Source: Candidatus Pacearchaeota archaeon (lineage in GTDB: Archaea > Nanobdellota > Nanobdellia > Pacearchaeales > GW2011-AR1). Taken from it: a DNA stretch of 35,013 nucleotides. Below are positions 1 to 35,013 of this stretch, one piece after another. The stretch covers positions 1 through 35,013 of the forward strand of contig JACPHA010000004.1 in assembly GCA_016188825.1 (NCBI GenBank). Reading direction: 5' to 3'. The notes under the pieces are model-generated. The model ran no database searches, was not told the origin of the DNA, and was given only the letters and a program-made list of their open reading frames with translations. The number at the start of each line of letters is the position of its first letter. Position 1 is the stretch's first letter. Made by a program: the position numbers and the translations under genes.

Positions 1-54
1 GATAAAAATTAAAAAATCCGAAAATTAATTTCTATCACTATAATTTCTAAAACT

Positions 55-245
55 CAGGTTATTATGTAGAGGACTTTGAATAACCCCTGTTTCTTTGCTT
101 TTTTCAAAGTCCTTCTTAGAGGGTTTTGAAAGTTTTTAGGGCTTTTCAAAACCTTCTATAGATAATTCTTTTGATTGGAGTAGTTTTTGGAGAATTATCC
201 ATCACGGGAATTCTGGACAAAAATGTATCCCAATTACCGGAATTC
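55..245. repeat. Intergenic array of four palindromes (array A)
   Basis: The 309 bases before the first gene hold no convincing ORF but four consecutive inverted repeats. Arms are 70-80/103-113 (11 bp, 22-nt centre), 118-131/144-157 (14 bp with one G-T pair, 12-nt centre), 161-169/191-199 (9 bp, 21-nt centre) and 208-216/237-245 (9 bp with one G-T, 20-nt centre). Left-arm starts are 43-48 bp apart. An alternative pairing, 57-63 with 79-85, overlaps the first palindrome. Arm sequences differ from unit to unit, so this is neither a tandem repeat nor a CRISPR array. The array lies beyond the 3' end of the minus-strand flavoprotein gene. Function unknown. Confidence 0.75.
114..161 (+). repeat. 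48-bp dispersed hairpin repeat, copy 1
   Basis: This unit contains the second palindrome of array A. It is repeated at 29183-29230 in the same orientation with a single difference (C142 versus T29211), which lies at the edge of the 12-nt centre and leaves both arms intact. The match stops at both ends of the palindrome, so the palindrome itself is the repeated unit. Confidence 0.85.
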
Positions 246-309
246 ACGATAATTCATGTCATGATAATTTGCAATATCCTCACTATTTAAAGTTGGCAAA
301 AATCTCCAA

Positions 310-1365
310 CTAAAACTTCTTCTTCCACATCTCCCATTTTTCAATGGCCCATTTCGTAAAAGCAGGAATCAATCCAATTATAGTAAATCCATTTCCTAAA
401 ACAAACAATCCATTCCATTTCCCTAAACTTATTACAAGCGGTGTTTTCTTTTCTTTGTATTTTTTCATTTCCAAACCGCGCTCAAGAGCAAAAATATTTT
501 TCACAGCTATTTCGCCCTGAATTTCCGCATTCTGTGCTGTTTTTTCAACTTTGCAATCTGTAATGTCTCCTGCAGCAAAAATATTTTTCTTCCTTTCTAA
601 TTGTAAATGCTCATTAACAATTATCTGATTTTTTTTATTTATATATCTAGAAAAATATTTTTTCATAAAATCAAAATTCGGCGTTATGCCTGTGCACAAA
701 AATGCAATATCTGCTTTTATTTTTCTTCCCTTGTTTGTAATATATCTCCCATTGTTTGTCTTCACAACTCTTTCGTTAAAAATTATCTTTGCTCCTTTCC
801 TCTTCAAATATTTTTCAGCAAAGTGCCTCGCTCTATGAGGATTTCTTTCCATTAAGCTGTTGCTTGCATGCACGATTGTCAGCTCTTTTTCTTTGCCATA
901 TCTCCAAAATATTTCTCCTGCCAATTCAACTCCAACTATACCTCCTCCAATAATCAAAACTTTTTTTGCTCTGCACAACTCCTTATAATAATCCCTAAAA
1001 TGCTCTTCTCTTGTTGCAACAACTAAATTCTGCTCTTTAAAGGGGGCATTATAACTTGAGCCAGCACAAATAATTAAATAACTAAAGCCCAACTTCTTTC
1101 CATTTACATAAATAAATTTATCATTAATTCTATCAACCTTTCCTGTAATAACTTTTGCTCTTCTCAAATAATGCGTATGCAAAACCTGAATTTTCCTTAA
1201 ATGCTCTGGCTTAACAATTGTCCTTAAAACCCCTGGAGTAAATTCAAAATAATTTTTTGTGTCTATCAATATAACATCAAAATACCTCTCAAGCTTTTTT
1301 GCGCATAATGAACCAGCAAAACCTCCTCCAATAACAACTACTTTTTTCTTTTTTTCTAAGCTCAT
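310..1365 (-). CDS. NAD(P)/FAD-dependent oxidoreductase, NDH-2/AIFM2-like
   Basis: A 351-residue flavoprotein of the pyridine-nucleotide disulfide oxidoreductase fold. An FAD-binding glycine motif (IGGGFAG) lies near residues 12-18, a second dinucleotide fold for NAD(P)H (IIGGGIVGVELAGE) near 137-150, and the FAD-contacting NIFAAGD near 260. Length and motif order fit type II NADH dehydrogenase or AIF/FSP1-like enzymes, which pass electrons from NAD(P)H to quinones or other acceptors. The C-terminal tail is hydrophobic then basic, as in peripheral membrane NDH-2 proteins. It lies 35 bp downstream of the DoxX gene on the same strand, so the two may form a redox operon. The natural acceptor cannot be read from the sequence. 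Confidence 0.85.
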   Translation of the reverse strand: MSLEKKKKVVVIGGGFAGSLCAKKLERYFDVILIDTKNYFEFTPGVLRTIVKPEHLRKIQVLHTHYLRRAKVITGKVDRINDKFIYVNGKKLGFSYLIICAGSSYNAPFKEQNLVVATREEHFRDYYKELCRAKKVLIIGGGIVGVELAGEIFWRYGKEKELTIVHASNSLMERNPHRARHFAEKYLKRKGAKIIFNERVVKTNNGRYITNKGRKIKADIAFLCTGITPNFDFMKKYFSRYINKKNQIIVNEHLQLERKKNIFAAGDITDCKVEKTAQNAEIQGEIAVKNIFALERGLEMKKYKEKKTPLVISLGKWNGLFVLGNGFTIIGLIPAFTKWAIEKWEMWKKKF

Positions 1366-1400
1366 TTTAAATATATAAAAAATAAAAATAAATTAAAATT

Positions 1401-1790
1401 TTACATTTGCTCCTTGCTGACAGCCATTGCGCCGGGTCCTGTAAGTGCCAAACTAATCAATCCTGCAATGCCAACCAGATGGAACAATAATGTAACAGGA
1501 TTTCCATTCATGTTGGGTATCACAACAAGCAGCGTTGCTACAGTCAGAACTATCACCAAAGGCCAAACTGTCCATTTGACTTTCCAACCCAATAATACCG
1601 ACAGCCCAAATATCACCTCTGATAATGCTAAAACCCACGCAAAAAACGCCGGAGCTGGAAATCCTAAACCTACCAACAGCCCTGTTGGCCCGCCAATATC
1701 CAGCAATTTACCAATTCCAGGAATAATGAACAAAATTCCAAGGAAAACTCTCAACAAAGCTGGTCCATACATGGCTTTTTCACCTTCCAT
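1401..1790 (-). CDS. DoxX family membrane protein
   Basis: A 129-residue protein with four predicted hydrophobic helices (about residues 8-28, 46-65, 72-90 and 98-117) and the DoxX-like start ALLRVFLGILFIIPGIGKL. DoxX-family proteins are small integral membrane proteins, some of them linked to quinol or thiol oxidation. A strong Shine-Dalgarno (AAAGGAGGG, complement of 1798-1806) sits 7 nt before the chosen ATG. A second in-frame ATG, codon 7, is less well placed. It is followed closely by the NDH-2-like gene, suggesting a shared membrane redox role. Confidence 0.85.
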   Translation of the reverse strand: MEGEKAMYGPALLRVFLGILFIIPGIGKLLDIGGPTGLLVGLGFPAPAFFAWVLALSEVIFGLSVLLGWKVKWTVWPLVIVLTVATLLVVIPNMNGNPVTLLFHLVGIAGLISLALTGPGAMAVSKEQM

Positions 1791-1797
1791 TTTCTTT

Positions 1798-1806
1798 CCC
1801 TCCTTT
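1798..1806 (-). promoter_or_regulatory. Shine-Dalgarno of the DoxX gene
   Basis: The minus strand reads AAAGGAGGG a few bases ahead of the ATG at 1790. It is one of few strong ribosome sites in a window where many genes look leaderless, and it decides the start of the DoxX gene. Confidence 0.7.
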
Positions 1807-1888
1807 CAATTCTCTGAAAATTATTTTTAAAATTACCATCTAAACTCATCCTAATTAAAATATTTAAACCTTCTGTCAACTTAGTTAA

Positions 1889-2263
1889 CTAATCTCTCTG
1901 TATCTCAAGTTTCTTTTTATCACCGAGTAAAACAACCTTGTTAGGAACTTTTACCTTGACAACTCTGTCCAAAGTGGCAATAAAAACTCCTTGCCTGCCT
2001 TTTTTTATCAAGCCGTCATCAACATTTTTTCCGCCGATTTTTATCTTCTTAACGTTCTCTTTTTCAAAAATTTCAAAAGCCATATCTACCGCGCTTCTTT
2101 CATAACGAGAAACTTTAGACTCTCTCTTCAAATCCTTCATTTCCTGCAAAACTTCCCGAGGAACAACCGGCTTCAAACCAAGCTCGCGCAATTGTCCCAA
2201 AAAATCAACTTTTTTTATCAAGCAAGAAATGATAAAATTAGTATCCAGCACCACTTCCATCAC
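1889..2263 (-). CDS. PIN domain nuclease, Fcf1/Utp24-like
   Basis: A 124-residue PIN domain. It starts VVLDTNFIISC with the first acidic ligand at Asp7, then EVLQEM, then VDDGLIKKG and FIATLDRVVKVKV, which supply the later acidic residues. The short form, the absence of an adjacent antitoxin and the closing LD-x(4-6)-K-x-P pattern resemble the archaeal Fcf1/Utp24-like PIN group, associated with rRNA processing, rather than VapC toxins. The gene has its own spacing from the DoxX gene (about 100 bp). The rRNA-processing role is inferred from family resemblance only. Confidence 0.75.
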   Translation of the reverse strand: MMEVVLDTNFIISCLIKKVDFLGQLRELGLKPVVPREVLQEMKDLKRESKVSRYERSAVDMAFEIFEKENVKKIKIGGKNVDDGLIKKGRQGVFIATLDRVVKVKVPNKVVLLGDKKKLEIQRD

Positions 2264-2329
2264 TTATAAAAAAATCATAAGTATTTAAACTTAATTTCGC
2301 AATGGTTTTATCATCACGTTGCATAAAAA

Positions 2330-2557
2330 CTATCTTCTATTTTTATCTTGAAGAACGAAAACCGTTTTAATAATTGCTGCTAAAAACAAAAATAGTGAAG
2401 TAAGTATCAAAAATAATTTAAGAGAATTATATAATGCGGGGACAACAGAAGCATCTCTAAAATTAATTCCAATCAGTCCAAATAAATCTATATCAGCCAA
2501 ATACAGAGTTCTTTCTATAAAATGAATATTAAATATAATAAATGTTAGTAGTGACAT
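2330..2557 (-). CDS. Small membrane protein, possibly clipped by IS
   Basis: A 75-residue ORF with a hydrophobic start (residues 2-14) and a clear C-terminal transmembrane segment (about 44-68) followed by a basic tail, KNRR. No family is recognised. Its ATG sits right at the edge of the IS200/IS605 element, just after a GGAGG that belongs to the element's hairpin end. The native 5' end may therefore have been removed or replaced by the insertion. It could also be a chance ORF. Confidence 0.4.
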   Translation of the reverse strand: MSLLTFIIFNIHFIERTLYLADIDLFGLIGINFRDASVVPALYNSLKLFLILTSLFLFLAAIIKTVFVLQDKNRR

Positions 2558-2567
2558 CCTCCAAAGC

Positions 2568-2581
2568 CCTAAAGGGCTGGG
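2568..2581. repeat. IS200/IS605 terminal hairpin, tnpA 3' side
   Basis: AGCCCTAAAGGGCT forms a perfect 6-bp stem with a two-base loop just beyond the transposase stop codon. Subterminal hairpins of this kind are the sites recognised by IS200/IS605 transposases. Confidence 0.55.
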
Positions 2582-2587
2582 CGTCCC

Positions 2588-3000
2588 TTAGTTTTGCGCG
2601 TGGTGCAACTCTTGATTTGTTATGTATTCGTATGCCCACGTAAAGTTGCTGTTTCCAACGCCATCGCAAAAATATCCTTCATTCCAGAAATGCCCTTTCG
2701 GATATCTTTTTCTCAAGTTTGGACAGATTTGAAAAGCAGATACGATGACAAACCCTTGACAATCTGAATCGCTTTCGCGTCGCTCATCGTTCGTGGCACG
2801 TCGATAATCATGTGCACATGCTCGTCCATCACCTTAATAATTTCAAGTTCAATCTTGTGCCTCTTACAGGATTCCTCGATTGCAACCTTGCAAAACAATT
2901 TCAGTCTATCCCGCCTCATCATTGCATAACGATATTTCGTCGTTAATTGCAAGTGTTTCCGATTTGCACCGACACAGTTCCGACTATGTTTGTATTCCAT
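2588..3000 (-). pseudogene. tnpA: IS200/IS605 transposase TnpA, frameshifted
   Basis: The first 95 codons match Y1 HUH transposase TnpA, including the metal-binding HVHMIID motif. The frame then closes at 2713. In another frame the sequence continues as the expected C-terminal half: ICPNLRKRYPKGHFWNEG, then YEYITNQE, then a stop at 2588. That second part carries the tyrosine expected to be the nucleophile (first Y of the YEYITNQ helix). A one-base loss near 2723 explains the break. The start has a good Shine-Dalgarno (GGAGGT, complement of 3004-3009). No tnpB is present. Without recoding, the product lacks the nucleophile and should be inactive. Confidence 0.85.
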
Positions 3001-3056
3001 TTTACCTCCGAAACATTTAATTAGAACCAGATAGTTATCACTACAACTTTTATGCA

Positions 3057-3077
3057 GTGAGCTAACATCCAGCTCAC
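3057..3077. repeat. IS200/IS605 terminal hairpin, tnpA 5' side
   Basis: GTGAGCT-AACATCC-AGCTCAC is a perfect 7-bp stem with a 7-nt loop, upstream of the transposase start. It is a plausible left-end hairpin of the element, whose exact boundaries I cannot fix. Confidence 0.5.
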
Positions 3078-3110
3078 TTTTTTCAATTATTTTAGAAATA
3101 AATACTTGTG

Positions 3111-3150
3111 CAATTCATCTCTTTGCTAAAGCAAAGAGGTTTCTTGCAGT
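3111..3150 (+). mobile_element. Solo IS200/IS605-type end hairpin
   Basis: Positions 3119-3138 form a 9-bp stem (CTCTTTGCTAAAGCAAAGAG). The context CAATTCATC-stem-GCTAAAGC-stem-GGTTTC matches the second solo end at 5104-5142 in everything except the variable stem bases. The pattern resembles right ends of TnpB-type IS605 elements. No tnpB ORF adjoins, so it looks like a remnant or a transposase-free end. Confidence 0.5.
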
Positions 3151-3163
3151 TGTCTAAAAGAAG

Positions 3164-3178
3164 TTAATAGACTATTAA
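3164..3178. promoter_or_regulatory. 15-bp odd palindrome upstream of the HTH/PIN pair
   Basis: TTAATAG-A-CTATTAA is perfectly symmetric and lies about 50 bp upstream of the TATA box of the following operon. It could be an operator for the HTH protein encoded there, or a chance AT-rich palindrome. Confidence 0.3.
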
Positions 3179-3226
3179 GCTAATCGTAACATTTTTACTT
3201 TCCTTGCATAGTCAGTTATCATATAT

Positions 3227-3237
3227 CTTTATATAAC
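3227..3237 (+). promoter_or_regulatory. Archaeal TATA box
   Basis: CTTTATATAAC is centred about 25 nt before the ATG at 3257. This supports the ATG over the upstream in-frame TTG at 3251 and implies a leaderless mRNA. Confidence 0.6.
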
Positions 3238-3256
3238 TCTCCTGCTTTCTTTGTGC

Positions 3257-3832
3257 ATGGAAATAGAAAAAGGGGAAATTGAACACATAAAAAAACTTCT
3301 CGAAGAAATAAAAACGGCATTGCTCAATAAAGACATGCTAAAATTGAAAGAACTTTCCGACCACACCGTGCATTCTTCATGCAGTTATCAAGATTCAGGA
3401 AGTATAACAATCTCTGTTATATTTTATACTCTAAGCAAATTAATTGAAAGACAGGATTATAAAAAAATAAAGGGATGGAATAACCTTGTAGAAAAATTAA
3501 ATTCGTTGATTGATTTGGCAATAAAATCATTAAAAAACAACAATTTTAAAAAATACGAAAAAAATATTTTGAAAGCTGGCAAAACACTAACTGATTACTC
3601 AATCAACCTAAAGCCTTATATTGAAGACGTAATAAAAAAAGCCTCTATCAATAAGGGCTCAAAAATTTACGAGCATGGAATTTCCCTAGAGCAAACCGCA
3701 AAGCTTTTCGGAATAACACAATGGGAGCTTTCAGATTACATTGGGCAGAAAAACCTTGCAGAAATTAAACAAAACGAAACAATTGATGTTAAAAAAAGAG
3801 CAAAGTTTGCTCTGGAGTTTTTTGAAACATGA
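3257..3832 (+). CDS. Helical protein with C-terminal HTH, partner of PIN-like protein
   Basis: A 191-residue protein counted from the ATG at 3257. The N-terminal two-thirds (about 1-140) reads as alpha-helices with a charged four-helix-bundle look, and includes HTVHSSCSYQDSGS in the first half. The C-terminal part contains a helix-turn-helix-like stretch, GISLEQTAKLFGITQWELSD, around residues 140-160. The stop overlaps the next start (ATGA), so the two are translationally coupled. The order DNA-binding protein then PIN-like nuclease is that of a type II toxin-antitoxin operon, with this one as candidate antitoxin. I do not recognise a named family, and the N-terminal HEPN-like fold is a guess. 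Confidence 0.65.
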   Translation: MEIEKGEIEHIKKLLEEIKTALLNKDMLKLKELSDHTVHSSCSYQDSGSITISVIFYTLSKLIERQDYKKIKGWNNLVEKLNSLIDLAIKSLKNNNFKKYEKNILKAGKTLTDYSINLKPYIEDVIKKASINKGSKIYEHGISLEQTAKLFGITQWELSDYIGQKNLAEIKQNETIDVKKRAKFALEFFET

Positions 3833-4509
3833 CAGAAAAAGCGCTCGTCTTTGATTCAGGAACATTAATAAATTTGTCAATGAACGGCTTGCTTTACATA
3901 CTTGAAGAATTAAAAAAAATCTCAAATGTAAAATTTCTAATTACAAAAGAAGTAAAATATGAAACAGTAGACCGTCCCATTGGAATCCCAAGATTTGAGC
4001 TCGGTGCTTTAAGAGTCCAGAATTTAATTGATTCAAAAATTATCGAAATGCCCGAATCCCTTAATATTTCCGAGGAGAAAATAGAAAACACAACAAAAGA
4101 ATTAATGAACATAACAAATCATTCTATAAAAGCCATCGGAAGATGGATAAACATTGTGAGCAATGCGGAAATGTCCTGTCTTGCACTAAGCATAGAATTA
4201 ACATCAAAAGGAATTGAAAATATCATAGCAATTGATGAGAGAACAACAAGAATTCTTGCAGAAAAGCCTGAAAACCTTGAAGAAATAATGTCAACCAAAC
4301 TGCATACAAAAATTGCCTTATTCAAAAAAAACCTTTCAATGTTTTCACAATTTAAATTCGTCCGTTCAACCGAGTTAGTTTATGTTGCATTTAAAAAAGG
4401 AGTTTTGAAAGTTCAAGGAAATAAAGCTCTGGAGGCTGCTCTCTATGCAACAAAATACAAGGGCTCTTCTGTTTCATTTGAAGAAATTGATGTTTTAAAA
4501 AAGTTATGA
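3829..4509 (+). CDS. PIN-like domain protein
   Basis: A 226-residue protein starting ALVFDSGTLINLSMNG, typical of the first PIN strand with its metal-binding Asp. A mid-protein acidic helix (NAEMSCLALSIEL) and IIAIDERTTR supply the further carboxylates of the PIN active site. It is longer than VapC toxins (about 130 residues), with an insert after residue 60 and an extra C-terminal helical region. It overlaps the HTH gene by 4 bp, so the two are one unit. A role as RNase toxin or RNA-processing enzyme is inferred. Confidence 0.7.
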   Translation: MTEKALVFDSGTLINLSMNGLLYILEELKKISNVKFLITKEVKYETVDRPIGIPRFELGALRVQNLIDSKIIEMPESLNISEEKIENTTKELMNITNHSIKAIGRWINIVSNAEMSCLALSIELTSKGIENIIAIDERTTRILAEKPENLEEIMSTKLHTKIALFKKNLSMFSQFKFVRSTELVYVAFKKGVLKVQGNKALEAALYATKYKGSSVSFEEIDVLKKL

Positions 4510-4622
4510 AACAACACACCTATCTTTATAAAACCTGCTTCACCCCATCTTTAAATTAAAATTGGCTAGATTTTTTATTTAGCTAACGAAGTCAGGATAT
4601 AGAGAAAAGAATTAAAAAAACG

Positions 4623-5123
4623 ATGATGAAAAATCCGTCTTTCAATGTTGTAATAGAAGAGACTTATCATGATGAATGGCGCAGGTTAAATTACAAACTA
4701 GCAAATTTAGAAATCCCACAAAATGCTGTTCAAATTGCTGATGGAGCTTATAATTATGGTTTTTACGGCAAAACAAAAGATTTCAAAAAAGTTGATAAAG
4801 TTAAGGAAGAAAGTTTAGAATTTAAAGTACATGGATTCATTGGATTTTGCGATGGAATAGTTCTACCCTTTAGAGGAGGAATACCCAACATTTTGGAAAG
4901 ACCGAGAACATTGGTTTTCAGAGACGGCAGAATATTCATTGAAAAGGGAATGATGAATGATTCAAAGTATATGGACATGCTAGAGTCCATTTTGGATAAG
5001 GCAAAAAAATGTTGTGAAAGCCAAGAAATAAATGAATCATATCAAAAAGTCATGAAACTTTATAGTTCTGGTAAGGTTACAACTGAAAAAATCATTCCTT
5101 TAGCAAATTCATCCGCGGGCTAA
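4623..5123 (+). CDS. Hypothetical protein
   Basis: A 166-residue protein of mixed composition, not membrane-bound. It has an N-terminal VVIEETYHDEWRRLNYKL, a central Gly/Pro-rich beta-like part (GFIGFCDGIVLPFRGGIP) and a helical C-terminal half. I recognise no family. Two ATGs in tandem open it, and either could start it. The last codons (SSAG) and the stop are supplied by an IS-type hairpin at 5104-5142, so the native C-terminus may have been altered by an insertion. Confidence 0.55.
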   Translation: MMKNPSFNVVIEETYHDEWRRLNYKLANLEIPQNAVQIADGAYNYGFYGKTKDFKKVDKVKEESLEFKVHGFIGFCDGIVLPFRGGIPNILERPRTLVFRDGRIFIEKGMMNDSKYMDMLESILDKAKKCCESQEINESYQKVMKLYSSGKVTTEKIIPLANSSAG

Positions 5124-5142
5124 AGCCTCGCGGTTTTCGCGT
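5104..5142 (+). mobile_element. Solo IS200/IS605-type end hairpin
   Basis: CCGCG (5113-5117) pairs with CGCGG (5129-5133), and GGCT with AGCC inside. The frame CAAATTCATC-stem-GCTAAAGC-stem-GGTTTTC is the same as at 3111-3150. GC content is far above the surroundings. The stop codon of the upstream gene lies in the loop. No transposase gene adjoins it. It may now act as a terminator for the upstream gene. Confidence 0.55.
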
Positions 5143-5165
5143 CGGCGCAATATAATAATCAAACC

Positions 5166-6677
5166 TTACAAGTGCCTCTTCGTCAACTTCCTTGAGATAA
5201 AAACAAATAATAAAAATATAATTGAAGTTCCGCCTAAAATAGACATTTCCGGCCATATAGAATAAAGATTTGCCTTAAATAATATTAACTTTTTCAGCAT
5301 CGAAGAAGCAACAACAAACGGATTATAGATCACAAAATTCTGGAATTTGGCAGAAATAAATTCTATCGGAAGTATGGTATTAGACAAAAGAACCAGCAAT
5401 AAAACAACACCAACAGAAACCAATATAGTAGTTTCATCAGATCTAAATACGTAACCTATCAGCATGCCTAGAAAAATAAATGCGGTCACAGAAATAAATA
5501 AAATCAGAACCACTTCTCCTAAAACATCTATGAACGGCACTTTTGCGATAATGTAAAGCCCGACAAACAAAACCAATAGTTGAGTAGCAATAATTATCAA
5601 AGCAGCAATGTACATTGCGATAATAAAAGTAAAATCAGAAGTCGGTGTTATAAAATTCCTGAAATAAGCCATTGTCTTTCTTTCTTTCAAAACCAAAACC
5701 GCTGCTAAGGTGGTGCTTCCAAAGAAAATCAAAAGTGTAATCATTACCGGAAAAATAAAATTAGAATTGGTGAACTCTGTATTAACCGGTTGTATTTCTG
5801 TTTTAATCGGTGAAACAATTTTCTCAGCATCGGTAACTCTTACATTGTTTAGTTCTGTTATTAATTTATCAATTTTAGAAGAAATGTCATAGACGCTGGC
5901 TCTTGTTTTAGCAGTATCTACTTTTATATCACCAAAATCTTCGGAAAATCCAGAAATGCTGCTGTTTAAATCATTTATCTCCTGCAAAGTTCCATTCAGC
6001 TCATCTTCTAAATCTGCCTTTAAACCCGCAGTGTTCGGGTCTGTCTCATCAAGCTGTCCGGCAAGATTCTTCGCTTTTTTTATACTGCTTAAAGCATCAC
6101 CGACATTTGGCATAGAAGATGCTGCGCTGTTTGCTTTCGACTCAATGTTAGAGAGCGAAGATGACACAGAACTCAAAGAGCTTTTCTGCTCTGGCAACCT
6201 CGCCTTTGCCTCCTGAAGTGCAGTTGTCAGCGCCTCAACTAAACTCAACTCTAATTCCTGCGCTTTCGAAGAAACCTTTGACCTCACCTCATTAACAAGC
6301 AAATGAGCTAAATTAATTCTTGAATTATCAACATGAAAAATCACCGGCTCTGCATTTCCTTCTCTTGACAGGTCTGGTGGCAAAATAACACATATCTGGC
6401 TATCTCCCTGCTTCACAGAACTAACACAATGCTCCACAGAAGCCAGCTTATTAATTATATAAGACTGCTCGCTCAAACTAGCAAGTATAGAATCGCTAAG
6501 CTCGCTGTAAGAAGAAGAATAAACCGCAACATTTATTCCCTGCAATGAAGTTGTGCTGAACAGTAAGCCAGCAAACAGTGCAATAAACAACGGCACAACC
6601 ACAGTGATTAAAGCCGAAACTCTGGATCTTCCAAATAACTTAATGTCCTTCAAAACTGTGCTTATCAAATTTCTCAT
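5166..6677 (-). CDS. ABC-2 type permease with coiled-coil extracellular domain
   Basis: A 503-residue membrane protein. One transmembrane helix lies near residues 22-42, then an external region of about 260 residues rich in Ser, Leu and Lys heptads (about 140-290, strong coiled coil), then five hydrophobic helices (about 307-330, 345-372, 380-405, 411-432 and 474-492). The 1 + 5 topology with a long external loop is that of ABC-2 exporters of the YhgE/Pip and DrrB-like type. It follows the ATPase gene by 17 bp on the same strand and surely forms one exporter with it. The substrate is unknown; drugs, lipids or peptides are all possible. Confidence 0.85.
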   Translation of the reverse strand: MRNLISTVLKDIKLFGRSRVSALITVVVPLFIALFAGLLFSTTSLQGINVAVYSSSYSELSDSILASLSEQSYIINKLASVEHCVSSVKQGDSQICVILPPDLSREGNAEPVIFHVDNSRINLAHLLVNEVRSKVSSKAQELELSLVEALTTALQEAKARLPEQKSSLSSVSSSLSNIESKANSAASSMPNVGDALSSIKKAKNLAGQLDETDPNTAGLKADLEDELNGTLQEINDLNSSISGFSEDFGDIKVDTAKTRASVYDISSKIDKLITELNNVRVTDAEKIVSPIKTEIQPVNTEFTNSNFIFPVMITLLIFFGSTTLAAVLVLKERKTMAYFRNFITPTSDFTFIIAMYIAALIIIATQLLVLFVGLYIIAKVPFIDVLGEVVLILFISVTAFIFLGMLIGYVFRSDETTILVSVGVVLLLVLLSNTILPIEFISAKFQNFVIYNPFVVASSMLKKLILFKANLYSIWPEMSILGGTSIIFLLFVFISRKLTKRHL

Positions 6678-6694
6678 TTTTCTTTAACTCCTTT

Positions 6695-7630
6695 TTACGG
6701 CAAATTATTTTTGTTTTCGTTATTAGCCTTTCCGTCAATTACATCCTCCATTGTCTTGCCCTGTGTCTCTGTTGGCCCTTTAATCTCCGGGCTAACGTTT
6801 TCTTTAAATTGCTCAACGGCTTGTGGCTTTTCTTTCTCTTGGGGTCGCGGCTGCGGTTTCGCTCTGTGCGTCCTAAAAATCTCATGAAAATGCTTCTTTT
6901 GTTTGGAAAATATTTTTCTAAAAACCTCGTTAAGACTGCTCGCCCTATACCTTCCCTTAACAGCAAAAGGAGAACCCTCCTCGATAATTTTCTTATCACT
7001 CAATATTGCTATCTTATCCCCAATCTCCTCCATTTCCTCAAGAATCTGGGTTGTCATAATAATTGTTGTTCCCTGCTCATTAATTTTTTCTATCAGCGCA
7101 AGTATCTGCGCTCTCAACAACGGATCTAAATCAGCGGTGGGCTCGTCCATAATCAAAACATCGGGGTTATGCACTAAAGAGCAAGCAACATCGAGTCTTT
7201 TCTTCATCCCTATCGACAAATTCTTTGCCCGCGTATGAAGAGCGTCCTGCAATCCAACCAAACCAAGAATCTCATCAGCTCTATTTTTTATATCCTCGTG
7301 TCTCATTCTATACAAATATCCAAAATGAAAAAAATTCTCTTTCACCGTAAGATGCTCGTAAAAAGATCCTTCCTCTGTCGCAAACCCAAAAATTTTCTTG
7401 ATATTTTTCCAGTCTCTTAAAACATTTCTTCTCAAATACAGCACCTGCCCGCTCGTTGGTTTATAGAATCCAATAATTAGTTTCAAAATTGTGCTCTTTC
7501 CTTCTCCAGAAGCGCCGATAATTCCCGTAATCTTTTTTTCAGGGATATCTAAATTTATCGAGTCCAAGACAAGATTTTTGTGAAACCTCTTCGTCACCCC
7601 TTTTAACTGGATATATTCTGTATCCACCAT
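6695..7630 (-). CDS. ABC transporter ATP-binding protein
   Basis: A 311-residue ATPase. Walker A is GASGEGKST (residues 39-47), the signature is LSIGM (138-142) in place of the usual LSGGQ, and Walker B is VLIMDEP (158-164). After residue about 240 comes an unusual hydrophilic tail rich in Pro, Gln, Lys and Glu, predicted disordered. The gene precedes the permease in one operon. CcmA/DrrA-like exporters have this layout. The C-terminal tail is not part of the ATPase fold and has no recognised function. Confidence 0.92.
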   Translation of the reverse strand: MVDTEYIQLKGVTKRFHKNLVLDSINLDIPEKKITGIIGASGEGKSTILKLIIGFYKPTSGQVLYLRRNVLRDWKNIKKIFGFATEEGSFYEHLTVKENFFHFGYLYRMRHEDIKNRADEILGLVGLQDALHTRAKNLSIGMKKRLDVACSLVHNPDVLIMDEPTADLDPLLRAQILALIEKINEQGTTIIMTTQILEEMEEIGDKIAILSDKKIIEEGSPFAVKGRYRASSLNEVFRKIFSKQKKHFHEIFRTHRAKPQPRPQEKEKPQAVEQFKENVSPEIKGPTETQGKTMEDVIDGKANNENKNNLP

Positions 7631-7682
7631 GTTTTACCTAAGTAATTGTTGTTTTTAAAGGTTGTTTTTGAAATTACTGGCT

Positions 7683-7706
7683 TTGATAGCTAAAAAATTG
7701 TATCAA
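7683..7706. repeat. Short inverted repeat
   Basis: TTGATA (7683-7688) and TATCAA (7701-7706) flank a 12-nt centre between the exporter operon start and the tRNA region. The stem is only 6 bp, so the feature is weak. Confidence 0.25.
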
Positions 7707-7720
7707 TAAAATCAGAGAAA

Positions 7721-7837
7721 TTAAGAATCATATCCACAAATTTTTCTCAATTCCTCTACAACGCCAATATTAACAATGCCAATCTCTTTTCTCAAATTTT
7801 TCATTATAATATATGTTCTCCTATTTTTCTCAGTCAT
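7721..7837 (-). CDS. Small ORF or gene remnant downstream of tRNA-Trp
   Basis: Thirty-eight codons from the ATG at 7837 give a basic, helical peptide (MTEKNRRTYIIMKNLRKEIG to ICGYDS) that reads like the end of a real protein. The frame stays open upstream through the duplicated tRNA end. It may therefore be the 3' stub of a gene cut off when the tRNA-linked module formed. No family is recognised, and an integrase tail cannot be shown. Confidence 0.3.
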   Translation of the reverse strand: MTEKNRRTYIIMKNLRKEIGIVNIGVVEELRKICGYDS

Positions 7838-7872
7838 TCTAGAAATATATTTTTCTTTGTTGTTTCTAAATT

Positions 7873-7892
7873 TGGGCGCGGAGGGAATCGAA
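7873..7892 (-). repeat. Direct repeat of tRNA-Trp 3' end (att-like)
   Basis: An exact 20-bp duplicate of 7966-7985 in the same orientation, 93 bp away. It covers the T loop to the discriminator base. Integrases of archaeal elements commonly use this part of a tRNA gene as the attachment core. Confidence 0.7.
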
Positions 7893-7965
7893 ATAGAACC
7901 TCCAGCGGGTTCTATGACTCCAGCAACCTTTCGACTCACGTCGAAATGCAGTCTCCGACTGCATA
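7873..7965 (-). ncRNA. tRNA-Trp-linked three-hairpin module
   Basis: Directly after the tRNA, in the tRNA's sense, come three perfect stems: 7947-7953/7957-7963 (7 bp, 3-nt loop), 7929-7935/7940-7946 (7 bp, GTGA loop) and 7893-7900/7908-7915 (8 bp, 7-nt loop). The module ends at 7873-7892 with TTCGATTCCCTCCGCGCCCA, an exact copy of the last 20 nt of the tRNA (7966-7985). The linker and the third loop both contain CTGGAG, complementary to six bases of the tRNA anticodon loop. It cannot itself fold as a tRNA, since no 5' acceptor partner is present. It may be a structured RNA co-transcribed with the tRNA, an integration (att) scar, or both. Confidence 0.55.
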
Positions 7966-8036
7966 TGGGCGCGGAGGGAATCGAACCCCCGCCTACTGCT
8001 CTGGAGGCAGCCAGACTACCATTATCCTACGCACCC
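7966..8036 (-). tRNA. tRNA-Trp (anticodon CCA)
   Basis: A 71-nt cloverleaf on the minus strand. The acceptor stem is GGGTGCG/CGCGCCC (one T-G pair) with discriminator A. The anticodon stem GCTGC/GCAGT carries the loop CTCCAGA, so the anticodon is CCA. The T arm contains GGTTCGATTCC. No intron is seen, whereas many euryarchaeal tRNA-Trp genes have one. CCA is not encoded. An AT-rich region with TATA-like sequence lies 25-45 bp upstream and is shared with the divergent gene at 8105. Confidence 0.93.
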
Positions 8037-8074
8037 TTTAATTCCAAAAACAAAATCAAAATGCATTTAAAAAC

Positions 8075-8086
8075 ATTTATAAATTA
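8075..8086 (+). promoter_or_regulatory. Archaeal TATA box
   Basis: CATTTATAAATT lies about 25 nt before the ATG at 8105 and fits a leaderless start. The same AT-rich block can serve the divergent tRNA. Confidence 0.5.
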
Positions 8087-8104
8087 CCCTGCCTTTTATC
8101 AGTT

Positions 8105-8602
8105 ATGCCAAAAAAGAGGTCTAGTCATAGTCATAAGCGTAAAAACGGGGAGGTAAGTTCTATCAAAGCCTTTGCTTTGGAAGAAACCCTTATAAAAAAT
8201 ATAGTTGAACTGCAAAAAATCCACGTCGACATGGCTGAAAAGTTCGACAAACTTTCAAAAGAAATTTCTCAACTGCTTGCTTTATTTGAAGCGACTGCAA
8301 GAAACTTTGCGAGAAGCATCCCTCCTGAAGTTGAAAAAGATAAAGATTTTTTAGAAAAAATTGACCGCTTGTTAGAGCAAAATAAAACCCTCGCAAAGGC
8401 TTTAACATTGATGGAAGAAAGCATGAGAGATCGCCTCTATGGATCAGCTCCTAGACAAATGCTACAGCCACAAACACAAATGCGGCCAACATTCCAGCAA
8501 ATGCCTCAGCAAAACACAAACCAGAACACTCAACAAGAAAAAGAAAATGAAGAATACCAGCCTTCTATGACTGGAGGCAACAAACCTCTGCCAAGAGTAT
8601 AA
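8105..8602 (+). CDS. Coiled-coil protein, first gene of a two-gene operon
   Basis: A 165-residue soluble protein. It has a basic N-terminus (KKRSSHSHKRK), a long helical heptad region (about 25-115) and a Gln/Pro/Asn-rich flexible tail. No catalytic motif is seen. It is separated by a single base from the next gene, with which it must be co-expressed. The layout of coiled coil plus Gln-rich tail suggests a scaffolding or adaptor subunit. I recognise no named family. Confidence 0.7.
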   Translation: MPKKRSSHSHKRKNGEVSSIKAFALEETLIKNIVELQKIHVDMAEKFDKLSKEISQLLALFEATARNFARSIPPEVEKDKDFLEKIDRLLEQNKTLAKALTLMEESMRDRLYGSAPRQMLQPQTQMRPTFQQMPQQNTNQNTQQEKENEEYQPSMTGGNKPLPRV

Positions 8603-8603
8603 A

Positions 8604-9308
8604 ATGCGACATGCAAAAAAATTAAACCTTAGAGAACTATTCCTAAAAAATTTTGTAAAATCCTTGATTTTAAATTCCGCTCCTGCAACCCCAGAAACCA
8701 TAAGAGGAGAAGTGCTCCAAGAATCTCCTTTTGTAATAACTTCAGAAACAATTAAACAACAAACCGAAAAGCAAAAAATTCAAGTTCAAAAACAGCCTTT
8801 TCAAATTTCGCTTCAAAAACAGTTCTTGCAGCCAATCCAACCTCCAAAATTCGCGCAAGCAAAGCCACCAGTCCGCCTTTCTCCGCAGATGCAATACCTG
8901 CCTTCTGCAAGTCCTGGCAGAAAACAGCCATCAATATCAGCAACTCAAACACAAGCGCCTCCGCCATGGCTCAAACCTCTTTATCCGACTAACATTCCCA
9001 TTGAAAAAGCAGATTTAGGAAAAATAACTTCGCTCCTTTCAGATCCTGCCGTTATAGGAATAGAATGCCCCGGCCCAGGAAAAAACATTATAGTAAACAA
9101 GTCAGGTTCTATTCAAGCCACCCCAATCAACTTAACAAAAGAAGAAATTGATAGTATAATGAATGAAATTTCAGAAAAAACAAGAATTCCCTTGCTCATA
9201 GGGTTGTTCAAAGCCGCGCTCGGTGATATTTTAATAACTGCTGTCGTTTCTGAATACGTTGGAACAAGATTCATGATACAAAAAATCACGCCCTTTACGC
9301 AGATGTAA
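8604..9308 (+). CDS. Protein with secretion-ATPase-like N-terminal domain
   Basis: A 234-residue protein. Residues about 1-130 are Gln/Pro-rich and likely disordered. Residues about 140-230 form a compact domain reading IGIECPGPGKNIIVNKSG, then LTKEEIDSIMNEIS and KTRIPL. This resembles the small N-terminal domain preceding the ATPase core of archaeal type IV pilus/CpaF-like secretion ATPases. There is no Walker A or B, and no room for an ATPase core. It may bind or regulate such a machine, or be a stand-alone use of the domain. The resemblance is by eye only. Confidence 0.55.
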   Translation: MRHAKKLNLRELFLKNFVKSLILNSAPATPETIRGEVLQESPFVITSETIKQQTEKQKIQVQKQPFQISLQKQFLQPIQPPKFAQAKPPVRLSPQMQYLPSASPGRKQPSISATQTQAPPPWLKPLYPTNIPIEKADLGKITSLLSDPAVIGIECPGPGKNIIVNKSGSIQATPINLTKEEIDSIMNEISEKTRIPLLIGLFKAALGDILITAVVSEYVGTRFMIQKITPFTQM

Positions 9309-9443
9309 TGTATAATAAAAAATGATGTGCAGGACACAGGCATTTGTCACCACCTAAATACCATAAAGCATAATCAATTATTATCTGACGAAGATTTTAT
9401 AACAAGACTTACTACGGATTTGTAAACAGGTTTTTCTCAGTAT

Positions 9444-9528
9444 GGACAATTCGTTTGATTATATCACTTTTTTGCGAATTGTCCTATTAGAGAATTCGGA
9501 ACAAATTTATAATTCAATTATCCGAATT
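9444..9528. repeat. Intergenic palindromes (array B)
   Basis: The 393-bp gap between 9308 and 9702 has no gene. It holds GGACAATTCG at 9444-9453 paired with 9475-9484 (10 bp, 21-nt centre) and AATTCGGA at 9493-9500 paired with 9521-9528 (8 bp, 20-nt centre). Left arms are 49 bp apart, the same geometry as in arrays A and C. I see nothing else in the gap beyond AT-rich sequence. Confidence 0.65.
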
Positions 9529-9701
9529 ATCTATAATACGACACATAGCGTAGTTTCTATTATTTAATGTAGTTAAAGTTGTATTTGATAAAATGGTTTG
9601 TTATTGCGCCCTAAATAACTTTTACTGGTATCATAAGTCACTAGCTTACACAAATTTCAAAAATTAAAAAACTTCTTAAACTTCTCTTTCTTTAATAATC
9701 A

Positions 9702-10304
9702 ATGAACAAAGAATTATTAGAGCTATATCAACAAAAAAAATCTGAAATTCAAAATCGTCTCTCTCAATTTAAAAACCTTCAAGAAGAAAATTATTTCAAA
9801 GAATTTCTGTTTTGTCTCTTAACTCCTCAAAGCAACGCTCAAAAATGCTGGCAGGCAGTTGAAATAATAAACAAATCAAATTCGCAAGATGAAAATAAAA
9901 TTTTTAACATATTAAAAACAAAAACCAGATTTCATAAGACAAAAACTTCCAGGATTGTCGAAGCTTTTCAAACATGGAACGAAATCAAAACAAAATTAGC
10001 AGAAAAAAATATCCCTGAATTAAGAAACTGGCTTGCAGAAAATATCAATGGTTATGGCTTGAAAGAAGCATCTCACTTTTTAAGAAACATCGGAAAATCA
10101 GACAACCAAATAGCCATTCTTGACAGGCATATACTAAAAAACCTAAAAAATCTTAATGTTATAGAGAATGATAAAATAAAAAATAAAAAAAATTATTTTG
10201 AAATTGAAGCCAAATTCATAGAATACTCAAAAAACATTGGAATTCCAATTGATGAAATTGATTTACTCTGGTGGAGCAAAGAAAACGGCAAAATTTTTAA
10301 ATAA
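9702..10304 (+). CDS. ogg: 8-oxoguanine DNA glycosylase/AP lyase, Ogg2 type
   Basis: A 200-residue helix-hairpin-helix DNA glycosylase. The hairpin NINGYGLKEASHFLRNIG (114-131) carries the Schiff-base lysine K121, and AILDRHIL carries the conserved Asp at D141. The protein ends in lysine (K200), as in archaeal Ogg2 enzymes, where the terminal lysine helps recognise the oxidised base. The early LLTPQSNAQKCW motif and the roughly 200-residue length also fit. It removes 8-oxoguanine and nicks the abasic site. Confidence 0.9.
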   Translation: MNKELLELYQQKKSEIQNRLSQFKNLQEENYFKEFLFCLLTPQSNAQKCWQAVEIINKSNSQDENKIFNILKTKTRFHKTKTSRIVEAFQTWNEIKTKLAEKNIPELRNWLAENINGYGLKEASHFLRNIGKSDNQIAILDRHILKNLKNLNVIENDKIKNKKNYFEIEAKFIEYSKNIGIPIDEIDLLWWSKENGKIFK

Positions 10305-10309
10305 TTTGT

Positions 10310-10792
10310 TCAGGGGAGAATATTCAAAACAGGTTTGAAAACATACCAAAATGCCTCAAATATTTCATCCTGCCCCAATTTTTTAGTTCTTTTGAGGTTA
10401 TATCCTACCATTAACATATTATCTGACTTCGGCAAGTTATCAAGAATTTCTCCTTTGCTGAAAATGCCAAGATACTCTGCCTTTCTCTCTTTTGATGCAT
10501 TAGAGAAAGACTCCGGATGTTCTAAAATTTCAGAAAACTTTGATAAGTCAATGCTTTTTGTTTCTAAAGAATCTAAAACCACAATAACCCTATTTTCATC
10601 TCCGCTGGAAGCAAATCTTATCCTGCATCCTCTATAAAAAACCGAACCTCCTGTTTCTTTTCCATAACTAATTTTCTCTTTGGGAGAAGACTCTAATTTA
10701 AGAACATCTTGCCGAAAACTAGAATGCGGCGGGGTCATTCTGCTTACAATCTTTGACGGAAACTGTTCGACAAAGTGTTCCAAGGATACCAT
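10310..10792 (-). CDS. Hypothetical protein
   Basis: A 160-residue soluble protein converging on the glycosylase gene (5-bp gap). It has beta-like segments (VFYRGCRIRFASSG, RVIVVLDSLE) and a C-terminal helix (EIFEAFWYVFKPVLNILP). No family is recognised. Upstream, ACATTTATACC on the minus strand resembles a TATA box. Confidence 0.6.
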   Translation of the reverse strand: MVSLEHFVEQFPSKIVSRMTPPHSSFRQDVLKLESSPKEKISYGKETGGSVFYRGCRIRFASSGDENRVIVVLDSLETKSIDLSKFSEILEHPESFSNASKERKAEYLGIFSKGEILDNLPKSDNMLMVGYNLKRTKKLGQDEIFEAFWYVFKPVLNILP

Positions 10793-10815
10793 ACGAAAAG
10801 GTATAAATGTCGTAT
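10791..10815. promoter_or_regulatory. Inverted repeat around a TATA-like box
   Basis: ATACGA (10791-10796) and TCGTAT (10810-10815) flank the TATA-like box just upstream of the minus-strand gene starting at 10792. The first arm overlaps the start codon. It is a plausible operator position, but the arms are only 6 bp. Confidence 0.3.
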
Positions 10816-10899
10816 TAAAAACAATTATGATAGTCCAAAATACATGTTTTGCTTAGTGAAACAGCAAAATCACGGGCTCTTTTCTGTGTAAGAGGCAAA

Positions 10900-10911
10900 A
10901 ACCTTTATAAC
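10900..10911 (+). promoter_or_regulatory. Archaeal TATA box of pyrH
   Basis: AACCTTTATAAC is centred about 27 nt before the ATG at 10933, fitting a leaderless transcript that may run on through rnp3. Confidence 0.55.
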
Positions 10912-10932
10912 TTTACTTTTCTTAAATAAATT

Positions 10933-11628
10933 ATGAAAAAGAGCAAAAAGTTGATTGTTATCAGTCTCGGCGGCTCTTTAATAATCCCTGAAAAAATAAA
11001 TTTTCCCTTTCTAGATAATTTTAAAAAAAATTTGAGAAAATTTTATAATAAATGCAAATTCGTCGTTGTCTGCGGCGGCGGAATTATTGCAAGAAAATAT
11101 ATTGAGGCGTTAAAAAAAGAAGGCAAATCAAAAAAAGAAATGGCTCTCGCAGGCATTAGAGCAACAAGAATGAACGCACTATTCATAATGCAATTCTTTG
11201 GAAAAAAAGCAAATGGCTCTCTGCCAATAAGCATGCTTGAAGTAAAAAACAAAATTAATAAAAATAATGTCGTTGTCTGCGGGGCTTTAAGATATTCTCC
11301 AAACTCAACATCAGACGGCACTGCGGCACATCTAGCAAACTACCTAAAAACAGAATTCATTAACATGACAAACGTTTCAGGATTGTTTACAGATGATCCA
11401 AAAAAGAATAAAAATGCAAAATTAATTCCTAAAATCTCATGGAAAGAATTTGAATCACTTGCTTCAAAAATAAAGCACGAGCCCGGACAACATTTTGTCT
11501 TAGACCAGCAAGCAGCAGCAATAATCAAAAAACACAAAATAAAAACCTACATTATCGGTCCGAAATTAAAAAATCTATGCAATATTATAAAAAACAAATC
11601 TTTCCATGGGACTTTGATTTACGGGTAA
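10933..11628 (+). CDS. pyrH: Uridylate kinase (archaeal PyrH-like)
   Basis: A 231-residue amino-acid-kinase fold protein. It has the nucleotide-binding start VISLGGSLI, a second glycine loop VVCGGGIIARKYIEA, NSTSDGTAAHLANYL where UMP kinases carry the TTDA-type motif, MTNVSGLFTDDPKKNKNAK, and a late GQHFVLDQQAAAII. Length and motif order match archaeal UMP kinase, which makes UDP from UMP and ATP. It opens a run of RNA/translation genes. Other amino-acid kinases are less likely given the DDPKKNKNAK segment. Confidence 0.8.
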   Translation: MKKSKKLIVISLGGSLIIPEKINFPFLDNFKKNLRKFYNKCKFVVVCGGGIIARKYIEALKKEGKSKKEMALAGIRATRMNALFIMQFFGKKANGSLPISMLEVKNKINKNNVVVCGALRYSPNSTSDGTAAHLANYLKTEFINMTNVSGLFTDDPKKNKNAKLIPKISWKEFESLASKIKHEPGQHFVLDQQAAAIIKKHKIKTYIIGPKLKNLCNIIKNKSFHGTLIYG

Positions 11629-11630
11629 AA

Positions 11631-12071
11631 ATGCAAATAATCAACACTGCTAATATCGAAGAAGCAAGAAAAAAAATAAAGGACTCAAAAGAAAAACCAA
11701 TAATTGTAAAAGCTCAAGACGAAAACTTCAACAGAAAAATTCTTGAATATGGAAAATTTGACATTTTGCTTTTTCCTTCTCAAACCAAAAAAAAATATTC
11801 TCTTAAATACATGGACTCTAGTTTAAATCATGTTTTAGCTAAAATTGCTACTAAAAATAATCTTTCAATTGGTTTTGATATGTCTTCAATAAAAGACCTA
11901 GAAAAAAAACAAAAAGCAATTGAATTATCAAGAATAAGGCAAAACATAAAAATTTGCAGAAAAGCAAAAACAAAAATTAAAATTCTTAACTATAAAGACG
12001 GGCGCGGTGTTTCATCATTTTTAATTTCTCTCGGTGCTTCAACCCAGCAAGCCAAAGAAGCTGTTTCCTAG
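11631..12071 (+). CDS. rnp3: RNase P protein component 3 (Rpp30)
   Basis: A 146-residue protein counted from the ATG at 11631, two bases after the pyrH stop. A longer reading from 11577 would overlap pyrH and is less likely. Strands such as PIIVKAQDENFNRKILE, FDILLFP and LSIGFDMSSI, and the closing GRGVSSFLISLGASTQQAKE, follow the TIM-barrel Rpp30 pattern. RNase P trims 5' leaders from pre-tRNA. It is shorter than usual archaeal Rpp30 (about 200-240 residues), in keeping with a reduced genome. Confidence 0.8.
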   Translation: MQIINTANIEEARKKIKDSKEKPIIVKAQDENFNRKILEYGKFDILLFPSQTKKKYSLKYMDSSLNHVLAKIATKNNLSIGFDMSSIKDLEKKQKAIELSRIRQNIKICRKAKTKIKILNYKDGRGVSSFLISLGASTQQAKEAVS

Positions 12072-12089
12072 AAGCCAGCCAAAGAAAAT

Positions 12090-12099
12090 CTTTTTAACC
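12090..12099 (+). promoter_or_regulatory. TATA-like box of pheS
   Basis: CTTTTTAACC is centred about 25 nt upstream of the pheS ATG, suggesting that pheST has its own leaderless promoter. Confidence 0.4.
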
Positions 12100-12119
12100 A
12101 TTGATTTACTCTAACTATA

Positions 12120-13634
12120 ATGAAAAACAATTCAAATAACTTGGAAGAAATTATCGAGAAACTTTCTCCTTTAGAAAGAAAAATTCTGCCTTTTTTAAAA
12201 TTGCCAATGAAAGAAATAAAAGAAAAATCTGGTCTGGATAAAACTTCTTTAATAAGGGCTTTAAAATTTCTGGAGAACAAAGAAATCCTAAAAATAAAAG
12301 AAGAAAAAGAAAAAATAATAAATTTGGGAACAAACGGAATTTACTATAAAAAAAATAACCTGCCAGAAAGAACCCTTCTGCACATGATGGAAAAAAATCA
12401 GACAATTCCAATAACAGAAGTAAAAAAAATCTCAAAACTTTCTGATAACGAATTCAGCGTTTCACTCGGAGTTTTAAAGAGCAAGGCAATGGTTGAAATA
12501 AAAGAAAACAACGTTGTTCTCACAGCAAAAAAAGAAGAAATCACAAAAAAAATGCCTGAAGAAAAATTCCTGGAGCTCCTGCCAGCAGAAGAGTCTTCTC
12601 TTGATGCAGAGCAAAAATTTGCCTTTAATAACTTAAAGAAAAGAAAAGAAATTATTGAAATTAAAGAAAACAAAACGTTCGGTTTTGAGCTAACGCCTTT
12701 GGGTAAAGAACTTGCTGGTAAAGAAATCTCTATTGAATTAATCGAAGAAGTAACTCCGGAAATAATAAAAGAATGGAATAAAACAAAAAAGTTCAGAAAA
12801 TATGACCTTAATTCAGAAACTCCAAAAATATTTGGCGGAAGAAAACATTTTGTTAATAGCATAGTAGAAAAAACAAGAAGAATCTGGCTTGACCTTGGAT
12901 TCGAAGAAATGTCGGGCACAATTGCACAAACTTCTTTTTGGGTTTTTGATGCTCTGTTCACCCCACAAGACCATCCCGCAAGAGAACTGCAGGATACATT
13001 TTTTATAAAAAATGCTGAAGGAAAAATAGACAAAAAAATCTCTTCAAAAGTAAAAGAATCTCATGAAAAAGGAGTAGACAAAAGCAAGGGCTGGAAATAC
13101 GATTGGAAAGAAAAAATTGCAAAAACAATAGTATTGAGAACTCACACAACCTGCTTGTCTGCGCAGAAAATTTCTCAATTAAAAAAAACCGATTTGCCGA
13201 AAAAATATTTTGCAATCGGAAAAGTATTTAGAAATGAAACTATGGATGCCTCGCATTTATTTGAATTTTACCAAACAGAAGGCATCGTCATAGATAAAAA
13301 TGCAAACTTCCAGCATCTTTTAGGTTATCTAGAGGTTTTTCTTAAAAAACTAGGGTTCAAAAAAATTCGCTTCCGGCCGCATTTCTTTCCGTACACAGAA
13401 CCCAGTGTTGAAGCAGATGTTTTCAATGAAGAAACAGGAAAATGGATTGAAATCCTCGGAGCAGGAATATTTCGTCCAGAGGTTGTAATTCCTCTTTATG
13501 GCGAATTCGTGCCGGTTTTAGCGTGGGGCATGGGTTTAGACAGATTAGCGGCGCAGAAATTAGAGATAAAAGATATAAGGAAAATTTATTCAAATGACTT
13601 ATCAGATTTAAGATACAAAAAAATTCCAATATGA
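12120..13634 (+). CDS. pheS: Phenylalanyl-tRNA synthetase alpha subunit
   Basis: A 504-residue class II synthetase subunit of archaeal/eukaryotic type. The first roughly 200 residues are winged-helix-like DNA/tRNA-binding modules. The catalytic core follows, with class II motif 2 (FRNETMDASHLFEFYQTEG) and motif 3 (GMGLDRLAAQKL). The PheS-typical ARELQDTFF and SVEADVF segments are present. It charges tRNA-Phe with phenylalanine as an (alpha-beta)2 tetramer with PheT, encoded 10 bp downstream. Confidence 0.96.
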   Translation: MKNNSNNLEEIIEKLSPLERKILPFLKLPMKEIKEKSGLDKTSLIRALKFLENKEILKIKEEKEKIINLGTNGIYYKKNNLPERTLLHMMEKNQTIPITEVKKISKLSDNEFSVSLGVLKSKAMVEIKENNVVLTAKKEEITKKMPEEKFLELLPAEESSLDAEQKFAFNNLKKRKEIIEIKENKTFGFELTPLGKELAGKEISIELIEEVTPEIIKEWNKTKKFRKYDLNSETPKIFGGRKHFVNSIVEKTRRIWLDLGFEEMSGTIAQTSFWVFDALFTPQDHPARELQDTFFIKNAEGKIDKKISSKVKESHEKGVDKSKGWKYDWKEKIAKTIVLRTHTTCLSAQKISQLKKTDLPKKYFAIGKVFRNETMDASHLFEFYQTEGIVIDKNANFQHLLGYLEVFLKKLGFKKIRFRPHFFPYTEPSVEADVFNEETGKWIEILGAGIFRPEVVIPLYGEFVPVLAWGMGLDRLAAQKLEIKDIRKIYSNDLSDLRYKKIPI

Positions 13635-13644
13635 AAAACAAAAA

Positions 13645-15294
13645 ATGACGGTTATTACAATTAAAAAAAGCAAAATAAAAGAAAACGTAAGAAACAAAAC
13701 AGATGAAGAGATGGATAGTTTACTAAGTCTGTTCGGCGTCGGCGTTGAAGAAATAACAGAGTCCAATATATCATTAGATATTCCGCCAAACCGCCCAGAT
13801 CTTTTATCAGTTCCGATTTTTCTTGCTTCTCTTAGAACTTTTATTGGAAAAGAAAACTCGTTAAAAAAACAAAAAACAAGCAAACCTGAAAAAAACTACA
13901 AAGTAGAAATAGACTCAAGTGTTAAAGAAATAAGACCATTCACTGTGTGCTGTATCGTAAAAAATATTTCTTTTGACGAGCAGAAAATAAAAGAAATCAT
14001 TGACCTGCAGGAAAAACTACATTCAGGTATTGGAAAAAACAGGAAAAAATTTGCTGTTGGGATTTACCCTCTGGAAAAAATAAATTTTCCGATAACATAC
14101 AAAGCAGAAAAACCAGAAAAAATAAAATTCATTCCGCTTGGCTCTGAAAATGAAATGTCTGCTTTGGAAATTTTAAAAAAACATCCGTCAGGAATTGAAT
14201 ACTCGGATTTGCTGTCAAATTTTAAAAAATATCCTGTTTTTATCGACAGCAAAAAAAATATTTTATCAATGCCTCCTGTAATAAACAGCGAAGAAACAGG
14301 AAAAATAACAGAAAATACAAAAGAAGTCTTCATAGAATGCTCCGGCTCTGACTTTGAGCTATTGTCAAAAGTTCTAAACATCTTATCTATTACACTGGCG
14401 GAAATGGGCGGAAAAATTTATGCAATAGAGCTAGAATATGGAAAAAATAAATTGCTGAGCCCAAATTTTAAAATAGAAGAAATGAAAGTTTCGATAGAAA
14501 ATACTAATTCTCTGCTCGGCTTAAATCTGGAGGAAGCTCAAATTGGAAAATTGCTTGAAAAAATGGGCCATGAATATAAAAATAAAAAAGTAAAAATTCC
14601 GCATTGGCGCGGTGATATCTTGCATGAAAACGACGTCATAGAAGACATTGCAATTGCCTATGGCTATCAAAATTTCTCTCGTGAATTGCCAAATATTTTC
14701 ACAATAGGTCAGAGCTCAAAAAAAGAAGAAATAAAGAAAAAAATTTCAGAAATCTTAATCGGCCTTGGCTTAAACGAAATTTCCTCTTATCACTTAATAA
14801 AATTTCATGAAGCAAACGCTTCAAAAACAGAAAAAATAGAAGTTGAAAATTCAAAAACCGACTATAAGTCCCTGCGCAATAATCTCCTAATCTCTGCTTT
14901 AAGAACCATCTCACAAAATAAAGACAATGACTACCCACAACAAATTTTCGAAATCGGAACCGTCTTCTCACATGACAAAGAAAACAAAACAGAAACGGGA
15001 ATAAAAGAAAATGAAAGTCTTATAATTTTAATGTCGCCGGCGAACTTCACTAAAATGAAGCAAACATCAGATTACCTATTTCGGCTATTAAATGTTAATT
15101 ATAAAATTGAAGAAAGCACGCATCTAAATTTAATTGGGGGCAGAACCGCAAAACTAACTATAAACAAAAAAGAAATAGGCTATCTCGGCGAACTTCATCC
15201 AGAAACACTAAGAGAATGGAACATAAAAATGCCGTGTGCAGTCATAGAAATTTCTCTGGAAGAAATTTTTGACATCCTGTTGAAAAAAGATTAA
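13645..15294 (+). CDS. pheT: Phenylalanyl-tRNA synthetase beta subunit
   Basis: A 549-residue protein of the short archaeal/eukaryotic beta type, without the bacterial N-terminal OB-fold. It starts TVITIKKSKIKENV and has the SLDIPPNRPDLL motif. The editing domain (B3/4) lies around 90-200. A B5-like domain (SLLGLNLEEAQIGKLLEKMG) precedes PHWRGDILHENDVIEDIAIA. The C-terminal catalytic-like core ends with IGYLGELHPETLREW. It follows pheS closely and is surely co-transcribed with it. Confidence 0.96.
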   Translation: MTVITIKKSKIKENVRNKTDEEMDSLLSLFGVGVEEITESNISLDIPPNRPDLLSVPIFLASLRTFIGKENSLKKQKTSKPEKNYKVEIDSSVKEIRPFTVCCIVKNISFDEQKIKEIIDLQEKLHSGIGKNRKKFAVGIYPLEKINFPITYKAEKPEKIKFIPLGSENEMSALEILKKHPSGIEYSDLLSNFKKYPVFIDSKKNILSMPPVINSEETGKITENTKEVFIECSGSDFELLSKVLNILSITLAEMGGKIYAIELEYGKNKLLSPNFKIEEMKVSIENTNSLLGLNLEEAQIGKLLEKMGHEYKNKKVKIPHWRGDILHENDVIEDIAIAYGYQNFSRELPNIFTIGQSSKKEEIKKKISEILIGLGLNEISSYHLIKFHEANASKTEKIEVENSKTDYKSLRNNLLISALRTISQNKDNDYPQQIFEIGTVFSHDKENKTETGIKENESLIILMSPANFTKMKQTSDYLFRLLNVNYKIEESTHLNLIGGRTAKLTINKKEIGYLGELHPETLREWNIKMPCAVIEISLEEIFDILLKKD

Positions 15295-15310
15295 TTTCTT
15301 AGATAAAAAA

Positions 15311-15320
15311 CTTTAAATAA
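15311..15320 (+). promoter_or_regulatory. Archaeal TATA box
   Basis: CTTTAAATAA is centred 25 nt before the ATG at 15341, so that gene is probably transcribed separately from pheST and is leaderless. Confidence 0.5.
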
Positions 15321-15340
15321 CCACTTTAAAGTTAATTTAT

Positions 15341-15775
15341 ATGAAAGAATGCTTAATTGGTAAATCTGGAAATAAGTATAAAGTCTATGAAATAGAAAAC
15401 GGCAGGAAGGCCATTAAAAAAAATAGTGATTTATATCAAATAGAGGGCTGCATTGCCGCGACAAGGTATCAAATATCAACAGATAAAGATGGAAACTTAA
15501 TTTATAAAGGCAAAAGAAAAATCAGTTTGCCAATTCTGGAAAAGATAATGCATAAAGCAATTATAAAAAACTATAATTTGGTTTTATCAAAAATTTCCGA
15601 CAATACTTCAGCAAGTGCTCCCGTTTATTTAATAACCGAAAGAATAATTGGAGTAGTGGGCAAAGAAGAAATCTCTGAAACTAGCCCCCTAGATGAACTA
15701 TTAAAGCAAAATGTTGGTTCTTCACTAGAAAACCTAATGGACGCGGACTCAGAAAATCACGCTGAAGAAAAATAA
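15341..15775 (+). CDS. Hypothetical protein
   Basis: A 144-residue soluble protein. The N-terminal part looks beta-rich with basic residues (GKSGNKYKVYEIENGRKA), followed by helices and an acidic C-terminus (MDADSENHAEEK). No family is recognised. It has its own TATA box, and its last bases lie 11 bp from the end of the convergent 15787 gene. Confidence 0.6.
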   Translation: MKECLIGKSGNKYKVYEIENGRKAIKKNSDLYQIEGCIAATRYQISTDKDGNLIYKGKRKISLPILEKIMHKAIIKNYNLVLSKISDNTSASAPVYLITERIIGVVGKEEISETSPLDELLKQNVGSSLENLMDADSENHAEEK

Positions 15776-15786
15776 GATCAAAATAA

Positions 15787-16353
15787 CTAACCAAAATAAC
15801 TTCTCTCGCCTTTCTTGGCAAGAACATTGCTCGGTGCTTTCAGGTTGTCCAAAATCTTCCTGAAATCTGGTTTTAATTCCTGCCAAGTTTTGGAAATTGT
15901 TTTTATCAATTCTGCCTCGCCTTTTTCATTATAATCAATTTCTCTCTCTAAAGAAAAAAGGCTGACTTTAGATAAATTTTCATAAATATTCTCAATGCTT
16001 TTCCTGTCCTCCCCATTCATTGCCTTGATATAAGAAAAATACATTCTCGGAGCGTTCATCGGATTCAAAAGCATTTCAATGAATCCAAGAGAATTAACAA
16101 TCTTTTCCATCATAATTTTTCTTATCACCCTCAATAAACCGTCGCTATTTCTCTCTATCTTTTCAATCTCAAAATTCTCATTCAGCTCTTCAAATCTAGG
16201 CAATTTATATTTGCTCTGCAATTTCTCATAATCCTTCTTCAAATCTTTTAGATCCATTTTCAATTTAAAAAAAACAGGGTTTTTATAATTATCGCAAATG
16301 TGAGCTGTTAAGTAAACGTCACCTATAAAGGCATTTTTGAGTTCAAAAAGCAA
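15787..16353 (-). CDS. Hypothetical helical protein
   Basis: A 188-residue protein, mostly charged helices after a short beta-like start (NAFIGDVYLTAHICD). Opening at 16353 uses a TTG codon. A TATA-like sequence lies very close upstream, so translation may begin further in, for example at codon 33 (MDLKDLKKDY). No known family is recognised. It is divergent from the Qng1-like gene, with a short shared promoter region. Confidence 0.6.
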   Translation of the reverse strand: MLFELKNAFIGDVYLTAHICDNYKNPVFFKLKMDLKDLKKDYEKLQSKYKLPRFEELNENFEIEKIERNSDGLLRVIRKIMMEKIVNSLGFIEMLLNPMNAPRMYFSYIKAMNGEDRKSIENIYENLSKVSLFSLEREIDYNEKGEAELIKTISKTWQELKPDFRKILDNLKAPSNVLAKKGERSYFG

Positions 16354-16385
16354 ACTTAATAAAGTTCTGCAATTTAAGAGAGCTT

Positions 16386-17348
16386 ATGAATAAAGTACTT
16401 TCAAGCGCGGAATTCGTTGTTGAAAATGCTAAGCATGTTAAGATAAACAAAAATAAAATAAAAGAATTCTGCAAGAATTTTCATCACGGAAATGTTAACC
16501 ATTGGCTTTCAGAAGCACCTCTGGATTTTTCTAAATTAAATGAAGAAGAAATATTAAACTTTCTTCTAGTTTATAGCGCAATCGGATTTTGCTATTGGGG
16601 AGATCCTCCTTGGTCTATAAACTATTCAGGAAAGAAACATACTGGTTCGTTTGCCATGATATCAGCAATAATGAAAGCTCATGAAGAGGGTATAAATATC
16701 CTTGATCCAAAATATAGAAGTCAAATTAATAAAAAAGAATTCTCTAAGATACTAGAGATCACAGAAAATAATAAAATACATTTATTTGATGAGCGTTTAA
16801 AATTTCTTAATGAAAGTGGTAAGATAATTGTTAATAAATATGGTGGGGATGTATCAAATCTTATAAAATCTGCGGAAAATGACATAATAAAACTTTTAGA
16901 AATTATTACAAAGGATTTTTCCGCTTATAGTGATTCTTATAAGTATAATGGAAAAGAAGTATATTTTTATAAAAAAGCACAGCTCTTTATATCCGACATA
17001 TTTCAGACATTTAAAGGAGAAGGAATAGGTCATTTTCATAATGTCCGGGAATTAACAGCACTTGCGGATTATAGAATTCCGCAGGTATTGCGAAATTTAA
17101 GCATAATAGAATATTCAAAAGAATTAGCAGAAAAAATAGATAAAGAAATTTTGATTCAAAAAGGAAGTCAAGAAGAAATTGAATTAAGAGCAAGTATGAT
17201 TTGGGTAGTTCAATTAATTTATGAGTCAGTAAAAGATAGAGAACAACAATTATTGCCGATAGGAGTGAATGATCATCTTTGGTTAATAAGAAGACAAAAA
17301 TTCTCAGATGATGAAATTCATCATAAAACTATTACTACAGCATATTAA
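16386..17348 (+). CDS. Queuosine 5'-phosphate N-glycosylase-like (DUF2419/Qng1)
   Basis: A 320-residue protein matching the queuosine salvage family across its length: IGFCYWGDPPWSINYSGKKH near residue 60, EEGINILDPKYR, the FYKKAQLFISDIFQTFKGEG block, LTALADYRIPQVLRNL, then a late EIELRASMIWVVQLI and a final HLWLIRRQK. Family members release queuine from queuosine 5'-phosphate for tRNA transglycosylase. Most studied members are eukaryotic or bacterial. Archaea normally use archaeosine rather than queuosine, so the substrate here may be a related 7-deazapurine nucleotide. No transglycosylase gene is in the window. Confidence 0.85.
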   Translation: MNKVLSSAEFVVENAKHVKINKNKIKEFCKNFHHGNVNHWLSEAPLDFSKLNEEEILNFLLVYSAIGFCYWGDPPWSINYSGKKHTGSFAMISAIMKAHEEGINILDPKYRSQINKKEFSKILEITENNKIHLFDERLKFLNESGKIIVNKYGGDVSNLIKSAENDIIKLLEIITKDFSAYSDSYKYNGKEVYFYKKAQLFISDIFQTFKGEGIGHFHNVRELTALADYRIPQVLRNLSIIEYSKELAEKIDKEILIQKGSQEEIELRASMIWVVQLIYESVKDREQQLLPIGVNDHLWLIRRQKFSDDEIHHKTITTAY

Positions 17349-17458
17349 TTACTACTTAACCTAATCAAATCTAACCATCTACCCTCTCCTAGCTCTAAAT
17401 TAACTCCTGCTCTTTCAGAAGGAACTTCATCGGTAGTTGAATGATTTTTTGCTAAAGC

Positions 17459-17472
17459 AAATATTTAAAAAT
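17459..17472 (+). promoter_or_regulatory. TATA-like box
   Basis: AAATATTTAAAAAT lies about 25-30 nt ahead of the ATG at 17493. It overlaps a small hairpin, TTTGCTAAAGCAAA (17448-17461), whose loop resembles the solo IS ends. Confidence 0.4.
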
Positions 17473-17492
17473 ATTTTTTATCCTATATTTTC

Positions 17493-18569
17493 ATGGGAAA
17501 AAAATCATTTTTTAGAGAAAGAGAAATAGCTAAAATAAAAAGCCTGAAAAGAAACAGAGCATATAATCAAAGAAATCTTATTGATATAATTTCTGGTCTG
17601 GATCCAAATGAGGAGGCTTTGGAAATAAGAACTATGATAATCCCGGGAAGATTTTATAGGAATGCAAAAGACAACAGAGAAGTATCAAGAAAATGTCTAA
17701 AGCACGGAGATTTAATTGCCTTGACCCATCCCAAAACAAAAACAGAGTGCAGAAACTGCCCAGAGATTCCTTTGCAAATCCGCTCCAGGGATTTCTCTCT
17801 GCTTCAAAAAATGAAAGAACAAGACATTAACTTCGTCGGCTATTCTGTCCAGTCTTCTTGGGGAGACAGAATAAAAAGAGTCTTTCCTTTCGTATTTATT
17901 CCTGAAGGAATCAGGATTTTCACTTATTCAGAAAATGATACAAGGGGTATAGAAATCGAAATTTACCAAGACGCAAGAAAAGTTGCAACAGAAGGAGCAA
18001 GTGTTGTTGTTGAAATCCCCTCCAGAACAGAAAAAGAAAAAAGATACAAATTCAGGCTTGTTAACGTCCCGATATTAAGGAATGCTGAAAATCTTGCAAC
18101 TGTTTTAACTTTGCGTCCTGCTGTCCTGCAAGACGAAGAAACCGGAGAGCCGCTAAAGAGCAGAACACTGCATGAGACATACAACATAAGATACACCAGC
18201 GAAGAAGACATTGAAAAAAGCAACGTCATAAATTTCTATCCTCACGATATTGCAGCCTACATGAAAATAGCAGGAAGTGAATGGAAAGCGCACAACCTAA
18301 CTCCAATGACATTTAATCCATTTGCTCTGCCTTCCAAACAAGCAGCAAAATTTTATGTCAAATTGGGAAACAATGTCCTAATTTACGATTCAACTCTAAA
18401 AAGAAAAGATAAACTAAGAAAATTGCACTTGGCTGAAAAATCAATTCTATTGGCAAGAGCAATTGGCAAATTCGGCCATAATGACTTTGCATTCTGGGAC
18501 CCGGAAAGAGACGGAAAATTAAGGGATTACGATTGGTCAATTTCTGAAAATAAAAAAGCAGAAAATTAA
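17493..18569 (+). CDS. Conserved-looking hypothetical protein with Cys/His cluster
   Basis: A 358-residue soluble protein. It has a basic N-terminus (FREREIAKIKSLKRNRAYNQ) and a possible zinc site in residues about 68-93 (C-x2-H, then C-x2-C in KTECRNCPE). Beta-rich segments follow (VFPFVFIPEGIRIFTYSEND, GASVVVEIPSR), and then NVINFYPHDIAAYMKIAG. The end is basic and helical. It reads as a well-formed protein with even codon use, but I recognise no family. It converges on the MNT-HEPN gene (7-bp gap). Confidence 0.65.
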   Translation: MGKKSFFREREIAKIKSLKRNRAYNQRNLIDIISGLDPNEEALEIRTMIIPGRFYRNAKDNREVSRKCLKHGDLIALTHPKTKTECRNCPEIPLQIRSRDFSLLQKMKEQDINFVGYSVQSSWGDRIKRVFPFVFIPEGIRIFTYSENDTRGIEIEIYQDARKVATEGASVVVEIPSRTEKEKRYKFRLVNVPILRNAENLATVLTLRPAVLQDEETGEPLKSRTLHETYNIRYTSEEDIEKSNVINFYPHDIAAYMKIAGSEWKAHNLTPMTFNPFALPSKQAAKFYVKLGNNVLIYDSTLKRKDKLRKLHLAEKSILLARAIGKFGHNDFAFWDPERDGKLRDYDWSISENKKAEN

Positions 18570-18575
18570 AACGCT

Positions 18576-19496
18576 CTACTTCTTCCCCTCAAGCAAAACA
18601 TCAATTATCCTTGTCATCTCAAGCAAAAATTTCTCAGCAAGATTCTGCCAGACATCAATCTCCTGTCCTTTAACGTCGTTTATGTGTCCATGTATAATCG
18701 CCTTGTGCAGACTGAACAGCTCCTGAAAAGTCTTGATATAATTAATTTTCAACATTCCTGCATCAACAAATGTGTCCTTTAACATCTCAGGGATTTTCTC
18801 GGGGCTTGGAGGTATTTTTCCTGCTGTAATTAAAGCCGCCTGCGCAGCATCAATCATCGTCCAATAAACTCCCTCAACTGCTCCGGCCTGCGACGCCTTG
18901 CTTCTTGCCAAATGCATGGGGGCGCGCTGCAAAGCAGCATAAACTGCCTCTGGTGTTGACCTAACTTTTCCTTTCAATAACAAAGCCTTCAATGGATTAA
19001 AAAATCCTGCATAATCAACCAGCGCCTCTCCATATCTCAAAATATTTATAACAACCGGATCCCCGTGAATCAAATCCTCCCACCATGTTGTCAGTCTTAC
19101 TGTATTGATATGCAATTCTCTAGCATATCCTTGCGCGCCGATTAATCTTGCCAGCTCTTCCCTATACCAAGCAACAAGCTCTAAATCCCACTCGATACCG
19201 GCGTCGTCTACAATTAAAATTATATCAACATCAGATCCCTCTACAGCATTATTTTTTTCTTGCGTTTGCGAACCAAACAAAACTGATGCCTTAATAAGCC
19301 TGTCAAATCTCTTATGCGCTTTCTCAGCAAAATCCATCGCTATGTCTTTTTCATTCACCAGCTCTCTTTTCAAAACAGGATTTGGCTTCTCTCCCGTCGC
19401 CTTGCTCTCCTCTGAAGGCTTTTCTTTAGCAGAAAAACTATTTTTCTCTATATGCCTGTCATAATGCTTATGCCCACTCTTTTTAGACTTAACCAT
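18576..19496 (-). CDS. Nucleotidyltransferase (MNT) with HEPN-like C-terminal domain
   Basis: A 306-residue protein. Residues 1-45 are charged and disordered. The minimal nucleotidyltransferase motif LFGSQTQ, ending in GSDVDIILI, gives Gly75-Ser76 and the metal-binding D89 and D91. A helical domain from about 175 to 300 (RSKASQAGAVEGVYWTMIDA) is HEPN-like. In two-gene MNT/HEPN systems the MNT AMPylates a HEPN RNase. Here both halves are fused. I do not see the HEPN catalytic R-x4-6-H in its usual context, so the HEPN part may only bind substrate. Could also be a housekeeping nucleotidyltransferase. Confidence 0.75.
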   Translation of the reverse strand: MVKSKKSGHKHYDRHIEKNSFSAKEKPSEESKATGEKPNPVLKRELVNEKDIAMDFAEKAHKRFDRLIKASVLFGSQTQEKNNAVEGSDVDIILIVDDAGIEWDLELVAWYREELARLIGAQGYARELHINTVRLTTWWEDLIHGDPVVINILRYGEALVDYAGFFNPLKALLLKGKVRSTPEAVYAALQRAPMHLARSKASQAGAVEGVYWTMIDAAQAALITAGKIPPSPEKIPEMLKDTFVDAGMLKINYIKTFQELFSLHKAIIHGHINDVKGQEIDVWQNLAEKFLLEMTRIIDVLLEGKK

Positions 19497-19682
19497 AACT
19501 CTTTCCGCCTCTTATTGATAGAAAAATTAAGCATATCTTATTTTTAAATGTTTGCTGAAACCTAAATTATTTTTATCAAAAAAGGGTGATTATTAAGAGC
19601 CTATCTATAAGTAAAAATATATTTTCATTTAAATAGTTTTTTAATAAGAAAATTGGCAATGTCTGAGAAAAATAAAGGATCT

Positions 19683-20174
19683 TCAAAAAGAAAATTCATT
19701 CACTGCCTTTATTACTTCATCAATTAAATCTTGCGTAATAAACAGTGAAGATTTTGTTTTTAATTCTCTTATTTTCTCGATTGCAGTTTTTTTATCAATT
19801 ATTTTTTCTCTGAATGCCCTTAAAATAATCCCAACTGCACCATGAACCTCTAAATTATATTCTCCCGCAACTTGCCTCGCGTCTAAATCGTCTGTTAAAA
19901 AATAATCTGCCTTTTCTTGCAAGCATAAAGAAATAGCTTCTGCTTCCCCTAAATCAAGGTTGTGCTGATTTGTCATAACTTTTACGCTGTCTTTAAATCC
20001 TGATTTTATTTTTACAACTCTTACTCTTCTTGGTATCACAAATTTATTTTTTCTTAATTCATTAAATACTTCTTCTGGTATTAATATACTAGAAAAAACT
20101 CCAAGTGATTTAAAAAGATTAATCTCGTTTAAATGTAGAATTGGACCAGTATTAGAAACGGCTTTATTTCCCAT
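19683..20174 (-). CDS. PIN domain toxin-like protein (DUF3368-like)
   Basis: A 163-residue protein counted from the ATG at 20174, which overlaps the antitoxin stop by 11 bp. A longer reading from 20189 is possible. The PIN pattern is clear: SNTGPILHLNEINL (Asn/Thr in place of the usual DT), LIPEEVFNEL, LDLGEAEAISLCLQ and FLTDDLDARQVA with its acidic pair. The SNTGPI start and length match the DUF3368 branch of PIN proteins. With the upstream RHH gene it forms a type II toxin-antitoxin pair. RNase activity is inferred from the family. Confidence 0.8.
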   Translation of the reverse strand: MGNKAVSNTGPILHLNEINLFKSLGVFSSILIPEEVFNELRKNKFVIPRRVRVVKIKSGFKDSVKVMTNQHNLDLGEAEAISLCLQEKADYFLTDDLDARQVAGEYNLEVHGAVGIILRAFREKIIDKKTAIEKIRELKTKSSLFITQDLIDEVIKAVNEFSF

Positions 20175-20370
20175 AAAGTCCCCAGTCAATATCCTCTTTT
20201 ATCGCGTTTTCAAGTTGAGTAATCTTTTGTTTCTTAATTAATTCTCGAATAGCATCGCGAATTAGTTCTGACTTATTCGCATACCATCCCTCTTTAATCA
20301 ATCCTTCCATTTCTATAACTATTCGTTTTGTCAATTTTGCAGGCACCGTCTCCATTTCTGAATTATTCAT
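20164..20370 (-). CDS. Ribbon-helix-helix antitoxin
   Basis: A 68-residue protein. An N-terminal strand (VPAKLTKRIVIEME) is followed by helices (LIKEGWYANKSELIRDAIRE) with the RHH turn at NKSELIR. The remaining tail ends in EDIDWGLYGK, which would wrap the partner toxin. It overlaps the PIN gene and begins 3 bp from a perfect 20-bp palindrome, the expected autoregulatory operator. Confidence 0.85.
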   Translation of the reverse strand: MNNSEMETVPAKLTKRIVIEMEGLIKEGWYANKSELIRDAIRELIKKQKITQLENAIKEDIDWGLYGK

Positions 20371-20372
20371 AA

Positions 20373-20392
20373 AGTATTACTATAGTAATACT
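20373..20392. promoter_or_regulatory. Perfect 20-bp palindromic operator of the RHH/PIN pair
   Basis: AGTATTACTATAGTAATACT is fully symmetric and lies immediately upstream of the antitoxin ATG, over the region where TFB/RNA polymerase would bind. RHH antitoxins bind such palindromes as dimers of dimers. A related half-site, CTATAGTAGTAAC, lies at 20423-20435 toward the divergent PLP gene. Confidence 0.7.
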
Positions 20393-20444
20393 ATTTAAGT
20401 TTTACCTTTATTATTAATATTTCTATAGTAGTAACAGATAGAAA

Positions 20445-20455
20445 GATTTAAATAG
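20445..20455 (+). promoter_or_regulatory. TATA-like box of the PLP enzyme gene
   Basis: GATTTAAATAG is centred about 26 nt before the ATG at 20476. The RHH-operator-like half-site at 20423-20435 abuts it, so the antitoxin may also influence this promoter. Confidence 0.45.
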
Positions 20456-20475
20456 TTGTTAAGGACCTATTTAAC

Positions 20476-21678
20476 ATGAAACCAGAAAGAGAAAGAATTT
20501 ATGCAGATTTGGAAAGAAAAGTAGGCAGAACTCCGCTATATGAGTTTGAATTACCCAACGGAAGCAAAATTTTTGCAAAAGCAGAATATAAAAATCCTAC
20601 AGGAAGCCATTATGACAGGGTATATGTTCCTTTATTGAGAGCTTTAGAAGAAGAAGGTAAAATTCAGCCGGCAGAAAACCCTTTGATTGAAACAACGTCA
20701 GGTAATGCTGGAGCGTCTTTTGCTTGGGTATGTAAAAGATTAGGATATGAATGCACAGTCATTGTTCCGCCGGAATTGCCAAAGGCAAGAGTCGATGACA
20801 TTAGAAATCATGGGGGGCATATAAGATTTTCTGAAAGAGGCAAGTATGTTAGAGGAGCTGCAGAAGAGTTAAGGAAAGTGTTAAAAATTGAAAATAAAGA
20901 AAGAAAAGCCAAAGGATTGCCACCTTTCTATACGCCAAATCATTCTCAAGATATAAGAAGCACGGGTTTCTTGGAAAGAATAACAGAAGAAGTTTTAGAT
21001 GAATTAAGAGATGCTTCACTTGATTATGCAGTGCTAGCGGTAGGTAACGGAGCGACCATACTTGGCCCTGGAAGATTGCTAAAAGAAAAAAGCCCTAAAA
21101 CAAAAATAGTCGCATGGGAACCATTTGCTTCAGGAAAAGCTTTTGATATTCGTCATCCTGGAGCATATGAATCAATGTTTAGAATTAAGCCTGGGAAATT
21201 AAAGCATACAATGTACGGAACAGGCGTTGCTAATGTTCATTTTCCAATGCTTGAAGAAGCACTTAGAGCACGTTCTGGGAATAAAACTGTAGATGAGGTC
21301 AGACTTGTTTCAGAACCAACTACTTTCAGAGATTATTATAAAAAAATAGGCATATTCGGCAAGATATTTGGAGCAGAAGTGGAAGAAGCATGTGTAATGA
21401 CAAATCCATTTAGGGCTTTGTCTAGAAAATCAGAACACATACTACAGCAAAAGAATGAATTTGAATCTCAATTTGTTGACTGGCAAGACACTCAAAGAGA
21501 CTTACATAGTAGAGGATTTAATGTTGGGAAGTCGTCTGCTGGAAGTTTTGCAGTTGCTGAAGAAATAGCAAAAAATGAAAATCAACCAAAAAACTTTTTT
21601 GTGATTTTTTATGACCCTCATTGGAAATACGCCGAAGGAAATTTAGTGCAAAAAATCATGGCTCGACTTGTGGCTTAA
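20476..21678 (+). CDS. Fold-type II PLP enzyme-like protein lacking the PLP lysine
   Basis: A 400-residue protein of the cysteine synthase/threonine synthase fold. It starts with VGRTPLYEFELPNGSKIFAK. The substrate loop is TTSGNAGASFAW, and the Gly-rich phosphate loop is VGNGATILGPG. In NPTGSHYDR (about residues 41-49) a tyrosine stands where the family has the lysine that binds PLP (NPTGSxKDR). The DNA reads TAT, not AAA or AAG. Either another lysine serves, or the protein binds PLP or substrate without ordinary catalysis. A C-terminal extension of about 100 residues is present. Substrate unknown. Confidence 0.8.
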   Translation: MKPERERIYADLERKVGRTPLYEFELPNGSKIFAKAEYKNPTGSHYDRVYVPLLRALEEEGKIQPAENPLIETTSGNAGASFAWVCKRLGYECTVIVPPELPKARVDDIRNHGGHIRFSERGKYVRGAAEELRKVLKIENKERKAKGLPPFYTPNHSQDIRSTGFLERITEEVLDELRDASLDYAVLAVGNGATILGPGRLLKEKSPKTKIVAWEPFASGKAFDIRHPGAYESMFRIKPGKLKHTMYGTGVANVHFPMLEEALRARSGNKTVDEVRLVSEPTTFRDYYKKIGIFGKIFGAEVEEACVMTNPFRALSRKSEHILQQKNEFESQFVDWQDTQRDLHSRGFNVGKSSAGSFAVAEEIAKNENQPKNFFVIFYDPHWKYAEGNLVQKIMARLVA

Positions 21679-21705
21679 TTTTTTATCTTGAAAAATAGAA
21701 ATTAC

Positions 21706-23694
21706 CTACTGCATCGGGGCTCCGCCCATTCTTGATCTACCTGCCATCTGTCCTCCTAATTCCGGCGGCAAATTTGAAAAACCAGAGCCATACATTGAAA
21801 AATGCTGCTCAGGCAATGTTGTTCCATATCCGCCGAAATATCCTCCAACTGCATTTGTAGCTTGATTCCAAAAAGGAGCCATTTGTATTGCGTATAAAGG
21901 AGAGCCAAAAGCTCTTAGTGTTTCTCTGACAGGAGTATTTGTCTGCGCCAAACCGCCCTGCCTGCTGAACCAATCCCCTGTCTCAACAATCTTCTTTACT
22001 TGTTTATTATAATTCTCGATCGCTTCCAGCATTGGTTTAACTGGAACATTCCCCATACCCATGGGCAGCTCTGTGTGCTCCATACCAAAATTATCAGACA
22101 AATGAACATGCTTGACAAATTCTGCAATTTTCTTTGTCTCCTCAACAACATGTTTTTCTCCATAGCCATATTTTCTTATCATGTTGATGTGCCCAACATC
22201 CCATGTAACCCCAATCAATTTTTCTGCCTGTTCCTTTGCCTCATTTTCAGAAAGATTTGCTTTTTCAATTAATTTTTGCGTTAATTTTTCTCTTGCAGTT
22301 TTCACGACATCTCTCAAATCATCTGCCCTAGCAAGACCCATACCATTAGGCGGATTCTCTATGCTTATTATTGGCGCGCTGTTTTTGAATTCCTTATAAG
22401 AATTCAAAGCAACATTGGCAAATGTTTCTGCTGATTTCTCAACTGCAAAATCCCTCAGGGGTTTCAAAGTCTGCGGCGGCTCAACAGATCTAAGTATATT
22501 AACCCCTCTAACAATCTCTGCTCCAAACTCAGCAAGTTTAACAGGATCTTCAATTTCCTCAAGCTTTGGCTTTATTCCCTCTCTAAAAGAATTTAATTTT
22601 GCCAATTCCTTTTTTGCCTGTTCTTTATTTTTTCCTGTCAAACTTTCATTCAATAAAGTCTGATAAGCTTGATTAAACATGCCCTGCAGATTCTGATAAG
22701 CATCTCTTAAAAAAGTGTCCCCGTGAACAAGGGCGTGGACTTGTTTATCCAAATCCTCTTTATATGGTGTTCCTTCTAGTTTCTCAGCTAACTTTGGTTT
22801 TGGACCTCCTTCTAAATACTCCTTATAATATTGTAAAATTTTATCTTTCCCAAGCTTTTCTTTTATCTCTCCCTTTAACTCTCTGCCTTCAATAACTCTA
22901 TCTATAATTTCCGAGCCGTTTGTAGCATGATAAGAGACTCCATAAAGTTTATTGAACCATGCTGTTCTATTCTGCTCTTCAATTATTTTTTTCAGCTCTT
23001 TAATTTGGTCTTTTACATCACCATACAACTTTCCCTCTTCACTTTTGAAAAACTGCGGTTGTATAGGTATCGGAGAAAATCTTCCCTCGGCTTCATCAAC
23101 AACCCAAAAATCAGTAACCTTTTCTATAACTTTTTTCTTTCCTGTTGTAGGATCAACCACTTCTGTAAAAACTTTTGTTTCGGGTTCTGGCAAACCATTG
23201 CTTGAATGAAAAGTCACAACCAAATTTCCTTTAGGGTCAAGTTTATGCGCTCTTTTAACAGCAAGCCACATTTGTCTTTCTGCTTGCTCCCTGTCAGATT
23301 CATTCCATCCTTGCCTAGAAACTCCAGTCGGCTCAACAAGAGGTCCATGAAAAGTTAAATCAACGCCAGCTAATTTTTTTAATCTGTAAATTTCACCCAA
23401 ATGCTGCTCTGGAATTTTTTCCATCAATGCTCCGGGACCGCCGCCCATAATATTAACTCCAGAAACTTCTATTGTTTTTGCTCCTGTGCTTAACTTATTG
23501 GAAACAGCTCTCAACTGATCTGCTGTCGTGGGATCACTAGGATAGCCAAACTGCTCCGCAGGAATCCTATATCCTAAATTCAAAAAATCTTCTCCGTAAT
23601 TTGGATCCAAACCATAATCTGCCCCTGCATAAAAATTAATGCTTCCTCTGTTCCCATAGCTCTTTTCCTCTATCTTCTCATTTGCCTCTTCCAT
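21706..23694 (-). CDS. Large TIM-barrel (xylose isomerase/endonuclease IV-like) protein
   Basis: A 662-residue protein. The N-terminal part (about 60-180) has barrel strands such as TIEVSGVNIMGGGPGALMEK, VDLTFHGPL and LVVTFHSSNG. The C-terminal part (about 440-570) has IISIENPPNG, VTWDVGHINMIRKYGYGE and HVHLSDNFGMEHTELPMG. Both match the AP-endonuclease-2/sugar-isomerase fold, with His/Asp/Glu residues placed for metal binding. Between them lies a charged helical insert of about 230 residues not usual for the family. The tail is Gly/Met-rich. Possible roles are a sugar isomerase or a DNA repair endonuclease; neither is certain. Confidence 0.65.
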   Translation of the reverse strand: MEEANEKIEEKSYGNRGSINFYAGADYGLDPNYGEDFLNLGYRIPAEQFGYPSDPTTADQLRAVSNKLSTGAKTIEVSGVNIMGGGPGALMEKIPEQHLGEIYRLKKLAGVDLTFHGPLVEPTGVSRQGWNESDREQAERQMWLAVKRAHKLDPKGNLVVTFHSSNGLPEPETKVFTEVVDPTTGKKKVIEKVTDFWVVDEAEGRFSPIPIQPQFFKSEEGKLYGDVKDQIKELKKIIEEQNRTAWFNKLYGVSYHATNGSEIIDRVIEGRELKGEIKEKLGKDKILQYYKEYLEGGPKPKLAEKLEGTPYKEDLDKQVHALVHGDTFLRDAYQNLQGMFNQAYQTLLNESLTGKNKEQAKKELAKLNSFREGIKPKLEEIEDPVKLAEFGAEIVRGVNILRSVEPPQTLKPLRDFAVEKSAETFANVALNSYKEFKNSAPIISIENPPNGMGLARADDLRDVVKTAREKLTQKLIEKANLSENEAKEQAEKLIGVTWDVGHINMIRKYGYGEKHVVEETKKIAEFVKHVHLSDNFGMEHTELPMGMGNVPVKPMLEAIENYNKQVKKIVETGDWFSRQGGLAQTNTPVRETLRAFGSPLYAIQMAPFWNQATNAVGGYFGGYGTTLPEQHFSMYGSGFSNLPPELGGQMAGRSRMGGAPMQ

Positions 23695-23741
23695 TAATAA
23701 AATAACAAAAAGATTTATTTAAATCTATCTCAGAAACAGTT

Positions 23742-24044
23742 TTATTCAATTCTTCTAATCAATTCAGCTTTTACCATCTTCTTCTTTTCCTCAGAAATTA
23801 AAAACAAAATTTTTTCAACCATCTTTTCAGAAATAGTAAAAATATAATTTAATTTTATTATGCTGTCCTTAATTGAACCCTCTTTTTTATAAATCGGAAC
23901 TCCTTTCATTTTTAAATTAGAAGTTATTCCTGCAACAACGACATTTCCTTGTTCTTCAAATAAAACTAGCGCGGGTCTTTTTTTAACTTCAAAAGTGTCT
24001 GTGTATTGAACTTTGGCCAAAACCACTTCACCAAATTTATGCAT
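23742..24044 (-). CDS. PemK/MazF-like toxin
   Basis: A 100-residue protein starting FGEVVLAKVQYTDTFEVKKR, then PALVLFEEQGNVVVAGITSN, the PemK/MazF pattern of the SH3-like beta-barrel mRNA interferases. The KKRPALVL loop carries the conserved Arg, and the ITS motif follows. It overlaps the preceding antitoxin-like gene by 8 bp. Its RNA target cannot be read from the sequence. Confidence 0.8.
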   Translation of the reverse strand: MHKFGEVVLAKVQYTDTFEVKKRPALVLFEEQGNVVVAGITSNLKMKGVPIYKKEGSIKDSIIKLNYIFTISEKMVEKILFLISEEKKKMVKAELIRRIE

Positions 24045-24264
24045 TTTCCCACTCCTCGTCTTTATTATTGTCCCACAATTCCCTCATTTTTTCCTGTTGT
24101 ATTTTATGCAAAAACTCGTCATATTGATTCCTTTCTTTCAGTTTGATAAATATCCTAACAATCTTTTCCAATAATTCATTATACGTCTGCCTAGGATGTT
24201 CTCTAGCTTTTTTTAATAGTAGTATTACCTTCTTATCCAAAAGTATTGTAGATTGATTTATCAT
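24037..24264 (-). CDS. Antitoxin-like partner of the PemK/MazF gene
   Basis: A 75-residue helical protein with an N-terminal strand (TILLDKKVILLLKKA) resembling an RHH or Phd/MazE-type DNA-binding start. The acidic C-terminus (LWDNNKDEEWENA) is suited to neutralise a basic toxin. It precedes and overlaps the toxin gene, as antitoxins do. The upstream region (24265-24305) is AT-rich with TATA-like sequence. Confidence 0.7.
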   Translation of the reverse strand: MINQSTILLDKKVILLLKKAREHPRQTYNELLEKIVRIFIKLKERNQYDEFLHKIQQEKMRELWDNNKDEEWENA

Positions 24265-24319
24265 ATTATCAATTATATATTTGTTATATATTGGCTATAT
24301 AAATCTTGCTAAAAATCAT

Positions 24320-25324
24320 CTACCTATCTAAAACTTTCTCTCTCGCCCTGCTAACCCCTCTTGTCAAAACTATCAGCTTTTCACTCGCTTTTTCAATATC
24401 TTTCGTTGTTCTAAATCCGCAATCAGGTTTTACCCAAATATTCTGTCCAAAAATTTCTATTGCGTTTTCTATTCTTCTAATTATTATATCCAAACTCTCA
24501 ACTCTATAAGGTGGTCTCACATCAATTATTCCAACTGCAACATCCCTATAATTTGTTAGGGGGTCTTCTTTTATCAGCTGAAGCATTTTAGATTTTTTCA
24601 AACCCAAATCAAGATTATTAGACAACTCTATATCAATCTGATCAATAGGCAGATCTTTCAATGATTCATAAAACAAAGAAAAGTCTCCATAACAAACATG
24701 AGTTATTGTGTAGGCTTTCAAACCTTCTGTTACTCTTCTCAAACCTTCCTGAAATAATCCGTCATGAACTTCGGAAATTCTCTCTCCAATAGCAGGCTCA
24801 TCAATCTGAATTATCCGCGCTCCGGCTTTTTCTAAACCCTCTGCCTCTTCTCTTACAATTTCTGCCCAAGCAAAAACAAGTTTTTCCCTGTCTTTGTAAT
24901 ACTTATCAAAATTCCAATCAGCTAATGTTGTCGGGCCTGTTAACATTGCCTTGATTGGCCTTTTGGTTAAACTTTGTGCATATCTGAACTGCTCAGTCTG
25001 AATCTCCGAAGCTCTCTCTAAAGGCCTATCAACAATTCCCTTTTTCCAAAATCTATTGTCATAAGATCTTGTCCAGTCTGCTAAAGGTAAATCCAATGCT
25101 CTAGCATAATCAGTCGCCATGTCTCCTCGGTAAAATTCTCCGTCAACTAAAACATCAATCCCAATTTCCTCTTGAAATCTAACAAATTCTTCTGTTGCTC
25201 TTCTGCTTTCGAGATTAAGTCTGCCTACTGCACTTTTTACATAATCAGGTTTCGGAAAACTTCCAACTTGAGTTATTGGAAATAAGGGCAAATTCAAATC
25301 TTCCAGTTTACTAGTTCTCATCAT
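24320..25324 (-). CDS. metE: Cobalamin-independent methionine synthase, catalytic (C-terminal type) protein
   Basis: A 334-residue core MetE. It begins with LFPITQVGSFPKPDYVK, the family hallmark. Zinc-binding residues are visible: H209 and C211 in THVCYGD, E233 in DIELSN and C302 in KPDCGF. IQIDEPAI contributes to homocysteine binding. It transfers a methyl group to homocysteine to give methionine. Archaeal versions use a methyl donor other than the triglutamate folate of bacteria. It overlaps the N-terminal-like partner by 14 bp, so the two are coupled. Confidence 0.9.
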   Translation of the reverse strand: MMRTSKLEDLNLPLFPITQVGSFPKPDYVKSAVGRLNLESRRATEEFVRFQEEIGIDVLVDGEFYRGDMATDYARALDLPLADWTRSYDNRFWKKGIVDRPLERASEIQTEQFRYAQSLTKRPIKAMLTGPTTLADWNFDKYYKDREKLVFAWAEIVREEAEGLEKAGARIIQIDEPAIGERISEVHDGLFQEGLRRVTEGLKAYTITHVCYGDFSLFYESLKDLPIDQIDIELSNNLDLGLKKSKMLQLIKEDPLTNYRDVAVGIIDVRPPYRVESLDIIIRRIENAIEIFGQNIWVKPDCGFRTTKDIEKASEKLIVLTRGVSRAREKVLDR

Positions 25325-26312
25325 TAAACCTCCTTACTGTTTCACCTATCAACTTTATTTTTTCTCTTGCAATATTTCTAGGCAAATGCTCCAATGTCGC
25401 ATTTGATGATATATAAGATTTGCTAAAATCAACATAGCCTCTAAAACTCCTTAGTCTATCAAGAAGGTTACTAACATTTTCCATTGCTATATATCCTCTA
25501 TCTCCAGAATCAACTAAACCAAAACCAATTCCCTTTTCAATATCTTTTCTCTTAATAATTTTCTCCACTTCAGGATCCCAAACAAAATCCAAACCAACCG
25601 TGCCAACTGGCAAAGATAATAGAATATCTAATGTTTTATCATCATATTTCCCATAATATGTACAAACAGCAGAACCAAGATTCAGTCCATCGAGCATTTT
25701 GCTATAAATCTCTGGCAACTTATCTATCTCTTCCTTACTCCTGCCAAATGCAACAATAGACGGCTCATTAAACTGAACAATGGAAAAACTATTTCCTTCC
25801 CTTTCAATCTCTATTAATTCTTGTCTATACAGCCCCGCATACTCTCTCGCTAAATCAATTAAATTACTAAATCTTCTCTCACTAACTAAAACTGAATGGC
25901 GGGCCATTGTATATGGGCCAGGCAACTCCAACTTAACATTCTGGCTGACTTCAAAAGCAATATTAAATAAACCATTAGCTATGCTTCCCTTTTTAGAAAT
26001 ATTTTCTCCCACTAAAACTTCTCTATAATGCATATTAGTGTGAAAAATTTTTTTCATTCCTCCAAATTCAACTCCATAGGCAAATTCCAACGGCCAAGTC
26101 AATTCATCATGAACGTCTATCAGTCCAGAATTTGGCAAATCAATACCAGCCAAAACTATCTCGCTTACAATTTCTCTAGTTAATTTCTCTTGCAATTCTC
26201 TAACCCTTTCCAAACTCCCATGCCCAGAATAAACCCTATTTTGCTCTTTCCTTAGTTCATCCCCTATCTCGCTCCCGACTCGTGGATATGGCCCAGTTAT
26301 TGTTGCCCTCAT
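25311..26312 (-). CDS. MetE-like companion protein (N-terminal half or paralogue)
   Basis: A 333-residue TIM-barrel protein of the same superfamily: TITGPYPRVGSEIGDELRKE at the start, VDVHDELTWPLE-like segment IDVHDELTWP, LELPGPYTMARHSV and IVQFNEPSIVAFG. The zinc Cys/His set of the catalytic partner is not evident. In long MetE proteins an N-terminal barrel without zinc supports the catalytic one. Here the two halves are separate genes, this one first and overlapping the second. It may bind the methyl donor or stabilise the partner. Confidence 0.75.
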   Translation of the reverse strand: MRATITGPYPRVGSEIGDELRKEQNRVYSGHGSLERVRELQEKLTREIVSEIVLAGIDLPNSGLIDVHDELTWPLEFAYGVEFGGMKKIFHTNMHYREVLVGENISKKGSIANGLFNIAFEVSQNVKLELPGPYTMARHSVLVSERRFSNLIDLAREYAGLYRQELIEIEREGNSFSIVQFNEPSIVAFGRSKEEIDKLPEIYSKMLDGLNLGSAVCTYYGKYDDKTLDILLSLPVGTVGLDFVWDPEVEKIIKRKDIEKGIGFGLVDSGDRGYIAMENVSNLLDRLRSFRGYVDFSKSYISSNATLEHLPRNIAREKIKLIGETVRRFNDEN

Positions 26313-26359
26313 CTCTTTTTTTAATTTAAATCATTTATAAAAATTTATATTGTAAAAAA

Positions 26360-26914
26360 TCATTCCCAAACATGTCTTGCCCGCCTTTTTTCTCCGCCTT
26401 CCTCAGCTTCATAATATCTCTGAATTGTTTCTTCTCCCGTCGTAATTCCTTGAACTCTCCCAACCTCTTGGTTCCTCAACAAATTAGCTCTTACTATATT
26501 CGGCGAAAAATCTCCTCCTGCGCCCGGCTCTCTAACTGTTTGTGTTCCAAGCATTGCTGGAGCAGTATATGTTCTCCTTCCTGTTTCTTCTTCTCCAGCA
26601 GGCCTATCATAAAGCGCTCTCGGAGTTCTTTCTCTTTCTTCATCTCCTGATGTCCCTGCCGCAACGCCAGCATCTTCTGCTCTTCTCCCTGCCGGAATCC
26701 CACCCAAAACAACTTCTTCTCCCTCGTTTCCAGAAACTTCAAATAACTCAACACTTTCATTTTTCCATATTTCAGGAACAAGACCGGAGGTAAATTCAGT
26801 CGCTTTCTCCTCTTCATTTTTGCTAATCTCTTTAGTGACATTAACCTTTTGTTTTACCTCTTCAACTTTTTTCACTTCTTTTGCTTTGTCCTCTTTTTGC
26901 TTTTTTTCTGCCAT
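26360..26914 (-). CDS. Charged low-complexity protein
   Basis: A 184-residue protein, disordered in most of its length. The N-terminus is Lys/Glu/Val-rich (KKQKEDKAKEVKKVEEVK). The middle is Gly/Glu/Arg-rich and the C-terminus ends RRARHVWE. There is no hydrophobic segment or catalytic motif. It lies downstream of nothing obvious and its promoter faces palindrome array C. Function unknown. Confidence 0.5.
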   Translation of the reverse strand: MAEKKQKEDKAKEVKKVEEVKQKVNVTKEISKNEEEKATEFTSGLVPEIWKNESVELFEVSGNEGEEVVLGGIPAGRRAEDAGVAAGTSGDEERERTPRALYDRPAGEEETGRRTYTAPAMLGTQTVREPGAGGDFSPNIVRANLLRNQEVGRVQGITTGEETIQRYYEAEEGGEKRRARHVWE

Positions 26915-26958
26915 GCTTTACTAATTAACAAAAAATATTTAAACCTATTCTTTTTCAT

Positions 26959-27337
26959 TTTATCAAAAAATAAGCTTTTTTTAGTTAAAAGGTGATAAAT
27001 CTTGTTATGTCAAGAATTTAATTGTCAGAATTCTTGGTGTCCAAAAGTCCAAACACACACAAGGACTTTTTGATGTTGTCAATCAATCGACAGAATTTGT
27101 TAATTATGGACTAGCTAAAAAGAATGATTATTGGGATTGTAATTATAGTCTAGGACATTAATAATTTCTGTTTTGTCATAGACTATCAAGGGAAAGTCAT
27201 GCAATTTGTTCAATTATTTATGACTTTCACTATAATTAGCATTTATGGACAATTGCATTACTTATGTGACATTTATTTGCAATTGTACAGACAGAGAATT
27301 GCAAAAAAAATGAGACATATCCTATGCAATTCTCTGT
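26959..27337. repeat. Largest intergenic palindrome array (array C)
   Basis: The 521-bp gap between divergent genes has no ORF but a run of palindromes: 26959-26965/26993-26999 (7 bp), 27011-27018/27029-27036 (8 bp, 10-nt centre), 27043-27050/27063-27070 (8 bp, 12-nt centre), 27145-27157/27174-27186 (12 pairs, one mismatch, 16-nt centre), 27192-27200/27220-27228 (9 bp, 19-nt centre), 27249-27257/27278-27286 (9 bp, 20-nt centre) and 27291-27303/27325-27337 (13 bp perfect, 21-nt centre). The last four start 42-57 bp apart. The right arm of the sixth can also pair with the left arm of the seventh (TGCAATT with AATTGCA). Stems and centres are otherwise unrelated in sequence. Confidence 0.85.
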
Positions 27338-27370
27338 ATATACGATAAAATAACTGTATTTGTAATTCTA

Positions 27371-27393
27371 TCATCCGCGGGTTTAACGGAACC
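27371..27393 (+). mobile_element. Possible decayed IS-end sequence
   Basis: TCATCCGCGGG matches the start of the solo end at 5109-5119, but the second half of the hairpin is not preserved. It could be a degraded copy or chance. Confidence 0.2.
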
Positions 27394-27405
27394 AAAAATA
27401 ACTAA

Positions 27406-27415
27406 CTTTATAAAA
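27406..27415 (+). promoter_or_regulatory. Archaeal TATA box
   Basis: CTTTATAAAA is centred 25 nt upstream of the ATG at 27436, a typical leaderless arrangement. Confidence 0.6.
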
Positions 27416-27435
27416 CAAAAACGCCAATTTTAAAC

Positions 27436-28962
27436 ATGAAAAAAATCAACTTTTTAATTTTTCTTTTCCTTATTGTCATATTAGCAAATTTCTCTTCAGC
27501 ACACCAAAAAAGTATTCAAGTAAAAATAAATGAAGACGGAACATCAACAGAAAAAATTCTATGGAAAATAGAAGTCAAAGAGTTTTTTTCTTTTTTCCCT
27601 GTTGGCTCGTGGAGAATTCCAATCCCAAAAGAAGCTGATGAAATAAAAGTTTCAGACAAATACGGAAACCTGGCGTTTTCAATAGCGGAATCATCAGAAA
27701 AATACAACCTCATAGTTTTTAAAAACTCAAAAAGAATCTATTACACTTCAGATTATTTCTTCAATATCGAATATAAATTAAAAAGAAATCCCATTTTTTA
27801 TGAACCAAAATTCTTTTATAAAAGAACTTTTTCAAGATCTCCAACAGACGATTCATTCTCTTTATCAATAGCCCTGCCTGAAAATTCTCAAATAAGATAT
27901 TTAAAAGAAAATCCTTTGAACCAATATATAAAAGATTCTTCTATTATTTTAGAATACAACCTTTCAATCAACGAAACAAAAACTATTGAAATTGAATTCA
28001 ACATAACAGGATTTTCTCCAGATTTAGGGATATTTCTCTCTCCCGAGCCAAACTTAGTTGAAATAAATTCCAATTACTATGAGGCAGTGCTTCCAGAAAG
28101 ATATGCAAATTACTATGCATCTATACTAAAAAAAGCCGATGTGGGCGTTGAATTTATTGAAAGATCATATGGTTTTCCTTCTCCTTATCGTTGGAAAATA
28201 GAAATTATTGGATTTGACGATTTAGATTTTGAAGTCCATACAGAAGGCTTCTACCTTGGAGATGGAAGAATAAGGATAAAAACAACTAATTTGCAAAAAA
28301 CAGAAAAAGAAATTTTATACACCTTGTTACATGAAACAATACATGGCTTTAATTCAAAATTCTTTTCAGAATCTGTCCCAAATTTCTGGTGGGAAGAAGG
28401 CACTGCTCAATATATTTCTTTTCTTGTGTTAGAAAATCTTTCTTATAACATGACAGAAGAAAAAAATGAAATATTTAATTTGCTTGAATCCTGCAAAAAT
28501 ATTGACAAAACTTTCATCTCTACATGGAGCCCAAATTACTATATCAGAAATAATGGCGAAATAAACTGCAACAATACAAAATCAGATTTTGTCTCTTTAG
28601 GATATGCCAATAGCTATTTCATTGTTGATAATATTGTTAAGTATTTTGGCAATGATATATTTAAAAAATTTTATCAAACGGCAGAGAAAATTCAAATTAA
28701 TTTCAGTTCAGATCGCTCTATTCTTAACAACCAAATGAATTACGTATTAAGCAATGCAACAAAACACGAATTTACCTCGACCCTTGAAGCTTTTGGAATA
28801 GAAGTAAAACAAGTAACTAACCAAGAAGAATATTTAACTCCTATTCTTACAGGCCTACCAATCCTAGAAGAAGACAAAACAAATAAAATCCTTGCTTTCA
28901 TAATCGTCCTAACTCTGGTTGTATCGTTAATTATTTTCCTAATAATAAAAACCAGAAAATAA
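27436..28962 (+). CDS. Membrane-anchored HExxH metallopeptidase
   Basis: A 508-residue protein. The signal peptide is at residues 1-22 (FLIFLFLIVILANFSSA) and a C-terminal anchor at about 483-504 is followed by KTRK, so the bulk faces outside. The N-terminal roughly 200 residues are beta-rich. The catalytic zinc motif HETIH (299-303) is followed by WWEEGTAQ with E320/E321, about 17 residues on. This is the gluzincin arrangement, HExxH plus downstream Glu, of M1-like peptidases. It is convergent with the giant surface protein, which it might process; that link is only positional. Confidence 0.8.
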   Translation: MKKINFLIFLFLIVILANFSSAHQKSIQVKINEDGTSTEKILWKIEVKEFFSFFPVGSWRIPIPKEADEIKVSDKYGNLAFSIAESSEKYNLIVFKNSKRIYYTSDYFFNIEYKLKRNPIFYEPKFFYKRTFSRSPTDDSFSLSIALPENSQIRYLKENPLNQYIKDSSIILEYNLSINETKTIEIEFNITGFSPDLGIFLSPEPNLVEINSNYYEAVLPERYANYYASILKKADVGVEFIERSYGFPSPYRWKIEIIGFDDLDFEVHTEGFYLGDGRIRIKTTNLQKTEKEILYTLLHETIHGFNSKFFSESVPNFWWEEGTAQYISFLVLENLSYNMTEEKNEIFNLLESCKNIDKTFISTWSPNYYIRNNGEINCNNTKSDFVSLGYANSYFIVDNIVKYFGNDIFKKFYQTAEKIQINFSSDRSILNNQMNYVLSNATKHEFTSTLEAFGIEVKQVTNQEEYLTPILTGLPILEEDKTNKILAFIIVLTLVVSLIIFLIIKTRK

Positions 28963-28968
28963 AGCATA

Positions 28969-29226
28969 AGACAATTTGCAAAAGAGTAACATAATCAAGC
29001 AAATTGTCTATTTAAAACCTCCCCGAATTCTCCTATGATAATTCTAAAATCCCATCTGCTCAATTTTTAAGGTCATTAACTACACTAAACCCTAAATAAT
29101 GCTTCTTAATTAGTTACAAATCTTTTATGTAGCCACTAATATATTAAGAATTAATAATTATGAATTGGTGTAATTAACTATATCTTAGAGGGTTTTGAAA
29201 GTTTTTAGGGTTTTTCAAAACCTTCT
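28969..29226. repeat. Intergenic palindromes (array D)
   Basis: The 300-bp gap between convergent genes holds a perfect 11-bp palindrome, 28969-28979/28999-29009 (19-nt centre), six bases after the peptidase stop codon. It also holds 29103-29114 with 29135-29150 (12 pairs with a 4-nt bulge, 20-nt centre), a weak one at 29151-29177, and the 40-bp unit at 29187-29226 shared with array A. The first could act as a terminator. The rest lie too far away. Confidence 0.65.
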
Positions 29227-29230
29227 ATAG
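29183..29230 (+). repeat. 48-bp dispersed hairpin repeat, copy 2
   Basis: Identical to 114-161 except T29211 for C142. It is about 29 kb from copy 1 and in the same orientation. Here too it stands at the 3' side of a minus-strand gene. Confidence 0.85.
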
Positions 29231-29262
29231 TAAAGCTTATCAAACTCCTTCTTTCCTCAAAC

Positions 29263-32200
29263 TTATCTAAATTCTTTCCTTATATTCTTCAGAACTTTCT
29301 CTCTATCTCTCTCAATTCCTCCCTCTTTCTTTTCTCCTTTCAACAATAAAATTATAAGAATCAATAAGACAATAAGAGAAATACCAATAGCAAAGTTAGA
29401 ACCCAAAGCATCAGAAGGTGATAAAAGTATTTTATTTTTGTCATTGAAAACAACACTCAACAAAAATAAAGAAAAGATAAATACAATAAGAAAACTAACT
29501 AGCTTGTTTTCTTGAACATAATTCATAAATCTGTTTCCCATTGACCCAGAAATCAACTCCTGCTTCTTGTTTTCGGTTTTCCTGCTTCTTGTCACTGTTA
29601 AAACAATTATTATAGCAATCAAAACTATTGTTAAAACCACAATTAAAATTATTACTGCTTTTTCTGTAAACCATTTTACCGTCTCTCCAACAATATCACC
29701 TGGGGCTACGGCAGTTTCATTGGTTACAATTCCAGCAGTCAACCTACATTCTTGTCTCTCGGTTGGTTTATTAGTTAAAACATTACAATTCTTGTTATCA
29801 AAACATGTTCTTGTTTGAATTCCGTCAATGCAATCACCCCAAGATGTGCAAGCCCATTCAACAGCACAAGCTCTTGGTCTTGTGCCTCCACCACCCCCGC
29901 CTCCTCCTCCGCCACCATCACCCGGCGGTGGGCTTACAAATCCTTCAACAACCTCATACAAACTAAATCCTGGAACTTCAACTTCTAATCTGTTATTGGA
30001 ATAATTAACTATAAGACAAGCTGAAGAAGAACATTCTGCTCCATCTCTCAATATCTTCGGTTGCACAAAATTAATATTCTGGAAAATTAATTTTGCTGGT
30101 TTGCTAAATTCGCTATGCATGCTTCCATTCACAAATATTCTCTTGTCTTCTATTTTTATTAAATCAGTTATATTAAAGTTTAATTTTTCAAAACAGCCTG
30201 ATTCGTTGATTCTTATCAAATTAATCCCTTCTCTGAAAATTATTTCGCCAATATTTTCTAATTTTATTGTGAAGTTGCTATAATTAAAAATGTTGCTTAA
30301 ATTAACCTCTGAAATATTATAATCTCCTCTATCAGGCAAGTATCTTATCAACTCATTTGGATTGTTTTCAAAATAAGTTTTGTTTGTATAATCGCAGTAA
30401 TCTTTTCCAATTGGACATTTATTAATATTGTAATCTAACAAACCATCATTGTCAGCATCAACACAATTTTGTACAAAACCGCAACCAGTTGGAGCAGGGA
30501 AGTTTGCTATACTGCATATTTGTCCTTGTGAATACAACGGACATCCTGCATTGTTTTCTTGGTATATGCATTCATCGGTTACTTCATTGCAAGTATCATC
30601 AGTACAACTAAATGAGTCTGGAGCACAAGTTATTGGAGTTCCAGTTTGACAACCAACATCAACAACACATAACTCCGTGCCATCACAATATTGTCCATTA
30701 TCACATCCCGCATGATTTGCGGAAAATACACATGTATCAAAAACCGCGCTACAACTATCAATTGTGCAAGTAATATTATCATTACAAACAACTTGGGTTC
30801 CAGCAATGCAACTTCCCCCTACACAACTTTCAGCCCCATTGCAGAATATTCCATCAGAACAATCTGCATTTGTTGTGCATGTTCCTGGCAATAACTGACA
30901 GCTGTCAGTTGCTTCAATGCATGTGTGTGTTGCAGGATTGCAAGGCACTGTTCCGACTTGACATCCTGATGTTCCGCCACAAATTTCTACTCCATCACAA
31001 AATGCTCCATTGTTACACAAGGCATTTCCTCCGTTGTCTATTGTTGTATCACAATTATTATCTAAACCGTCACAGATTTCTGTTGCTCCTGGTTTTATAC
31101 TTGGATTTGCATCATTGCAATCTCCGGATATTGATATAAGTTCACTGGCTGCTTTATAACCTAATGGCCTAGAACATTGTGTTACCGCTAATAGTGTACT
31201 ATAACCATCATTATCACTATCAACATACCATATCTGTCCTGGTTTTTCTAAAGCATTGTTGTCGTTGCAATCTGCTGTTCCGCATCCAGATGCAGACTGA
31301 TTATACCCATCTAAATCATTGTCTGTGCATGTCAATGGTGTAGACAAAACAAAATTGCAAACATTCAAAGTCCCACTGCTAGAATAAATAGCCCAGTTAT
31401 TCAATGAAGTAGCGAGTGCTGTTGACCTAAATCTATAATCATTCGCAATTTGCTGTTCACTTCCAGATCCGACTCTTACAAAAGCATCATAAGTTTGAGC
31501 AGGAACATTAACAATCATTTTAATATGATAAGCAGTTGAAGCAGTGTATGGAACTAAAACATCAGCCCTATAACCAGTAGAATCATAAACATCTATAACT
31601 CCTCCTGAATTAAATCTAACTAAAGCAGAGAAAGACGAATAAGCAGTTTGAGCACCATTTGACAATCCAATCACGCCATCCATTGCTGCATTATTCGGAG
31701 TTGAATCAAACTCAACTGTAAATGTACCAGTTTGAGAAGTAAATCCGTTATTAGTCCATGTGCTTGAAGAAGTCTGACATGCGCATCCAGAATACTCGCA
31801 TTGATAATTATTAGCATTACAACTTACACTAGCACAATTATTTGGATTTGTGCACAAAGCAACGTTAGCAGTTGCTGTGCAAGTTCCTGCCCCATTGCAT
31901 TGTTGAGCAGGAGCACATTGTGCTCCAGAAATTGTACAGCTTGTTCCACTTGCAGCAAAATCATAAGCACACCCTGTTATAGAATCTCCTGTTGCTCCAA
32001 CACATCTGTCATTTATTGTGCATGCATTATTATCATTGCATGCCGCATTGTTTAGAACGTTACAACTATCAGTTGCTTCATCGCATGTTGTTGTGCATGA
32101 ATATGAATCAGCAATGCACGGATCAGCACTATCACTGCATAATCCAGCAGAACAAACTTCCTGTCCATCACAGAATAATCCATTATTGCAATCAGCATTA

Positions 32201-33513
32201 GTATTACAAGAAACTATTTGTGGAAACTCATACGCTCCCATATCCAAAGCGCTTCCTTGTGGTCTTGACGTTCCATCAGTGTCCTTGAAAGGCAACGGAA
32301 GAGTAAACAGCGCGGCAAGGTTAGGGTCGCCTTTGTCAATGGCGGGCGATGCAGACTTCAGGCGGAAGTCGAAACTACTTTTGCCAATATAATCGTAATT
32401 AACAAATAATGGGTCAGCTTGGATGCTATTAGTTTCCCGACCAGGGTGAGTACTGCGGTAAGTATCAAGGTTTGTCTCACTGTCAATGATTCTCCCGCCA
32501 GTTGGGCTGAAAAAGATATTGTAGTTGCTATTAAGTTCTGGATCGTCCCCTCCTGAAATTCGACCGATGTAAAAAATGTTATTCCGCGCTGTCACATCGT
32601 CTCCTCCACTCATTCGAATCCCAGCGTTTCCGTGAAGGTCTCCAAAAGTATTTGAATGGATAGAAACATTCCTTACAGGAGACCCAACCACTATACCCGG
32701 AGCATCACCACCATAATTGACAAGGTAAATTATATTGCCATAAATTTCGACATTCTCGATAGATGGTCCATCCGGCGCCAAATATATCAGTTGAGTATAG
32801 TCAAAAATCCTGTTATTCCTAATAATCAAGCCATTCACCGGCTCAGTTACTTCCATCCCGTCCTGGTGACAGCCGGAAAACCTGTCGATGATCCCCAAAA
32901 CATTATTCTCAAAAACAATGTTATTCCCCGTAAAGTCCATTCCATCACATTCGGTATCAAGAATGGCATTGCCTCTGATAGTAATATTGGTAGAAATCCC
33001 AATACCTATTCTGAGATCCATTCCATTGTTGCCGGTATCCCTAATGTAATTCCTTTCAATTAGCAGATTATTGCTTATAACACAGCTAATCCCGTTATCA
33101 CCGCTATCGTGGATATAATTATTTACAATACTAATATTGTTTGTATTAATGCCGCAAACTATTGGTTCCCCGGGATGGTTAGCAAATTCAAATCCTTCAA
33201 CCTTAACATAATTTCTGTTGATGGTTGCCCCGCCAATCCAGACACTGCATGTCGGTCTTACAGTATAGTCTGTCGACATAGTGCATTCCTCTCCAGGATA
33301 AGCCTTGAAGGTAATCAAATTCCCTGCGGTTCCTGAATTCGCTGGGCGTAATGTCTCAGAATAAGTCCCGGCACGCACGCAAACAACATTTCCTGCAGCT
33401 GCTGTCGACGCTGCTTTTCCTAATGTACACCATGGGTTTGTTTCACTTGTTCCTGAATTGCTATCGCTACAAGCCCCTCCAATTGAATTTATATCAACAT
33501 AATGAGTGCACAA
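29263..33513 (-). CDS. Giant Cys-rich surface protein, C-terminal ORF with beta-helix domain
   Basis: 1416 codons. Order: right-handed beta-helix domain (about residues 3-430, opening CTHYVDINSIGGACSD and with repeated NN-I/V-x-NN turns); Cys-rich modules (CNTNADCNNGLFCDGQEVC type); a lectin-like beta domain (about 575-725); more Cys modules with Ca-binding DNDGD-type loops; a globular part; a PPPGD-polyglycine hinge; a W-x-C-x(2)-W-x(2)-C thrombospondin-like module; and three hydrophobic helices near the end. It opens at a TTG with no signal peptide, so it is probably the frameshifted continuation of the upstream ORF. It should be an external, wall-anchored adhesin-like protein. Confidence 0.75.
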   Translation of the reverse strand: MCTHYVDINSIGGACSDSNSGTSETNPWCTLGKAASTAAAGNVVCVRAGTYSETLRPANSGTAGNLITFKAYPGEECTMSTDYTVRPTCSVWIGGATINRNYVKVEGFEFANHPGEPIVCGINTNNISIVNNYIHDSGDNGISCVISNNLLIERNYIRDTGNNGMDLRIGIGISTNITIRGNAILDTECDGMDFTGNNIVFENNVLGIIDRFSGCHQDGMEVTEPVNGLIIRNNRIFDYTQLIYLAPDGPSIENVEIYGNIIYLVNYGGDAPGIVVGSPVRNVSIHSNTFGDLHGNAGIRMSGGDDVTARNNIFYIGRISGGDDPELNSNYNIFFSPTGGRIIDSETNLDTYRSTHPGRETNSIQADPLFVNYDYIGKSSFDFRLKSASPAIDKGDPNLAALFTLPLPFKDTDGTSRPQGSALDMGAYEFPQIVSCNTNADCNNGLFCDGQEVCSAGLCSDSADPCIADSYSCTTTCDEATDSCNVLNNAACNDNNACTINDRCVGATGDSITGCAYDFAASGTSCTISGAQCAPAQQCNGAGTCTATANVALCTNPNNCASVSCNANNYQCEYSGCACQTSSSTWTNNGFTSQTGTFTVEFDSTPNNAAMDGVIGLSNGAQTAYSSFSALVRFNSGGVIDVYDSTGYRADVLVPYTASTAYHIKMIVNVPAQTYDAFVRVGSGSEQQIANDYRFRSTALATSLNNWAIYSSSGTLNVCNFVLSTPLTCTDNDLDGYNQSASGCGTADCNDNNALEKPGQIWYVDSDNDGYSTLLAVTQCSRPLGYKAASELISISGDCNDANPSIKPGATEICDGLDNNCDTTIDNGGNALCNNGAFCDGVEICGGTSGCQVGTVPCNPATHTCIEATDSCQLLPGTCTTNADCSDGIFCNGAESCVGGSCIAGTQVVCNDNITCTIDSCSAVFDTCVFSANHAGCDNGQYCDGTELCVVDVGCQTGTPITCAPDSFSCTDDTCNEVTDECIYQENNAGCPLYSQGQICSIANFPAPTGCGFVQNCVDADNDGLLDYNINKCPIGKDYCDYTNKTYFENNPNELIRYLPDRGDYNISEVNLSNIFNYSNFTIKLENIGEIIFREGINLIRINESGCFEKLNFNITDLIKIEDKRIFVNGSMHSEFSKPAKLIFQNINFVQPKILRDGAECSSSACLIVNYSNNRLEVEVPGFSLYEVVEGFVSPPPGDGGGGGGGGGGGTRPRACAVEWACTSWGDCIDGIQTRTCFDNKNCNVLTNKPTERQECRLTAGIVTNETAVAPGDIVGETVKWFTEKAVIILIVVLTIVLIAIIIVLTVTRSRKTENKKQELISGSMGNRFMNYVQENKLVSFLIVFIFSLFLLSVVFNDKNKILLSPSDALGSNFAIGISLIVLLILIILLLKGEKKEGGIERDREKVLKNIRKEFR
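31350..31933 (-). repeat. 584-bp intragenic duplication, inner copy
   Basis: This stretch is nearly identical to 34430-35013 at a constant offset of 3080 bp, with scattered mostly synonymous differences. It encodes the lectin-like domain and the flanking Cys module (CNANNYQCEYSGCACQTSSS). The high DNA identity points to recent duplication or gene conversion. The far copy is cut by the window edge. Confidence 0.85.
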
Positions 33514-35013
33514 TCTGCCTGATCAATTCTTCCATCACCATCATTATCAATTCCATCAGAACATTGTGTTGCTCCATTATTTATCTCGCTGTTATCATTT
33601 ATATCTACACAACCAAAATCATTCGGATAATCAACAGCACCATCTCCATCGTTATCAATGCCATCATTGCATTGTGTTGTTGGCGCTCTAGTAACTGTTA
33701 ATAATCCTATGCTTTGTATATTCTCAGCGGGATTAGAAACAACTCTCGTAATAAAGTAATATTCAGGATCTCCAATACCATCATTAACATAAACACTCGT
33801 CCAAGTTGGATTCAAACTTGTTGATACAAATGATGTAACAACGTCATCAACAAGAATATCATCTTCATAAATTGTATAATTAAAGTTCTGTCCAGCACAA
33901 TTATTTCCTTGAACATTTAAATTAACTTGTGTTCCTTCAACAACACTTGTTTGTGACCATGAAGCAGAGGTTAATGAGCAAGAAAGCTCGTTCTGACATA
34001 TTGAACTACATCCATCTCCACTTATTGTATTTCCATCATCGCATTGTTCAGCTCCATTAATTATACTATCACCACAATAGGCTGTTGCTCCTGAAACAAG
34101 CTGGCAAATATTATTACAAACAGTACAACTTGTCTGTCCATATGCACATGATTCAGTTATTGTATTTCCATCATCGCATTGCTCTCCAGTTTCTACAATT
34201 CCATTACCGCAAACTGCTGGAGGAGATACACAAACCCCTGCTCCATTACAACTATTTGGCGCAACACAACTTTCATCTGTTCCTCCACTTGCAACTGCTA
34301 CCTGTCCGCAACCATTTGTGCATGTTGGTTCATAACAAATATTATCTGCACATCCTACTGCATCCTGTGGACAGATTTCCCCAACAGAGCAAATTCCATC
34401 TCCGCAAACAGCTTCTTGCACATTCACAACAAAATTGCAAACATCTAATGTTCCAGTACTAGAGATAAAGCCCCAGTTATTCAATGAACTGGCGAGTGCT
34501 GTTGACCTAAATCTGTAATCATTTGCAATTTGCTGTTCACTTCCAGATCCTGCTCTTACAAAAACATCATAAGTCTGAGCAGGAACATTAACAATCATTT
34601 TAATATGATAAGCAGTTGAAGCAGTGTATGGAACTAAAACATCATACCTATAACCAGTAGAATCATAAACGTCTATATTTCCTGTTGATTTAAATCTAAC
34701 TAAAGCAGAGAAAGACGAATAAGCAGTTTGAGCACCATTTGACAATCCAATCACGCCATCCATTGCTGCATTATTCGGAGTAGCATCAAACTCAACTGTA
34801 AATGTACCAGTTTGAGAAGTAAATCCATTATTAGTCCACGCGCTTGAAGATGTCTGACATGCGCATCCAGAATATTCACATTGATAATTATTAGCATTAC
34901 AACTTACACTAGCACAATTATTTGGATTTGTGCACAAAGCAACGTTAGCAGTTGCTGTGCAAGTTCCTGCCCCATTGCATTGTTGAGCAGAAGCACATTG
35001 TGCTCCACTTATT
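33489..35013 (-). CDS. Giant surface protein, upstream ORF (partial, frameshifted)
   Basis: The frame is open through the right edge of the window. The ORF ends at 33489. It carries Cys modules, the second copy of the lectin-like domain, several CGDGxxxxGEQCDDGNT-type Cys repeats, an Ig-like beta stretch and two thrombospondin-type Ca loops (DGIDNDGDG). It then stops with CALIMLI. The next ORF begins at this very point in another frame (overlap 33489-33513), so a one-base change has probably split one long gene. The natural start lies outside the window. Confidence 0.75.
   Translation of the reverse strand, partial: ISGAQCASAQQCNGAGTCTATANVALCTNPNNCASVSCNANNYQCEYSGCACQTSSSAWTNNGFTSQTGTFTVEFDATPNNAAMDGVIGLSNGAQTAYSSFSALVRFKSTGNIDVYDSTGYRYDVLVPYTASTAYHIKMIVNVPAQTYDVFVRAGSGSEQQIANDYRFRSTALASSLNNWGFISSTGTLDVCNFVVNVQEAVCGDGICSVGEICPQDAVGCADNICYEPTCTNGCGQVAVASGGTDESCVAPNSCNGAGVCVSPPAVCGNGIVETGEQCDDGNTITESCAYGQTSCTVCNNICQLVSGATAYCGDSIINGAEQCDDGNTISGDGCSSICQNELSCSLTSASWSQTSVVEGTQVNLNVQGNNCAGQNFNYTIYEDDILVDDVVTSFVSTSLNPTWTSVYVNDGIGDPEYYFITRVVSNPAENIQSIGLLTVTRAPTTQCNDGIDNDGDGAVDYPNDFGCVDINDNSEINNGATQCSDGIDNDGDGRIDQADCALIMLI
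34430..35013 (-). repeat. 584-bp intragenic duplication, outer copy
   Basis: Copy of 31350-31933, still matching at the last base of the window, so the true unit may be longer. Confidence 0.8.

Follow-up and report, generated by a model that had tools for sequence, protein, structure and literature searches.

The 2011 study of Haloquadratum walsbyi described transposase-free repeats of several kinds (MITEs, PATEs, and SMRs), with elements inside elements and with the enzymes missing (PMC3119063). Its "SwitchRepeats" are sites where a given element occurs in either orientation (PMC3119063). The Correia/NEMIS, ERIC, and RUP elements are shorter than 200 bp and AT-rich, have terminal inverted repeats with TA at both termini, duplicate their target, fold into stem-loops, and are mostly intergenic (PMC2229807). 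Rickettsia palindromic elements lie in frame inside genes (PMC2229807, PMC10969869), and archaeal repeats fused into genes are cited in a review (PMC2229807). No earlier report of mobile repeats of such kind in DPANN archaea was found in the literature searched.

The window analyzed here, 35,013 nucleotides of contig JACPHA010000004.1 (assembly GCA_016188825.1), comes from a Pacearchaeota archaeon, as judged by the nearest named relative, with a genome of roughly 1 Mb. One gap between two divergent open reading frames holds a row of palindromes (Table 1). We are confident that this row consists of four tiny transposase-less mobile elements: H as host, with EF, D, and C inserted in it, each of these three built as a hairpin pair.

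Table 1. Features of the palindrome-rich gap, its flanking genes, and related elements in the window.
Feature	Position	Strand	Remarks
Flanking ORF, 184 aa	26360..26914	-	No Pfam match; diverges from gap
Left 8-bp target duplication of H	26966..26973		AAAAATAA; identical to 27394-27401
Element H, MITE-like	26974..27393	+	Inverted ends GCTTTTTTTAGTTAA.../GGTTCCGTTAAACC...
Element EF, 66 bp	27009..27074	+	GTCAAG...CTTTTTGAT; hairpins 27011-27036, 27043-27070; R3 model match
Inverted repeat	27011-27036		Arm 8, center 10
Inverted repeat	27043-27070		Arm 8, center 12
Element D, TA...TA	27144..27234	+	Hairpins 27145-27186, 27192-27228; covariance model R1, 98.6 bits
Inverted repeat	27145-27186		Arm 8, center 26
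Inverted repeat	27192-27228		Arm 9, center 19
Element C, TA...TA, 95 bp	27244..27338	+	Hairpins 27249-27286, 27291-27337
Inverted repeat	27249-27286		Arm 9, center 20
Inverted repeat	27291-27337		Arm 13, center 21
Right 8-bp target duplication of H	27394..27401		AAAAATAA; identical to 26966-26973
Flanking ORF, 508 aa	27436..28962	+	No Pfam match
TA...TA double-hairpin element (C/D class)	157..251	+	Model R1, 45.9 bits
TA...TA double-hairpin element (C/D class)	9441..9535	+	Models R2, 62.3 bits, and R1, 44.2 bits

Palindromes beyond chance

Positions 26959–27337 (379 bp) contain six perfect inverted repeats whose arms measure 8–13 bp. The criteria were perfect arms of at least 8 bp and a center of 8–26 nt; by these, 1000 dinucleotide shuffles yielded a mean of 0.32 repeats and a maximum of 3. 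No shuffle reached six, and none produced a 13-bp arm. The earlier note had judged the run to be far above chance, and this is confirmed, as is its spacing of 42–57 bp for the last four units, which start 47, 57, and 42 bp apart. Its count of seven is good for six. The other candidate, TTTATCA/TGATAAA at 26959–26999, is weak (arm 7, center 27) and straddles the H boundary with its left arm outside the element; it is therefore attributed to chance. The right end had been missed as well, and the feature extends over 26966–27401.

Searched against its own genome at the DNA level, the gap gives pieces scattered over many contigs: about 14 matches at 93–99% identity for positions 27243–27342, and three for 26969–27121. 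Side-by-side comparison of the matching places separates four units, the outer H and EF, D, and C with two hairpins each. These three also occur singly, in dozens of unrelated places in the source genome and in some sister species. The palindromes had been called unrelated in sequence, which holds for the arms within the gap; each hairpin pair, however, is a sequence-conserved dispersed repeat. The regular spacing and center sizes follow from a stereotyped element plan, in which C and D are each about 91–95 bp long and carry two hairpins.

The outer element

H has a core of about 172 bp and reaches 420 bp with its three inserts. Other copies, on contigs C20, C18, C8, and C19 of the source genome, carry different inserts. 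The copy at locus L017 holds D and lacks EF and C, and that at L016 holds EF and lacks D and C. The L018 copy holds EF and also C, which occupies the position within H that it has in the window but points the other way. A further copy, L026, has lost its left end and lacks D and C. The target duplication differs from copy to copy (CGTTTTTG at L018, CTGCAAGAA at L016); it is exact over 8 bp in the window, L018, and L016, and covers seven bases at L017.

The ends of H match those of an IS6-like transposon, L074, in the sister genome G008, which has the target duplication GCTTAAGT; compared by eye, 22 of the first 26 bases of the L074 ends agree with the consensus right end of H. The 282-aa L074 transposase scores 99.9 bits against NF033587 (IS6/IS240), below the NCBIfam cut-off of 125, and 56.9 bits against PF13610. 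Because it shares matching inverted ends and 8-bp duplications with L074, the marks of an IS6-derived MITE, H is read as an IS6-like miniature element.

TA-flanked double hairpins

C and D belong to a larger class with about 64 places in the source genome, mostly 91–95 bp long; D has about 31 places there and is also frequent in genomes G006 and G009, and C itself has the 14 or so close copies plus divergent ones. Matches of the D, C, and EF models together occupy about 96 places in 1.0 Mb, or 0.8% of the genome. Covariance models recovered 107 elements of the C/D class; TA stands at both ends of 98 of them, and the flanks are otherwise AT-rich and unfixed. The terminal inverted repeats are TATGGA(C/G)AATT with AATTCTCTGTA, which is imperfect, and TATAGT with ACTATA. 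Long ORFs are mostly avoided: 90 of 100 copies in this class are located outside them.

Empty sites were identified by removing an element plus one TA and comparing the result with an empty relative. Six such comparisons for C and one for D display the TA duplication. The C of L023 is missing from L024 and vice versa, so that the comparison is reciprocal. Two H copies, L016 and L026, are empty where the window has its C, and L016 is also empty at the site of the inverted C of L018. In G009, the C at L065 interrupts a D-like element, and the G006 counterpart of that element (L044) has no insert there. The window D has its empty site in H copy L026 (positions 8640–8790). C and D show these marks of miniature inverted-repeat elements: they are shorter than 500 bp, non-coding, multi-copy, and bounded by terminal inverted repeats and a target duplication with empty sites. 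Ends matching a known autonomous transposon, a further mark of MITEs, were found for neither among IS630, IS4/5-like, and Y1 elements.

The window contains two further elements of the C/D class (Table 1). Another hairpin repeat has copies near both window ends, at 122–153 and 29191–29222, with GGTTTTGAAA arms and a center of 12; similar sequences occur at L151, L149, and L067. Just 3' of the 508-aa ORF, a perfect 11-bp inverted repeat, AGACAATTTGC, with a center of 19 (28969–29009), looks like a single-hairpin relative.

Element EF and its in-frame relatives

EF has at least 13 near-identical copies in the source genome, with different flanks; most have TTAT directly before them, and all end in an invariant TTGAT on the right. 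The window copy has its empty site in H copy L017. Since AT lies on both sides, the product of a 2-bp duplication (AT) looks the same as that of a Y1-style insertion free of duplication. A nine-base duplication was considered and is compatible with the copy in the Nre gene only. The end hairpins of resident IS605-type (Y1) transposons differ from the EF palindromes.

GAT-type EF copies in G009 and G001 lie in frame within ORFs, as inserts of 87 or 90 nt with no stop codon, in both orientations. The genes are those for LeuRS (L066), Nre (L069), and two unnamed ORFs; the Nre of G002 and G004 is free of an EF-type insert. These relatives exhibit in-frame insertion into conserved genes, as the Rickettsia elements do. 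The G009 LeuRS carries an extra segment of about 185 aa (L066:1772–2327), which holds EF and another hairpin in frame, and the LeuRS open frame of the source genome is longer still, at 1105 aa (G000:C17:7735–8207, L218). In G006, arrays of at least three hairpins with TCAAGAA arms are joined by the short linkers GCGCATC and GCATC (L048:1650–2150, L046:1450–1950). These arrays are often at contig ends, as near-identical multi-copy repeats that break the assembly.

Paired arms and alternative readings

The earlier note had proposed that symmetry is kept while sequence diverges, and the arms bear this out: they differ yet stay complementary across 27 sequence groups, obtained by sorting the two-hairpin copies below 75% identity. 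In these groups, stems scoring at least 8 are present in 81% (left) and 81% (right), versus 4% and 2% in shuffles. Compensatory arm changes also were found. Across 13 D-class sequences 91.8% of cells pair, with 9 pairs changed on both sides versus 5.0 in shuffles, and in the C class 94.9% pair, with 7 versus 2.3; the covariance-model collection favors structure-keeping copies, so all these percentages, those for the 27 groups included, are upper values. Sliding the alignment lowers the paired fraction to about 25–52%. The diversity of the paired arm sequences is not explained by collection bias.

Such changes need not reflect selection on a recognized structure. Template-switch correction is a mutational process that perfects palindromes without selection, and this known process could yield matching arm changes in quasi-palindromes. 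Nevertheless, both hairpins are paired in nearly all families and length stays mostly near 92–95 bp, and we consider this source of the covariation improbable. Maintained symmetry could also mark a functional site assembled from repeats; the candidates named in the earlier note were dyads that bind protein on a single face of the DNA, several RNA hairpins, and an origin or segregation site. The gap is the densest spot among the hits of three models in the source genome, with three elements within 340 bp. However, clustering there is not above rough chance (8 close pairs, versus a mean of 8.1 under a rough intergenic-insertion null), and targeted insertion of the elements into one another was discarded on the same figures. 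Moreover, the hairpin pairs are separate elements, each found alone elsewhere; H copies hold different subsets, so that D, C, and EF can each be missing from H at other places; and C takes opposite orientations at the same H site. The 508-aa ORF has a 49% identical ortholog in JAGVXA010000002.1 (the G005 match), and at this one ortholog the upstream gap is 86 bp long and free of hairpins. An Rfam scan of the window returned tRNA only, with zero matches in the gap. A single functional device here thus is very improbable. A TATA-like TTTATAAAA lies just upstream of the 508-aa ORF, outside H. Three exclusions made earlier stand: the row is not CRISPR, since in place of identical repeats there are arms that vary, with loops kept constant inside each family; it is not an integron attC array, with no cassette ORF of 80 aa between hairpins and with dispersed single copies; and it is not a simple terminator.

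The other contender concerns the enzyme. A Y1 (IS200/IS605-like) transposase might move C, D, and EF as folded single strands, as for PATEs, which would entail near-terminal hairpins, no true target duplication, and a short motif (TA, TTAT) 5' of the insertion point. Two hairpins per element would serve as left and right ends, EF has a conserved left TTAT in most source-genome copies and its fixed TTGAT at the right, Y1 genes are present in the source genome, and PATEs are common in Haloquadratum (PMC3119063). Yet C and D have terminal inverted repeats with exact TA on both sides, and the element-rich G006 and G009 show one partial Y1 match each. The hairpins at resident IS200 ends are short and small-looped, unlike those of C, D, and EF, and the Y1 transposase was rejected as hairpin source. 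Where D adjoins a Y1 gene in G006, the whole D element has inserted in the IS200 5' region. The Y1 route seems unlikely to us. Within the window, an IS200/IS605-like gene for a Y1 transposase, on the minus strand at 2612–2958, is broken by an internal TGA.

Other candidate enzymes were sought. A search for DDE_3, the IS630-type domain, in 15 genomes, among them the ten sampled members of the genus, found none, and DDE_Tnp_1 (IS4/IS5-type) is absent from G000, the source genome, and G006. No autonomous partner for C, D, and EF was found in these draft genomes by a search covering IS630, IS4/5-like, and Y1 enzymes.

Distribution and a model for assembly

With both strands counted, the D model matches 40 times in the source genome, 30 in G006, 46 in G009, 4 in G031, and 2 in G001, with zero matches in the other 34 genomes. 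Among the same relatives, the C model matches in the source genome and G009 only, and the EF model in the source genome, G001, G006, and G009, with weak matches in G024 and G027. At the same threshold, C/D elements are absent from most of 39 relatives. The four D-class copies in G031 (L091, L096, L101, L105) belong to another family of the same order. They are missing from the genomes sampled between, and horizontal transfer is possible. Viral spread was considered; three patterns had no exact matches in viral contigs.

The nested row is best accounted for as follows: the IS6-family-like H inserted between two divergent genes, duplicating 8 bp. EF then entered H beside a TTAT-like motif, and D and C at TA dinucleotides, duplicating TA. 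With no gene of their own, the elements presumably depend on transposases acting in trans. Most likely, the mobilizing enzyme recognizes the hairpin pair as its handle, which would explain why the arms stay complementary even as they diverge in sequence; the array probably has no host function.

In a genome of about 1 Mb, some hundred tiny mobile hairpins are thus present with no recognized engine, and some of their relatives add in-frame length to essential proteins. Should a single enzyme mobilize every one of the covarying families, it would recognize DNA shape, and the families are a ready test set. A caution also follows: where palindromes cluster in an intergenic gap of a DPANN genome, they may be mobile elements nested in one another, not regulatory sites.

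Comparison with known repeats

H resembles the IS6 family in its L074-like ends and 8-bp duplication. It differs in lacking a transposase, and the L074 enzyme itself falls below the NCBIfam IS6 cut-off. EF-type copies in G009 and G001 share the in-frame position of the Rickettsia elements, but EF is archaeal, 66–90 bp long, and unrelated in sequence, and the window copy is intergenic.

C and D share with the Correia/NEMIS, ERIC, and RUP elements (PMC2229807) all the features listed at the outset. In contrast to the long stem-loops described there, they form two tandem hairpins, fall into 27 groups with covarying arms, and have no IS630-type partner that we could find. The H. walsbyi repeats (PMC3119063) likewise are archaeal, about 50–500 bp long, non-coding, multi-copy, and frequently nested, with a functional transposase missing for some families and with opposite orientations at one site. 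There, however, PATEs lack terminal inverted repeats and duplications, and SMRs lack duplications; C and D unite a hairpin at each end, as in PATEs, with the terminal inverted repeats and TA duplication of MITEs.

Speculatively, and with more doubt than conviction, C, D, and their relatives might form a distinct archaeal class of mobile repeats, in which a single unrecognized enzyme reads hairpin shape and not a fixed end sequence, so that dozens of families with self-complementary arms share one mobilizer and EF-type relatives add in-frame peptides to essential genes. Unusual features are the uniform two-hairpin plan, the covarying arms, and the fact that none of the transposase families tested supplied a partner for C, D, or EF. 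Three points are new relative to known repeats: a two-hairpin plan joined to TA duplication, the large number of covarying families, and, as far as the literature searched shows, the presence of such elements in DPANN archaea.
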